Below the pieces are notes generated by a model, which saw nothing but the letters and a program-made list of their open reading frames with translations, made no database searches and was not told where the DNA came from. Positions 1 to 64,000 of a stretch of 64,000 bases of DNA are shown here, one piece after another (the first letter of the stretch is position 1; each line of letters opens with the position of its first letter). Made by a program: the position numbers and the translations under genes. Location: contig JAQBOA010000064.1 of the NCBI GenBank assembly GCA_028288305.1, forward strand, positions 38,826-102,825. The letters run 5' to 3'. This DNA comes from Mucilaginibacter sp. Lineage in GTDB: Bacteria > Bacteroidota > Bacteroidia > Sphingobacteriales > Sphingobacteriaceae.

Positions 1-166
1 ATATAGCATTATAACCTGCTTCTTGTAAGGCTTTCTCTGGAAATTTTTCCTGTGGTGCTTTCAACTCTTGCAAGCAAACAACATCAGGTGTTGTTTCCTG
101 AAGCCAGCGGAGCAGTACCGGCAGGTGTCCATTTACTCCATTTATATTATAGGTGGCTATTCTCAT
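1..166 (-). CDS. xth: Exodeoxyribonuclease III, N-terminal part (truncated by window edge)
   Basis: Reverse complement from CAT at 164-166 reads MRIATYNINGVNGHLPVLLRWLQETTPDVVCLQELKAPQEKFPEKALQEAGYNAI, the typical ExoIII/EEP N-terminus. Confidence 0.9.
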   Translation of the reverse strand, partial: MRIATYNINGVNGHLPVLLRWLQETTPDVVCLQELKAPQEKFPEKALQEAGYNAI

Positions 167-231
167 AAAAACCGAAAGCTGTTTAGTTTCAAATATTGTC
201 TAAATATAAATATATCAAACTGTCTTTGAGC

Positions 232-666
232 TTAATGATGTTTTTCTTGTATAATTTGTAAAGTTTTGATGTCTTTAGTTCCATTAAAAAACTTTTCAAG
301 AACAGACTGAAAGACCGGATTGGCGTCAGGTAATGCTGCAAACAAGGTCATAGATGATTTTAACTTCAAATCGTCAGGACTGCCGAATATATCGTTAGCA
401 TTATTTTGTTTCAGTTGAAGCAATTCATTACAGATATGAATCAGCCGGCTACCTAATACCGGATGCTTTAAGTATTCTTCTGCCTCATGAATATCCTTTA
501 TGGCATAATACTTTGAAGTTTCACTAAGCCCGAGGCCTTGTATTTGGGGAAAAATATACCATATCCAATGGCTTTTTTTCCTACCGCTTTTAACTTCGGT
601 CAAAGCAACCTGGTAATCTGTTTGCTGAGCATCCAAAAATCTTTTTAAGTCGTTCTCCTTAGTCAT
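232..666 (-). CDS. DUF1810 family protein
   Basis: ORF 144 aa; KSHWIWYIFPQIQGLGLSETSKYYAI is characteristic of DUF1810. Confidence 0.85.
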   Translation of the reverse strand: MTKENDLKRFLDAQQTDYQVALTEVKSGRKKSHWIWYIFPQIQGLGLSETSKYYAIKDIHEAEEYLKHPVLGSRLIHICNELLQLKQNNANDIFGSPDDLKLKSSMTLFAALPDANPVFQSVLEKFFNGTKDIKTLQIIQEKHH

Positions 667-1145
667 AATGGTTTTAATACTATCTTTCTATCTGTGGAAT
701 TCAGAAGCTTTGTCGTATTAAACCGCAATCCACCGTTGAGTCATACTTTTAAAACAGGCAGTAAACCGGTCATTTTTTTCACAATCCGTGGAACGATTTA
801 TACAGTAATTCAAGAACTCCATACCAAACAAAAAGTTTTATTTACTATTGTTTATAAACTGAAAGTTTAATACATTTATGTTGAGTTAAGTTACATTAAC
901 TTAAAAAGGAAAGTTATACCTAACATAAAATTGTAAAATTATAAGCTATGTAAACATAAACTTTCCGTCCTGTAGTTTAAACTCTTTAGTTTGGTAAAAT
1001 ATGGCACGATTGTTTATGTTATAATATACGTTTAATTTGAAAAACAATATTATGGGACCGCTTTTTATATTGCCTAAATCCTTATTGTACCGTTCGATTA
1101 TGCCTGTTCGTTGTATCACTTTTAATTTTTAATACTTATAAGCCA

Positions 1146-1487
1146 ATGTTAAAACGTAATTTGACAGGTATATATTTACTGGTTTGCGTAATTGCAACAC
1201 CATTTATGATACATTTATTTATTAGTAATTGGACCGTTTCATTGCTTTTAACAATGACAGTAGTTCCATCATTTTTAATTGCATATACATTTATTACCGT
1301 TTTACTTGTTGTATTACGTATAGGTCAGTGCATTAGAAGATATTTTACAACTCACCGAACATTAAAAGAGCCTGTTATTGATTCTAAAGAGCCACCAATT
1401 GATTCTAAACTTATTGAACCACATTCGGTTTTCGGTTTTGAAAGAATAAAATTCCGGGCAAAAGAATCGCTCCAGTATAACAAATGA
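1146..1487 (+). CDS. Hypothetical membrane protein
   Basis: 113 aa ORF with two hydrophobic segments; no family recognised. Confidence 0.5.
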   Translation: MLKRNLTGIYLLVCVIATPFMIHLFISNWTVSLLLTMTVVPSFLIAYTFITVLLVVLRIGQCIRRYFTTHRTLKEPVIDSKEPPIDSKLIEPHSVFGFERIKFRAKESLQYNK

Positions 1488-1592
1488 CCATTTTCAGGTT
1501 CATTGGCTATGCAAAACTTTAATATTCAATCGGATATTTAATAGTCGATCAGCAGGAATAATTAGAATGAATGACATATAAGTGATAAAGAA

Positions 1593-2321
1593 CTATGACT
1601 GATCTTTAATCATGACATAAAAATAGACTTGGCTTCTTGTTGAAAATCCCAGGCTCTCATAAACTTTAATTGCCCGCTCATTGTCATGGCTCACATGTAG
1701 AAATGGAGTATCTGATGCAGCTTTGATACGGTTTATTTGATATTGTAAAAGTTGTCTGGCATAGCCTTTTCCGGTGTGGTCCGGGTGTGTGCAAACTGCA
1801 CTTATTTCTGCATAATTAAAAACATGCATACGCTGTCCTGCCATAGCCACAAGTTTATCACCTTCAAAAATGCCATAATAATGCCCAAATGTTATTGTTC
1901 TTGATTCAAATGGTCCGGGGTTAGTCAATTTGGCAAGAGCCAACATTTGAGGTACATGTTCATCCGTTAAAGGGGTCATTTTCAAATGTAATTCGTCCTG
2001 TGGTTTACCTGCATCACAGATCATTTGCAGGCCCTTCCTAACCCGTAACACTTTCCATGGCCCGGAAATATCCATTTCAACTGGTGTTAAAAACAATACA
2101 GGACCATTATGCGGAAGCATCTCATAGAGTAACCGGAAATTATCTGATGTGTTTTTTTCAAGGGCTATGAAAGGCGAAACTTCTTTATCAAAATATCTGA
2201 TCTGTCCGTTACCATAAGAAAGGTGTTTATTACCAGAAATCAAAGCATTCCAGGCGGGGTTGTCCAATACGTGTTCCATCGCGACAAACCTATAAAAAAG
2301 CTTTGTATTGATGAAGTACAT
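1593..2321 (-). CDS. GNAT family N-acetyltransferase
   Basis: C-terminal AEISAVCTHPDHTGKGYARQLL...HVSHDNERAIKVYESLGF matches the GNAT acetyl-CoA binding signature. Confidence 0.88.
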   Translation of the reverse strand: MYFINTKLFYRFVAMEHVLDNPAWNALISGNKHLSYGNGQIRYFDKEVSPFIALEKNTSDNFRLLYEMLPHNGPVLFLTPVEMDISGPWKVLRVRKGLQMICDAGKPQDELHLKMTPLTDEHVPQMLALAKLTNPGPFESRTITFGHYYGIFEGDKLVAMAGQRMHVFNYAEISAVCTHPDHTGKGYARQLLQYQINRIKAASDTPFLHVSHDNERAIKVYESLGFSTRSQVYFYVMIKDQS

Positions 2322-2513
2322 ATCTACGGAAAGTAATCAAAACAAAGTAAAAATAATGAGTGAAATATAGTACTACTCCTGTTCAAAAAATATCCATTTT
2401 AAACAGTTTATTGCAATTTGCCTGTATGTAAAAAAAAATCTTTTTACATAAGTCAATTAAAACCAATTGCCGGGGCAATTGGTTATTTAATCATCACCGA
2501 AAGGAGCATAACT

Positions 2514-3518
2514 ATGAATGAAGAAAATAAAGTTTCCCGGCGCAAAGTAATTTCCAGATTAAGTGCCACTATGGCCGCAGCAACAGTTTCACCGGTTTTA
2601 TCGGTACAAGGAACCTCTTACCAGGAATATAAACCAGAAAAATTACAAGATCCTACCACTAAATACCCAAAGCCACCGTTTGAAGCACAATCTCAGCCAT
2701 GGCCAGGTTTAGCCGGTAAAATGATCCCCCGCCCCGACCATGGTGAGACCAGCTATAAGGGATCCGGCCGTTTGGCGGGTAGAAAAGCGCTAATTACCGG
2801 AGGAGATTCAGGAATGGGTCGGGCTGCCGCAATTGCTTATGCCCGTGAGGGAGCGGATGTAGCAATAAACTATTTCCCGTCTGAAGAGCCGGATGCACGG
2901 GAGGTAATTGCACTTATTAAGGCAGAGGGCCGGAAGGCATTGGCTATTCCCGGAGATTTACGCGAGGAAGCATTTTGCCAGCACCTGGTAGATGAAGCAG
3001 TGCGTGGCTTGGGTGGTCTTGATATTGTAGTCAATAATGCAGGCAGGCAGCAAAGCTATCAATCGATTCTCGATATATCTACCGAGCAATTTGACTGGAC
3101 AATGAAAACAAATATCTATGCGCCCTTCTGGATTATTAAAGCTGCCCTGCCACACTTACAGCCAGGTTCGGTAATAATAGGAACCACATCTGAGCAAGCT
3201 TATGATCCATCACCCGATCTGTACGACTATGCGCAGACCAAGGCTGCTACAATGAATTACGTTAAGTCACTTGCAAAACAGCTTGGGCCAAAAGGCATCA
3301 GGGTTAATGGAGTAGCACCGGGACCAATCTGGACGCCTTTGCAAGTTAGTGGAGGAGCCACCCAGGAAAAGCTAAAAAGTTTCGGCGGCCAAACGCCTCT
3401 CGGCAGACCGGGCCAACCTGCAGAACTTGGTTCAATTTATGTCCAGCTTGCTGCGAATGACGGAAGCTTTGCTACAGGGCAAGTATATGGTTCAGCGGGG
3501 GGAAGCGGACAACCATAA
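2514..3518 (+). CDS. SDR family oxidoreductase (YghA/general-stress-type) with Tat-like N-terminus
   Basis: ALITGGDSGMGRAAAIAYA, NNAG and YAQTKAA motifs; AAAGGAG upstream of ATG at 2514 supports this start over the 2418 start in the ORF track. Confidence 0.88.
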   Translation: MNEENKVSRRKVISRLSATMAAATVSPVLSVQGTSYQEYKPEKLQDPTTKYPKPPFEAQSQPWPGLAGKMIPRPDHGETSYKGSGRLAGRKALITGGDSGMGRAAAIAYAREGADVAINYFPSEEPDAREVIALIKAEGRKALAIPGDLREEAFCQHLVDEAVRGLGGLDIVVNNAGRQQSYQSILDISTEQFDWTMKTNIYAPFWIIKAALPHLQPGSVIIGTTSEQAYDPSPDLYDYAQTKAATMNYVKSLAKQLGPKGIRVNGVAPGPIWTPLQVSGGATQEKLKSFGGQTPLGRPGQPAELGSIYVQLAANDGSFATGQVYGSAGGSGQP

Positions 3519-3534
3519 AGTGTGTAAAGGTTTG

Positions 3535-3572
3535 TTAAAAAAAAGGGGTAATCAATCTACCCCTTTTTTTAA
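3535..3572 (+). terminator. Rho-independent terminator
   Basis: TTAAAAAAAAGGGGTA-ATCAATC-TACCCCTTTTTTTAA inverted repeat just after the SDR gene. Confidence 0.85.
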
Positions 3573-3679
3573 AGATTTAAGGCATTTGGGGTTGATAGTT
3601 TGAAGAATAATTGATAAGTTTCTCAAGATTCAATTATATCCACTGAACTCTATTAGAAATATCAACAGACATCAGGTAT

Positions 3680-4042
3680 TCAAAACTGTTTTCTTGGCCG
3701 CTTTTTTTTGATCTCCCCGCCCCTTTCTACTTTTGAATAAGATGATTGTGATGAAAAAGTTCTCTTAAATTGGGGTGAAGCCTTTTTAACCGGAGTTTGC
3801 TTTTCTTCCGTTATTTTCACACTTAATAACCGTTCACCAATAAATGAGCCATCAAGGGCTTCAACGGCACGAGCTGCCCCTTCCTCATCTTTCATCTCCA
3901 AAAAGGCGTAACCCTTACAATTACCGGTCTTCTTATCCCTGACGATTTTGATTGTGCTTACATCACCATGTGAACCAAAGAGCATAACAAGCTCCAATTC
4001 CGTAATATCCATGGGAAAGCCCCCAACAAATAATTTGATCAT
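3680..4042 (-). CDS. RRM-domain RNA-binding protein
   Basis: KLFVGGFPMDITE (RNP2) and KGYAFLEM (RNP1); basic C-terminal tail. Confidence 0.93.
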   Translation of the reverse strand: MIKLFVGGFPMDITELELVMLFGSHGDVSTIKIVRDKKTGNCKGYAFLEMKDEEGAARAVEALDGSFIGERLLSVKITEEKQTPVKKASPQFKRTFSSQSSYSKVERGGEIKKKRPRKQF

Positions 4043-4167
4043 AAACTAATTAAAAAATAATACCTGCAAATATACTTACCAAAAAACAAAATAGGTGAAT
4101 CGGCAAACTTCTTTGCATATTTGACCAAAAAAATGTTCTTAAAATAAAATATTCAAAAACTGTTCTG

Positions 4168-4422
4168 TTATTTTTGTTTCTTCTTGTTACCAGCATTGGG
4201 GTTATTTGCCTTATATCTCATATCCGGCTTACCGCTTTTAGTTAAAGGACCAGTTGATGCAGGTGTTGTTGTCGATTTATTTGATTTATACCGCTTATCA
4301 GGTGTACCATTCTTTTTAAGATGTTGGGATGTAGCGGGTGTTTGCCTGTAATTTACGACCATTTTTGCCTGAGTTGCAAAACTAAAAATTACCGCTGTTA
4401 GCAGAATGATGATTCTTTTCAT
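4168..4422 (-). CDS. Small secreted hypothetical protein
   Basis: 84 aa with signal peptide and two similar KxGxPDxRYKxN repeats (KNGTPDKRYKSN, KSGKPDMRYKAN). Confidence 0.6.
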   Translation of the reverse strand: MKRIIILLTAVIFSFATQAKMVVNYRQTPATSQHLKKNGTPDKRYKSNKSTTTPASTGPLTKSGKPDMRYKANNPNAGNKKKQK

Positions 4423-4461
4423 TGTTATTATATTTAATTCATTATTTATTAGCTGAAACTT

Positions 4462-4800
4462 TTAATAAGACTTAGGTTCATCCAAAACAGGTTCATGAAC
4501 AGGATTGTCATTTATCTCGTGATTATTAGGGGTTTCGGAACTTTTTAAATTATCCTTCAGTTCTTGTTTATTACCTGTTAATTGAGATTTTATACTGGCT
4601 GCGATTTTGTCTTTTAATCCTAATAATTGATCTACCTGGCTTACAGCAGTCTCTTTGATTGAAATTTCAAGGTTCTTTAGGGCTTGGTTAAGATTCTCGC
4701 GCGTCTCACTTCCTTTATCGGGTGCAAATAAAATACCGAGTGCTGCGCCTGCTGTTAAGCCTCCAAGTAGGGCAACAATTATTTTTGAATTGTCTTTCAT
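4462..4800 (-). CDS. YtxH domain-containing protein
   Basis: [26 protein letters not shown] is the YtxH signature. Confidence 0.88.
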
Positions 4801-4807
4801 ATAATTT

Positions 4808-5242
4808 TTATAAATTTTTAAATATGTTTCCTAAATTCCCGCTACCGCCATTTTCGGATAAGTCAGCGCTGACGCTTTCAGGTGTTAAACTGCGGTCATT
4901 GGGATTACTGGTTTTATGTGCAAATTTTTGTAATAAGCCGGGCAAAGCTGCAGAAATAGCTCCGGTGGCTGCCGGTGGCAAACCAAACTTACTGGCTAAG
5001 CTCGATATCAGACCGCCTTCAATCAGATTAACAACCGGATGGCCTGATGTTACTTCGCTTTTAAGCGAGGAAATAAGACTGTCTGTTCCGCCCAATGTTT
5101 CAGCTTGATTTTTTAACCCATTGGTAATATGAGCGGCAATTTCCTGGTGCACTGCGTCTGCACTTTCCACTGGAATAGAATTTGTCAGCTGCGGATTATT
5201 GCCTAAATGGTCTTTGACAATTTGTAAAATTTGATCGAACAT
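4808..5242 (-). CDS. DUF937-like hypothetical protein
   Basis: 144 aa Gly/Ala/Leu-rich ORF 7 bp upstream of the YtxH gene, same strand; family assignment tentative. Confidence 0.6.
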
Positions 5243-5490
5243 TATAACTGATTTTATAAAATAACCAACAAGCTATTTTAAATTTAGTTTTTAAAATATT
5301 ATTTATTAAATAATAAATTTAATTATTATAACATTTATTGCTGAAAACAAGTAATAAAAGTGATATACTAATACATAAACAATTGATACGCACTTTTTTG
5401 CGGTCTGCAGAAAGTACTTGTTTTTAAGGGCTAAAACGTTGAGAAATAAAAAACGCCGCAACTAAGAAAAATAATATTCGTATAAAACAC

Positions 5491-5562
5491 ACATTGAGCG
5501 CCCTGCTCATCAATAATTTATCAAATCAAAGAATTCCCCGGCGCGAGGCAGGGGATTTTTTT
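5491..5562 (+). promoter_or_regulatory. Candidate structured RNA ending in a + strand terminator with alternative pairing
   Basis: TCCCC(5535-5539)...GGGGA(5551-5555) followed by T7; upstream CCCTGCTC (5501-5508) can pair with GAG-G-CAGGG (5545-5553), and GCGCC (5498-5502) with GGCGC (5540-5544). Confidence 0.35.
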
Positions 5563-5666
5563 ATGACTTTTTTATATTTTTTATAAAAAAAACAACTTTA
5601 TATCTTTTAATACCGTATAAATAATAAGTTTAGTTTTTAGTTTAATGTTAATAAAAATTGGTTAGG

Positions 5667-5700
5667 CAGCCGGGAAGATATTTTCCGGCTGTTTTGTTTT
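5667..5700 (+). terminator. Putative + strand terminator
   Basis: CAGCCGG-gaagatatttt-CCGGCTG followed by TTTTGTTTT. Confidence 0.55.
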
Positions 5701-5721
5701 AAATCCGGATTTTGGGGCCTT

Positions 5722-6369
5722 TTAAACTAAAACCTCAGCAATCTCTGCAAAGCCCTTTTCCCTTGCCAGATCAGCAGGGAGCTTACCACCTTCCATACGG
5801 ATGTTTACATCAGCGCCATGTGATAATAGCAGGATCAGCAAATCGATATTTCCGTTTTGAGCTGCTGAATGCAAGGCAGTTGCGCCTGCTTGTTGTTTTA
5901 CATTAACATCAGCGTTATTTTCCATCAGCATACTGGCAATATCGGTATAATTACCTGCAGCGGCAGAGTGCAAAGGGTATACTTGAAAGCCATTGTTTGA
6001 CGGCATATTAACATCTGCCCCTTTTGATACCAGGTAACGGGCAATTTCATAATGGCCAAAGTAGCACGCTAATCCTAAAGGTGTAAAGCCATCTTCAGAA
6101 TAGAAATTTATCGCCTCAGGGTGGGCATAAACAAGATTGGCAACTGTATCAAATTCCCCCGCCGCTGATGCTTCAAAAAGATTGATCTCGTCCAGGTATT
6201 TTAATAATAGCGCTGTAACTTCAGGTTTTTTATAATAACAAGAAAGCATAAGTGGTGAAACTTGCTGACTGGTACGACTTTTTGTAAGTGTAGGATCTTG
6301 CTTTAGCAAAGAATCCAAATTGCTAAGATCGCCCGTTGTAATGTACAGCTCCAGTTTTTCAACACTCAT
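5722..6369 (-). CDS. Ankyrin repeat protein
   Basis: Repeats DGFTPLGLACYFGHYEIARYLVSKGADVN, GATALHSAAQNGNIDLLILLLSHGADVN. Confidence 0.93.
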   Translation of the reverse strand: MSVEKLELYITTGDLSNLDSLLKQDPTLTKSRTSQQVSPLMLSCYYKKPEVTALLLKYLDEINLFEASAAGEFDTVANLVYAHPEAINFYSEDGFTPLGLACYFGHYEIARYLVSKGADVNMPSNNGFQVYPLHSAAAGNYTDIASMLMENNADVNVKQQAGATALHSAAQNGNIDLLILLLSHGADVNIRMEGGKLPADLAREKGFAEIAEVLV

Positions 6370-6539
6370 TTCTTATTTTATAATAAATTATATTAAGACA
6401 ACAAATTTGCCATATAAGTTTTAATTTTTTAGGTTTAATTCACTGATGATACTCAACATTGTTTAAATTTAAATATCAGGCTGAATAATTTGTTTAATCT
6501 ATTAACTTTATATTTGTACCATATCATGGTTATATCAGG

Positions 6540-9104
6540 ATGCCGGTAAAGGGAAATCAGTTTAAATCAAATAGTTTCAAGCAAGAAGATCAGCCCCGTC
6601 AGTCTTCTTCAAAACTTGAAAGAGAACGAACAGCAAAACAAAAGCAAGCAGATCTGCGCCCTTTTGAGTTTAAATATAGTCGATTAATTAAAATATCAGG
6701 CTTATTTTTTCTGTTGTTATCAGTATATTTTCTCATAGCATTTACTTCCTACCTGTTTACCTGGCAGGAAGATCAAAGCTATGTTTCAGCAGCAAACGGT
6801 GGATGGGGCAACTTATTTAAAACCACCCGGGAGCTGATGGATAATGGGGTTAAAAACCCTGTTGTTGAAAATTGGGCAGGTAAATTAGGTGCTTTACTTT
6901 CAAATCAATTTATTTTTGAATGGTTTGGGCTGGCATCATTTACTTTTGTTTTTGTTTTTTTTATCGTTGGATACCGGTTGCTATTTCGTATCAGGCTGTT
7001 CCCGGTTAACAAAGCACTGGCTTATTCCTTTTTCTTTTTGATATTTTTTTCTGTTGCCATAGGTTTTTTCCATGCTTTTATAGTAGATACGCCTAATTAC
7101 CTTGAGGGTGAGTTTGGATATTGGAGCAATCGTTTGCTTGATGCACAAATAGGCCAGTCTGGTACTGGCGGTATTTTAATTTTTGCCGCGCTTACTATAT
7201 TGATCATTGCTTATAATATTGATTTTAAACTGCCGCAACGAAAGGTTAGTACCGTAGCTTCGGGCGCTGTGGGTGATATTGTTCCGGTTCCTGTTGACCA
7301 TGAAAATGAAGAGGATTCGTTGCCACTTGAATGGTCTGGTCGTACAAATAAAGATAATCTAGTAAATACAATTAAACCCGGCTTATCTAAAGAACGGCCG
7401 TTGGAACAAAATCCAATATTTCATGAACCTGTAATATTAACACCTGACCCTGAGAGTAATGATTATGAACCAGGAAATGAAAACGGAATTCCTTTAACAA
7501 TTGGTGTTACCAGGCCTACCTCTGTTTTAAATATCGAAAAAAGTGATGATGATAAGGCTAAAAGTTTGCTCGAACAGTTTGGAACTTATGACCATACGCT
7601 TGAACTCGCATCCTATAAATACCCAACCCTCGACTTGCTTGAAAATTATGGTTCGAACAAGATAAACGTTAATTCGGATGAGCTGGGGGCTAATAAAAAC
7701 AAAATAGTTGAAACACTCAACCATTATAATATTGAGATCGATAAAATTAAGGCAACTATTGGCCCCACGGTTACCCTCTATGAAATTATTCCTGCGCCGG
7801 GTGTGCGTATATCCAAGATCAAAAACCTGGAGGATGATATAGCATTGAGTTTAGCGGCCTTAGGTATCCGTATTATTGCCCCTATGCCGGGAAAGGGTAC
7901 TATAGGTATTGAAGTGCCTAATCAAAACCCCGAGATGGTTTCTATGCGTTCAGTGCTTTCTACCGAAAAATACCAAAATACTACTATGGATCTGCCCATC
8001 GCACTTGGCAAAACCATTAGTAACGAAGTATTTATTGCCGACCTGGCTAAAATGCCGCATTTGCTGGTTGCAGGGGCTACAGGTCAGGGTAAATCGGTTG
8101 GTATAAATGCCATACTTGTTTCTTTGCTTTATAAGAAACACCCTTCTGAACTCAAATTTGTTCTGGTGGATCCTAAAAAAGTAGAGTTAACCCTTTTCCG
8201 TAAGATAGAAAGACACTTCCTCGCCAAATTGCCCGATGAGGCTGATGCTATTATAACCGACACCAAAAAAGTAGTAAACACGCTTAATTCTTTATGTATT
8301 GAGATGGACCAGCGGTACGACCTGCTTAAAGACGCGCAAGTACGGAACCTTAAAGAGTACAATCAAAAATTTGTAAACCGTAAAATAAGCAATCCTGAAA
8401 AACATAGGTACCTGCCTTTTATTGTACTGGTAATTGATGAGTTTGCCGACCTGATGATGACCGCAGGTAAGGAAGTAGAGATGCCTATAGCACGTATTGC
8501 GCAGTTGGCTCGTGCGGTGGGTATACACCTTGTAATTGCTACGCAAAGGCCTTCAGTTAATATTATTACCGGTACTATAAAAGCTAACTTCCCTTCAAGG
8601 CTGGCTTTTAGGGTATTGTCGAAAATAGATTCGCGTACGATACTTGATACGGGGGGCGCCGATCAGCTGATAGGCCGGGGGGATATGCTGCTTTCAACAG
8701 GCAGCGACCTGATACGGCTTCAATGCGCGTTTGTGGATACACATGAGGTGGAAAGAATTTCAGATTTTATTGGCAACCAACGGGGTTATCCTTCAGCTAT
8801 GCTGCTGCCTGAATATGTGGGCGAAGGTGAAACCAGCAGCTCAAAAGAATATGATCCTGATAACCGCGATCCGATGTTTGAAGAAGCTGCACGCCTGATT
8901 GTAATGCATCAGCAAGGTTCCACTTCATTGATACAACGTAAAATGAAATTAGGCTACAACCGCGCAGGCAGAATTATTGACCAGTTGGAAGCAGCAGGCA
9001 TAGTTGGCCCGTTTGAAGGCAGTAAAGCTCGCGAAGTTTTATACCCTGATGAATATAGCCTTGAAAGGCACCTTGAAGCGCTTCAAAAACAAAGCAGCAA
9101 TTAA
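6540..9104 (+). CDS. ftsK: DNA translocase FtsK/SpoIIIE family
   Basis: N-terminal TM segments; HLLVAGATGQGKSVGIN Walker A; VLVIDEFADLMM Walker B; C-terminal gamma winged-helix QQGSTSLIQRKMKLGYNRAGRIIDQLE. Confidence 0.97.
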   Translation: MPVKGNQFKSNSFKQEDQPRQSSSKLERERTAKQKQADLRPFEFKYSRLIKISGLFFLLLSVYFLIAFTSYLFTWQEDQSYVSAANGGWGNLFKTTRELMDNGVKNPVVENWAGKLGALLSNQFIFEWFGLASFTFVFVFFIVGYRLLFRIRLFPVNKALAYSFFFLIFFSVAIGFFHAFIVDTPNYLEGEFGYWSNRLLDAQIGQSGTGGILIFAALTILIIAYNIDFKLPQRKVSTVASGAVGDIVPVPVDHENEEDSLPLEWSGRTNKDNLVNTIKPGLSKERPLEQNPIFHEPVILTPDPESNDYEPGNENGIPLTIGVTRPTSVLNIEKSDDDKAKSLLEQFGTYDHTLELASYKYPTLDLLENYGSNKINVNSDELGANKNKIVETLNHYNIEIDKIKATIGPTVTLYEIIPAPGVRISKIKNLEDDIALSLAALGIRIIAPMPGKGTIGIEVPNQNPEMVSMRSVLSTEKYQNTTMDLPIALGKTISNEVFIADLAKMPHLLVAGATGQGKSVGINAILVSLLYKKHPSELKFVLVDPKKVELTLFRKIERHFLAKLPDEADAIITDTKKVVNTLNSLCIEMDQRYDLLKDAQVRNLKEYNQKFVNRKISNPEKHRYLPFIVLVIDEFADLMMTAGKEVEMPIARIAQLARAVGIHLVIATQRPSVNIITGTIKANFPSRLAFRVLSKIDSRTILDTGGADQLIGRGDMLLSTGSDLIRLQCAFVDTHEVERISDFIGNQRGYPSAMLLPEYVGEGETSSSKEYDPDNRDPMFEEAARLIVMHQQGSTSLIQRKMKLGYNRAGRIIDQLEAAGIVGPFEGSKAREVLYPDEYSLERHLEALQKQSSN

Positions 9105-9105
9105 A

Positions 9106-9250
9106 TTGTCTGAACCATGATTTTTAGGATTTTAAGATTGCCATGATTTGGAAAATAAATTAATGCAGACGTTAAATACTTTTGAATTAAACCTATAATA
9201 AAATTTAATATCCTATAATCTTAAAATCCTGCGAATCTTAGTTCAGACAA
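9106..9250. repeat. Intergenic imperfect inverted repeat (TTGTCTGAAC ... GTTCAGACAA)
   Basis: 34-nt arms 9106-9139 and 9217-9250; outer 10 bp perfectly complementary, inner AGGATTTTAAGATT/AATCTTAAAATCCT also perfect. Confidence 0.85.
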
Positions 9251-9257
9251 ATAACCT

Positions 9258-9938
9258 ATGAAAAAACTACTTATATCTTCAGTATTAATATTACTAACCG
9301 TCACCTGCTCATTCGCTCAAAAAGATGCGGCGGCAAAAGCTATTTTAAGCAAAGTAAGCGAGAAATACAGAATGTATAACGTAGTGAAAACTGATTTCGA
9401 TTTTACGCTTGATAACCAACAGGCCGGTGAAAAGATAGCTCAAAGCGGTACACTCGTAGCAAAACCCAAAGCCAATAAATTCAGGGTAACCATTTATGGA
9501 CCGGAAGCCACCGCCAAACCTATTATTGAGCAGGAGATTATAAGTGATGGTAAAACCCAATGGACATACCTTAAAAAAGATAATGAAGTACAGGTAAACA
9601 ATGTTGATAATAGCGATGAAGGCCTTAATCCTGCTAAAATATTTACTATTTATGAGCATGGTTACAAATACATCTACAATGGCGATGTAAAAGAAGGAGC
9701 AAAAGTTTACCAGGAGATTGATCTTACGCCTGAAGATATTAAAAAGCCTTTCTTTAAGGTTCGTCTGCTGATTGATAAAGTAAAAAAACAAATTTACAGT
9801 GCATTAATCTTCGATAAAAACGGCAGCCACTATACCTATACCTTACATAACTTTAATGGTAATGCACAAGTACCTGATAATGCTTTCAGCTTCGATGTTA
9901 AGGAGCATAAGGGTGTTGAGGTGGTGGATTTGCGTTAA
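9258..9938 (+). CDS. LolA-like outer-membrane lipoprotein carrier family protein
   Basis: Signal peptide plus LolA-like fold motifs (DFDFTLDNQQ...GTLVAKPKANKFRVT...QWTYLKKDNEVQV); downstream of ftsK, a common arrangement. Confidence 0.85.
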   Translation: MKKLLISSVLILLTVTCSFAQKDAAAKAILSKVSEKYRMYNVVKTDFDFTLDNQQAGEKIAQSGTLVAKPKANKFRVTIYGPEATAKPIIEQEIISDGKTQWTYLKKDNEVQVNNVDNSDEGLNPAKIFTIYEHGYKYIYNGDVKEGAKVYQEIDLTPEDIKKPFFKVRLLIDKVKKQIYSALIFDKNGSHYTYTLHNFNGNAQVPDNAFSFDVKEHKGVEVVDLR

Positions 9939-9994
9939 ATCCAGGAAAGGGTATCGCGTCTTAAACGCGAAATATCTAAGACATCGAATAGCTG

Positions 9995-11299
9995 TTAAGC
10001 CTGACTGGTTTTACTTACTATCATTTTGATTATTTCGTCAAACTCTTTTGCAGATTGATCAAGGTAACTTAAAACTTTTGGATCGGGTATTTGATTTACA
10101 TTTTGTACAACTATATCAACCAAGCCCATGATGCGTGCAAGTGGCGCTCTTACAATGTGTGATTGTATATAAGCTATTTCCTGTAACCTGTTATTTTGAC
10201 TTTCAATAGCTTTAGTAAAATTCATTTGCTCTGTCATATCCCTTGCCATTACCAATACTGCTTCTTTTTCTTTGAATGGAATAGGATTAATTCTGACCTC
10301 TGCATAAAAGATCTCATGGTTTTTACGCCGGTGCTGTACAATCCGGTTTAAAGTGCTGCCTGATTTAAGGTCGTTAAGTAAATTCTCACTATAATTCTCC
10401 ATGTCTTCTTCTAATTTGATATCAGAGATGTTCATGGAAAGAAATTCTTCATTGGTATAACCATAATTTTGTATTGCCGATTCGTTAACTTGTAAAAATT
10501 GAAAGTTTTCTACATCCATTACCCACATGGGACTTGGGTTCATTATAAACAGGCTTTTATAATGTCCTTCGGATTCCTTTAACTGCTTATTTGTTTCTGC
10601 CCGTTGGATTGTTTCGGCTTGCAACTCTTTCTTTAGCCTTACTTCTCTCTTAAATGTATTTTCTAAACTGTTAATGGTTTTACTGATAAGTACCACACAA
10701 AGCCAGCTTAAAAACACCAGGTTTGATGATATAGCTATCCATGGCCCTACCCCATACTCCGTTATTAAAGGAGAGTTAAATAGCTTTAAGCCAATAATGA
10801 CCGCACAAAAAATGCTTACCAAAATATTTAAAACAATAGACCCAAAAGCATAATTACGGGGGAAAATTATTGCTGTTAGCACACTTAAAGCTAAAAGATA
10901 AATAATCCCTGGACCGGCTAAGCCAAATGCTATCATTAAAACAATAGCGAGACAATACAATATGAAGATTACATAGAGTTTTCTAAAAGTTAAATTTATT
11001 TTTTTGTTAAGTACTATTACCGCAATTGATAAAGCTGCAAACAAATCGAATACAGCGATAAATAAATAGCCATCCCTAATCCCTATGTATACCCCTGGTA
11101 CTAATGCTATTAAACAAACAGGCAATAAATAAGTTATAAGGCTGGTAAAAATGTTATCCCGCCATATACTCTCCTGGCTTTCGTTATGAGTAAGTCCTTT
11201 AGTAGCGTTTTCAACAAAAAATTTATAGTTATACCACAAGTTAAAAAAAAAACTGAAAATAATTTCTTTTAAGAAAATGTGGTTTATACTGTTTCTCAT
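9995..11299 (-). CDS. Membrane PAS-domain sensor with HisKA-like helix pair but no HATPase domain
   Basis: ~6 TM segments, PAS (FIMNPSPMWVMDVENFQFLQVNESAIQNYGYTNEEF), then SHIVRAPLARIMGL; the ORF ends before any N/G-box. Confidence 0.8.
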   Translation of the reverse strand: MRNSINHIFLKEIIFSFFFNLWYNYKFFVENATKGLTHNESQESIWRDNIFTSLITYLLPVCLIALVPGVYIGIRDGYLFIAVFDLFAALSIAVIVLNKKINLTFRKLYVIFILYCLAIVLMIAFGLAGPGIIYLLALSVLTAIIFPRNYAFGSIVLNILVSIFCAVIIGLKLFNSPLITEYGVGPWIAISSNLVFLSWLCVVLISKTINSLENTFKREVRLKKELQAETIQRAETNKQLKESEGHYKSLFIMNPSPMWVMDVENFQFLQVNESAIQNYGYTNEEFLSMNISDIKLEEDMENYSENLLNDLKSGSTLNRIVQHRRKNHEIFYAEVRINPIPFKEKEAVLVMARDMTEQMNFTKAIESQNNRLQEIAYIQSHIVRAPLARIMGLVDIVVQNVNQIPDPKVLSYLDQSAKEFDEIIKMIVSKTSQA

Positions 11300-11572
11300 T
11301 AATATATAAAGTAAAGGAGAATTAACTGAATAATAATGAATAGAATTCCTTTGAAACGGGAATATAGTTTTTAGAACTCATTTATCATTATAATTATAAA
11401 AAATACAACATCGCAACAATCTAATTAATTAATACGAAAATCATATAAAAAAGGTTATGATTTATAACCTATTTACAAGCCTGGTAAATAAACTATTACT
11501 TAAATGAAACTAATTAAAAAAGGCACCGTATAAATGTTCTGGTTTATGTGTGTAAACTTTAATCTGCTTAAA

Positions 11573-11986
11573 ATGAAAAAGATTATTTACCTCATCTCTG
11601 CTGCTATGCTGTTAACGTTAAGCGTTTCGGCACAACATGCTATAAGGGCTAATCATGCAATTAATCATATTGGCCAAAAAGTTGTTGTTGTGGATAGTAT
11701 TTATGATATTAAAATTTACAATGATACCACGGCGGTAATTGATTTAGGCGGTTTAGGCGATAAAGCAGCTTTGAGTGTGGTATTCAATTTTACGTCCAAA
11801 CAAAAATTCAATCCTGAGGTTTTTAAAACCCTTAAGGATTCAATGATAGAAGTAACCGGTAGCGTGGTCTTAATTGCTGATCAGCCTGCTATTGTTGTTA
11901 AAAACAGAGACAATTTATACTTCTTTTCAGACGGTATTAACCAAAATTTGCCATCTTTGTCTCAGCTTCCCTATAAAAAGGACTAA
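11573..11986 (+). CDS. Hypothetical secreted protein
   Basis: Start MKKIIYLISAAMLLTLSVSAQ looks like a signal peptide; ORF track starts upstream at 11534. Confidence 0.6.
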   Translation: MKKIIYLISAAMLLTLSVSAQHAIRANHAINHIGQKVVVVDSIYDIKIYNDTTAVIDLGGLGDKAALSVVFNFTSKQKFNPEVFKTLKDSMIEVTGSVVLIADQPAIVVKNRDNLYFFSDGINQNLPSLSQLPYKKD

Positions 11987-12084
11987 ACTAACTTTAAATA
12001 ATTTTCTACTGTATGCTAATAATTTTTATAAATTCTATTGTTAATAGCATTCATAAAAATATTATTTATCTTAAGCCGTAAATC

Positions 12085-12672
12085 ATGCGGTCAAACTCCC
12101 TTTATATTATTTTATTTGATTTTAAGTTACTGATTGTTACTTCGATACTGTTACCGGTATTGGTTTTTTCTCAATCGAAAAAAACCGGTTCAATTGAATA
12201 TTTAAAATATAGTAACGGTTTTAACAATATTGTTTTAGGGGATGATATAAAGCAAATCCCGGATTATAAACTAACCTATCTTGACAATGATAAAAAATTT
12301 GATTCGGATAGCTGTTTAAAATTTGCTTATAGGGATACCAGCTTGTTAAAATTGAATAACGATTTATATTTGGAGTTAGTTGGATTACGCACGTACAAAA
12401 ATAAAGTAGTTAACATTTATCTTTTTTTCAAAAAAAAGGATGGATATAAAGTTTTACGTTCCTTCTTATCTTCTTATGGTTTGTTTACAAGTAAGCCTAA
12501 TGATTACGTTGATATCTATAGCTGGAACTCCAGTACAATAAATTTAACCCTAAAATATGAATTGGACGCCGAATTAGGCGTAGCGGTTTTCAGTTGCAAT
12601 AGCTTGGAAAAAGAAATTGAAGCAATGAAAATAAAACGGATGATAAACCTTTTTTACCTCAATAAGTTTTAG
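12085..12672 (+). CDS. Hypothetical secreted protein
   Basis: 195 aa ORF with N-terminal hydrophobic segment ending VFSQS. Confidence 0.6.
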   Translation: MRSNSLYIILFDFKLLIVTSILLPVLVFSQSKKTGSIEYLKYSNGFNNIVLGDDIKQIPDYKLTYLDNDKKFDSDSCLKFAYRDTSLLKLNNDLYLELVGLRTYKNKVVNIYLFFKKKDGYKVLRSFLSSYGLFTSKPNDYVDIYSWNSSTINLTLKYELDAELGVAVFSCNSLEKEIEAMKIKRMINLFYLNKF

Positions 12673-12679
12673 TTTAAAT

Positions 12680-15600
12680 TTATTTAATCGAATATTCTTT
12701 CTTCATATTTTCAATTACTTTTGACATAACTTTATCAGTTTCTTCTAAAAGTTCTTTTAAATCCTCATTCTCTTCTTTATGATAACCTGCACTTTCGATG
12801 CTCCTGATCACATGTTTTAATGTGATAATATTTAAGTTATCTAAGCTGGGCTTTATTTTGTGAGCAATGGCACCCATTTTTTCCAGGTCTCCGGCATTAT
12901 AAGCGCTCTTCATTTCATTTATCATTGGAGGTGTTTGATCGCAAAACATACTCACCATTTTTTCTATAAATTCGTCATTTCCCCTGCCAATTTCTTTTAA
13001 AGTGGAGAGATCGTACAATAATTCTTCACCTACTTCTTCCGTAACTTCTTCAGCCTTTGAAAGATTTACTTCTTTACCCAGGCACTTTGCTATTGTTTTC
13101 AATAATTCTTCTTCTTTAAATGGTTTTGAAACATAATCATTCATGCCTCCAGCAATACACTTTTCACTTTCTCCTTTTATAGCGTTTGCTGTAAGGGCTA
13201 TTATTGGAATATTACTCCTGCTGTTCCTGATGATCCGGGTGGCTTCAAACCCATTCATATTTGGCATTTGTATGTCCATTAAAATTACATCGGGCTTGCA
13301 AAGATTAAACTTTTCAACTGCCTGCTGGCCATTAATCGCATGGATAATTTCAGCACCATAGTTTTCCAGAAAAATTGAAGCAACCAACCTGTTCATTTCA
13401 TTATCGTCGGCTATTAAAATTTTCTTTCCCAATAAGAAATGCGAGTCAATTTTAACGACAACTTTTTCAGGCAAATCCGCATAAACGCCTTTTTTTAGAT
13501 TTAATATAAATGATATGATTGTTCCTTCGCCTTTTTTACTTTCAACAGTCATCGTTCCACCCATTAAATCTATTAAGTGTTTACAGATACTCATGCCTAA
13601 TCCAGTACCGCCATAATTCCGGCTTGTAGATTCATATTCCTGAGTGAATTTTTCGAATAGATGTTCCATAAATGATTCATCCATTCCTATACCCGTATCT
13701 TTTACGACAACCTTTATTATTTGTGTTGAATGATTATCTTCAATAAGGCTAAATGAAAGATCAACCGTACCCTTTTCTGTAAACTTAATTGCATTGCTCA
13801 TTAAGTTTAACAGTACCTGGTTAAGCCGGTAGGGATCACCGATTAGTATTGGTGAAATATTTTTATCAAAAAATGCACTTGTTAATTTAAGCCCTCTTTC
13901 TTCGGCCTTATATGCCAAAACACGCATTGCTTTTATCCCCAATAACTTGGGTTCGAAACCTATATTTTCAAGACTTAACTTACCTGCTTCAATTTTCGAC
14001 AGATCAAGTATGTCATTAATTATTACTAATAAATTTTCTGAAGCAGATTGAATTACCTCGAGGTAAAACTGTTGCGGAGCTGTAAGCGTACTTTTAGCCA
14101 ATTGATTACTCATGCCCATGATAGCATTCATAGGAGTGCGGATTTCATGGCTCATATTGGCAAGAAAAATTTCTTTTATCCTAGTCGATTGCTCGGCCTG
14201 GATACGGGCTTCAATTAATTGTAATTCAAGTGTTTTTTGTTCCGTTATATCAAGGTAAATACCTATTGAACCTACCAATTCACCTCTGTCATTATAACTT
14301 GGCGCCCCACTTCCCAACCACCATTTTACATTCCTGTTTTTGTCCCGGGCTTCTATTTCGTACGCATCTGCAATGCCATTTTTCCTACTTTTTATTTTTT
14401 CTTTAAGAAAATCGGCTCCTTTCTCATCGCTAGCTATTAGGTTTCGTGCAGTTTGCCCCAATAATTCGTCAAGGGAATATCCACTCATGTTACAAAAACT
14501 TTTGTTTGCAAAAATTATTTCTTCGTTCGTATCAACTTCAAGTAAACCCAAATTCATATTTGTAATTATGCTATGGTATTTTTCTTCACTTGCCCTTAGT
14601 GTCTCCTCTATGGTTTTTCGCTCTGTAATATCACTTATAAAGCCAGTAAATACCTTTGACCCGGTTTGAGAAATATAGGAAAATGAGGAATATATAGCGA
14701 GCCACCTCATGCCAACACCGGGGATCACAAGGCGCGATTCATCGTAGAATGGTTCAAGTGTATTTTTACTGTGCTCATTTTTTGCAATAATCTTATCAAG
14801 ATCATCTGGATGAATGTAATTGGTGTAATTACGAAAATCGTCAGCGCTTATACCAAATACGCGTTCAACTGCCGGACTTATGTAATTAAAGCCCTCAGTT
14901 CCGTCTGTCCTGAATTCATACTCATAAATAACGCCCGGAATATTTGCAGAAAGCGCTTTAAATTGTTTTACACGATGTTCAAGCTCAGTTTCGGTATGTT
15001 TTATTTTGGTAATATTTTCTCCCAATGCAAAAAATCCTGTTAACTCATCATAGGCATTTAATATAGGCTGCCCTTGTATTCGCAGCCAGTACGGCTTACC
15101 GGATTTTGAATAATTTAAAATTTCAGTGTTATAAGGAAGACCCTGATCAATCTGTTTTTTAAGATAGGCTATAGTTTCCTTATCGGTATCAGGTCCCCAT
15201 AATAAATGACCCGGTTTTTTATTGACAGCTTCCTCTAAGCTATACCCTGTAATTTCCGTGAAACTTTTATTAACCCAGGTAGTATTTCCATTTTTATCAG
15301 CAATAATAACAGCGTTTATATTGTCTTCAGCAATTTGTGAAAGAATCTTAAGTTGTTCTTCTTTTTCTTTTTCAAAGGTGATGTCTTCTATTATGGCAAA
15401 GTATTGCAGCTCATCATTTTCTCCGGTTCTATAAGCCTGGCCTTTAACCCTTCCCCAAAACCAGGTTCCATCTTTACGATAATGTAATATCTCTGAATCA
15501 AAGGATTCGGTTTTTCCAACCAAACCTGAAATTTTGTTTAACAGTATCGTATCAGATAATGGCCCTTTACAAAAATCAAGTGTTTTTTTACCTATTATTT

Positions 15601-16534
15601 CTTCAGATTTGTAACCGGTCATCTTACAAAAAGCATCATTTACCCAAAATATTTTAGCTTTATTGTCAGTAAATAATACACCGCTTTCATTTGCGCTTGC
15701 CACTAATGATATACGGAGCAGCTCCTCTTCATTTTTCTTTTGCTCAGTGATATCTCTGCCGTAAACATTAAAATAGCTATTTTCCGGTAAATACCGGGTA
15801 ACAAATAAGTATAATTTATTATTGGAGATGACTTCAAACGTCCACTGGTCATTTATATAGTCACCCTTACCTGAAATATATTTCCAAAACTCATCTTTTT
15901 TATAGGTCGTACCTTTGTAACAAAAATCCGATAGTGCGTCTGCTGCAGGATTTCGGAAAATAACATTCCCTTCAATCCCTATACGAAATATTGGCTCGGT
16001 ATTTTGCATAGGGAATAAAGCTAAATCCCTCAAGTTGCTGGCAATTTTTTTTAAATCATTTTTTTTGCTATCAGCTATTTCCAGTAATTGTTTTAAATCA
16101 TCGTTAACCAATTGCTGTGATTTAACAACATTTAGTAAATCAAACAAAGGATTATGATGGGCAAAGTCATTTAAAGTAAGATTATTCTCTTTAACGATCT
16201 CCAACGTATTAAGCAATGGCGATCCGATAAACAATAAACTATTTGTATCTTCTAAAAATTCAAACTGCCCTTTAAGAACAGTTTTGTTTTGATTGTTAAC
16301 CAAAAGCGTTATCAATTGATCGCAAACTGACTTAAACGAAGAAAAATCAATCAATTCGATTTCTTTTTGTTGAATCTGAAATCTTTCTGAAAAGGGTTTA
16401 TCACTACAATCTTTACACAGTTTTTCAAGACTGGTACCGTAACTATCAATTATTAAATTTTCGTTAATTAGGATATAAAACGGGAAGAGACGGTTAATGC
16501 TCTCTTTATTAAATAACATTTGAGTTGAACTCAT
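12680..16534 (-). CDS. Multi-PAS hybrid histidine kinase (putative HNOBA-like N-terminus, ~5 PAS, HisKA, HATPase, REC, HPt)
   Basis: FLANMSHEIRTPMNAIMG; NLMSNAIKFT; GGTGLGMSI; ILIADDNEMNRLVA...DVILMDIQMPNMNG; HPt HKIKPSLDNL; repeated PAS WVN.sFcxmTGYs motifs. Confidence 0.95.
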   Translation of the reverse strand: MSSTQMLFNKESINRLFPFYILINENLIIDSYGTSLEKLCKDCSDKPFSERFQIQQKEIELIDFSSFKSVCDQLITLLVNNQNKTVLKGQFEFLEDTNSLLFIGSPLLNTLEIVKENNLTLNDFAHHNPLFDLLNVVKSQQLVNDDLKQLLEIADSKKNDLKKIASNLRDLALFPMQNTEPIFRIGIEGNVIFRNPAADALSDFCYKGTTYKKDEFWKYISGKGDYINDQWTFEVISNNKLYLFVTRYLPENSYFNVYGRDITEQKKNEEELLRISLVASANESGVLFTDNKAKIFWVNDAFCKMTGYKSEEIIGKKTLDFCKGPLSDTILLNKISGLVGKTESFDSEILHYRKDGTWFWGRVKGQAYRTGENDELQYFAIIEDITFEKEKEEQLKILSQIAEDNINAVIIADKNGNTTWVNKSFTEITGYSLEEAVNKKPGHLLWGPDTDKETIAYLKKQIDQGLPYNTEILNYSKSGKPYWLRIQGQPILNAYDELTGFFALGENITKIKHTETELEHRVKQFKALSANIPGVIYEYEFRTDGTEGFNYISPAVERVFGISADDFRNYTNYIHPDDLDKIIAKNEHSKNTLEPFYDESRLVIPGVGMRWLAIYSSFSYISQTGSKVFTGFISDITERKTIEETLRASEEKYHSIITNMNLGLLEVDTNEEIIFANKSFCNMSGYSLDELLGQTARNLIASDEKGADFLKEKIKSRKNGIADAYEIEARDKNRNVKWWLGSGAPSYNDRGELVGSIGIYLDITEQKTLELQLIEARIQAEQSTRIKEIFLANMSHEIRTPMNAIMGMSNQLAKSTLTAPQQFYLEVIQSASENLLVIINDILDLSKIEAGKLSLENIGFEPKLLGIKAMRVLAYKAEERGLKLTSAFFDKNISPILIGDPYRLNQVLLNLMSNAIKFTEKGTVDLSFSLIEDNHSTQIIKVVVKDTGIGMDESFMEHLFEKFTQEYESTSRNYGGTGLGMSICKHLIDLMGGTMTVESKKGEGTIISFILNLKKGVYADLPEKVVVKIDSHFLLGKKILIADDNEMNRLVASIFLENYGAEIIHAINGQQAVEKFNLCKPDVILMDIQMPNMNGFEATRIIRNSRSNIPIIALTANAIKGESEKCIAGGMNDYVSKPFKEEELLKTIAKCLGKEVNLSKAEEVTEEVGEELLYDLSTLKEIGRGNDEFIEKMVSMFCDQTPPMINEMKSAYNAGDLEKMGAIAHKIKPSLDNLNIITLKHVIRSIESAGYHKEENEDLKELLEETDKVMSKVIENMKKEYSIK

Positions 16535-16849
16535 TCTTTTAAGTTAATAAGCATTATACGGTTATGAAATACAGAAAGATATATTAAAAAGAATCAGAAT
16601 TGCTAAATAAATCAAATATTAGGCATACCCTATCATTATCTTCAGCAATAAAAATTTAATTTACATTTAATATCATCGTTTAACTAATTAACCTTTATTT
16701 AAAAATAGTTAAACATCGATAAGTTGTGGGTAACAAAAATCAACGATTATCAGTATAAATAGAAATACCTGTTAAAGAGTTCTGAATAAAATATATTATA
16801 TGTATTTAATATATGTGAATTTTTTAATAATAGTCAAAGTTGGCATAAC

Positions 16850-17662
16850 ATGAAACCCGTTTTTATCCCATCGTATATAAGCAATTACCTGCTTACAAAC
16901 CGTAACAATATATTAGAACTGAACGCCGTTAAAAATGCTTACCACAAAAACCTTTTAAAGGGCGATCCGGAGATATCTATTGTTATGCCTGCTTACAATG
17001 AGGAGGAGAACATTGTGCCCACTTTGGCGTCGCTTTGTAATAATATTACCAGCAGATCTGTAGAGATAATTGTAGTTAATAATAACTCATCCGACAATAC
17101 TGAGGTACTTGTAAAAGCCTGTGGTGTAACTTGTATCCTTGAAACAACGCAGGGTATTACTCCGGCCCGCAATGCAGGCTTAAAGCAGGCCAAAGGCAAA
17201 TATATTCTGAACGCGGATGCTGATACTATTTATCCAAAAAATTGGATTGAAGAAATGGTTAAGCCATTGATAAACAATCAAAAAGTAGCTATCACTTATG
17301 GGCGGTTTTCATTTATCCCAATAGGCAATACAGGTCGTATACCTTATTACTTTTATGAAATGATTGCGGACTTAACCAGGCTTTATAATAAATATAAGAA
17401 AACAGAGGCAGTTAATGTGTACGGATTTAATTCAGGGTTTAGGTTGGCCGACGGCTTAAAGGTGGATGGGTTTAATCACCCGCCCGGAACCAACGAAGAT
17501 GGCTATCTGGCCCTAAAATTATATAACGAGGGTTTTGGAAAGATGTTCAGGGTAAAAAATACAAAAGCTATTGTATGGACAACTGACAGAAGAATACAAA
17601 TAGACGGTGGAATATGGAAAGCCATTAGTAAACGGCTTAAACGATTATTAAATATTAAGTAG
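16850..17662 (+). CDS. Glycosyltransferase family 2
   Basis: EISIVMPAYNEEENIVPTLASL...LNADADTIYPKNW. Confidence 0.93.
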   Translation: MKPVFIPSYISNYLLTNRNNILELNAVKNAYHKNLLKGDPEISIVMPAYNEEENIVPTLASLCNNITSRSVEIIVVNNNSSDNTEVLVKACGVTCILETTQGITPARNAGLKQAKGKYILNADADTIYPKNWIEEMVKPLINNQKVAITYGRFSFIPIGNTGRIPYYFYEMIADLTRLYNKYKKTEAVNVYGFNSGFRLADGLKVDGFNHPPGTNEDGYLALKLYNEGFGKMFRVKNTKAIVWTTDRRIQIDGGIWKAISKRLKRLLNIK

Positions 17663-17835
17663 AAAGTTCTTATTTTAAAAGGCTGAAATAAAAGGAATTA
17701 TTTTATTTATACCTAACTTAATTTATAAGCATTTCGTTTAAACTAAATATAGCTTTAAGCAAAATAAGTTAGGCAGATCGCTGCACTTAATGACTACGCT
17801 ATTTATTAATGTAAACAAGTAAAAAATTAGTTTTT

Positions 17836-18246
17836 ATGAATTTTGCCGATACAAATAATATTAAAATTTTGGTAGTAGAGGATGATCTATTTATGCAGGC
17901 AATTCTTAAAGAATATTTAAGTGCATTATATGAAATTGCAATTCAACCCACGGGCATGGATGCTTTAGCATTTATGCAAAATGGGAATATACCTGACTTA
18001 ATTATATCTGATTTAAATACACCTAAACTCAGCGGCCTTGAACTGATTGAACAAGTTAAATTAAGTGATTTCTTTAATTCTGTTCCTATTATCATATTAT
18101 CTGGCGAGGAAAGTTCTGAAAAAAGGGTTAAATGCCTTAATAGCGGAGCTGATGATTTTATTGTAAAACCTTTTAATCCTGCCGAACTTGATGCCAGGAT
18201 AAGGGTCGTTTTAAGAAGAAGCGGCAAATTGACCCTGGCTTTATGA
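17836..18246 (+). CDS. Single-domain response regulator
   Basis: ILVVEDD...PDLIISDLNTPKLSGLEL...GADDFIVKPF; no output domain. Confidence 0.93.
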   Translation: MNFADTNNIKILVVEDDLFMQAILKEYLSALYEIAIQPTGMDALAFMQNGNIPDLIISDLNTPKLSGLELIEQVKLSDFFNSVPIIILSGEESSEKRVKCLNSGADDFIVKPFNPAELDARIRVVLRRSGKLTLAL

Positions 18247-19430
18247 GCGATGAACACAGTAGAGGGGTAATTGCCTTAGTTGGTTTTAATGATGCACTTT
18301 CTGAAACATTTGAAAGCTGCAATTTTGAAGGCCGGGAGAAAATACATTTTACAAATGGAATGAAAATGGTTTCTGCATGGCTCGATAATGAGGTTAATAT
18401 TGCTGCAATTATCTCTTATGGTGAAATCATGGCCCCATCCGGGCTTGCATTGGTTGAGACTATTAAAAAAAAGAATCTTCCGGTGGTGCCTTTCTTTTTA
18501 ATTATCAATCAACTTAATCCAAATTTGCGAAAGCTGGCGCTAACAACTGGTGTAGCGGATGTTTTTACAATTCCTGTAAAAACTGATTTCATTGATAAAA
18601 GAATTAACTTTTTAATTAATAACTGGGACCAATTAAAGACCAACCAAAAAACAGTTGCACCCCAGATCAAGAGCATAGAATTTAGTAAACGAGCATTTGA
18701 TATATTTTTTGCAGGTCTTGCCCTGATCATGCTTTCTCCGCTTTTTTTAACCATATATATGCTTATTAGGTTAGGATCAAAAGGACCGGCTTTTTATTAC
18801 TCCTTAAGAGTTGGTACAGGTTACCGGGTTTTCAAATTTTACAAATTCAGGTCAATGTATGTTAATGCTGATCAACGCTTAAAGGATTTGAAACATTTAA
18901 ACCAATACAGTACCGAATCTGTAAATCAAAAAGAAGAATCTATCTCAACAAGTTTACTATGCGATCAATGCCTGGCTTACAATAAATGTCAATATGCATT
19001 ATATGCAGATAATGTTGAGTGGTGTGAAAAAGACTTTCGGTTCTCAAAAAAGGCGAGTGCAGGATCAGCTTTTATTAAAATAAAAAACGATCCCCGGATA
19101 ACTAAGATTGGAAATTTTATCAGGAATACGAGTATTGACGAATTACCCCAGTTGTGGAATGTGATTATTGGCGATATGAGTATTGTAGGGAACAGGCCGC
19201 TGCCATTGTACGAAGCCGAAAAGCTAACTACGGATAAATATGTACTTCGATTTTCGGCACCTGCCGGAATAACAGGATTATGGCAGGTAGAAAAAAGAGG
19301 GAAAGGAGAAATGAGCGAAGAGGAAAGGCTGATGCTTGACAATAAGTACGCTCAAACCTATAGTTTTAAAAATGATCTTAAATTGATAATGAAAACAATT
19401 CCTGCGTTATTACAAAAGGAAAGTGTATAG
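18243..19430 (+). CDS. Pseudo-receiver-sugar transferase (polyprenyl-phosphate phosphoglycosyltransferase)
   Basis: C-terminal KRAFDIFFAGLALIMLSPLF...FYKFRSMYVNAD...NTSIDELPQLWNVIIGDMSIVGNRPLP; overlaps preceding gene by 4 bp (ATGA). Confidence 0.93.
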   Translation: MSDEHSRGVIALVGFNDALSETFESCNFEGREKIHFTNGMKMVSAWLDNEVNIAAIISYGEIMAPSGLALVETIKKKNLPVVPFFLIINQLNPNLRKLALTTGVADVFTIPVKTDFIDKRINFLINNWDQLKTNQKTVAPQIKSIEFSKRAFDIFFAGLALIMLSPLFLTIYMLIRLGSKGPAFYYSLRVGTGYRVFKFYKFRSMYVNADQRLKDLKHLNQYSTESVNQKEESISTSLLCDQCLAYNKCQYALYADNVEWCEKDFRFSKKASAGSAFIKIKNDPRITKIGNFIRNTSIDELPQLWNVIIGDMSIVGNRPLPLYEAEKLTTDKYVLRFSAPAGITGLWQVEKRGKGEMSEEERLMLDNKYAQTYSFKNDLKLIMKTIPALLQKESV

Positions 19431-19488
19431 TTTAAAACCGGTAATCATTTAAACTATAAGCTTAACCTGAACTTTTTATCAACCTTCA

Positions 19489-20406
19489 ATGAAACTTGTT
19501 TCTATCATAACAGTAAATTTCAATCAGGGCGCCGTGACTGAAGCGCTTTTAAAATCTATTTATTTAACAAATAATTATGAGAAGATAGAAATAATTGTTG
19601 TTGATAATGGCAGTAAAACTAACCTTATTCCTGATTGGAAAAAAAGATATCCGGATGTAAGGTTTATCAGGTCGGATATTAATCTTGGATTTGCCGGTGG
19701 GAATAATTTAGCGATTAAAGCTGCCAAAGGTGATCACCTCTTTTTGGCAAACAATGATACAGAATTTACCCCTCATCTTATTGAAAAGCTGGTTAATGTA
19801 CTCGACAAAAACGAGCATGTTGGCATGGTTTCGCCAAAGATCAGGTATTTTGATGAGCCAACAATGCTGCAGTATATGGGCTATACAAAAATGAATTACT
19901 TTACTGCCAGTAATAATTGTGTAGGCCAGTATGAAACTGATAAAGGGCAATACGATCATTTAACCGGAGAAACGGGGTATGTGCATGGGGCAGCGATGAT
20001 GATAAAGAGGGAATGCATTGAAAAGGCAGGTCCCATGGCAGAAAACTTCTTTTTGTACTATGAAGAATTGGATTGGTGCGATCATATTAAAAGAGCAGGT
20101 TACCAGGCATGGCTGGTAACGGATGCGTTAATTTACCATAAAGATTCTATTTCGGTTGGAAAGGCCAGCGCCTTAAAAGAGTTTTTTATGAACCGGAACA
20201 GGATCTTGTTTATCCGGCGCAATGCAACCTTATTCCAAAGGTTTATATTTTATCCTTACTTCATAGGTTTAGTGGCACCCAGAAATATTATAAGATATAT
20301 AAAAATTGGGAATAAGGATTTCATCGGATGGCTGCTTAAGGCCATATGGTGGAATATCTGTGAAAAAAAGAACAGCGACAAATTAGGTTACCCCATAATC
20401 AGATGA
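19489..20406 (+). CDS. Glycosyltransferase family 2 (rhamnosyltransferase-like)
   Basis: VSIITVNFNQGAVTEALLKSI...NLGFAGGNNLAI...FLLYYEELDWCDHIKRAG. Confidence 0.93.
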   Translation: MKLVSIITVNFNQGAVTEALLKSIYLTNNYEKIEIIVVDNGSKTNLIPDWKKRYPDVRFIRSDINLGFAGGNNLAIKAAKGDHLFLANNDTEFTPHLIEKLVNVLDKNEHVGMVSPKIRYFDEPTMLQYMGYTKMNYFTASNNCVGQYETDKGQYDHLTGETGYVHGAAMMIKRECIEKAGPMAENFFLYYEELDWCDHIKRAGYQAWLVTDALIYHKDSISVGKASALKEFFMNRNRILFIRRNATLFQRFIFYPYFIGLVAPRNIIRYIKIGNKDFIGWLLKAIWWNICEKKNSDKLGYPIIR

Positions 20407-20407
20407 T

Positions 20408-21574
20408 ATGAACGCAATATTTTTTATAAGCTTATTCCTGATATTTTATGCATTTATAGGCTATGGTTTTTTATTGTTTATTTTAATTAAAATAAAACGT
20501 TTAATATTCGGGAAGCCTTCAATACCTGAAGCCGAAAACCTGCCAACCTGCACATTAATAGTAGCTGCTTATAACGAGGAAGCTTTTATTGAAAAGAAAA
20601 TAAAAAACAGCCTGGATCTTATTTATCCGGAAAATAAGCTGAATTTTATTTTTGTAACTGATGGCTCAACTGATGATACCGCCCGGATTGTTTCAAAATT
20701 CCCACAAGTAAATCACATGCACGCTGCCGCCAGGTTGGGTAAAATGGCCGCTGTTCACCGGGCTATTGCTAAAGTAAAAACTGACGTAATTGTTTTTACA
20801 GATGCAAACACTTTTTTAAATAAAGAAGCTATCATAAATATTTGCCGGCATTATGCTGATAGCAAAACAGGCGCTGTGGCAGGTGAAAAAAGAGTAAACA
20901 TAACTGAGACTGCTGATGCCACTGCCGGAGAAGGTTTCTATTGGAAATATGAATCAAAGTTAAAGGCATGGGATTCAGAGCTATATTCTGTTGTTGGGGC
21001 TGCAGGTGAGTTATTTTCTATTCGTACCAATTTATACCAGCCTGTACCAGCCGGTGCTATTATTGATGATTTTATGATATCGATGCTCATTGCGGAGAAG
21101 GGTTACAAAATAGTTTACGAACCTGAAGCTTACGCAATGGAAACAGGTTCGGAAAATGTTAAAGAAGAACTAAAACGAAAAATCAGAATTGCAGCTGGTG
21201 GTATTCAATCTATAATTTGGTTAAAAAGTCTGCTTATTCCCATTAAGACCCCCCTACTCTCTTTTCAATATATTAGCCATAGGGTGCTCAGGTGGACAAT
21301 AGTTCCCTTTTTGATGTTACTTGTTTTATTATTAAATATTTTAATTGTAGTGAGAGGGAACAGCGCCCCATTGTACCAATTGTTGTTAGTGGCACAATTG
21401 GTATTTTATGGTATGTCGGCCCTGGGTTGGTTAATGGTAGCTAAGGAAATAAAAGTTAAAATATTTTTTATACCCTATTATTTCAGCATGATGAATTATG
21501 CAGTGATTATGGGGATAGTGCGTTTTACCAAAGGTAAACAGAGTGCCGTTTGGGAAAAAGCAAAAAGGAAATAG
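20408..21574 (+). CDS. Glycosyltransferase family 2, membrane-associated
   Basis: CTLIVAAYNEEAFIEKKIKNSL...FVTDGSTDDTA...FTDANTFL; C-terminal TM segments. Confidence 0.93.
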   Translation: MNAIFFISLFLIFYAFIGYGFLLFILIKIKRLIFGKPSIPEAENLPTCTLIVAAYNEEAFIEKKIKNSLDLIYPENKLNFIFVTDGSTDDTARIVSKFPQVNHMHAAARLGKMAAVHRAIAKVKTDVIVFTDANTFLNKEAIINICRHYADSKTGAVAGEKRVNITETADATAGEGFYWKYESKLKAWDSELYSVVGAAGELFSIRTNLYQPVPAGAIIDDFMISMLIAEKGYKIVYEPEAYAMETGSENVKEELKRKIRIAAGGIQSIIWLKSLLIPIKTPLLSFQYISHRVLRWTIVPFLMLLVLLLNILIVVRGNSAPLYQLLLVAQLVFYGMSALGWLMVAKEIKVKIFFIPYYFSMMNYAVIMGIVRFTKGKQSAVWEKAKRK

Positions 21575-21587
21575 TTATTAATGATCA

Positions 21588-22220
21588 ATGGCAATTAAAG
21601 ATAAAATAAAAAGTAATCCCGCATTAAAAAGGATCGTTCACTGGATGCTGATCCCATCCGGCGAAGCACGGCCGCGCGTTTGGGTAAAATTATTTGTTAA
21701 TCCATTTATTCATAAATATGGTAAAGCTTGCAAAGTAAGATGGCATACACGAATGGACGTATTGCCTTTTAATAAATTTATCCTCGGCAGTAAATCAACC
21801 ATAGAAGATTTTTGCACAATTAACAACGGTGTAGGAGATGTGGAAATAGGCGACAATACTTTAATTGGCATGAGCAATGTAATTATAGGCCCTGTAAAAA
21901 TTGGGAATAATGTAATTTTTGCCCAAAATATAGTTGTCAGCGGCTTAAATCATGAATACCGTGATGTTACCAAACCAATACATGAACAAAAAGTATTGAT
22001 TGCTCCAATCATTGTTGAAGATGAATGCTGGATTGCTGCAAACGTTGTTATTACTTCGGGAATAACAATAGGCAAACACAGTGTTGTAGCTGCAGGAGCG
22101 GTAGTTACTAAAAGTATCCCACCATATTCAGTTGCAGCGGGTAACCCGGCAAAGGTTATCAAAAGATATGATTTTGGTATCAATAAATGGGTATCCGTAA
22201 AAAATGAGGTTTTAACATAA
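21588..22220 (+). CDS. Acyltransferase, left-handed beta-helix (hexapeptide) family
   Basis: IGDNTLIGMSNVIIGPVKIGNNVIFAQNIVVSG...GAVVTKSIPPYSVAAGNPAKVIKRY. Confidence 0.93.
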   Translation: MAIKDKIKSNPALKRIVHWMLIPSGEARPRVWVKLFVNPFIHKYGKACKVRWHTRMDVLPFNKFILGSKSTIEDFCTINNGVGDVEIGDNTLIGMSNVIIGPVKIGNNVIFAQNIVVSGLNHEYRDVTKPIHEQKVLIAPIIVEDECWIAANVVITSGITIGKHSVVAAGAVVTKSIPPYSVAAGNPAKVIKRYDFGINKWVSVKNEVLT

Positions 22221-22245
22221 AACTTCATAATAATTTTATGCCGTC

Positions 22246-22273
22246 GTAAAGACGTGATGCATTGCGTCTTTAC
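22246..22273. terminator. Palindromic bidirectional terminator-like element
   Basis: GTAAAGACGTGATGCATTGCGTCTTTAC; 9-bp perfect outer arms, lies at the junction of convergent genes. Confidence 0.65.
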
Positions 22274-23109
22274 ATTGAATTATCAATATAGTCAAGAACC
22301 GTTTCATCCGTATTGATATCAAATTTTCTGGCAAACAGTTTGCCTGAGTTTACGATGGTATTGGCATCACCTAAAGAAAATATTTTAGGGCTAACCCCAC
22401 CGGCAGACCAGTCAATATATCGCAGATCTTCATTTACCATTTTTCCTTTATGAATAGAATTATAGAGAATGGTTTGAAAGACAAATTCATCAGGCCCCCA
22501 GGTTAATTTAATAAAGCGCCTTAGCTTTCCATGACTTTCCCAATAGTCAATTATATAATTAACACATTCCATTGAGATTGTAAACCATTGCGAGCGGCCT
22601 ACCGGAATCAAATTATCGGGTAATGTGCGTTGTGGAAGTACCATATTTACAATCCTTTGTAAAATATAACGGCCGGGTATCTGAAAATTATTAAAATGAT
22701 ATTTATGTATCCGGGGTAAAGCTTCAAGCCATTCTGATTCAAATGGCAGGAAATTCATAAAAGCCTTACCGGGATTTTCACTTAAATGGTTATAAATAAA
22801 TTCCTGCGACTTTAAGGGATAATCCTGTTCGCTTAAAAGATTAAGATATTGATAATTTTTGCCTGATGCCGCAATTTCTTTTAACCCATTTAAAGTTGCC
22901 TGCACAATACTATAGGTACCCCAGTAAACTTTTACCCTGTTTTTTATAAAATAAATATTCTTATTGTTTTTTAAATGCTCAAAAGAGCGGATAGGCGTTT
23001 TTTTATCCAGGTGAATATAAATATCAGCATTTGGATGAGATAAACGATTTATAAGACGCTCCAGTTGTCCGGTTTCGGTATGTACAAGGATCAAATGGGC
23101 GAGTTTCAT
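22270..23109 (-). CDS. GT14-type (core-2/I-branching) glycosyltransferase
   Basis: KLAHLILVHTETGQLERLINRLSHPNADIYIHLDKK...YLNLLSEQDYPLKS...WFTISMECVNYI...PDEFVFQTIL. Confidence 0.88.
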   Translation of the reverse strand: MKLAHLILVHTETGQLERLINRLSHPNADIYIHLDKKTPIRSFEHLKNNKNIYFIKNRVKVYWGTYSIVQATLNGLKEIAASGKNYQYLNLLSEQDYPLKSQEFIYNHLSENPGKAFMNFLPFESEWLEALPRIHKYHFNNFQIPGRYILQRIVNMVLPQRTLPDNLIPVGRSQWFTISMECVNYIIDYWESHGKLRRFIKLTWGPDEFVFQTILYNSIHKGKMVNEDLRYIDWSAGGVSPKIFSLGDANTIVNSGKLFARKFDINTDETVLDYIDNSM

Positions 23110-23115
23110 ACAATC

Positions 23116-24255
23116 TTATCCTTTTATACCTGTAAGGTCGCGTACTTGTTTCTTAAATACCCGGCCAAAATATTTTAAGTCGTATAAGGGTATAAATTTC
23201 CAGCTGCCTTTATAGTTAAACATCCACATTAGCGCTCTTTTAAAATCTTTACTCTTCATGCAATATCTCAGATCACGATCGAATATTGCCACCTCTACTC
23301 TTTTTTCATAGTTATCCGGCAATTTAGGATCAGGGGTTAAGTCTCCGTTCATAATCCGTTTAATCCCATCCGAAAAATCATGACCAGTAAACCTGGAATA
23401 AGGTATCCATGAATTGGTACGGGCATCGACTTCAATCAGGTAATATATTTTTCTTTCGGGATGGTAAACGTATTGTATGCTGGCAAAACTATTCATGCCA
23501 ACACATTCTGCCAGTTTTTCAAGATAAGTTTCTATTTCCCTGGATTGGTAATACATCCTTCGGGTAGTAAACGAAAACTTGTTGTACATATAAGTTAAAA
23601 TCGCTGCACAGTTATAAGTAATTAGTTTCCCATCCCTAAACAGTGCTTCAACTCCAATGTCGTCCCCTTTTATAAATTCTTGTAATACCAGGTTAGTTTT
23701 TATTTTAACATTGTCCAGGCATGATTGTAACTCGGATTGATCTTCGCAAAATTGGATGCCAAGGCCAGAGAAGCTGAAATCCTCTTTTAATAATATCGGA
23801 AATTGAAGTTCTTTTTTGATATAATCAACATCCATACCCTCAATATAATTTATAAAGCGGGGTGTTGGTATACCATATTTAAGGCAAATATTTGACAACC
23901 CTGTTTTGGATGATAATATTTCACGGTTTTCTATCTTATTGATTGGAAGTATTTTCTTAAATAGTTCTTCGTCTGTTGTAATAGCGGTGTTCATTAATTT
24001 AACCGTAACATCCTCTAAAAGAACTATCCATTTATAATAGTCCGGTTTTTCCTTAACGAGCTTTAGTAAATTATCCTTAAAGGTCTCATGTTCAGAACTG
24101 GTTTCTATCCAGTTATCATAAAATTTATTTGAAAGCAGCCATGAAGTACTGTCACAGAACACATCGACTTTACAGCCTGCCCTTTTAAATACGAATGGAA
24201 TCTCACCGGTAGAATCAAAAAAGCTGGCTATTGAAACCAAAAGGACATTGTTCAT
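23116..24255 (-). CDS. ATP-grasp domain protein
   Basis: FPILLKEDFSFSGLGIQFCEDQSEL...LVLQEFIKGDDIGVEALFRDGKLI...YYLIEVDARTNSW. Confidence 0.85.
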   Translation of the reverse strand: MNNVLLVSIASFFDSTGEIPFVFKRAGCKVDVFCDSTSWLLSNKFYDNWIETSSEHETFKDNLLKLVKEKPDYYKWIVLLEDVTVKLMNTAITTDEELFKKILPINKIENREILSSKTGLSNICLKYGIPTPRFINYIEGMDVDYIKKELQFPILLKEDFSFSGLGIQFCEDQSELQSCLDNVKIKTNLVLQEFIKGDDIGVEALFRDGKLITYNCAAILTYMYNKFSFTTRRMYYQSREIETYLEKLAECVGMNSFASIQYVYHPERKIYYLIEVDARTNSWIPYSRFTGHDFSDGIKRIMNGDLTPDPKLPDNYEKRVEVAIFDRDLRYCMKSKDFKRALMWMFNYKGSWKFIPLYDLKYFGRVFKKQVRDLTGIKG

Positions 24256-24363
24256 AAATTAATTTTAACTAAGAAGAAAAGTACCTGTACCAAAAAATAC
24301 TATTATTTATAATAAAGTATAATTTTCAGTGGAATAATATTTCTTTTTACGTACAAAGGCTAT

Positions 24364-25710
24364 ATGCGGTTACTGAAACTCTCACAATTAAAAAATAAGA
24401 ATTTTCTGGCGCTTGCCGGTAATGGAACTATATCTGCAATCAGTGTTTTAACTATCTCTGTTCTTTACCGTGCAATGCCTCAAAGCTCAGTGGGAGTATG
24501 GTTCTTTTTTTTATCTGTCTACGGGTTGGCCGATGCACTTCGGAATGGCTTACTATCAACGGCGACCATTAAGTTCTACGCGGGTACGGAAGGAACCAGG
24601 GCAGCCAGCACGTTAGGTTCAGTGTGGTTCCTGGCAATAGCTTTAAGCGGGGCTATGATGCTTATTAACCTGTGTATAATGCCTTTCATGGGATATATTA
24701 AAGATCAGCAAATAATTTTAGTGGTAAAATGGTTTGGTGTAACTGTTTTAAGTTCCTTAACCTATAATGTTGTATGCTGGAAATTAGTTGCGGATGAAGA
24801 CTATATAACCATTCTGCAAATACGGCTGATTAACAATATATCTATGATTTTATTGATCCTGGCAATGGCTTATTTTAAAAAGGCAACGCTCGAAAATTTG
24901 TTGTGGATTAATTTTTTAACTAACTGCCTTACCAGTCTTTTTTGTTTTGTTTTTGGTTACACTCAAATCAGATCAATTTTTCAACGCACTGCCAGCCAGG
25001 TAAAGGAAATAATTTCTTTTGGCAAATACAGCCTGGCAACTACTATAAGCAGTAATCTTTTGGGGAGTATTAATACCTTCATTATAACTTTCTTTTTGGG
25101 GCCGGGCGCTTTAGCTGTGTATAACCTGCCTTTTAAGCTTATGGAGTTTGTTGAGATACCTTTGCGCAGTTTTGTAGGTACCGGTATGTCATCGATGGCT
25201 ATTGCCCATAACACCAACAATATGTCGTACCTGGCGTATGTATCAAAAAAATACGCTGGGATGCTAACATTGGTATTTATACCACTTGCTGTAGTTGCAT
25301 TTTTTGGAGCTGACATCGCAGTATTATTGCTCGGCGGTAAAAAATATGTGGGGACTGAAGCCGCTAATATATTCCGGTTGTTTATGTTCTTTGCTATCCT
25401 TTACCCCATCGATCGTTTTAATGGGGCGACACTTGATATTATTCATCTTCCTAAGATAAATTTTTATAAAGTACTGATTATGTTAGCAGTTACCTCTATT
25501 GCCACTACAATAGGAGTAAGCATTTTTAAAAATATTTATGGTGTAGCCTTAGCCGTTCCCTTCCCTTTAATTGCTGGTTTAGCATTTGGGTACTATCAAC
25601 TACGAAAACATATAGATTATTCTATTAAAGGGATTTTAACAACCGGCTACAGTGAACTAACCTTGCTTATTCAAAAATTTGTTGTTAAAAAAACGCAGCC
25701 TGTTAGTTAG
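24364..25710 (+). CDS. Polysaccharide flippase (MOP/Wzx-like)
   Basis: ~12 hydrophobic segments; VYNLPFKLMEFVEIPLRSF typical of Bacteroidota Wzx-like proteins. Confidence 0.85.
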   Translation: MRLLKLSQLKNKNFLALAGNGTISAISVLTISVLYRAMPQSSVGVWFFFLSVYGLADALRNGLLSTATIKFYAGTEGTRAASTLGSVWFLAIALSGAMMLINLCIMPFMGYIKDQQIILVVKWFGVTVLSSLTYNVVCWKLVADEDYITILQIRLINNISMILLILAMAYFKKATLENLLWINFLTNCLTSLFCFVFGYTQIRSIFQRTASQVKEIISFGKYSLATTISSNLLGSINTFIITFFLGPGALAVYNLPFKLMEFVEIPLRSFVGTGMSSMAIAHNTNNMSYLAYVSKKYAGMLTLVFIPLAVVAFFGADIAVLLLGGKKYVGTEAANIFRLFMFFAILYPIDRFNGATLDIIHLPKINFYKVLIMLAVTSIATTIGVSIFKNIYGVALAVPFPLIAGLAFGYYQLRKHIDYSIKGILTTGYSELTLLIQKFVVKKTQPVS

Positions 25711-25739
25711 AAGAAGGATTTTACGATCAACTTATTTTT

Positions 25740-26621
25740 CTACTTAAAAAACTTGTTCAGTATATTTTTTACTTTTTTGATATATCGTTTTGATTCACCT
25801 ATCGGCTTAAGGTTTTTCCATTTTGTCTGATCTAAATAGCTAAAGAAGATTCTTTTAAACTCCGGACTATTATCATATGACTTATAAATGGGTTTGCGTT
25901 GCACAAAATGGATCAAAAACGGGTTTGGATGGTCTATAGTACAGAAATGATTCCACAAAGGATCCAGTTCTAACCATTGATTAGCCAACACTACATTTAA
26001 ACCATACTGATCAGGATAATTTAAATGCTTTTTATTATGATCAATACACTCAATAATTTTTTCTGTTACATTTTGGTCCCGCCATTTACGGGTATTCATT
26101 AATATTAATCCTGTGTTAAAATACCTTGTATCTCCCGGTAAACCCAATTCCTTATAATTTAAAATACCGCCCCAGGAGTTATCGAAGGTAATGATACGCG
26201 GATCCAAAACCGCCCCCACAACATAATTGCTAAGATCATTTTCAAACAAAAGGGTGATATCCTTTTGAACAATCATGTCTACATCCAGGTACAATACCTT
26301 TTCAACCTCTTCGGGAATAAAATATGGAATAAATAACCGCATATAGATATTTAATGGATAAGAGCTCCTGTCCGTCGGCATTTTCATTCCATCGGGGATT
26401 ACCCCATTCATGCTCTTCCATATTAAAGATGTAATATCCTGGTTAATGGATTGCTGTAATTTTTTCTTACTCCCAGCGCTTACATTATCTTCAATAATAA
26501 AAATATTTATTTTTTGACCTGGACGAATATTTGCTTCAATCGATTTGATTAATGCAGCCAGCAAAATAATGTAATGGTTATCGCTGGCAACAACAATATT
26601 CAGAGGTTTTAAATTAATCAT
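25740..26621 (-). CDS. Glycosyltransferase family 8
   Basis: NIVVASDNHYIILLAALIKSI...EVEKVLYLDVDMIVQKDI...YFNTGLILMNTRKWR...DQYGLNVVL. Confidence 0.95.
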   Translation of the reverse strand: MINLKPLNIVVASDNHYIILLAALIKSIEANIRPGQKINIFIIEDNVSAGSKKKLQQSINQDITSLIWKSMNGVIPDGMKMPTDRSSYPLNIYMRLFIPYFIPEEVEKVLYLDVDMIVQKDITLLFENDLSNYVVGAVLDPRIITFDNSWGGILNYKELGLPGDTRYFNTGLILMNTRKWRDQNVTEKIIECIDHNKKHLNYPDQYGLNVVLANQWLELDPLWNHFCTIDHPNPFLIHFVQRKPIYKSYDNSPEFKRIFFSYLDQTKWKNLKPIGESKRYIKKVKNILNKFFK

Positions 26622-26630
26622 ATAAATATT

Positions 26631-27839
26631 TTAATTTGAGAGATCTGTAATACGCCTATAAATCTCTTTCACACTGTTTTCCCATGTATGCGACATTGCA
26701 AAATCTGCCCTTGCCTGCGGTAAATGTTGATCATTTTCTTCAAGAGATTTGGTAATCATCGTAATATAATCCTCTTTTGAAGTTGCAAGGTATACATGGT
26801 CGCTAAAAATACTCATGCCTTCTGTTTTTGTTGCTACCACAGGTTTGCCCGTAGCTAAATACTCGTCAATTTTCCGGGGATAGTTTCCAATCGTTACCTC
26901 ATTTACAATCTGCGGGTTAATACAAACATTAAACGAATGAATGTAAGCAGGAAGCTCAGAAGGATTTTTTGAACCTAAAAAATGAATATTTGAAATCTGA
27001 TGTAAATCGCTTCTTTTAAACTCTTCGTCTTCCGGACCAACTAAAACAATGCTCCATTCGGGTTTTTGTTTTGCAATATATTCAAGTAACTTAATATCCA
27101 GGCGTATACTTTGTAATGCACCCACATATCCAATTATGGGCCCGGGTAGTTTAATAATATCATCGGGGGTCTGTTGATCCAGCTTTATATTAAACGTTTC
27201 CAATTCGCAGCCCTGCCCAACATAAAATGAATTTTTATTGTACTTTTTACAATGGTTTGCCAGGTAAGTGGAATTTGCCACACAGAGGTCGCTCTTTTTA
27301 ATCAGCAGCGGTTCCAGTTTCTGCCCATGAAGTTTCCAATAATCAACCCCTAATAAATAATCCCTTGAGTAGTATATGCTTATTGCCGGATTTAATAATT
27401 CCTTTAAATAAAAACACCTGAAAATATCATTATCATTAAACAGGATAATGTTCTTAAACCCAAGCTTGTTTATACCCTTGGTTATTGAATTTGCAAATCT
27501 TTTATTATTAACTTTATTTAGCCAGTTATATAAAACATCGTTCTTAATCCAGTTGATTGATTCAATGAGCTCATCAGGATAGTAATTCCATAAGTTTTCT
27601 TTGATGGTTAAAATACTATCTGTTGATTTATTGATCACCTCAATCCTTTTTTTAACTTTCGGATCGTTTTTGTGCTTAAGCTTTGAAATCCTGTCAAGCG
27701 GGGAATTAACATACAAAACCCGGTTATGCCTGCTAAATTCCTCAGCTATATTTTTGCAATTGCTTCCTATTTCAGTGTCCCAGGGTTGTTGGCCAACAAT
27801 TACTATATCCCGGTTTTTGATGATATAACTATCGATCAT
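26631..27839 (-). CDS. Glycosyltransferase (GT4-like)
   Basis: GPIIGYVGALQSIRLDIKLLEYIAKQKPEWSIVLVGPEDE...GNYPRKIDEYLATGKPVVATKTEG. Confidence 0.92.
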   Translation of the reverse strand: MIDSYIIKNRDIVIVGQQPWDTEIGSNCKNIAEEFSRHNRVLYVNSPLDRISKLKHKNDPKVKKRIEVINKSTDSILTIKENLWNYYPDELIESINWIKNDVLYNWLNKVNNKRFANSITKGINKLGFKNIILFNDNDIFRCFYLKELLNPAISIYYSRDYLLGVDYWKLHGQKLEPLLIKKSDLCVANSTYLANHCKKYNKNSFYVGQGCELETFNIKLDQQTPDDIIKLPGPIIGYVGALQSIRLDIKLLEYIAKQKPEWSIVLVGPEDEEFKRSDLHQISNIHFLGSKNPSELPAYIHSFNVCINPQIVNEVTIGNYPRKIDEYLATGKPVVATKTEGMSIFSDHVYLATSKEDYITMITKSLEENDQHLPQARADFAMSHTWENSVKEIYRRITDLSN

Positions 27840-27859
27840 TGAGTATCAAATAATTGGGG

Positions 27860-29380
27860 TTAATTAGTAATGAGCATTATCTTTTGTTCCTGCTTTTCTT
27901 TATCAAGCCGTAAAAGGACAGTTAGTAATGCCATCTCAAAAGAGAAATACACATTTGAAGGGAATTGAACCAAAGCTTCCTGCGGGAAGTTAGCTATGTT
28001 GTAAGCAAAAATTATCAAAACCATTCCTAAACAATAAGTTTTAAGCTCGGGGTCTTTAATCAGGTAATAATTATTAATGCCGGTTTTTAATGCAGTAAAC
28101 ATTAATAAACAGAAAATAAACAGCCCGATCCACCCTAACTCAACTGCTACCCTGATATAACCACTATCCGGCGGAAAGTTTGCCAGGTAAGAGTTTGGTG
28201 CAAAGCGTTGCCCCCATATTCCGGTAGCACCCAAACCGCCACCAACCGGGTGCGACAATATATAAGGTTGAATGCGCTTTTGATTATCTTTTCTTAAATT
28301 GTATGAATTATCATTATTTGGATGAAAAGCTGTTTGGAAACGCGCCAGGTTAGGGTCGCTGGTAGGCACATTAATAAGAAAGATAAGGAATGCTGCTGCA
28401 AAGCAAGTAAATATCAAAACTTTACGATTGTAATTTAAAACAGCAAACAATAATAAAGCCGCCGGGATCAGCACATTAGCACCCCTTGTTCCTGAATATA
28501 GGCTGGAGATTTGAAAAGAAGCAACTAAAAATATAAGAATAACTTTTTTCCATACGGGTAATTTTCCAGCTATTAATGCAATACAAAATATGCTGGCCAT
28601 TGACATATTATAAGCGAAAGATACCGGATCGGAAAAGATGGAAAATTTTCGCCAGTGGCCTCCAATAAATAATAAATTAACAATGTTAGGGTCGGAATGT
28701 AAATAAACTTTCTCCGCGTTCGAAAAGCCTATGAATTCCTGTTTAAATGCATAAATAGCTGCAAAAAAGCTCAAAGCAAGCCAAACCTTAAATATAAGCT
28801 TTATAAATTTTATCGACCTGATATTATATAGGAACACAAAATAGCTAAGCAATACAATGGCAACAGTGCGTATAGTATAAAGCCATGCTGCCCGCGCCTC
28901 TGTTACAGGGTTTAATACCTCAAGCACATTGTATCCTATCCAAATTAGTATCATGGTGCTTACCGGCCCCTTTAGCATTTCCCAGTTTTTCTCTTTTTTT
29001 TGCCTTATCAATAAACCAATCATCAAAAGAGCCTGTATAACATCCATTATTATACCTACCGGACCTGTTACTCCTATCCGCCAAAGGAAAAAAAGCAGGT
29101 AGGCCATGATCAATAAAACCATTATACCAAACTCAGGGTACACAACGATAGCATAAACAGAAGGCAGGCCAATTACTGTAATTAAAAAAAGCGCTCCGAA
29201 AACAATCCCAAACTTGCTGATGCCTACTGCAATAAGTATTGATAGAAGGATGAGGGAAGTAATACCAACAGGATTAAAAAGCTTTTCTAACAGAACAGTT
29301 TTTTTAAAGTTCTGAGAAAAACCTTTGCTTTTTTTCGATAAAAGCAATATCCGTGATCCTTGTTCTGGTAAGTTATTCAC
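27860..29380 (-). CDS. O-antigen ligase/polymerase family protein
   Basis: Multi-TM protein with SSLYSGTRGANVL and NSYLANFPPDSGYIRVAVELGWIGLFIF (Wzy_C-like); GTG start. Confidence 0.88.
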   Translation of the reverse strand: MNNLPEQGSRILLLSKKSKGFSQNFKKTVLLEKLFNPVGITSLILLSILIAVGISKFGIVFGALFLITVIGLPSVYAIVVYPEFGIMVLLIMAYLLFFLWRIGVTGPVGIIMDVIQALLMIGLLIRQKKEKNWEMLKGPVSTMILIWIGYNVLEVLNPVTEARAAWLYTIRTVAIVLLSYFVFLYNIRSIKFIKLIFKVWLALSFFAAIYAFKQEFIGFSNAEKVYLHSDPNIVNLLFIGGHWRKFSIFSDPVSFAYNMSMASIFCIALIAGKLPVWKKVILIFLVASFQISSLYSGTRGANVLIPAALLLFAVLNYNRKVLIFTCFAAAFLIFLINVPTSDPNLARFQTAFHPNNDNSYNLRKDNQKRIQPYILSHPVGGGLGATGIWGQRFAPNSYLANFPPDSGYIRVAVELGWIGLFIFCLLMFTALKTGINNYYLIKDPELKTYCLGMVLIIFAYNIANFPQEALVQFPSNVYFSFEMALLTVLLRLDKEKQEQKIMLITN

Positions 29381-29529
29381 TAAAGAAACATTATTTTAAT
29401 TAAAAAAAAGAACACACTTATAAATGCTACTATAAGTGCGACAATCCTGGTTATTCTTTCTGTTTTAAGCTTTAAAACTTCATTTACTTCACCCCTATTA
29501 ACTATCTTTTTTTCAGGCTCTACTCTCAT
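29380..29529 (-). CDS. 49-aa single-TM small protein
   Basis: Reverse-strand MRVEPEKKIVNRGEVNEVLKLKTERITRIVALIVAFISVFFFLIKIMFL; start overlaps the upstream glycosyltransferase end, stop overlaps the downstream GTG (TAGTG). Not in the supplied ORF track. Confidence 0.6.
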   Translation of the reverse strand: MRVEPEKKIVNRGEVNEVLKLKTERITRIVALIVAFISVFFFLIKIMFL

Positions 29530-30703
29530 CGCTTTTTACAATTAATTCAATGGTAGTGTTATGATAATGTTTAGTTGCAACTGAACGCTTGTTAGCACTG
29601 CGGACTTTTAACAAGGATACTACCTGGAAGAAAATAAATTTGGGAATATTGACCAATGACTGATATATACGTTTATCAGTATCTGATTTCTGTAAAGCAA
29701 TATAAAAACCTGTTATAAATATTAAAAAGCCTGATATCCAGACGGCAACTAAAAGAGGAGAAATAAAAATATTTACAGTTAAACAAAACAGTGATAAAAG
29801 AAGAAATATAAACAGAGGGGGTCTTAACAAAATCAAACCAAATAAAAACTGGTTCCAGCTGGGTTTAGTAATCGCTTTACCTATCAATGTAAAGCCTAAA
29901 GAAAAATATTTAAACCAGGTATTTATCCACCTGGAGCGCTGGTTTACCAGCTGATCAGATTGGCTGGTTTTCTCATCATAAACAATTGCTTTCCCGGTAA
30001 AGGCTATCTTTAAATCCCTGCCAACAATTGCGGCCTGGAGCACTTTGTCAAAACCGGCTCCTGTAACATCTCTTTGTTCAAGGCACTCACGATAAAGGTT
30101 AGTAGTAAAAGCCATGCCCGAACCGGCAAGTGTTGCTGATGATCCCGCTTTAGACAATATTTTTCCATCATAAAAATGGTAATAAATATCCCGCGCTGCA
30201 TCAAGGCAGGCATAAGTTGTATTCAAGTTTTTTGCTTCACGAATACCCTGAACAGCCAGGAACCCTTTATTGAAATATTGATTTAATTCGTCAAGGTATT
30301 CAGGATGAACCAGATTATCGCTATCAATAATTGTTAAAAGGTTATGATTGCGCCGAAAATTCCCGATAGCATAAAAGTGCGATCTTGTATTACTTGCCAG
30401 GGTTGTTTCCGGCCGTAAAACTATTACGCGCTCATCATTAAACCGTAACCCGCTTATATCACATTTATCAGCTACAATATAAATAAGATAGTTCTGGTAG
30501 TTAAGTTTTAATAAGGATTTTACTACTTCGGGTATATGGGTTACCTGTTCATAAGCTGTCACAATAATTGCATAATCAGCATCAATTACCTGTAATTTTT
30601 GTTCTTTATCTTTTTTGAAAAAGGTAAACAAATACAGTAGCAAAGGAAGAACCAGGTTATATCCAATCAATATTTGAAACAATATCCATATCAACCAAAT
30701 CAT
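29513..30703 (-). CDS. Glycosyltransferase family 2, membrane
   Basis: YAIIVTAYEQVTHIPEVVKSLL...LLTIIDSDNLVHPEYL...SQSDQLVNQRSRWINTWF (QxxRW-like). Confidence 0.92.
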   Translation of the reverse strand: MIWLIWILFQILIGYNLVLPLLLYLFTFFKKDKEQKLQVIDADYAIIVTAYEQVTHIPEVVKSLLKLNYQNYLIYIVADKCDISGLRFNDERVIVLRPETTLASNTRSHFYAIGNFRRNHNLLTIIDSDNLVHPEYLDELNQYFNKGFLAVQGIREAKNLNTTYACLDAARDIYYHFYDGKILSKAGSSATLAGSGMAFTTNLYRECLEQRDVTGAGFDKVLQAAIVGRDLKIAFTGKAIVYDEKTSQSDQLVNQRSRWINTWFKYFSLGFTLIGKAITKPSWNQFLFGLILLRPPLFIFLLLSLFCLTVNIFISPLLVAVWISGFLIFITGFYIALQKSDTDKRIYQSLVNIPKFIFFQVVSLLKVRSANKRSVATKHYHNTTIELIVKSDESRA

Positions 30704-30742
30704 TGTTATTTATTAAGAGGTTTTAGTGATTATTAATTCTAA

Positions 30743-32884
30743 TTAAGCTACCTGTTCAAGGTTTAAAACCCAGCCCATGAACTTTCCATTAAGGCCTTTA
30801 AGATATTCTATTGGTTGTTTCGAGGTTTCATCTATATTTTCTCCTGCTTCAAATACTGATAATATTTTATCGGAAAAATTAACCCACTCTTTAGATTTGT
30901 TTAAAGTATCTAACGCCGACGCTTCAATAATTATAATATCAAATTTGGCTTTTAGTATTGCAAATTTTTCTGCTATCTGGTGTTCATTTCCTAATTCAAA
31001 AATGGAAATATCGTTTCCTTTATTACCCAGGATTTTGATTTCAGACTTATCAGCTAAAAACGAAGCCTCATTACTTCCGTTTAAAAAGTCTTCCAGGTAA
31101 TATTTTGGTTTCGCGAATTCAGTGATTCCAGGGTTACTAAAATTACCGTCGATTAATAATACTTTTTTATTTACAGCCGACCATGCATAAGCAAGATTTA
31201 TAGCAGTGAATGTTTTACCTTCAGCTTTAGTGATGCTGTTAATAAGCAGTACCTTATGGTTTAAAAGCTCACTGTCGGCCTCAAACCTTAGCGATTGCAT
31301 TAAATTTTTAAATTGCTTTATTTCACCGTCCGGAGAGGTATTGCTCCAAATAGATTGCGGATCAATTGATTTCCCTTTCAATTGATTTATATTACCTAAA
31401 ACCGGCACATTTGTTCTGTTTGCAAGCTCTGCAGGGTTTTTAATTGTATCATCAAAAAAGTAAATTAAAAAGAATACGGCTATACATAATAAAAAGCTTA
31501 CCACTCCACCTATAAGTACAATCAGCATTTTTTTTGATGATTGCGCAAGTCCGGGTTCAGCGGCTTCAATTACTCTTAGCTTTATATTATATTTTGAAAC
31601 CATATTGGTTTGGTTATACTTTTGAAGAATTTCAAGATATTCCTGGCTGGCTACTGATACGGCACCTTCTAATGCCTGTATAGTACCCTCGTGTGGAACA
31701 AGGTTATCAAATTGTTTATGAAGCCTGTCAAGCTCCTTATCAATTGTTTTAACACTATTTTTCGCCAACTCATATTGTATCTCTAATGCTGACTTTTGGT
31801 CAACCAGGTTTTGTTTGGATGTTAAGGGGTTTAATATGTATTTATCCGACAGTTTCTCACTTTGCGATGAAATAACCCTGGTTAAAGAGTCGATCTGTTT
31901 TTTATATTTTGGATCAAAATTACTTTGCACGTATTCATCATCAACCTTCTCCAATTGAGTCCTGTTTAATGAAATCTGCTGGCTAACAATTACTTTCGCA
32001 CTTTCTATATATTGGCGTTTATTAGGATCAAACTTTTTGTCAATGCTGTTAATAGCAGCACGGGTTGATTGAATGTTTTTCTCAACCTCTTCCTTCCGGG
32101 TTTCAAAGTCAGCCATTTGTGCATATATGCTCTTCGCTTTCTCATTCAGATTAAGAACATGGTTTTCGATTTTATAAGCCTTCAATGCAGCCATTCTTTT
32201 ATTTAGGGAATCTTCCTTTGCTTTTAAAAGAGCACCTAAAAAGCCAACCGCTTTTTTCTGATTATCTCTAACCAAAACGGTGTAATAATTAATAAATTCA
32301 TTACAAAGTGTGTTGACTACATCCGCAGACAAATCAGGATTTCCTGATTCAAACTGAACCTGTATATAATCACTGCTTTGTATTCTGTAAATGCTAAGAT
32401 TGTTAAGCAGCGATTGCTCATCATAATGCATAGATACGAGCACTTCATTCAATCCTTTTTGATCAGGGACATTTAAAGAGAGGTCCTCTCGCTTTTTAAA
32501 CTTTTCAGAAAATACTTGTAAAGCATGCTGCCTGGCATCCGAATTTAACTGACTAAATAATTTACTTGGATTTGAATAGGGCTCTTTACTTGTAAGGTCA
32601 TGTATAATAAGACTGTAAGAAACCTGGCTTAATATTCTTTTTGAATGAAGCATTTCCAGCAGATTGCTGAATTCCTGGTTTACTTTTGATTCCTGAACAT
32701 CAGCTTCATCGTTAAATATTTTTTGATTCTGATCTGCCAGACCCGTGGCTAATTTGGCTTGTGAATAATATTTACTGGTTTGGTTACGAACCAGTAAATA
32801 AGTAATAAGCATACCAATTATAGGAATTAACACTATAGTATACTTGTGCCTTTTTAAAAGTTTGAAAAAATTGCTAAATTCCAT
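30743..32884 (-). CDS. Wzz-type chain-length determinant fused to BY-kinase-like ATPase domain
   Basis: N-terminal TM, long coiled coil, second TM (LIVLIGGVVSFLLCIAVFFLIYFF), ATPase-like LLINSITKAEGKTFTAINLAYAWSAVNKKVLLIDGNFSNP. Confidence 0.9.
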   Translation of the reverse strand: MEFSNFFKLLKRHKYTIVLIPIIGMLITYLLVRNQTSKYYSQAKLATGLADQNQKIFNDEADVQESKVNQEFSNLLEMLHSKRILSQVSYSLIIHDLTSKEPYSNPSKLFSQLNSDARQHALQVFSEKFKKREDLSLNVPDQKGLNEVLVSMHYDEQSLLNNLSIYRIQSSDYIQVQFESGNPDLSADVVNTLCNEFINYYTVLVRDNQKKAVGFLGALLKAKEDSLNKRMAALKAYKIENHVLNLNEKAKSIYAQMADFETRKEEVEKNIQSTRAAINSIDKKFDPNKRQYIESAKVIVSQQISLNRTQLEKVDDEYVQSNFDPKYKKQIDSLTRVISSQSEKLSDKYILNPLTSKQNLVDQKSALEIQYELAKNSVKTIDKELDRLHKQFDNLVPHEGTIQALEGAVSVASQEYLEILQKYNQTNMVSKYNIKLRVIEAAEPGLAQSSKKMLIVLIGGVVSFLLCIAVFFLIYFFDDTIKNPAELANRTNVPVLGNINQLKGKSIDPQSIWSNTSPDGEIKQFKNLMQSLRFEADSELLNHKVLLINSITKAEGKTFTAINLAYAWSAVNKKVLLIDGNFSNPGITEFAKPKYYLEDFLNGSNEASFLADKSEIKILGNKGNDISIFELGNEHQIAEKFAILKAKFDIIIIEASALDTLNKSKEWVNFSDKILSVFEAGENIDETSKQPIEYLKGLNGKFMGWVLNLEQVA

Positions 32885-33574
32885 CTATTTTATATTTTCA
32901 AGTTTAGTACCGAGTAACTCTTCAATATCTGCCTTTGATAAATAAAGATTTGTTTCAGCATCTATTTTTATTGTTTTGTGGTTTATTAAATCGTTCTGAG
33001 ATTTATTTAAATTTTCAAATGTTTCTTCACCCTTCTCAAATCTGTATTTCATATCCTTAAATGAGCTTTCAGCTTCCTGCAATGAGGTTATTTGAAGTTT
33101 TAATTGCGCCTGGCGCTGTAAATAGATATAATACCTTTTTTTCACTTCCGTTTCCAGATTGATTGTGTATTCATCCTGGTCATGCTTTGCAATTTGAAAT
33201 TCCTCCTTCGCCTGGCGTACCATGTAGGGTTGTTGAATTAATGTACCCACGTTTAGAAATATACCCGCCTGAAAACCCTGGTAATAGCTTGTGCCCGGAT
33301 TTACAGGGTTAATTTTGGCTTGTCCCGGTTGATAAACATAGGAAAGAGTTATGGCGTTAAATAATGACGCTTTGGTTTTTGATATAACATCAGAAGCAAT
33401 ATTTACGCGGTTCTGATAGCTTTTTACCTTTGGGTAATTGGCTTTAGCGGTATCAATAAGTTTTTTAATATAATTACCTGAAATGCCGGGAAGTATTGTT
33501 TCCTGGGCTAAACTGGATTTATTTAGAAAAAGAATAAAAAGAATGAAAATCAGAAATACCTTTTTATGTGACAT
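32885..33574 (-). CDS. Short TolC/outer-membrane-efflux-like protein
   Basis: 229 aa; signal peptide, IASDVISKTKASLFNAITLSYVYQPG...QAKEEFQIAKHDQDEYTINLETEVKKRYYIYLQRQAQLKL; only about one TolC repeat. Confidence 0.8.
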   Translation of the reverse strand: MSHKKVFLIFILFILFLNKSSLAQETILPGISGNYIKKLIDTAKANYPKVKSYQNRVNIASDVISKTKASLFNAITLSYVYQPGQAKINPVNPGTSYYQGFQAGIFLNVGTLIQQPYMVRQAKEEFQIAKHDQDEYTINLETEVKKRYYIYLQRQAQLKLQITSLQEAESSFKDMKYRFEKGEETFENLNKSQNDLINHKTIKIDAETNLYLSKADIEELLGTKLENIK

Positions 33575-33810
33575 CGGTTTTGAAATAACAATTTTTTGTT
33601 TTGTAAGGAAATTAAGTTGATTTTTCCTTATAGCTATCTTAACTTAACTAATAATATTTAACTTAATTAATAATAAATTTTAAATGAAAGTTATATTTAA
33701 CTTCCTATTATTCTTTTTGTTAAAAGCAGGTATACGCTGGGATAATTATTTAGTTGCTTATAATTGAGATACTTTCACGATTGTTGGAGTAGTTGATAGC
33801 TTGCCGGGCT

Positions 33811-33834
33811 TACATCTGCCAAAAGGCGGATGTA
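33811..33834. other. Stable hairpin without T-tract
   Basis: TACATCTGCC-AAAA-GGCGGATGTA (10-bp stem with one G-U pair) upstream of the TolC-like/Wzz genes. Confidence 0.5.
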
Positions 33835-33901
33835 GTTCGGGTTGTTGATCTGATATATCAAAAATCACATGCCACTATCAGAATGCTATATCCGGAATTA
33901 A

Positions 33902-33957
33902 ATTTTGAAATCTGAAAAATAGTCCTTTCCTTTATTGCGTAAAATTTACGGAATAAG
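33902..33957 (+). promoter_or_regulatory. Copy 1 of ~56-bp upstream element with TTTATTGCGTAAAATTTACGGAATAA dyad
   Basis: ATTTTGAAATCTGAAAAATAGTCCTTTCCTTTATTGCGTAAAATTTACGGAATAAG; near-identical copy at 39348-39404. Confidence 0.7.
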
Positions 33958-34126
33958 ATTTTTGTTTAAGATTTAATATGTCTGAATTTTCCTTAAGCCG
34001 ATGAGATTTTAAAAAATATATCTTTTAAATACCTCTATAAAAACCGTATCTATCCGCTTTTTTACATAAGAAACATCATTATTCTAACTATAAACAATTA
34101 TATTTCCCGCATCAAATAAACCAAAT

Positions 34127-36790
34127 ATGAAATTTAAATTTACACCCTTGCTGCTTATTCCATTTTTCTTTTTATCCTTCGGCCCCCCAATGCCAAGGGT
34201 TTTAATATTCACTAAGACAGCAGGTTACCATCATGCTTCTATCCCTGTGGGCGTCGAGGCGATTTTGAAACTTGGTAAAGAAAACAATTTTGCTGTCGAT
34301 ACAACTTCTGATGCTTCGATGATCCAGGAAAAGAATCTGCAGAAATACGCTGCTGTTATATTTTTAAGTACTACCGGCCCTTTGTTAACCAGTAATGAAA
34401 GAAATGATTTTGAGCGCTATATCCAGGCTGGTGGTGGCTATGTGGGAATACATGCTGCTGCTGATGCTGAATATGACTGGCATTGGTACGGCCGCCTGGT
34501 AGGCGGTTACTTTTCCAGTCACCCTGCACAGCAGGAAGCTGTATTGCATGTAGTTGATAAAACCCATATTTCAACAAAGCATTTACCTGATGAATGGAAA
34601 AGGAAAGATGAATGGTATAACTACAAAGAGCTGAATAAAGATATACATGTACTAATCACTATTGACGAAAACAGCTATAAAGGCGGCACAAACGGCGCTG
34701 TACATCCTATGGCATGGTACCACAATTTTGATGGCGGCAGGGCATGGTATACTGAACTTGGACATACCGATGAATCGTACAGTGACCCACTTTATTTAAA
34801 GCACATTCTTGGTGGTATTCAGTGGGCTATAGGCGAACATCAAAAATTAAATTATGCCAAAGCAACCACCGAACGCATACCCGAAGAAAACCGTTTTGTA
34901 AAAACACAGCTCCTGACAGGTACTTTTTTTGAACCAACGGAGATGACCATTCTACCCAACCTGGATGTTTTGATAACCCAGCGGCGCGGCGAAATATTGC
35001 TTTATAAAAATGCTACCAAAACCGTTAAACAGGCAGGCTTTTTAAACGCATACTGGAAAACAGTTCATACCAAAGGTGTAAACGCCGAAGAAGGAGTTTT
35101 AGGCATACAAGCCGATCCCGATTTTAAGAACAATCACTATGTTTATATTTATTATAGCCCGATTGATACCAGTGTGAACCGCTTATCGCGCTTTACATTT
35201 GTTAATGATACCATTGATAACAAATCGGAAAAAGTAGTATTACAGCTTTATTCACAACGCGAAATTTGCTGCCACACAGGCGGTTCAATTGCCTTTGGGA
35301 AGGATAACTTGCTGTTCCTGTCAACAGGCGATAACTCAACTCCGTTTGATGAGGGCGGAAAACCTCCTTATAATACGCACGCTTTTGCTCCGTTGGATGA
35401 CCGTCCCGGTAATGAGCATTACGACTCAAGGCGTTCAGCCGGCAATAGCAACGACTTGCGTGGAAAGATATTGAGAATAAAAATGAAGCCGGACGGCACT
35501 TACGATATACCGGAAGGAAACCTGTTTAAACCCGGAGAACCAAATACCAGGCCCGAAATTTTTGTAATGGGCGACAGAAACCCTTATCGTATTGCGGTAG
35601 ATAAAAAGAACAACAATTTATATTGGGGTGAAGTAGGACCGGATGCAAATAAAGACAGCTTAGATACAAGAGGCCCACGTGGTTACGATGAGTTTAACCA
35701 GGCCAGGTCTGCAGGTTTTTTCGGTTGGCCACTGTTTATAGGGCCAAATATTCCCTACCATGCTTATGATTATGCCACCGGTGTTTCAGGACCAGCTTTT
35801 GACCCTGCAAGGCCGGTAAACGAATCAAAGAATAATACAGGTTTAAAAGAGTTGCCACCTGCGCAGCCGGCTTTTATATGGTATCCTTATGGTCCTTCGG
35901 CAGATTTTCCGGAGTTAGGCTCGGGCGGAAGATGTGCAATGGCTGGCCCTGTTTATTATACGGACCTGTATCCTAAAAGCACTCGTTTTCCCGATTATTA
36001 CGATAAAAAAGTATTTATTTATGATTGGATAAGGGCCTGGATAAAAGTTGTGACCCTACAGCCAAATGGCGATTTTGACAAAATGGAATCGTTTATGCCA
36101 TTAACCAAGTTTAATGCTCCTATTGATATGGAAACCGGCCCGGACGGCAGAATTTATGTGCTGGAATATGGCAATGGCTGGTTTGCTAAAAATGCCGATG
36201 CCGGTTTAGCAAGAATTGACTATAACCGCGGAAACCGTGCGCCGGAAATAGCTAAAGTAAATGCCAGCAAGACTTATGGCGCATTGCCTTTAACAGTGGC
36301 GTTTACTGTTGCAGCAAAAGATCCTGAAAATGATAAAATGTCGTACACCTGGAACCTGGGTAATGGCGTAACGCGTAAAACACTGGTTCCAAGGCTTAGT
36401 TATACCTACACTAAAAAAGGTAATTATACAGCTACTGTTGATGTAAAGGACGACCTGGATGCTACTACAAAAAGTAAGCCTCTTAGTATACTTGCTGGTA
36501 GTTCAGCACCTGCGTTGTCAAGTCTCACTGCAAACAGTCCGGGCAAAGTGTTGATGTTATCTCTCGATTGCAAGACCTGTCATAAAATAAGTGAAAAATC
36601 AATTGGGCCTGCATTTACCGATGTGGCTAAAAAGTATCCCAATGATAAAGCTTCAATGGCTCACTTAACACAAAAAGTTACACAAGGCGGAAGCGGTGTT
36701 TGGGGCGATGTTGCTATGCCTGCACATCCGGCACTGAAACCTACAGAAGCTAAACAAATTATAAGCTGGATATTATCGCTTAAACAATAA
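34127..36790 (+). CDS. ThuA-PQQ-dependent sugar dehydrogenase-PKD-cytochrome c fusion protein
   Basis: ThuA: VLIFTKTAGYHHASIP...GGGYVGIHAAADAEYDW; GSDH propeller: EGVLGIQADPDFKNNHYVYIYYSP, GPDGRIYVLEYGNGW; PKD: FTVAAKDPENDKMSYTWNLGNG; heme: CKTCH. Confidence 0.94.
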   Translation: MKFKFTPLLLIPFFFLSFGPPMPRVLIFTKTAGYHHASIPVGVEAILKLGKENNFAVDTTSDASMIQEKNLQKYAAVIFLSTTGPLLTSNERNDFERYIQAGGGYVGIHAAADAEYDWHWYGRLVGGYFSSHPAQQEAVLHVVDKTHISTKHLPDEWKRKDEWYNYKELNKDIHVLITIDENSYKGGTNGAVHPMAWYHNFDGGRAWYTELGHTDESYSDPLYLKHILGGIQWAIGEHQKLNYAKATTERIPEENRFVKTQLLTGTFFEPTEMTILPNLDVLITQRRGEILLYKNATKTVKQAGFLNAYWKTVHTKGVNAEEGVLGIQADPDFKNNHYVYIYYSPIDTSVNRLSRFTFVNDTIDNKSEKVVLQLYSQREICCHTGGSIAFGKDNLLFLSTGDNSTPFDEGGKPPYNTHAFAPLDDRPGNEHYDSRRSAGNSNDLRGKILRIKMKPDGTYDIPEGNLFKPGEPNTRPEIFVMGDRNPYRIAVDKKNNNLYWGEVGPDANKDSLDTRGPRGYDEFNQARSAGFFGWPLFIGPNIPYHAYDYATGVSGPAFDPARPVNESKNNTGLKELPPAQPAFIWYPYGPSADFPELGSGGRCAMAGPVYYTDLYPKSTRFPDYYDKKVFIYDWIRAWIKVVTLQPNGDFDKMESFMPLTKFNAPIDMETGPDGRIYVLEYGNGWFAKNADAGLARIDYNRGNRAPEIAKVNASKTYGALPLTVAFTVAAKDPENDKMSYTWNLGNGVTRKTLVPRLSYTYTKKGNYTATVDVKDDLDATTKSKPLSILAGSSAPALSSLTANSPGKVLMLSLDCKTCHKISEKSIGPAFTDVAKKYPNDKASMAHLTQKVTQGGSGVWGDVAMPAHPALKPTEAKQIISWILSLKQ

Positions 36791-36805
36791 TATTTAACAA
36801 CCGCC

Positions 36806-36843
36806 AGCAGGATAATTGATAACAGTTATCCTGCTTTTTTTAT
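36806..36843 (+). terminator. Rho-independent terminator
   Basis: AGCAGGATAA-ttgataacag-TTATCCTGCTTTTTTT. Confidence 0.88.
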
Positions 36844-36873
36844 TTATCTAACTTTGTATCGAACTAATTCTCA

Positions 36874-39234
36874 ATGAAAAAACTATTTACCCTTTTATTT
36901 ATATTATTCGTTTATTGTTCAGCTAACGCGCAAAATCTAACTACTGTTTCAGGTGTTGTCACCAGTACAAAGTCGCAACCGGTTGCTGGTGCAACGGTAA
37001 CTTTGCTAAATACCAATTACAGCGCTGTAACTAACTCAGCCGGAAAATACACCATTAAAGGTGTCTCTGCAGGTAAGTATACTTTGCATATCAGTTGCAT
37101 AGCATATGCAGCAACAAACCAGTCAATTACATTAAATGGGCAGCAGCAAACGGTAAACATACAGCTTAGCGATGCAAATAACCGGCTGGATGAAGTGGTT
37201 GTTACCGCTCAAAAAAGAGAAGAAGAAGTTCAGCAGGTACCTATCAGTATTTCAACGCTTTCGGCAAAGGATGTTCAGGCATACAGATTACAAAATCTTA
37301 AAGATATTACAGCAGTAGTGCCAAATTTGTATTCGGCAGGTCCGGGTGATAACCGCAATGTAACCGGTATAAGGGGTATTGCAACAACATCCTATGATCC
37401 TGCCGTGGTAACTTATATTGATGGCGTTAACCAGTTTAGCCTGGATACTTATATTCCCCAGCTTTTTGATGTGGAGCGTATTGAGGTTTTGCGCGGGCCG
37501 CAGGGAACTTTATATGGAAGAAATGCTCTTGGTGGTGTAATTAATGTGATCACCAAACAGCCAACAAATGAAACAAGCGGATTTGCCGGACTGGAATTTG
37601 GCAATTACGGCGAGCAAAGATACAGTTTGGGTTTGCGTACTCCGCTGATAAAGGACAAGTTGTTTTTAGGCGTAGCGGGTACTTATTCGGGTTTTGATGG
37701 CTTTTATACCAATGTTTTTAACAATACAAAATTTGATAAGCAGCATTTCTTTTTAGGCAACTATTATCTTAAATTCTTAGCCAGCCAAAAGTTAACATTT
37801 ACACTGAACGTTAAAAATTATGAGAACCGCAATAACGGACCGTTCCAACTGGCCGCCAGCCCGGCAGATGCATTAAGTATGCCCTTTAAGGTTGATCAGA
37901 ATGCGACTACCAAAATGATTGATAATATATTTAACGCATCTTTATCTGCAAATTATACCGGCAGCAGCTTCAATTTCACTTCGGTAAGCTCATACCAGGA
38001 AAACTACAGGTATTATACCAACCCAATAGACGGCGACTTCTCCCCTCTTGATGCCGTTTCAATTATTAATAACTACGGCAATGACTGGAACAAGGTAAAA
38101 GTTGGTACGCAGGAATTTAGGTTTAGCTCGCCTGCCTCATCCCAATCGCCTTTAAAATGGACAGCAGGGTTGTACGGATTTTATCGCTACAGTCCTACCA
38201 AAACTGGAACACACTTTGGTGCTGATGCAGCTGCTGTTGGCTCACCTATTAATAATTTCACCAGCATCAATACAAATATTGAGCGTAATTACGGAGCAGC
38301 AGCATTTGGACAGGTGGTTTATACAATTGATCCAAAGTGGGATGTTACTGCAGGTCTTCGGTATGACGTTGAACACAAAAAAGAAGAAGTGAAAGGTGAA
38401 TTTCAACCCGACGGGCAAAGCGCTATAGTGACCCGACCGGATACTTCTTCGACAGCGAACTTTAACGCATTTACACCAAAGGTTACTGTTGCTTACCATT
38501 TAACCGATAACGATAACCTGTTTGGCTCCTACAGCAGGGGTTTTAGGGCAGGCGGAATCAGCCAGTTAGGCTCCGATCCTTCGCAACCGCCGCTTTATGC
38601 CTATAAACCGGAGTACAGTGATAATTATGAGGTTGGATCGAAAAACACATTCCTAAATAAAAGGCTGCGCGTAAATATTTCAGCATTTTACACGCTGGTA
38701 AATAATGCGCAAGTGCCAACCCTGATATTGCCTGACGCTATTACTGTTACTAAAAATGCCGGAAAGCTGAACAGTAAAGGTATCGAGGCTGAGATTGCTG
38801 CTACCTTATTAAAAGGCTTTGATATAGATTATAACTTTGGCTATACCCATGCCCGCTATACCGATCTTAATGTTGCCAATAATGGCCAGGTATTAAATTT
38901 AAAAGGCAATCACCAGGTTTACACGCCTGACGTAACTTCAATGCTGGCCCTGCAATATACTTATGAACTTAATGGAACACCTAACGTTCAATTAATAGCA
39001 CGCGGCGAATGGCGTTACCTTGGCAACGAATATTTCGATCTGGCTAACCAAATTGAGCAAAAAGCCTACAGCTTATTTAATGCCCATATTGGTGTAAGCA
39101 CTAAAAGATTTGATGTGTTTTTATGGGGCAGCAATTTAGCCGATAAGCACTATTTAGATTATGCTTATGATTTTGGCGCTTCACACCTGGGTAATCCTAG
39201 AACTTATGGTGTTAGTTTAAGAACTAATTTTTAA
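36874..39234 (+). CDS. TonB-dependent receptor with N-terminal carboxypeptidase-regulatory-like domain
   Basis: VSGVVTSTKSQPVAGATVTLLNT; plug ERIEVLRGPQGTLYGRNALGGVINVITKQP; C-terminal barrel strand ending LGNPRTYGVSLRTNF. Confidence 0.95.
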   Translation: MKKLFTLLFILFVYCSANAQNLTTVSGVVTSTKSQPVAGATVTLLNTNYSAVTNSAGKYTIKGVSAGKYTLHISCIAYAATNQSITLNGQQQTVNIQLSDANNRLDEVVVTAQKREEEVQQVPISISTLSAKDVQAYRLQNLKDITAVVPNLYSAGPGDNRNVTGIRGIATTSYDPAVVTYIDGVNQFSLDTYIPQLFDVERIEVLRGPQGTLYGRNALGGVINVITKQPTNETSGFAGLEFGNYGEQRYSLGLRTPLIKDKLFLGVAGTYSGFDGFYTNVFNNTKFDKQHFFLGNYYLKFLASQKLTFTLNVKNYENRNNGPFQLAASPADALSMPFKVDQNATTKMIDNIFNASLSANYTGSSFNFTSVSSYQENYRYYTNPIDGDFSPLDAVSIINNYGNDWNKVKVGTQEFRFSSPASSQSPLKWTAGLYGFYRYSPTKTGTHFGADAAAVGSPINNFTSINTNIERNYGAAAFGQVVYTIDPKWDVTAGLRYDVEHKKEEVKGEFQPDGQSAIVTRPDTSSTANFNAFTPKVTVAYHLTDNDNLFGSYSRGFRAGGISQLGSDPSQPPLYAYKPEYSDNYEVGSKNTFLNKRLRVNISAFYTLVNNAQVPTLILPDAITVTKNAGKLNSKGIEAEIAATLLKGFDIDYNFGYTHARYTDLNVANNGQVLNLKGNHQVYTPDVTSMLALQYTYELNGTPNVQLIARGEWRYLGNEYFDLANQIEQKAYSLFNAHIGVSTKRFDVFLWGSNLADKHYLDYAYDFGASHLGNPRTYGVSLRTNF

Positions 39235-39251
39235 TATCATCATTGTTAATC

Positions 39252-39286
39252 AAGCCTTATTGCGTCAAATTGACGCAATAAGGCTT
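39252..39286. terminator. Long perfect palindrome after TonB receptor gene
   Basis: AAGCCTTATTGCGTCAA-A-TTGACGCAATAAGGCTT, 17-bp perfect arms with 1-nt centre. Confidence 0.65.
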
Positions 39287-39347
39287 ATGATCTTTCTCTT
39301 CCAAACTTCAATTATCTGATTGAAAGTAATTTATCTCGATAAATAAT

Positions 39348-39404
39348 ATTTTGAAATCTGGAAAATTGTCCTTTCCTTTATTGCGTAAAAATTACGTAAT
39401 AAAG
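39348..39404 (+). promoter_or_regulatory. Copy 2 of ~56-bp upstream element with TTTATTGCGTAAAAATTACGTAATAAA dyad
   Basis: ATTTTGAAATCTGGAAAATTGTCCTTTCCTTTATTGCGTAAAAATTACGTAATAAA, 42 bp upstream of the next start codon. Confidence 0.7.
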
Positions 39405-39445
39405 TTTCAAACTTATTACCCTTAAACGAAACCAAATTATAAATC

Positions 39446-40288
39446 ATGAAGAAAATTTTATTCATTGCAGCATTAATGCTGCTTTTTTTAGCATCAACTA
39501 TGGTTAATGCCCAGTCGAACCAATCAAAAGAATGGAAGCTTGGTGTTGCCCTATGGACATTTCACAACTTTTCACTTGCCGAATCTATCAGGAAGGTAGA
39601 TAGTGCAGGATTGCATTATATTGAGGGATCGGTATTTCAAAAGGCGGGTAACGAGCTGGAGCAATCAAGCGTAATGGGCTTATCGCCTGAGGGAATAGAG
39701 AAGTTGAAAAGCTATATGGCGGAGCATAAAATAAAAATGCCATCCATTTATATTTTTGGCGGGAAGACATTAAACAGCTGGGTAAGCGGGTTTGAGCTTG
39801 CCAAAAAGCTTAATGTTGAGTTTGTTACAGCCGAACCACCAAAAGCGCTGTGGGACAGTATTGATAACCTTGCGGGAACTTATCATTTAAAGGTTGCCCT
39901 GCACAACCATTGGAAAGGCATGAGCATTTACTGGCACCCGGATTCTGTTTTAGCTGCACTAAAGGGCCATCCAAATTTTGGTGCATGTCCTGATCTGGGC
40001 CACTGGCCAAAAAGCGGTATTGATGCTGTTGAAGGGTTAAGAAAATTACAAGGGCATATTCTGGCTATTCACCTTAAAGATTGTGATCAACTAAATAATA
40101 CCAAAGCGAATGATGTTAATATAGGAACCGGCGTGGTGAACTTTCCGGCTGCATTTGCTGAATTAAAAAGACAGAAATATAATGGCTATATCTATATTGA
40201 AAGGGATGCCAATTATAAACCAAGTAATCTGCCTTCAGTAATTGAAGAAGTTAAATATTATAACGAGCAGGTGGCTAAATTGAAATAG
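39446..40288 (+). CDS. Secreted sugar phosphate isomerase/epimerase (xylose-isomerase-like TIM barrel)
   Basis: Signal peptide; LGVALWTFHNFSLAESIRKVDSAGLHYIEG...KVALHNHWKG...GACPDLGHWPKSGIDAVEGL...ILAIHLKD. Confidence 0.9.
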   Translation: MKKILFIAALMLLFLASTMVNAQSNQSKEWKLGVALWTFHNFSLAESIRKVDSAGLHYIEGSVFQKAGNELEQSSVMGLSPEGIEKLKSYMAEHKIKMPSIYIFGGKTLNSWVSGFELAKKLNVEFVTAEPPKALWDSIDNLAGTYHLKVALHNHWKGMSIYWHPDSVLAALKGHPNFGACPDLGHWPKSGIDAVEGLRKLQGHILAIHLKDCDQLNNTKANDVNIGTGVVNFPAAFAELKRQKYNGYIYIERDANYKPSNLPSVIEEVKYYNEQVAKLK

Positions 40289-40338
40289 CAGCTAAAAGAA
40301 TTCATCAAGCAACTATAAACCATTAAAAATTAAAAATC

Positions 40339-40695
40339 ATGTTAAAAAAAACACTCATCCTTGTAGCAATGGTACTGCTACTAACAGCCTTTCGTTTAGC
40401 CGACAGTCCACTAACAGGCCATTGGACAGGCAAAATTATGGATCAATATGATATTGCCTATGATTTTAAAGCTGACAGCACTACGTTTACCGGTACCGTA
40501 ACCGGGCCGGATGGAAACTCCTCTCCTATCTCTAACGGAGTTATAAAGGTCGATTCTATATTTTTCAAAATGCCATCACAAACCGGCGGCGACGCCATAC
40601 CTGTTAAAGGCAAGCTAAAAGCAGATATGTTGTCCATAGCATTTACTGCCCAGGGTTTTGATATTACCTGCGATTTGAAGAAAACTGTTAAATAA
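40339..40695 (+). CDS. Small secreted hypothetical protein
   Basis: Signal peptide then SPLTGHWTGKIMDQYDIAYDFKADSTTFTGTVTGPDG, a lipocalin-like small beta-rich sequence. Confidence 0.7.
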   Translation: MLKKTLILVAMVLLLTAFRLADSPLTGHWTGKIMDQYDIAYDFKADSTTFTGTVTGPDGNSSPISNGVIKVDSIFFKMPSQTGGDAIPVKGKLKADMLSIAFTAQGFDITCDLKKTVK

Positions 40696-40719
40696 TAAGG
40701 CCAGTTAAGTACTAGAATA

Positions 40720-40835
40720 AATATCGAACACTGAATTTCGAATATCGAACGTCGAAGTTAAGAAGAAAAGATTTACTTCATCCCGGTATCTATTGGGATT
40801 CAACATTCGTTATTCGAAATTCATTATTCGTTATT
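40720..40835. repeat. Intergenic inverted-repeat element (AATATCGAACACTGAATTTCGAATATCGAACGTCG...)
   Basis: Arms 40720-40754 and 40801-40835; reverse complement of right arm AATAACGAATAATGAATTTCGAATAACGAATGTTG matches left arm. Confidence 0.85.
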
Positions 40836-40985
40836 ATATCTTAACTTAATGACATGGGCAGGGCCGTGGGCATAGCACTTAAGTTGCATACCTACGGCAT
40901 GCTATTATTCGTATATTTTTAATTCTACCGAGCTTTTGCTCCTCTGGAGCATTATATCTCACCTTATTCTATCAAGTAATAAGCC

Positions 40986-41768
40986 TTAAAATACAATTAC
41001 TACATCCTTTTTAAGAGCTTCCTCGTATTTTTCCTTATTGAACTCATATAAAAAAGGCGCCCGGTGCTGCCCTATCTTTCTTTTCTCTTCCAGCTTAACC
41101 AATATCCCTAAAGCCATCAGCTTATTGGGGAAATTGCGCCTGTCCAGCTTTTTATTAAGGATGGTTTCATAAAGCATATGAATTTCCGGCAGGGTAAATT
41201 TGTCGGCCAATAATTTATAACCTATTGGTTGGTGATAAATCTGGACCCGCATAGTAGCCAAAGCCTTTTCTATTATTTCATTATGGTCAAATAATAATTC
41301 GGGCAAATCAGTAACATTATGCCATTCAAATTCATCATGGAAAAAGTCTGGGGTTAACTCAACTTTTGAAAATTCGACCAATGCATAGTAGCCAATTGAG
41401 ATAGTTCGTTTAAGCAGCCAGTTATCTGCTCCAAACATCTCTTTGTAGTCGTGAGGGAAATATTTTAGATGCCAATGAGCCAACCTATCCTCATCATCAC
41501 CAAATGTATGAAATTGCTGCAAAAAGATATCATCAAGACTTGTCCGCTCTTTTAATATCCTGACAGACGCCTGGCTTAGCGTTTCTTCAATTTTTATAAA
41601 TCCCCCCGGCAAACCCCATCCATTTATCCATGGATACCTGGCAAGCAGAACTTTTAATTGCTGGTCGTGGTAACCAAAAATTACACAATCAATAGTAACC
41701 TGGGGAAAATAAGTTTTATAGCCGTTCTTTATAAAATCAATTAACTCTGCTTCTGATTGCATATACAA
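40986..41768 (-). CDS. NUDIX-related transcriptional regulator (NrtR/AraR-like)
   Basis: VTIDCVIFGYHDQQLKVLLARYPWINGWGLPGGFIKIEETL plus C-terminal winged helix FTLPEIHMLYETILNKKLDRRNFPNKLMALGIL. Confidence 0.85.
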   Translation of the reverse strand: MYMQSEAELIDFIKNGYKTYFPQVTIDCVIFGYHDQQLKVLLARYPWINGWGLPGGFIKIEETLSQASVRILKERTSLDDIFLQQFHTFGDDEDRLAHWHLKYFPHDYKEMFGADNWLLKRTISIGYYALVEFSKVELTPDFFHDEFEWHNVTDLPELLFDHNEIIEKALATMRVQIYHQPIGYKLLADKFTLPEIHMLYETILNKKLDRRNFPNKLMALGILVKLEEKRKIGQHRAPFLYEFNKEKYEEALKKDVVIVF

Positions 41769-41851
41769 ACTTAAACGCTAAAGTGGTATTTAAGGTAAAA
41801 ATGTGAATTTTATTGGGGGAATTGTTTGATTTTTAATTATCTATCAACTTA

Positions 41852-41960
41852 GTTCAAGTCTTCGTTTAAATTTAATCTTATTTTAGCGTCCACGCTAAAG
41901 CGTATTAGCGTGAGCGTGGATGCTCACAACTTTTTCTGTTCAATCGAAAGACGTTTGAAC
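41852..41960. repeat. Palindromic intergenic element, copy A
   Basis: GTTCAAGTCTTCGTTTAAATTTAATCTTATTTTAGCGTCCACGCTAAAGCGTATTAGCGTGAGCGTGGATGCTCACAACTTTTTCTGTTCAATCGAAAGACGTTTGAAC; similar to 43331-43442. Confidence 0.85.
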
Positions 41961-42002
41961 GAACAAGAATTGTCTTTATATTTAAATTATTTGATCCTCT
42001 TT

Positions 42003-42509
42003 ATGCAAAAAACTGAATGGTTCAAAAGAAAATTCCCAATAATTGAAGACAATGGGATTTTGCCTTCAATTATTGAACGTTTAAGCGGAACACCAGCACG
42101 GATCGAAGAAATAGTTGGTGAGTTAAAACCTGATATATTAACATTGAAACATGAGGGAAAGTGGTCAGTCAAAGAAGAAATTGGCCATCTATCAGACCTT
42201 GAACCCCTATGGCTTGGCAGACTTGACGACCTCATAAACGGATTGGCTGAATTAAGAACTGCGGATTTAACTAATCAAAAAACACATACTGCAAATCATA
42301 ATGCAACAGAAATGAAAAAATTATTGCAAGGTTTCAGGGAACAAAGGCAAATATTTGTAAACAAGCTTATAGGTTTGAATGATAAACAATTGCTAAACTC
42401 ATCCTTACATCCGCGTTTAAAAACCTCGATGAGGATTATTGACCTGGGCTATTTTGTTGCTGAACATGACGACCACCACCTTGCAAACATTCGGGGAATT
42501 TTAAGATAA
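42003..42509 (+). CDS. DinB-like family protein
   Basis: MQKTEWFKRKF...WSVKEEIGHLSDLEPLWLGRLDDL...LGYFVAEHDDHHLANIRGIL; start at 42003, not 41910, because upstream codons lie in a repeat. Confidence 0.88.
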   Translation: MQKTEWFKRKFPIIEDNGILPSIIERLSGTPARIEEIVGELKPDILTLKHEGKWSVKEEIGHLSDLEPLWLGRLDDLINGLAELRTADLTNQKTHTANHNATEMKKLLQGFREQRQIFVNKLIGLNDKQLLNSSLHPRLKTSMRIIDLGYFVAEHDDHHLANIRGILR

Positions 42510-42624
42510 GTTGGTTGAAAACAAAAGTCTTTAGCGGGCGAGATAAATATGGTTTAAATGTTAATATATTAGAACTTTAAATCTGTGAACCAAAAAATGC
42601 GAAATCATTTATAAAATCAATAAA

Positions 42625-43272
42625 ATGAATAAACTTATACTACTTTTTTTATTTTTAATAGCTTTTAATGTTTCAAAGGGGCAAGTTAATGCGCTCACTG
42701 AAGATGGTCGGCAAGTCATTTTATTCAATAATGGCACATGGAAATATCATAATGACAGTACTTTGAATAAAAAAAATCATGCTGACTCGATAAAAATAAA
42801 TCCTGTTAAATTCTCAAAGTCAACCAGTTCCACTTTTCTTGCAAAAAGTAATACCGTTAATATAGGGGTCTTTATAGATCCCGATAAATGGACGCTTAAA
42901 ACACACAATGAAAATGAGTCAAACCCGGAATATAGGTTCAGTTTAAAATCAGGAGATGGCTATGCCATGCTTGAAACTGAAAAAACACCAATTGGTCTGG
43001 ACGTTATGCGAAATATTGCCTTAATCAATGCACAAAAAGCAGCTATTGACGCAAAAATCACAACCCAGGAATATAGAATTGTAAATAATAAAAAGATACT
43101 TTTCTTAGAAATGTCAGGAACTATTCAAGGGATTAAATTTAAATATATGGGTTATTATTTTTCCAACGAAAAAGGAACAACTCAATTATTATCATATACC
43201 ACAGAGGCAATGTACAATGAGGCAAATAAAGAGTTGGAAACCTTCTTGAATGGGTTGGTAGTGATTGATTAA
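42625..43272 (+). CDS. Hypothetical secreted protein
   Basis: Signal peptide followed by ALTEDGRQVILFNNGTWKYHND, a common Bacteroidota N-terminal motif of unknown function. Confidence 0.7.
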   Translation: MNKLILLFLFLIAFNVSKGQVNALTEDGRQVILFNNGTWKYHNDSTLNKKNHADSIKINPVKFSKSTSSTFLAKSNTVNIGVFIDPDKWTLKTHNENESNPEYRFSLKSGDGYAMLETEKTPIGLDVMRNIALINAQKAAIDAKITTQEYRIVNNKKILFLEMSGTIQGIKFKYMGYYFSNEKGTTQLLSYTTEAMYNEANKELETFLNGLVVID

Positions 43273-43330
43273 CTTGTTGAAAATTCATGTTTGGCAGAAT
43301 CAGGTTCTCTTCTCCCTTTTTACTCCGCCA

Positions 43331-43442
43331 GTTCAAGCGTCTTTCACTTGAACTCAATTTTATTTTAGCGTCTGCGCTAACGAGTATTATTATGAGCGTA
43401 GACGCCCATAACTTTTTATGTTCAAGCGAAAGACGCTTGAAC
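43331..43442. repeat. Palindromic intergenic element, copy B
   Basis: GTTCAAGCGTCTTTCACTTGAACTC...TTTTAGCGTCTGCGCTAACGAGTATTATTATGAGCGTAGACGCCCATAACTTTTTATGTTCAAGCGAAAGACGCTTGAAC. Confidence 0.88.
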
Positions 43443-43451
43443 AGCCGGGGT

Positions 43452-44042
43452 TTATTTACCGAGGCCCATTTGGTTCATATAGGTTTGGTTATCCCAAAAC
43501 AAGGACTCTTCGACCATCAATCCGTTTTTCCAGTGACCTACCGTACACATCGGTATTTTAAATGCCTTACCGGTTGGCTGAATGAATTTACCCTTTCCTA
43601 AAGGCATAGGTTTAGTAAAAGTCCCTTCCATTACGCCGGTAACACAGGTCCATTCACCGGTGCCATTTCCAAAGCGGATTGGGTGTATTTTTATCCTGGT
43701 ATCGGGTGCGTATACAAACATGGCTTTCATATCTTCAAGGTGCCTTGCCAAACCATTGGTATGATGCCCGTCAGGCCAGTTCACAACAATGTCCTTTGCA
43801 TGAGTTTCATGAAAGCGTACCCACTGCTGTCCGCTGAAGATTACAAAATCCAGCGTGTCAAATTTGGTTAAATGACTTTTCAGCGTATCACCAGACATCG
43901 TTTTCAAAATATTTTGCATAGAATCAATTTTCGCCTGCATTTCTTTTGAGTTACCGTTGTTGTTTGAACAACCTGTAAATGTTGTCAATATTATTACTGA
44001 AAATAATGCTGCAACTGATAAGGAGTTAATAATCTTTTTCAT
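43452..44042 (-). CDS. SnoaL/NTF2-like lipoprotein
   Basis: Lipobox-like LTTFTGCSNN; HLEDMKAMFVYAPDTRIKIHPIRFGNGTGEWTCVTGVMEGTF. Confidence 0.8.
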   Translation of the reverse strand: MKKIINSLSVAALFSVIILTTFTGCSNNNGNSKEMQAKIDSMQNILKTMSGDTLKSHLTKFDTLDFVIFSGQQWVRFHETHAKDIVVNWPDGHHTNGLARHLEDMKAMFVYAPDTRIKIHPIRFGNGTGEWTCVTGVMEGTFTKPMPLGKGKFIQPTGKAFKIPMCTVGHWKNGLMVEESLFWDNQTYMNQMGLGK

Positions 44043-44130
44043 TTTTTATAGTTTATGTTATGTCAAAAATTCAATTAATTTGTAGTTGATGAGCTTTGAT
44101 ATACTATTTAGATTGCTGCTTTAATCCCCA

Positions 44131-44153
44131 GTTCAAGTGTCTTTCATTTGAAC
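44131..44153. repeat. Partial copy of the same palindromic element (left terminal hairpin only)
   Basis: GTTCAAGTGTCTTTCATTTGAAC. Confidence 0.6.
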
Positions 44154-44293
44154 AGGTGGGTTGCTGATAATTAGTATATTATCCTAAATACCATGTTCCA
44201 CACTGTTCCAATTAATTTCACAACTTATTTATTTACAAATAATTAACAAATTTAGCGTTCCACCTGTTCCAATTATTTTTTTTGGAACACCTA

Positions 44294-45844
44294 TCAATAT
44301 CGTTTATCCCTTTTTATACCACTATTCTTTATAAACACAAATGCCATAAACGCACCTAAAAACCCAAGTGCTGCTGATATGCGCATTATTTGACTATACG
44401 TATCGATGAAAGCCATCTTATAAAATTTCTCAACAACTACTTTATTAACCGAACTGACAGAGGCAGGAACTTTAGCATTTCCCAAATCAGCTGCCTGCGC
44501 CATAATAACCTGCTTCTCCTTTACGCTAAAAGGCTTCGTACTTACCTGTTGTTGCAGTGAACCCGAAAAAAATAAAACCGCCAAAGCCCCAAAAACGGCA
44601 TTAGCAAAAACATTAGCAATACGTGTGATGGCGTTATTGATACCCGATGCTGTTCCTGAGAAATTACCGCTTACCGAACCCATAACACTGGCCGTAAGCG
44701 GCGCAACAGTAAGAGACATTCCTAATCCGAAAACTAAAATTCCGGGAAAGAAGGTGGTCCAATAATCTGACGGTCCATTTGTTTGCTTCACAAATGATAG
44801 AATCAGCAACCCCACCCCTGCTATTGCCGGACCTGCAATGAGCAGCCACCTGGGTCCATATTTATCCGCAAGACTGCCTGCAAAACGCGCGATAGTAATC
44901 ATAAGTAGCGTAAAAGGTAAAAAAGTAAGTCCGGATTGCAATTGGGAATATCCCTGTGCCTGTACCAGGTTTAAAGAAAGAAATAACATACCTGCACCAA
45001 GGCCCGCATATAAGAAAAACGTTAGCAGGTTTGCCCCGCTGAACGTCATATTGACAAATAAGTGTAGGGGCATCATGGGATGTTTCCCGTTTTTTTCAAT
45101 AATGATAAACGCTATGAGCAATAATAATCCGGCGGCCAATGCCAAATAGACTTCCCAATTGTTAAAGCCAATCGCAGGTATGCGCAAAAAACCAAAGGTT
45201 AAGCAAGCCAGCCCAAATGCTATACAAATTGCACCGGGAAAATCAATAGACTTATCGCTTCCTTCATCCTTGCTTTCTTTAACTCTCAGCCACAGCATTA
45301 TAATTGCTGCCAAACCAATTGGCACATTTATAAAAAATATATAGCGCCATAAGCCTGCATCCGCCAAAGCGCCACCCAATATGGGTCCGCCAATAGTTAC
45401 CACGGTTGTAAACGCCGACCATGTCCCGATTGCTTTACCCCTTTCTTTTTCATCGATAGAAGATGAGATGAGTGATAAACTACCCGGAATCATCAACGCA
45501 CCGCCGACTCCCTGTGTCACCCGGAATATGATTAAAAAGGTTACATCCGGCGCAAATCCGCATGCTGCTGAGCCAATTATAAAAATAAAGATGCCGGTCA
45601 TAAATATTTTTTTTCGGCCAAGCTTATCGCCTAAAGAACCACCGATTAGTATAAGTGATGCAAGCATCAACAGGTAGGCATTCAATAGCCAGAATAAATC
45701 GGCCCCGGTTGCATGAAGGCTTCGCTGCAACGCCGGTAAAACAACATTGAGTGCTGTACTGTCAATAAAAGCCATTGCCGAAGCCAGTATGGCCGAAACC
45801 ATAATCCATTTACCTTCGGAACTGCTAAGGGTTACTGTGGCCAT
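44294..45844 (-). CDS. MFS transporter, DHA2/EmrB-type drug antiporter family
   Basis: AFIDSTALNVVLPALQRSL...LLNAYLLMLASLILIGGSLGDKLGRKKIF; 14 TM-like segments. Confidence 0.95.
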   Translation of the reverse strand: MATVTLSSSEGKWIMVSAILASAMAFIDSTALNVVLPALQRSLHATGADLFWLLNAYLLMLASLILIGGSLGDKLGRKKIFMTGIFIFIIGSAACGFAPDVTFLIIFRVTQGVGGALMIPGSLSLISSSIDEKERGKAIGTWSAFTTVVTIGGPILGGALADAGLWRYIFFINVPIGLAAIIMLWLRVKESKDEGSDKSIDFPGAICIAFGLACLTFGFLRIPAIGFNNWEVYLALAAGLLLLIAFIIIEKNGKHPMMPLHLFVNMTFSGANLLTFFLYAGLGAGMLFLSLNLVQAQGYSQLQSGLTFLPFTLLMITIARFAGSLADKYGPRWLLIAGPAIAGVGLLILSFVKQTNGPSDYWTTFFPGILVFGLGMSLTVAPLTASVMGSVSGNFSGTASGINNAITRIANVFANAVFGALAVLFFSGSLQQQVSTKPFSVKEKQVIMAQAADLGNAKVPASVSSVNKVVVEKFYKMAFIDTYSQIMRISAALGFLGAFMAFVFIKNSGIKRDKRY

Positions 45845-45972
45845 AAAATGTTGTTGGAATGAATTATAATGGGATCAAATTATTGTAAAAGGTATGGAAA
45901 AAATTAAATGCAGATAAGAAAAACTTTCAAAATAACTCCGACCGCCTCAAGCAAATCGTAAGTCAAAAAGAG

Positions 45973-46087
45973 GGGTGTCATGGTGAGGCACTCGAACCAC
46001 GTGCGCAAAGGCCGGTCGTCAATGCATTAACGGCGTGCAAAGCGTTCAGGCCACCACACATGGTTCGAGGACCTCACCATGACACCC
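45973..46087. repeat. Intergenic inverted-repeat element (GGGTGTCATGGTGAGG...CCTCACCATGACACCC)
   Basis: Left GGGTGTCATGGTGAGGCACTCGAACCACGTG, right CACACATGGTTCGAGGACCTCACCATGACACCC; outer 16 bp perfectly complementary. Confidence 0.88.
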
Positions 46088-46188
46088 TTTATGACATCCC
46101 ATAAAATAAGCCTTAAAACAATTCGCCCTTGACACTTAATTTATTATCATTAGTTTAGTAATCTATAATCCTATTTTAATTTTCCGAT

Positions 46189-48348
46189 ATGCTTCCCAGA
46201 TTTCAATTAATTGTTCTGCTTTTACTAACCTTATTATTTTCATGCAAGCCGAAAGTTGATGATAATACAACCTGGCGGGTATATGGCGGCTCAAAACAAT
46301 CAACCAGGTATTCGGCGCTGACACAGATAGATACCAGCAACGTGACACAATTAAAAATGGTTTGGATTCATCATACTAATGATGCTGATACTGCTGCACA
46401 TTCGCAAATGCAATGTAATCCTATCATTGTCAATAGTACGCTTTACGCTACAACGCCCCGTTTGCGTTTAATTGCCCTTGACGCAAAAACCGGAGCACAA
46501 AAATGGATTTTTGATCCCACGGGAAACAGTCTTAATAAAAGTAAGCTAAGCTTCATACTCAATAATAATCGTGGGGTTACTTACTGGGAAGACAAAGATG
46601 ATAAACGTATCCTTTATTGTGCTGGATCATACTTATACGCTGTAAATGCTGAGACAGGTAAACTAATACTGGATTTTGGCACGAATGGAAAAGTTGACCT
46701 TCACAACGGGCTGGGAGTAGATGCAAAAAAAATGTACATAACAGCAACATCGCCAGGAATTATCTACAAAGACTTATACATATTGGGTAGTCGTGTTAAT
46801 GAAACAGCTGATGCCGCTCCGGGGCATATAAGGGCCTACGATGTACATACAGGCACAATACGCTGGGTTTTTCATACTATTCCGCGTCCTGGTGAATATG
46901 GGTACGATACCTGGGAGGATAAAAATGCCTGGAAACATATTGGTTCAGCAAATTCCTGGACAGGCTTTAGCCTGGATGATCCGCGCGGACTATTGTATGT
47001 ACCCACAGGTTCAGCGGCCTATGATTTTTATGGTGGGAAACGCAAAGGCGCGGGTCTGTTTGCCAACTGCTTGCTGGCGCTCGACGCTGCTACCGGAAAA
47101 TTGAAATGGCATTACCAGGTTATTCATCATGATATGTGGGATAAAGACTTGCCTGCAGCGCCTTCTTTAGTAACCATTCATAAAGATGGAAAAGCAATTG
47201 ACGCGGTGGCTCAGCCTACTAAACACGGTTTTATTTTTGTGTTGGATAGAGTCACCGGCAAGCCGCTTTTCCCGGTTGATGAAAAGCCTGTAAGCACAGT
47301 ATCCGAATTAAAAGGAGAAAAACCATGGCCAACTCAGCCCATCCCCCGCTTACCCGAGCCTTTTGCGAGGCAAACATTAACTGAGAAAGATATTAACCCT
47401 TATCTTTCAGATTCGTCTAAAAAAGAGGTTTTAAACCGATTAAAAACTTACCGTTATGGGAACATGTTTTTGCCTCCAGGACATACGCCATCAGTTATTT
47501 TTCCGGGTTTTGATGGAGGGGCAGAGTGGGGCGGGCCTGCTTATGACCCGGCTACAGGTATATTTTACATCAATGCAAATGAAATGCCATGGATACTAAC
47601 CATGATCGATGCGAACTTTGAAACAGGTAAAAATGAAAACTATGGCCAGGCAGGGGAAAGATTATTTGCCAACAATTGTATGGGATGCCATGGCAAGGAT
47701 AGAAAAGGGACAGGAAATTATCCTTCACTTATAAACATTGGCAGCAAATACAATGGTGATCAAATTGCAGCGCTGATAAATACCGGCAGAAGAATGATGC
47801 CTTCATTTAAACAATTGTCGGGCAGTGAAAAAGATGCGATCATCTCTTTTATAACCGACAATAAAAGTGCAGAAAAAAAAGCATTTAAACACGAAAATGT
47901 AAAGCAGGATACTTTTTTAAACCTGCCATATCAAATGACTGGTTATAACAGGTTTTTATCTAAAGAAGGTTATCCGGCTATTTCGCCACCATGGGGAACA
48001 TTAACCGCTATAAACTTGAATACCGGTAAAATAGTTTGGAAAGTGCCCTTAGGTGAAGATACGGCGCTTATGAAAAAAGGATATCCGATAACAGGAACAG
48101 AAAATTATGGCGGCCCCGTAGTTACGGCAGGCGGACTTGTGTTTATTGCTGCAACAAAAGATGGTAAAATACGTGCGTTTAATAAACTCACAGGCAAGTT
48201 ATTATGGGAGGCCCAATTGCCTGCGGCCGGTTTTGCCACACCAAGTGTGTATGAAGAAGGCGGTAAACAATACCTTGTAATTGCTTGTGGTGGTGGCAAA
48301 TTAGGCACAAAAACCGGAGATGCTTATGTGGCGTTTGCACTGCCTTAA
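46189..48348 (+). CDS. PQQ-dependent dehydrogenase (quinoprotein) with cytochrome c domain
   Basis: TTWRVYGGSKQSTRYSALTQIDTSNVTQLKMVW...TGAQKWIFDP; CMGCH heme motif; lipoprotein-like signal LLFSCKP. Confidence 0.94.
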   Translation: MLPRFQLIVLLLLTLLFSCKPKVDDNTTWRVYGGSKQSTRYSALTQIDTSNVTQLKMVWIHHTNDADTAAHSQMQCNPIIVNSTLYATTPRLRLIALDAKTGAQKWIFDPTGNSLNKSKLSFILNNNRGVTYWEDKDDKRILYCAGSYLYAVNAETGKLILDFGTNGKVDLHNGLGVDAKKMYITATSPGIIYKDLYILGSRVNETADAAPGHIRAYDVHTGTIRWVFHTIPRPGEYGYDTWEDKNAWKHIGSANSWTGFSLDDPRGLLYVPTGSAAYDFYGGKRKGAGLFANCLLALDAATGKLKWHYQVIHHDMWDKDLPAAPSLVTIHKDGKAIDAVAQPTKHGFIFVLDRVTGKPLFPVDEKPVSTVSELKGEKPWPTQPIPRLPEPFARQTLTEKDINPYLSDSSKKEVLNRLKTYRYGNMFLPPGHTPSVIFPGFDGGAEWGGPAYDPATGIFYINANEMPWILTMIDANFETGKNENYGQAGERLFANNCMGCHGKDRKGTGNYPSLINIGSKYNGDQIAALINTGRRMMPSFKQLSGSEKDAIISFITDNKSAEKKAFKHENVKQDTFLNLPYQMTGYNRFLSKEGYPAISPPWGTLTAINLNTGKIVWKVPLGEDTALMKKGYPITGTENYGGPVVTAGGLVFIAATKDGKIRAFNKLTGKLLWEAQLPAAGFATPSVYEEGGKQYLVIACGGGKLGTKTGDAYVAFALP

Positions 48349-48352
48349 ATTT

Positions 48353-48443
48353 GCCTCACCTAAATCCTCTCCAAAGGAGAGGACTTTGAATGCAAGGCCG
48401 CTATTTTAAACTCCCTCTCCCTTGGAGAGGGCCGGGGTGAGGC
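48353..48443. repeat. Intergenic inverted-repeat element (GCCTCACC...CCTCTCC...GGAGAGG...GGTGAGGC)
   Basis: GCCTCACCTAAATCCTCTCCAAAGGAGAGGAC ... CTCCCTCTCCCTTGGAGAGGGCCGGGGTGAGGC, with internal hairpins in each arm. Confidence 0.85.
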
Positions 48444-48477
48444 GAACTACATTTATGCCGAACCCACATTAAATATC

Positions 48478-51228
48478 TCACTTCACCAAAGCTTTAAAAT
48501 CATATTCGCCGGAGCCTATGCTTATAACTTCATAGCCATCCTGGTATTTTAGCGATTTAAAGCCGGCAATTTTTTCTATGGGTTGTCTTTGTTCGGTAAT
48601 AGCACTTTTTTCTTTGGCAGGAATCCATACCTCAGCAGTTGTATTTGCAGGAATAAGGATATGCAGGTTGAAAAAACCATTTTCTATTTTCCAATCACTA
48701 ATGATATTTCCTGATACTGAATTATAATTTCCTTTTGCCCAGGTTAAATCGCCGGCGGGTTGTGGTTTTATGATTATTTTTTTAAAACCCGGCGCTGCCT
48801 CGTTAATGCCCAACAGCGATTTATAAAACCATTCATCTATCGACCCAAACATGGGGTGATTTTGAGAGTAAACATTATCAGAAAAGGCCCAACTTTCCCA
48901 TAAAGTGGTCGCGTTTTTTGATAACATATAACCCCACCCAGGAAAGTCTCTTTGGTTTGCCATTTTATAAGCAATTTCATTTTGGTCGCTTTCGCGCAAT
49001 ACATCAAAAAGCATTTTTGTAGAGAAAATGCCTGTTGATACATGAAAATTATGCCGTTCAAATTCTTTCATCAATGCCCGATACGCTAAAGATTTGTCAG
49101 CAGATAGATTATACCATAAGGCAAAAATTTCAGCGCCCTCGGTTGCATTGTCATAGCGTCCGGTGCCAGGTATGTAAAACTTAGTTATGATTGCATTCTT
49201 TATTTTATTAGCGAGGCTGGTATATTTAATTGAGTCCTGAGTTTTGCCTAATATTCCGGCAAAATCAGCGGCAAGCAAAACATGATGGTAATAAAACAGG
49301 GAAGCATCAAAAGCTATGGGTTTAGGGTCAAGAGCCTCATGATCTCCTATTTCATGATCAAAAAGATTTTCATAAGCTTTGGATTGCAGAAAATCTATTT
49401 GCCTGGTGAAAGCTGAATAATTGTTAGCGATAATCCGTTTATCTCCATAGTAATCATAAAGTTGTTTTTGCAGATAAGGAAAGGCAAGCTGCCACCCTGG
49501 GGGGCCCGATTCTCCGCTGACGGATTCCGAATGAATACCTGTATAGGGAGATAATTCTGTGATCCCACCATCCGGTAACTGATCGTTAGCAAAGTCGGTA
49601 ACTGACTTCCTGTAAAAGTTTGCCATATTATAGTTATAGCAATACGCTTGCGAAGTAACTATCATATCAGCTCCATAACCCATTTTCTCCCTTGCGGGAC
49701 AATCAGACTGTACACTAAAAACATTGCTCAAAAATGTCCATTGCACAACCTCGTGTAGCCGGTTAAGCATTTCATTTGAACAGGAAAAAGAACCATCCTG
49801 AACCAAATCTGAATTCATTCTTAAACCTTCAATATCATTCAAAGTTGGCTTTCCGGGCCAGCCTGTAACCTGCACATACCGGAAACCATGAAAAGTAAAC
49901 CGCGGATACCATTCTTCAACTCCTTTCCCTTTTAATATATAACTATCTTCCTGCCATGCAGTTTTTGGTGCTCCAGGTCCGCCGTTAAGATGCCATTTCT
50001 CTTTAATTTGTCCTGTAACAGAGGTGAAATAATTCAATCTCCCATCGGAAAACAGCTCTTCACCGTACCGCAGTTTAATATTGGTTCCCAATGGTCCAGT
50101 AACCTTTATTCGCGCAACTCCTGCAAAGTTTTGCCCCATATCCACAATGAAAGTATCTTTTCCGGCTTCTGTAATTCCAATCGGTCTTATTGTCCTCGTA
50201 ATTTTTATTGGTGGCTGCATTTGCGCCGATAAATGGCCATCAGGCCCGTCTGTGACCACCGCATTTTTCCATCCTGAAAAATCATCTTTAAAGAAATCAT
50301 TACGTGCTAACCGACCGTCGTCATGTTCACCCAGGTAAACATTGTTAAAAACTATTTGACCCGTTGCAGTATACCAGGATGGATCGGTTAATACCCATTG
50401 CGTACTGCCGTTGTTGTATTTAATATATAACTGTGCAGATAAGCAAGGTCTGCCGGTTTGCTGCACATTGCGCAGGTTAAACTCGCCAAACAAGCGAATG
50501 GGCAATGGGTTATACCAGCCGTTACCCAGCATTATGCTTAAAATATTATTGCCTTTTTTAACCTGATCAGTGATATCATAAGTAGTATAGAGCACTTGTT
50601 TCCGGTAACTTGTAAAACCCGGGTCAAGTACGTTATTGCCAATTTTTGTTCCATTTAAATATGCTTCATAATATCCTAATCCGCTGATATACAATCTTGC
50701 AGCAACAATTCTTTTGGTAACTTTTATTACCTTTTTAAATAAGGGCATCGAATCATCTTTATAAAAATCTGAATCATTTTTAAACTGCGTACGTCCGTCA
50801 CCAATCCATTTTGCCTTCCAATCTGTGGTTTCAAGAGCAGCGGTTTCAAACCAGGCATTTTTACTCCAGCCTGAAGGATTTCCATCGCCATCATATACTC
50901 TAACCCGCCAGTAATATTTTGTATAGGATGATAAAGGAAGTCCATTATATTCTATTTGTACAGTTTCGGAGCTTATAACCTTCCCGCTGTTCCACATATT
51001 ACCCTTTAATTGATTGATAGCTGTTTCATTATCACTCACTATGATCTCATAGGCAGATTGTATTTGATTGCGTTTTTTGGAAGATAAAGTCCAGGTTAAT
51101 CCCGGCTTTTTGATATCGATGCCTAAAGGGTTTTCCTTATACTCACAAGTAAGTAAAACTGGTTTTAAATCTGCAGCAAAGGCCGTTGATATTAATAATA
51201 ATGAAAATAAAATGAGGCTTTTAATCAT
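48478..51228 (-). CDS. Alpha-L-rhamnosidase (GH78)
   Basis: FTFHGFRYVQVTGWPG; SDCPAREKMGYGADMIVTSQAYCYNYN; TTLWESWAFSDNVYSQNHPMFGSIDEWFYKSLLGI. Confidence 0.95.
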   Translation of the reverse strand: MIKSLILFSLLLISTAFAADLKPVLLTCEYKENPLGIDIKKPGLTWTLSSKKRNQIQSAYEIIVSDNETAINQLKGNMWNSGKVISSETVQIEYNGLPLSSYTKYYWRVRVYDGDGNPSGWSKNAWFETAALETTDWKAKWIGDGRTQFKNDSDFYKDDSMPLFKKVIKVTKRIVAARLYISGLGYYEAYLNGTKIGNNVLDPGFTSYRKQVLYTTYDITDQVKKGNNILSIMLGNGWYNPLPIRLFGEFNLRNVQQTGRPCLSAQLYIKYNNGSTQWVLTDPSWYTATGQIVFNNVYLGEHDDGRLARNDFFKDDFSGWKNAVVTDGPDGHLSAQMQPPIKITRTIRPIGITEAGKDTFIVDMGQNFAGVARIKVTGPLGTNIKLRYGEELFSDGRLNYFTSVTGQIKEKWHLNGGPGAPKTAWQEDSYILKGKGVEEWYPRFTFHGFRYVQVTGWPGKPTLNDIEGLRMNSDLVQDGSFSCSNEMLNRLHEVVQWTFLSNVFSVQSDCPAREKMGYGADMIVTSQAYCYNYNMANFYRKSVTDFANDQLPDGGITELSPYTGIHSESVSGESGPPGWQLAFPYLQKQLYDYYGDKRIIANNYSAFTRQIDFLQSKAYENLFDHEIGDHEALDPKPIAFDASLFYYHHVLLAADFAGILGKTQDSIKYTSLANKIKNAIITKFYIPGTGRYDNATEGAEIFALWYNLSADKSLAYRALMKEFERHNFHVSTGIFSTKMLFDVLRESDQNEIAYKMANQRDFPGWGYMLSKNATTLWESWAFSDNVYSQNHPMFGSIDEWFYKSLLGINEAAPGFKKIIIKPQPAGDLTWAKGNYNSVSGNIISDWKIENGFFNLHILIPANTTAEVWIPAKEKSAITEQRQPIEKIAGFKSLKYQDGYEVISIGSGEYDFKALVK

Positions 51229-51403
51229 CTAGATTAAATATTTAGGATTGGTTTCTTATAAATGTAATCTAAAAATACATTCTCAGAACTAAAGAAAAAA
51301 CCTTTTGTAACTATATTGTAAAATTAAATGACCTATATTTATCACCTTGAGAGTGGACCCCTTGTCAATGCTATTTATTCTATTAATTAAAAATATAAAA
51401 CTA

Positions 51404-52480
51404 ATGAAATCCTTTAATAATGAGGTTACCGATCCTTTATTTTCAAAGCCGGATAAATATAGTTGGATTGACAGGCGCATTTTAAAATACCTCCGCGATG
51501 AACGCGACTTGCCATTTGTCTACTTCATTTTTAAAATTATATTCCTTTTAATCCCATTTGCTGTAGTATTATATACAAATGTTTTATCTGGCTGGCAATG
51601 GGTTATTGCAGCGATTGTATATATAGGCATTGTTATTATTTTTTTCCTCGGAAAATTTGCTTTAATGTTCCATTGTACTGCTCATAGAACATTATTCAAG
51701 AAAGAATTTGATTCTTTGAATTATTTCCTGCCCTGGCTTATGGCACCTTTTTTTGGGCACATGGCCGATACTTACTACTCACATCATGTTGGTATGCACC
51801 ATGCTGAAAACAATTTGGAAGATGATGAAAGTTCAACTATGCCCTACCAACGAGATTCTTTTAGAGATTTTTTATCCTATTGGGGTAAATTCATGTTCTC
51901 GGGTATTTATACGCTGGTTGCCTATTTCAAGAAACGGAGCAGGAAAAAATTAATGAACAGTGCCTGGCAGGGTGAAGCCATATTTATAGTTTTTAGTGTT
52001 TTAATGTGTTTGATAAATTGGCAAGCAACAGCATGCGTCTTTATTTTTCCATACTTTTTTTACAGGTTTGTTGCCATGATGGGGAACTGGGTACAACATG
52101 CTTTTATCGACCAGGAAGACCCATCAAATTCGTACAAAAACAGTATTACTTGTATAAATTCAAAGTATAACTGGCAATGCTGGAATGATGGCTATCATGT
52201 AGTGCACCATTTAAAACAAACTATGCATTGGACAGAACATCCATTGCATTTTCTTAAAACGGTTGACAATTATGCCTTGAACAATGCGGTAGTTTTTAGC
52301 AAATTGGATTACGTAGCTGTTTGGCTGTTTTTGATGTTTAAACGATATGATCTTTTAGCCAAAAATTTTGTAAACATCGGCAACCGTTTCAGTTCTGATG
52401 AAGAAGTAATATTGTTTTTAAAAGAGCGGTTACAACCATTTGTATTTCACAGTCGGGACGCAGAAGCTGTAATGGCATAG
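51404..52480 (+). CDS. Membrane fatty acid desaturase-like protein
   Basis: Histidine boxes HCTAHRTLF, YYSHHVGMHHAENN, HVVHHLKQTMHWTEHP; start MKSFNNEV at 51404. Confidence 0.88.
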   Translation: MKSFNNEVTDPLFSKPDKYSWIDRRILKYLRDERDLPFVYFIFKIIFLLIPFAVVLYTNVLSGWQWVIAAIVYIGIVIIFFLGKFALMFHCTAHRTLFKKEFDSLNYFLPWLMAPFFGHMADTYYSHHVGMHHAENNLEDDESSTMPYQRDSFRDFLSYWGKFMFSGIYTLVAYFKKRSRKKLMNSAWQGEAIFIVFSVLMCLINWQATACVFIFPYFFYRFVAMMGNWVQHAFIDQEDPSNSYKNSITCINSKYNWQCWNDGYHVVHHLKQTMHWTEHPLHFLKTVDNYALNNAVVFSKLDYVAVWLFLMFKRYDLLAKNFVNIGNRFSSDEEVILFLKERLQPFVFHSRDAEAVMA

Positions 52481-52540
52481 CCATTACAGCTCAAATTTTG
52501 AAGCATTGTTAATATAAATAAAAGTCTTATTTACTAATTG

Positions 52541-53404
52541 CTATTGTTTAACAAATTCTGCAGGTAACTTGTCAATAGGTTCTATTTTTATATGCTTGTA
52601 ATATAATTCCGCTCCTTCGGATTGTATTTGAATTTTCCCTTTGGTGAGTGGTAATTCCTGTCCGTTTTCCAATTGTCTGTTATGGTACAACACCATCATA
52701 ACCTTCCCATTCACAACATGTATGCTAGTATCGCCATGACAATAAAGATCAACTGTATTCCATAGGCCTGTAGGGTTCTCGGCATCTCCGTTCTTTATGC
52801 AATGCCTTCCCTGTTTGCTGCCCTGGCTAAATGTAAGCAGCGCTCCTTGCGGATTATAAACATATTCGGTTTCAGATTTTTTATTTACCGGAATATCAGC
52901 CATGCCTCCCGCTACACCCCAATAATCGCCACAGTTGCCTTCTTCAATCTGAAATTCTTGCGAACGCATCCAAGCGCCATAATCTGCACCATATTTGCCA
53001 ACGGAATGATATAGTAATCCGCTATCTTTCTTTTTACCTTTCTTTTGACCCCATAAAAGTGCACCCCACTTAAATTGCACTTGCAGGTGATAATTTTCAT
53101 ATTCCTTTTTGGTGGATATAGCCCCCCAATTTTCACCGGAAATGCGAATAATATTTTCTCCGTTATCCTTTACTATTGTAAAAACATGACGGGGGTCGTT
53201 GTTCAGACCTATAGGATTGCCGTTTATGGGTTTGCCATTATCATCCAGGTCGGGCCCGATATAGGTATCCCATCCTGTAAGGTCTTTTCCGTTAAACAGT
53301 TGTTTCCAATGGTCTTTTTTTTCGGTTGTTGTAAAACCAAAAGTCCCGATAGCTATCGGGATTGCACAAAGCAACAGCGGCAGAATAAATTTAGTGAGTC
53401 TCAT
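52541..53404 (-). CDS. DUF1080 (3-keto-disaccharide hydrolase-type) secreted protein
   Basis: HWKQLFNGKDLTGWDTYIG...YENYHLQVQFKWG...DSGLLYHSVGKYG...QEFQIEEGNCGDYWGV. Confidence 0.93.
   Translation of the reverse strand: MRLTKFILPLLLCAIPIAIGTFGFTTTEKKDHWKQLFNGKDLTGWDTYIGPDLDDNGKPINGNPIGLNNDPRHVFTIVKDNGENIIRISGENWGAISTKKEYENYHLQVQFKWGALLWGQKKGKKKDSGLLYHSVGKYGADYGAWMRSQEFQIEEGNCGDYWGVAGGMADIPVNKKSETEYVYNPQGALLTFSQGSKQGRHCIKNGDAENPTGLWNTVDLYCHGDTSIHVVNGKVMMVLYHNRQLENGQELPLTKGKIQIQSEGAELYYKHIKIEPIDKLPAEFVKQ
53343..53360. repeat. Perfect 18-nt palindrome inside coding sequence
   Basis: TCCCGATAGCTATCGGGA in the signal-peptide codons of the DUF1080 gene. Confidence 0.85.
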
Positions 53405-53640
53405 AATTAGGATGGTTTAATTGCCTAATATAAGAATTATACTAAGCATCAAAAATTACTTTATTTAAATAATATGGGAAAGGTCAGAGAATCACTGACT
53501 AAAAGCATTCTCACTAAAAAAATATAAAAAATAGTCAAAATTTAGTTTTATTTACTACAGTTTTTTTAGAGTTTCATTACTCCAAATTATTATTAATTTA
53601 GTAACTTATCAGTTTCCGAAATATAGATATAAACGTTCTA

Positions 53641-55107
53641 ATGCTTTTTAATTCCATCAGTTTTCTCATTTTTTTCACTATAGTAACAAGCCTTTACTTT
53701 GTTTTACCTCATAAATTCAGATGGTCGCTGCTTTTAGTGAGCAGCTGTTATTTCTACATGTCATTTGTGCCGGTTTATATACTGATACTTGGCTTTACTA
53801 TAATTATTGACTATTTAGCCGGGTTAATGATTGAAGGGGCTAAAGGAAAAAAAAGACTGTTTTTCTTGATTTGTAGTTTAGTAGCCAATATTGGCATTCT
53901 GGCTATATTTAAGTATTATAACTTTATAGTTTATAACCTCTCTTTTTTATTTAAATATACAGGTAGTAATAACCCCTTTTCATACCTAAGCATTTTATTG
54001 CCTATCGGTTTATCATTTCATACATTTCAGGCAATGAGCTATACTTTGGAGGTGTACAGAGGAAAACAGAAAGCCGAAAAACACTTTGGTATATATGCAC
54101 TTTACGTGATGTTTTACCCACAATTGGTTGCCGGTCCTATTGAGAGGCCCCAAAACTTATTACATCAGTTTTATGAAAAGCATAGTTTTGATTACGTCAG
54201 AATAACAGATGGACTAAAACTAATGGCCTGGGGATTATTTAAGAAGGTGGTTATTGCCGACCGCTTGTCTATTTTAGTCGACAATGTTTACAATAACCCT
54301 TATCATCACCATGGTTTAAGTTTTATTATCGCAACAGTCTGCTTTTCATTTCAGATATTTTGTGATTTTTCAGGGTATTCCGACATGGCAATTGGAATTG
54401 CAAAAGTTATGGGATTTAGGCTGATGAAAAATTTTAACAGCCCCTATCATGCGAAAAGCGTAAGTGAATTCTGGACGAGGTGGCATATCTCTTTGTCCAC
54501 TTGGTTTAAGGATTATTTATATATCCCACTGGGAGGCAGCAGAGTTTCTGTACCACGTTTATACCTGAATCTTTTTATAGTCTTTTTAATTAGCGGTTTA
54601 TGGCATGGAGCTAGCTGGACCTTTATGGCATGGGGAGCGCTGCATGGTTTTTATTTAATATTTTCCCTGGCTACAAAAAAATATAAAAATAAAATCAGCA
54701 GGAATATTGGCCTTCAAAATCATCCGAAATTTAATAGGTTACTGCAAATGTTTGTTACATTTTTATTGGTATCATTTGCATGGATTTTTTTTAGGGCAAA
54801 ATCAATAAGTGTTGCTTTTTATATTATTAAAAGCATGGTAACCTATACTTCTGCTGATATTTATGGCCTTTTGCAGCACCAACAATCTCACCTTGATTTG
54901 GGACTGATAGGAAAAGAAATATGGATCGCTTTGTTTTCAGTTATTTTTCTTGAAGCTATTCACATTATTCAAATGAAGCATAGTATTACAGCTTGGATAA
55001 GAACTAAGCCCGTATATATGCGATGGGCAGTTTATTATACTTTTTTGTTCCTAATCCTCCTTTTTAATGTATCAGACAGTAAACAATTTATTTACTTCCA
55101 GTTTTAG
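53641..55107 (+). CDS. MBOAT family O-acyltransferase (AlgI-like)
   Basis: MLFNSISFLIFFTIVTSLYFVLPHKFRW...FYPQLVAGPIERPQNLLHQF...SEFWTRWHISLSTWFKDYLYIPLGGSR...LWHGASWTF. Confidence 0.96.
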   Translation: MLFNSISFLIFFTIVTSLYFVLPHKFRWSLLLVSSCYFYMSFVPVYILILGFTIIIDYLAGLMIEGAKGKKRLFFLICSLVANIGILAIFKYYNFIVYNLSFLFKYTGSNNPFSYLSILLPIGLSFHTFQAMSYTLEVYRGKQKAEKHFGIYALYVMFYPQLVAGPIERPQNLLHQFYEKHSFDYVRITDGLKLMAWGLFKKVVIADRLSILVDNVYNNPYHHHGLSFIIATVCFSFQIFCDFSGYSDMAIGIAKVMGFRLMKNFNSPYHAKSVSEFWTRWHISLSTWFKDYLYIPLGGSRVSVPRLYLNLFIVFLISGLWHGASWTFMAWGALHGFYLIFSLATKKYKNKISRNIGLQNHPKFNRLLQMFVTFLLVSFAWIFFRAKSISVAFYIIKSMVTYTSADIYGLLQHQQSHLDLGLIGKEIWIALFSVIFLEAIHIIQMKHSITAWIRTKPVYMRWAVYYTFLFLILLFNVSDSKQFIYFQF

Positions 55108-55110
55108 ATA

Positions 55111-56109
55111 ATGAATAAATTGATAAAAAAAGTCGCTTTGTTTTTGTTGCCTTTATTGATATTGAGCACCCTTTATATAATAACCGACCCCTTCCAGAAT
55201 ATTTTACCACGCGACGAGTATGCCTTTGACTATATGATGTTATCAAGAGGGAATGTTTCCACAAAGGTCTACCTGAAAAATAAAGACAAATACATATATG
55301 ACTCGTTCATATTTGGCAGTTCCAGAAGTTGTTCGCACACCAGTAAAGAATGGGCTAAGTATTTATCAAAAGATAATGTGCCTTTTTCTTTTGGGGCATG
55401 GAATGAGAGCATTGAGGGAATATACAGAAGAATAAAGCTGATCGATTCGCTTAAAGGTCCGTTAAAGAATGCATTTATTATAATAGATGTCGACCGTACA
55501 TTTGCGAAATCGGATACAGATAAGGTTAGTGATTTCTCTTCCGATCATTATTTAATTTCGGGCATTTCTAAATATGATTATTATATGAACGACTATTTTT
55601 CCTATTTGAAAAATCCGTTACTTATTTTAACCAGTATAGATTATAAGTTATTTCATAGGCGCAGATGGTATATGGAGAGTTTTGTTCACATGGACAAAGG
55701 TGATTTAGATCCGGTAAACAATGATTGGGACCTTAATTCTGAGAAAACAATACTTACAGATTCAATATCTTATTATAAAGGCAGTGCAGATAAATTTTAT
55801 AAAAGATCACCTGTACAAAAGATTGCGAAAGTACAAATCAGTAAAAAAAAGGAGCAATATTTACTTAAAATATTTGCAGTGTTTAAGAGGCACCACACCA
55901 ATTATAAAATAGTGATCGCACCATTGTACGATCAGATAAAACTTAATCCGCAGGATATTTTAGTTTTCGATAATATTTTTGGAAAATCTAATGTATATGA
56001 TTATTCCGGAATTAATGAAATCACCGATAATCTGTTCAATTATGGTAAAGATGTTGTTCATTATAGAAAGAAAGTAGGTAATTTGATATATGAAGAAATT
56101 TATCACTGA
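55111..56109 (+). CDS. SGNH-like membrane-anchored protein, MBOAT partner
   Basis: N-terminal TM; DSFIFGSSRSCSHTSKEW nucleophile-like motif and late KDVVHYRKKVGNLIYEEI (DxxH); 3-bp gap from MBOAT gene. Confidence 0.7.
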   Translation: MNKLIKKVALFLLPLLILSTLYIITDPFQNILPRDEYAFDYMMLSRGNVSTKVYLKNKDKYIYDSFIFGSSRSCSHTSKEWAKYLSKDNVPFSFGAWNESIEGIYRRIKLIDSLKGPLKNAFIIIDVDRTFAKSDTDKVSDFSSDHYLISGISKYDYYMNDYFSYLKNPLLILTSIDYKLFHRRRWYMESFVHMDKGDLDPVNNDWDLNSEKTILTDSISYYKGSADKFYKRSPVQKIAKVQISKKKEQYLLKIFAVFKRHHTNYKIVIAPLYDQIKLNPQDILVFDNIFGKSNVYDYSGINEITDNLFNYGKDVVHYRKKVGNLIYEEIYH

Positions 56110-56240
56110 TAAAAATTAAAAAAACATTAGCTTACTATTTATATTGCCCCACCCCGAAAAAAAGTTACATTATGGGTAATCATCCTGTATTGAATTACAT
56201 CATTATAGCCAACATCGTTTCTGTGCTCTCTTCATTTAAA

Positions 56241-56270
56241 ATTCCGTTGTAAAAACGGAATAAAATTTTT
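56241..56270 (+). terminator. Putative terminator after MBOAT/SGNH pair
   Basis: ATTCCGTT-gtaaa-AACGGAAT followed by AAAATTTTT. Confidence 0.55.
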
Positions 56271-56313
56271 ACTAATTTATTTCCTGACATTAGTTTAGGT
56301 TTGCCAAGCTTTC

Positions 56314-57378
56314 TTATTCCAAGTTCCCAACTTTTATCCTTCTTTCCATCACTTCGCGCCAGGTTGTTAAAATAAATCCGTTCTTTTTTAAAAATTCTTT
56401 CAGGCGAGGGTCAGTCATCGCCAACAAATCGCCTTTTCGTTTTTTACCTTCTTTACAAATGTATTTAAAGGAGTCCGACGGGTTGGTACAATGCATAATC
56501 ACCATTGTTAAACCAGGGCTTAACCTGCCAATGCTTTCAATATAATGATCAGTGTACCATTTCTGAATTTCTTTATCAGTCTTATTATCTACGTCCGGCA
56601 TATTCCAGTCGTAGCTGGAGTTATGCAGATCATCTAAAACAGGCAGGCCATTTTTCCATAGCATTTCACCAACTGCTTTTGCTTTACCTAACGCAGGAGC
56701 TTCAGTTATTTCCATTCCTTCCTTGTATTTACCTTGCTTTTTAAGTTCAGCAATTGCCGCTGCTTTTGCTTCTGAGCGATAAAACAGGTCATCACCACCG
56801 GGAAACATTACCGGGATCTGCTTTTCAATTCCCAATTTTAAATATTTCTCCATAAAGGCATCTTTGGCAAACAGGGTACCCATATGCGAATCGAGGTGTG
56901 TAGGTTTAAACCCCATATTTAAAGCGCGGTCGAGCTGTGCCCGCATTTCTTTATCTACTTCGTCAGCAGTAGCGTTAAAATAAACACCTGCTACAGATGA
57001 ATACAAACAACCTTGTTTATCAACCAGGCCGGGCACAACCGATTTACCAGCCAGCGGCCCCCATCGATAATTATCCCATTCGGAGGTGAGCGTTAAATGC
57101 AATCCTGCATCAGTATTAGGATGTTCTTTTATATATTTAACTATTTCCGGCACCCAGGAGCATGGCATCATTACACTGGTAGAAGTTGATACCCCTTCAC
57201 CTATTGCCTCTTCAACACCTTCATTCGAGTCGTGCGACATACCGGCATCATCAACATGCAGGATCAATACCCGTGCACCTTTCGGCCAACCCAATTTTTC
57301 GGCATAAGTTTTAGTTTGCTGTGCTGAAACAGCGATAGCAAAGCTAATTAGCAACGATAAAAGGCTTAATTTTTTCAT
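56314..57378 (-). CDS. ChbG/YdjC-type carbohydrate deacetylase family
   Basis: ARVLILHVDDAGMSHDSNEGV...NTDAGLHLTLTSEWDNYRWGPL...PTHLDSHMGTLF. Confidence 0.93.
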   Translation of the reverse strand: MKKLSLLSLLISFAIAVSAQQTKTYAEKLGWPKGARVLILHVDDAGMSHDSNEGVEEAIGEGVSTSTSVMMPCSWVPEIVKYIKEHPNTDAGLHLTLTSEWDNYRWGPLAGKSVVPGLVDKQGCLYSSVAGVYFNATADEVDKEMRAQLDRALNMGFKPTHLDSHMGTLFAKDAFMEKYLKLGIEKQIPVMFPGGDDLFYRSEAKAAAIAELKKQGKYKEGMEITEAPALGKAKAVGEMLWKNGLPVLDDLHNSSYDWNMPDVDNKTDKEIQKWYTDHYIESIGRLSPGLTMVIMHCTNPSDSFKYICKEGKKRKGDLLAMTDPRLKEFLKKNGFILTTWREVMERRIKVGNLE

Positions 57379-57453
57379 CCTAAATTTAGTTAGTGGTTAA
57401 TTAAGTTGAATGTAGAAATACTGTTCAACTTAATCAACCATTCTCCTAATCAA

Positions 57454-58587
57454 CTATACCCTTAAATATATCTTATTCTTATCCAATATTTTCCCAAACA
57501 ACCAGCAAACTAGCATATAGCAAATGGCAAATAATAAAGAGCCGATAGCACCCGGAGCTATAACCTGGAAGAACGCTTTATTTGTCCAATCGGGGAAATT
57601 GGTTTTACCTATATAAAACCAGCCAAGTATACCAATAAAAAGTTCGGAAAATATATATATCGGTAACGGGTTTTTACCAACTGTTGTAAAAAATGCTGTC
57701 CAGTTACCTTTGTTCCATTTTAGTACTTCGATAATATAAATCAATGCTGATATGATTACCAGGTCGATACCAACAGTCAGTAACACAAACGGACTTGTCC
57801 ATATTTTTTTGGCTATCGGGAAAGTCATGTTCCAGCAAAGCGCTATGAAAATAAATAAACATCCGTACAGCATTAATTTTGAAATGGTTTCGTAGCCTTT
57901 CCCTTTTTCCTGTATAAATTTTCCGGCATAGTAGCCGCAAATTACATTTACAATCGCGGGTAAAGTACCCAATATACCTTCGGGCTCAAATGCTACACCT
58001 TCGCCGTGATAAAAGTGGCCGTCACTCAATACAAATTTATCCAGATAAGTACCGGCATTGGTTAACATGCCATACGGGGCGGCATGATCACCGAATACTA
58101 ATAATAAAAGCCAATAGCCAACCAAAAGTAAAATACTGATAACGATTACCGCTGTTTTGGAGGATATAAAATAAATGATTAATGAAGCAAAAAGATAACA
58201 AAGGGCAATCCGCTGCAAAACGCCAAAAATACGGGTATGACTTATTGGTGATATTGACCATCCACTGGCGTTATGCTTAACAAACGGGAACCAATACATC
58301 AGGTAACCTAATAAAAAAATAATTGCCGCCCGTTTAAAAATCCTGAATAAAACAGAGCCAGTACTCATATCGGCAAGCTTTTTCATCGAAAAGCTCATCG
58401 CATTTCCAACTGCGAATAAAAAAGAAGGAAAAACAAGATCGGTTGGTGTAAAACCGAACCAGGCTGCATGTTCAAGGGGCGGAAACGCTGTAGCGCCGCT
58501 TCCTGGAGTATTTACAATGATCATAAAACAAATAGTCATTCCGCGAAACACATCCAGCGAAAGAAAACGATTGGCGCTTTTGTCCAT
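57454..58587 (-). CDS. HGSNAT/NagX-like membrane acyltransferase family (DUF5009-like)
   Basis: RFLSLDVFRGMTICFMIIVNTPGSG...HAAWFGFTPTDLVFPSFLFAVGNAMSFSM. Confidence 0.92.
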   Translation of the reverse strand: MDKSANRFLSLDVFRGMTICFMIIVNTPGSGATAFPPLEHAAWFGFTPTDLVFPSFLFAVGNAMSFSMKKLADMSTGSVLFRIFKRAAIIFLLGYLMYWFPFVKHNASGWSISPISHTRIFGVLQRIALCYLFASLIIYFISSKTAVIVISILLLVGYWLLLLVFGDHAAPYGMLTNAGTYLDKFVLSDGHFYHGEGVAFEPEGILGTLPAIVNVICGYYAGKFIQEKGKGYETISKLMLYGCLFIFIALCWNMTFPIAKKIWTSPFVLLTVGIDLVIISALIYIIEVLKWNKGNWTAFFTTVGKNPLPIYIFSELFIGILGWFYIGKTNFPDWTNKAFFQVIAPGAIGSLLFAICYMLVCWLFGKILDKNKIYLRV

Positions 58588-58838
58588 ATTAATAATTAAA
58601 GTTTAAATATTAGGAATTTAGGGTACAATATAATTGTTATTGAAATCAAAAAACATGTCTCAATTCGTAAATATTCAAAAGTTAAATGGTTTTTTAAAAT
58701 AATTGGCAAAGTTTGGGGGAAATATGTAGGAATGTTGAAAAGTTATTTTGTAAAGGTTAAATTTTCTATACTATCGTCTCTCTGACTTTTCTAAATTCGT
58801 AATTACCGGACATAAAAAAATTGCTATTTTTGAGGTCA

Positions 58839-59111
58839 ATGCTAACCGTTACCAACCATACACTTGAGAAGCTGGAAATGCTGTTAAAAACCACCGGCTA
58901 TAAAGTACGTTATGAAAAAGGAAACTTTAAAACCGGCGCCTGCCTATTGCAAAGTAGCCGTATAATTGTTATTAACAAATTTTCGGACCTTGAAAGCAGG
59001 ATATTAGCGATTAGTGAACTGACACGTGACCTGGACATTGATATTAACTTGCTGGATGAAAAGCAACTGGCTTTTTTGCAGCAGATAAAACAAACTAAAC
59101 TGGAACTGTGA
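58839..59111 (+). CDS. Conserved hypothetical protein
   Basis: 90 aa, no recognised domain; overlaps following MBL gene start (GTGA). Confidence 0.75.
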   Translation: MLTVTNHTLEKLEMLLKTTGYKVRYEKGNFKTGACLLQSSRIIVINKFSDLESRILAISELTRDLDIDINLLDEKQLAFLQQIKQTKLEL

Positions 59112-59869
59112 CCATAACTTTTTTAGGTACCGGAACTTCGCAGGGTGTACCTGTAATTGCCTGCAACTGTGAAGTTTGTACTTCGACCGATTTCAGGGAT
59201 ACACGCTTGCGGTCTTCTATATTAATTGAAGCTGAAGGTAAGGTGATTGTCATCGATTCGGGCCCGGATTTCAGGTACCAGATGCTCAGGGCTAATGTAC
59301 AACGCCTTGATGCCATAGTGTTTACGCACGAACATAAAGACCATATTGCCGGACTCGACGATATAAGGGCATTTAATTACAGGCAAAAAGGCCCAATTGA
59401 TATATATGCCAATATACAAGTACAAAATGCACTTCAAAAGGAATTTCATTACATTTTCCAGGAATTTATATATCCCGGCATTCCGGAAATAAAGATGCAT
59501 ACTATTGATAAGGAAATTTTTGAAATTGGAAAAGTACGTTTTTTGCCCATAGAAGTATTACATTATAAATTGCCGGTATTGGGCTTTAGGATAAATAATT
59601 TCACCTACATTACTGATGCTAAAACTATTTCGGAAACGGAAAAAGAAAAAATAAAAGGGTCAAAAATATTGGTAGTAAATGCCCTGCAAAAACAGATGCA
59701 TATATCACATCTTACACTAGACGAAGCAGTAGCCTTTGCTGAAGAGATAGGTGCAGAAAAAACCTATTTTACACATATAAGCCATCGCCTGGGCAGGTAT
59801 CAGGATATAGCCCGTGAACTGCCAAATGGTATTGAACTTGCTTATGATGGGTTGAAGTTAAATGTCTGA
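59108..59869 (+). CDS. MBL-fold metallo-hydrolase (PhnP-like)
   Basis: ITFLGTGTSQGVPVIACNCEVC...LIEAEGKVIVIDSGPDFRYQML...VFTHEHKDHIAGLDDIRAFN; GTG start. Confidence 0.95.
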   Translation: MTITFLGTGTSQGVPVIACNCEVCTSTDFRDTRLRSSILIEAEGKVIVIDSGPDFRYQMLRANVQRLDAIVFTHEHKDHIAGLDDIRAFNYRQKGPIDIYANIQVQNALQKEFHYIFQEFIYPGIPEIKMHTIDKEIFEIGKVRFLPIEVLHYKLPVLGFRINNFTYITDAKTISETEKEKIKGSKILVVNALQKQMHISHLTLDEAVAFAEEIGAEKTYFTHISHRLGRYQDIARELPNGIELAYDGLKLNV

Positions 59870-59936
59870 ATTGAGATTAGCTCATCTAAATAAGTTGCCT
59901 TTACTTATTGCGCAGTCGATATGCTGATGATAATTT

Positions 59937-59976
59937 AATCAAAAAAGACCGCTCAAAAGAGCAGTCTTTTTTGATT
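59937..59976. terminator. Bidirectional terminator between convergent genes
   Basis: AATCAAAAAAGACCGCTC-AAAA-GAGCAGTCTTTTTTGATT. Confidence 0.9.
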
Positions 59977-59992
59977 AAAAATAATGGCCAGC

Positions 59993-60331
59993 CTATGGCA
60001 GTGTGGACGAAATAGCTATGCTACTTGTATTTCCATTACTTTGAGCGGTTTGATTATTATCAATGTATATCTTACCGCCTACGTTACTGCCATCAACACT
60101 GATTACAGTTAGTTTAAGCGTTAATCCGTGATCATTTGATGAAAAACTTGTAGTCCAGCTTGCATCAGCATTAGTTACAGTTTGAATATTCCCGTGTTGA
60201 TCAATATAGGTAATATTTGATTTCGCTGTACCCTGTATTGTATATTTTACAACATGAGAGTCGTTCTTTTTACAGGAAAAAGTAAAAATAGTGATTAGTA
60301 TAAAAAGAGAAAGAAAGATAAATTTTTTCAT
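59993..60331 (-). CDS. Small lipoprotein, hypothetical
   Basis: KFIFLSLFILITIFTFSCKKNDSH signal/lipobox; YTIQGTAKSNITYIDQHGNIQTV. Confidence 0.75.
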   Translation of the reverse strand: MKKFIFLSLFILITIFTFSCKKNDSHVVKYTIQGTAKSNITYIDQHGNIQTVTNADASWTTSFSSNDHGLTLKLTVISVDGSNVGGKIYIDNNQTAQSNGNTSSIAISSTLP

Positions 60332-60688
60332 TTGTAAATTATTAATGTGAAATTATATATGTGAAATAAATTGTGTTATTGGTTGATTCTCAATATCGCA
60401 TTAACTGAAAACAACGGTCGTTACTTGAGGTATAAATGACTGAAAACATTAAGAGGTAATTTTTTAAAGCGTTGGTCAAATAAAAATATTTATTAGTAAA
60501 TAACTGTAAGTTAATTTTAAAGTCTAACGCAAAAACTATCTGTATTGTTTTGATAATTTGTTAGTCAATAAGTAATCAGTCTCTCTAAGGGCAAGCAAAC
60601 TGGTCTTATAAATCGTAGGTTAAAAATAAGTAAGAGCTATCTAAAATCACCGAAATCAAAAAAATCAGCTTAATCCCTGTTCAGGCAA

Positions 60689-61180
60689 TTACAACTTCAC
60701 AAAACTCACTCTGTCTATTGTGCCTTTATAACTTCCTAAATGCCCTTTGTGCCGCACATCAACCTTTCCCCTGATAATAATTTTTTTATTATTCAATTGT
60801 GTGAATTGCCCGTCATTGTATTCAAATAGTCCTGTATGGGTACCTGTTAAGTATAATGGGCAGTCCTGGCTGAAATTTACCCACAGTGCATGATCATTTG
60901 AATGGCTAACAAACAAGCTATCATTAATTAAAGCTGATTCATCTCTGCCCTCTTCATAGGTTCCACTTACCTCTATATATTGCTGGTCATAGTTTTTTAT
61001 GCTGTCAATTAGTTGCGAAAATTTAACCCGTTTAAAACTAATATTGTCATTACAATTACTTTTATAGATCTTTTTTTCGCTTTTACAGGATTGAAAAATA
61101 AAAATGACAATTAAAAATAGAAAAAAAAATACCGTTTTACAAAATACTGGGGCCGTGCGCTTTGCATAAATCCATGCCAT
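60689..61180 (-). CDS. Hypothetical lipoprotein-like protein
   Basis: Hydrophobic FFFLFLIVIFIFQSCKSEKK; downstream KNYDQQYIEVSGTYEEGRDESALIND resembles OB-fold-type secreted proteins. Confidence 0.65.
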   Translation of the reverse strand: MAWIYAKRTAPVFCKTVFFFLFLIVIFIFQSCKSEKKIYKSNCNDNISFKRVKFSQLIDSIKNYDQQYIEVSGTYEEGRDESALINDSLFVSHSNDHALWVNFSQDCPLYLTGTHTGLFEYNDGQFTQLNNKKIIIRGKVDVRHKGHLGSYKGTIDRVSFVKL

Positions 61181-61395
61181 AACGTGGGTTGTTATTAGAT
61201 GTTTTCAAATTTCTTTGGCTAAAACCAAATTATTTTGCCTGTCAGAAAAATAACGAGATTGACCAATAGTTTAGCAAAAGGTTTAATGTACCAATTAAAG
61301 ATGGTTTTTTCATTACAATTTTAGATAAAACAAAGCAAAGGGAAGATTTGCTTTTATTACAGATATAATTTTACATTTAAATAAAATTACCAATT

Positions 61396-62970
61396 ATGAT
61401 CAGAAAAATAACAATAATGTTTTTAATGCTTTTTACTATTGGCGTTAAAGCGCAGCAAAAAGTAATTCAATTATATAATGGTGCCGCACCAGGCTCAGAA
61501 AATTGGAAATATGATGAAAAGGAATATATTAGTAAAGAATGGCATGCCAATATTGCCTATGATGTTTCGCATCCAACCTTAACTGTTTTTCCGTCAGATC
61601 CCGCCATTGCCACAGGTACGGCCGTAATTGTATGCCCCGGAGGAGGGTTTTATGTTTTGGGTATGACTGGCGAGGGAACCGATGTTGCCCATTGGCTTAA
61701 CCAAAAAGGAATAACAGTATTTATATTAAAATACCGCTTAGCCCAAAGTTTAACCGATAACCCTATACAGGAGTTGGATGCCAACATGAAAAAAAGTGAT
61801 TTCCAGGAAAAAATTAAACCAATTATTCCCTTTTCGGTTGCCGATGGCCACGAAGCCATTAAATATGTACGCTCACATGCAGCTGAATATGGCATTTCCC
61901 CTACCCGTATTGGTATAATTGGATTTTCAGCCGGCGGTACCGTAGCCGCTTCATCAGCATTTAATTATAACGCAGATGACCGTCCGGATTTTGTCGCGCC
62001 TATTTATGCATACATGCCGCCGGCATTACAAGGGACTATCGCAGCAGACGAACCGCCAATATTTCTGGCGGCGGCAACGGATGATCAATTGGGGCTGGCG
62101 GTACACAGTGTCGACCTTTACTCCAAATGGATTGCTTCAAAACACCAGGCCGAATTGCATATTTATCAAAAAGGCGGACATGGCTTTGGTATGCAAAAAC
62201 AAAACATCCCAACTGATACCTGGATTGACCGCTTTGGCGACTGGCTTGGCTTACAGGGATTGCTGAAACCAATAGACCCAAAAGTTACCGCGCACCTGGA
62301 ACAGATGGAAAAAAACAGGAAGTATAATGCTGATCTGTTAAGTAAGGACTGGCCCTTTATAAAACGCTATGAAAAAGCAGACAGCCTGGTACCACCACCT
62401 GCACCGGGTGTAAAGCGTGTTGTATTTATGGGTAACTCTATTACAGACGGATGGATAAACGCTGACCCTTCATTTTTTTTAGGAAAACAATATTTTGACA
62501 GGGGTATAAGCGGACAAACAACCGGCCAGATGCTGGTGCGTTTCCGCGAGGATGTGATCAATTTAAAACCTGAGGTAGTGGTAATATTAGCCGGGATAAA
62601 TGACATTGCCGAAAATAATGGCCCATCAAAATTGGAAGATGTGTTCGGCAATATCGTTTCAATGGCCGAACTGGCAAGGGTAAACCATATAAAAGTTGTG
62701 CTTTCTTCTGTACTGCCGGCTTATGATTTCCCATGGAGGCCGGGCATGAACCCTGTTCCTAAAGTAGCACGTCTAAATGGTATGATAAAAGATTACGCTG
62801 ATAAAAATAACATTGTTTATCTTGATTATTATAACGCTATGGCTGATGAAAGAAAGGGATTGCCTGCTAATTTATCAAAAGATGGTGTGCATCCAAATCT
62901 CGATGGATATAAAATAATGGAACCCCTCGCAGAAAAAGCTATTGATGAAGCACTGAAAAGAAAAAAATAA
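61396..62970 (+). CDS. Alpha/beta-hydrolase (BD-FAE/acetyl-xylan-esterase-like) fused to SGNH/GDSL esterase
   Basis: First half VIVCPGGGFYVLG...IGIIGFSAGGTVAASS...KGGHGFGMQ; second half VVFMGNSITDGW...GISGQTTGQMLVRF...VILAGINDIAENNG...DGVHPNLDGY. Confidence 0.94.
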   Translation: MIRKITIMFLMLFTIGVKAQQKVIQLYNGAAPGSENWKYDEKEYISKEWHANIAYDVSHPTLTVFPSDPAIATGTAVIVCPGGGFYVLGMTGEGTDVAHWLNQKGITVFILKYRLAQSLTDNPIQELDANMKKSDFQEKIKPIIPFSVADGHEAIKYVRSHAAEYGISPTRIGIIGFSAGGTVAASSAFNYNADDRPDFVAPIYAYMPPALQGTIAADEPPIFLAAATDDQLGLAVHSVDLYSKWIASKHQAELHIYQKGGHGFGMQKQNIPTDTWIDRFGDWLGLQGLLKPIDPKVTAHLEQMEKNRKYNADLLSKDWPFIKRYEKADSLVPPPAPGVKRVVFMGNSITDGWINADPSFFLGKQYFDRGISGQTTGQMLVRFREDVINLKPEVVVILAGINDIAENNGPSKLEDVFGNIVSMAELARVNHIKVVLSSVLPAYDFPWRPGMNPVPKVARLNGMIKDYADKNNIVYLDYYNAMADERKGLPANLSKDGVHPNLDGYKIMEPLAEKAIDEALKRKK

Positions 62971-62979
62971 ATAAATATT

Positions 62980-63012
62980 AAACTTACGAAGTTTTAAAAA
63001 CTTCGTAAGTTT
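62980..63012. terminator. Terminator hairpin
   Basis: AAACTTACGAAGTTTT-AAAACTTCGTAAGTTT followed by TT. Confidence 0.85.
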
Positions 63013-63395
63013 TTCACATATAATTATTTCTCCACCTGCAGCAGTCTCCAAATTGCACTTTGTCAGCGTTCATGTTCATTTCACATTAACACACTTATGA
63101 ACATTCATAAATAATTCATAATCAAATATTTGCAATTTATTAAATTTTATTCGATGCTATCTAACTCTAAATCAGGTAATTGAAAATTTGCATAAAAAAA
63201 CACTATCAGAGTGAATTAACATCAATTCATGACATAATCAGTATTTGCACTTTTTTTACAAAAATGCAGGAAATTGCAATTATTGCAGGAGCTAATCTGC
63301 CGGTTTAAGGCACCGGATTAGCGGATTTTCAGGATTTTACCGTTCAATATGTTCACGTTTGAACATTAGCAGTTGAAAGAAACTTTTCGTTTACC

Positions 63396-63455
63396 AGGTA
63401 TGCGGGCTACCTGCATGCGGGCCACAAGGCAAGAGCCTTGCGGCAGCTTCAAAAG
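63396..63455. repeat. Repeat arm with hairpins (GCGGGCTACCTGCATGCGGGCCACAAGGCAAGAGCCTTGCGGC...)
   Basis: GCCACAAGGC-AAGA-GCCTTGCGGC hairpin; related in inverted orientation to 63893-63940. Confidence 0.65.
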
Positions 63456-63584
63456 CTCTTGCGGTAGCGATAGGGGGCGCATTGGCCAGGCCCTGTTATT
63501 CAACATCTTACTGCTTTCTCACGCGCGGCACGCGCGCCAGCTTAGGTTAAATAACCGCATACAAATTTGATACACTACGTTCAA

Positions 63585-63857
63585 TTACAAACCATTTATT
63601 GCTAAAATAGCCCATAAAAAAAGTATAATTGTTATTACAACTAGTTGTAATTTAATGGGTAAGTCCTTTTTATAAAATAACCACCCTATCCATGTTAATA
63701 AATGAAACAGTGCAAATATTATGAATAGCACCCATGTTTCCGTTAAATGATTTTGATTGGATGCGTAACCTAACAAAAAACCTGAACACATAAAAATCAC
63801 ATATAAGAATAGTCCATAAACTATATTTATAAGTACATATATAATTGTTTTTTTCAT
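63585..63857 (-). CDS. Small membrane protein, hypothetical
   Basis: 90 aa with three or so hydrophobic segments; flanked by inverted repeat-like DNA. Confidence 0.55.
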   Translation of the reverse strand: MKKTIIYVLINIVYGLFLYVIFMCSGFLLGYASNQNHLTETWVLFIIFALFHLLTWIGWLFYKKDLPIKLQLVVITIILFLWAILAINGL

Positions 63858-63892
63858 CTATTGCTTAATGGTTACTTTTATTCCATAACTCC

Positions 63893-63940
63893 ACCGCTGC
63901 CGCAAGCGTCCCGCTTGTGGCCCGTATGCCAAGTAGACCG
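63893..63940. repeat. Inverted related repeat arm (CCGCTGCCGCAAGCGTCCCGCTTGTGGCCCGTATGCC)
   Basis: GCCGCAAGC-GTCCC-GCTTGTGGC hairpin; reverse complement resembles 63396-63455. Confidence 0.65.
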
Positions 63941-64000
63941 CTTTCAGGTAAACGCCCTGCCTCGCACATTAGCTTATGCTTAAGTTAACCTCATTTTAAG

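Follow-up and report, generated by a model that had tools for sequence, protein, structure and literature searches.

Between two minus-strand genes of a Mucilaginibacter sp. contig, encoding a DUF937 protein and an ankyrin-repeat protein, lies a plus-strand hairpin with the look of a transcription terminator. The question raised by this locus is which transcript such a hairpin would end. An initial annotation of the window (the whole stretch of DNA analysed, 64,000 nt) had proposed an attenuator or a structured small RNA, the plus-strand transcript being non-coding. The gap between the two genes, 479 bp long (5243-5721), is indeed devoid of plus-strand genes, as that annotation had stated. The features of the region, including the complementary segments read from the sequence, are as follows.

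4808-5242, minus strand: DUF937 protein gene, left border of the gap
5460-5485, plus strand: P1, promoter-like AAC-N16-CGTATAA before small RNA 1, at constant distance in 21/21 loci
5490-5562, plus strand: predicted small RNA 1, about 73 nt, with an invariant 5' part and a conserved terminator
5495-5509, plus strand: hairpin 1, UGAGC-GCCCU-GCUCA, 5 bp, invariant
5498-5502: GCGCC, upstream complementary segment
5501-5508: CCCTGCTC, upstream complementary segment
5510-5527, plus strand: A/U-rich unpaired linker, invariant
5528-5562, plus strand: Rho-independent terminator with invariant loop GCGAG and T7 tail
5536-5539, plus strand: CCCC, left stem arm
5540-5550, plus strand: GGCGCGAGGCA, between CCCC and GGGG
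5540-5544: GGCGC, pairing partner inside the terminator
5545-5553: GAGGCAGGG, pairing partner inside the terminator
5551-5554, plus strand: GGGG, right stem arm
5556-5562, plus strand: T7, tail after GGGG
5594-5620, plus strand: P2, second motif copy, AAC-N17-CGTATAA
5627-5700, plus strand: possible small RNA 2, from terminator scan and alignment, less conserved
5664-5694, plus strand: second terminator with T-rich tail, from the terminator scan
5722-6369, minus strand: ankyrin-repeat protein gene, right border of the gap, convergent to the plus-strand RNA
From 6540, plus strand: FtsK gene, the next plus-strand gene, past the second terminator and the convergent gene

Structure of the predicted small RNA 1

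The CCCC...GGGG hairpin with its T7 run is present as described (5536-5562, plus strand), and so are the complementary segments upstream of and inside the terminator. The structure had been thought to begin at 5401. This is too early: judged by conservation, the promoter-like block begins at about 5457 and the RNA at about 5490, the 5' end having been placed from the position of the promoter motif and the point where identity begins. Nor is 5401 a natural start with respect to folding, because the wider region 5390-5562 is unremarkable (z -1.2; 20 of 200 shuffles equal or better). The fold of 5490-5562 beats dinucleotide shuffles (z -2.6), three of 200 being equal or better. That the element is not random is argued more strongly by its conservation than by these folding statistics.

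When 12 distinct sequences were folded, all adopted a common three-part minimum-energy structure consisting of hairpin 1 (identical in 12/12), a single-stranded linker and the terminator. Covariation across relatives, which the initial annotation had named as a check, was found in the terminator stem, where three pairs showed changes on both sides. Their covariation score was reached by two of 500 shuffles. In bulged sequences (e.g. L065, L067, L069 and L073) the 3' arm is misaligned by one position, an error expected to reduce the number of such changes counted. Versions of the terminator alignment that had been slid out of register scored far lower. Hairpin 1 is invariant and therefore draws no support from covariation. 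Thus the locus has a G+C-rich hairpin and T-run kept by compensatory changes, by which a bacterial sRNA with a Rho-independent terminator is recognised. A promoter of its own is indicated at the level of sequence, AAC-N16/17-CGTAT being found at constant distance upstream of the RNA in all 21 loci. Conservation, the compensatory changes and this promoter-like motif support both the small RNA half of the original proposal and the non-coding nature of the transcript.

Conservation and distribution

By DNA search, all or most of the block around 5444-5564 was detected in about 15 of 100 genomes of the genus, with 79-93% identity. A search of 401 genomes of the family with a 25-base core, allowing up to two mismatches, returned 14 carriers, all with exact matches. 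All of them belong to Mucilaginibacter (about 105 genomes sampled); none came from the other genera, which contributed roughly 295 genomes to the search. The core is carried by twenty named contigs, including those of M. frigoritolerans, M. flavidus and M. phenanthrenivorans, and three carrier records bear only the label Bacteroidetes. The 36-nt 5' part, CATTGAGCGCCCTGCTCATCAATAATTTATCAAATC, is invariant in 21 Mucilaginibacter-type loci, although these were gathered via an exact 25-mer and are thus biased towards identity inside that 25-mer. Mean identity among the loci was 63% in the promoter block, 57% just upstream of it and 76% in the ankyrin coding sequence (50% at its third codon positions). 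Diverged copies were found neither by mismatch-tolerant searches nor with a covariance model; in 251 genomes of the family the model gave only weak scores outside the clade (up to 34 bits, E 0.01-0.05), which were taken as chance. By alignment, then, the stretch from about 5490 to 5562 is kept as a three-part unit within one clade of Mucilaginibacter, and the conservation is confined to the predicted transcript and its promoter.

The RNA is present in one copy in the genome from which the window derives. In most loci the ankyrin gene, often together with FtsK, stays downstream. Three loci (L058, L059 and L061) have other neighbouring genes, yet the 36 nt are identical. A gene for an RRM-1 RNA-binding protein lies at 3680-4042 on the minus strand of the window, some 1.4 kb away from the sRNA gene, and an RRM gene is also found near the sRNA locus in L073.

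The linker together with A5509 forms a 19-mer, ATCAATAATTTATCAAATC, which is present again at a second locus. This locus (L027:1495-1850, with matching stretches in L023-L026, L028, L035 and L142) is a further non-coding element, likewise conserved and about 250-350 nt long. It opens with the 19-mer, which forms a direct repeat (ATCAA-N6-ATCAA), and a small hairpin, GCAATAACAATGC, also conserved, comes next. The element adjoins oxidoreductase, S8-peptidase-like or surface-protein genes and occurs only in genomes carrying the sRNA. A different, imperfect lookalike of the 5' part (L029, L030, L031, L032, L040 and L041) lies behind a gene ending in ...EALAC*, antisense to that gene, and occurs in several genomes, some of them free of the sRNA.

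The promoter-like motif

The shape of the AAC/CGTAT motif is one that we take to resemble ECF-sigma promoters. A scan with the sigma-70 consensus gave promoter-like sites at chance level only. A strict form of the motif, TAACnTT-N13-15-CGTATAA, was scanned in eight genomes with the same pattern reversed as control. It listed 28 sites, five of them at the sRNA locus, a raw total barely above that of the control (21). Because these counts differ little, the evidence for the motif lies in the position of the sites. Apart from those at the sRNA locus, 21 of 23 were intergenic, compared with one of 21 for the reversed pattern. Moreover, 16 of the 23 were intergenic and had, no more than 200 nt downstream, the ATG of a frame that was 120 aa or longer, again compared with one of 21. 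Among the genes behind the strict sites are those for histidine kinases, Cupin_8 proteins, a PAS protein and a sigma-54 activator, as well as for receiver-domain proteins, of which orthologues occur in four genomes. In a set of 30 sigma-factor genes from two genomes, no ECF gene had the motif convincingly upstream, so that no autoregulated sigma emerged. Two further AAC/CGTAT copies in the window, at 11456-11428 (minus) and 11508-11535 (plus), stand back to back, facing outwards, with a MASE11-PAS sensor gene (minus) on one side and a gene for a small secreted protein (plus) on the other.

A second unit downstream

The second motif copy, P2, can be recognised in many relatives, though not in all of them. 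Relatives have changes in both arms of the second terminator's stem, some lack this terminator, and the body of the unit is variable. The unit is possibly a second small RNA. Against the FopS model (RF04319) the stretch 5628-5703 scored 18.7 bits (cut-off 56), a weak score that probably stems from the terminator alone.

Relation to known RNAs

Rfam gave no credible match for 5490-5562, either at the gathering threshold or at E values up to 10. This search included the 6S-type RNAs that had been suggested for comparison, and no match to 6S or 6S-Flavo appeared. Like these, small RNA 1 would be an intergenic non-coding RNA; it lacks a long closing stem interrupted by a central bubble. 6S RNA is roughly 180 nt long, compared with about 73 nt here. 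A 6S identity was rejected on model score, fold and length. In one relative, the Rfam DUF805b RNA (RF02914) was recognised close to the sRNA locus with 48.5 bits (L068:2575-2609, minus strand).

MicA and RybB are sigma-E-dependent sRNAs of enterobacteria, under ECF sigma control and with Rho-independent terminators. Small RNA 1 may be likened to them as a small RNA with proposed ECF-type sigma control and such a terminator, but it has no sequence relation to either.

A closer comparison is offered by GibS and FopS of Bacteroides thetaiotaomicron, and small RNA 1 may work like such Bacteroidota sRNAs (PMC11697453). The regions with which FopS (Rfam RF04319) pairs are those of translation starts. 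FopS also binds RbpB, an RRM protein and an example of the protein type that binds sRNAs in Bacteroides; its 14 copies have canonical sigma-ABfr promoters (PMC11697453). Small RNA 1, in contrast, is a single copy with a promoter of another type, and it was not listed against RF04319 even at E values up to 10. Where FopS has an unpaired 5' seed and then a terminator, small RNA 1 begins with an invariant hairpin before the linker. By model score, architecture and promoter type it is not a member of FopS/GibS.

What the hairpin terminates

The hairpin is probably the 3' end of an independently transcribed, trans-acting sRNA of about 73 nt that would be controlled by an alternative sigma factor. 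The promoter motif and the terminator, like the conservation and the presence of one copy only, are read from the sequence itself. The retention of the plus-strand RNA where the neighbouring genes differ was counted in favour of this reading. Most likely the RNA regulates other genes by way of a specialised promoter rather than serving as a switch in front of a gene.

Such a switch, a transcription attenuator or antiterminator leader, had been suggested by mutually exclusive pairings, and the alternative duplex is in fact strong in the window (-13.8 kcal/mol). In the relatives scored (all but L068) it decays to about -9 to -12 kcal/mol, and it is always weaker than the two local hairpins summed (terminator -11 to -17, hairpin 1 -6). 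The terminator sequence varies while its presumed pairing partner stays invariant. There is also nothing on the plus strand to attenuate: what comes next is the second terminator, and FtsK at 6540 lies behind both this and the convergent gene. Because the pairing is good only in the genome of the window and a downstream plus-strand gene is missing, the attenuator was rejected, and we regard it as hardly credible. Only a little less remote is a very small coding gene starting with TTG at 5494. A short open frame can be read in the window and in some relatives, but there is no synonymous variation at all across the 36 nt, and beyond them length changes of one and two bases shift the frame (L064 and L065); coding potential was rejected on these grounds. 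The tandem arrangement of two plus-strand terminators between the promoters and the ankyrin gene would suit an antisense or insulator element that shields this convergent gene from plus-strand transcription. Such a role is very improbable, however, for it would not require an invariant 5' part, and the same 36 nt are found beside other neighbours in L058, L059 and L061.

More serious, though still improbable, is the idea that the 36 nt serve to titrate or modulate a protein, or as a mimic of another RNA, with no pairing to mRNA. The invariant stretch exceeds the usual length of a seed and contains a stem, a gene for an RRM protein lies close by, and the second conserved locus carries the identical 19-mer in the same sense in eight of 16 carrier genomes (an exact copy in none of 95 non-carriers). 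Against this, no match to 6S or any other family of protein-binding RNAs was obtained, and the co-occurrence of the 19-mer may be shared history, since both elements are limited to the clade.

A possible mode of action

For the preferred trans-acting sRNA, we infer that the RNA is expressed, that it acts in trans and that it pairs or binds a protein, along the following lines. Some stress or surface signal would lead an alternative sigma factor of the ECF type to activate the RNA; apart from the RNA, this factor would serve mainly signalling genes. The invariant 36 nt could then base-pair with several mRNAs via the loop GCCCU, the linker or both and so alter their translation. An RNA-binding protein, for instance one of the RRM proteins found in these bacteria, might assist in this. 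A search of 10 genomes for antisense targets of one 20-nt stretch (the 20-mer complement with up to three mismatches) gave no convincing conserved match at a translation start; the matches lay mostly inside coding frames, including one orthologous pair.

A more far-reaching version, which we put forward tentatively and as rather unlikely in its full form, would place the RNA, as the riboregulatory arm, in a signalling regulon of Mucilaginibacter that depends on an alternative sigma factor and is so far undescribed, and would at the same time place in the 36 nt a site for a dedicated RNA-binding partner. The regulon would be defined by the promoter TAACnTT-N13-15-CGTATAA, which the RNA has in common with the receiver-domain, PAS, kinase and Cupin_8 genes, and the site would be the one shared with the second conserved locus.

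Significance

A limited literature search found no published description of Mucilaginibacter small RNAs, and to our knowledge the small RNAs of Bacteroidota beyond those of the gut have been little studied. Small RNA 1 is best read as a candidate sRNA family, previously undescribed in the libraries searched and confined to one clade of one genus. Its case illustrates that a hairpin from a single genome can misleadingly suggest an attenuator. Mucilaginibacter is a common soil genus, and the 36 invariant bases, linked to a promoter motif found in front of two-component genes as well, may provide an entry to a stress or signalling regulon of these bacteria.
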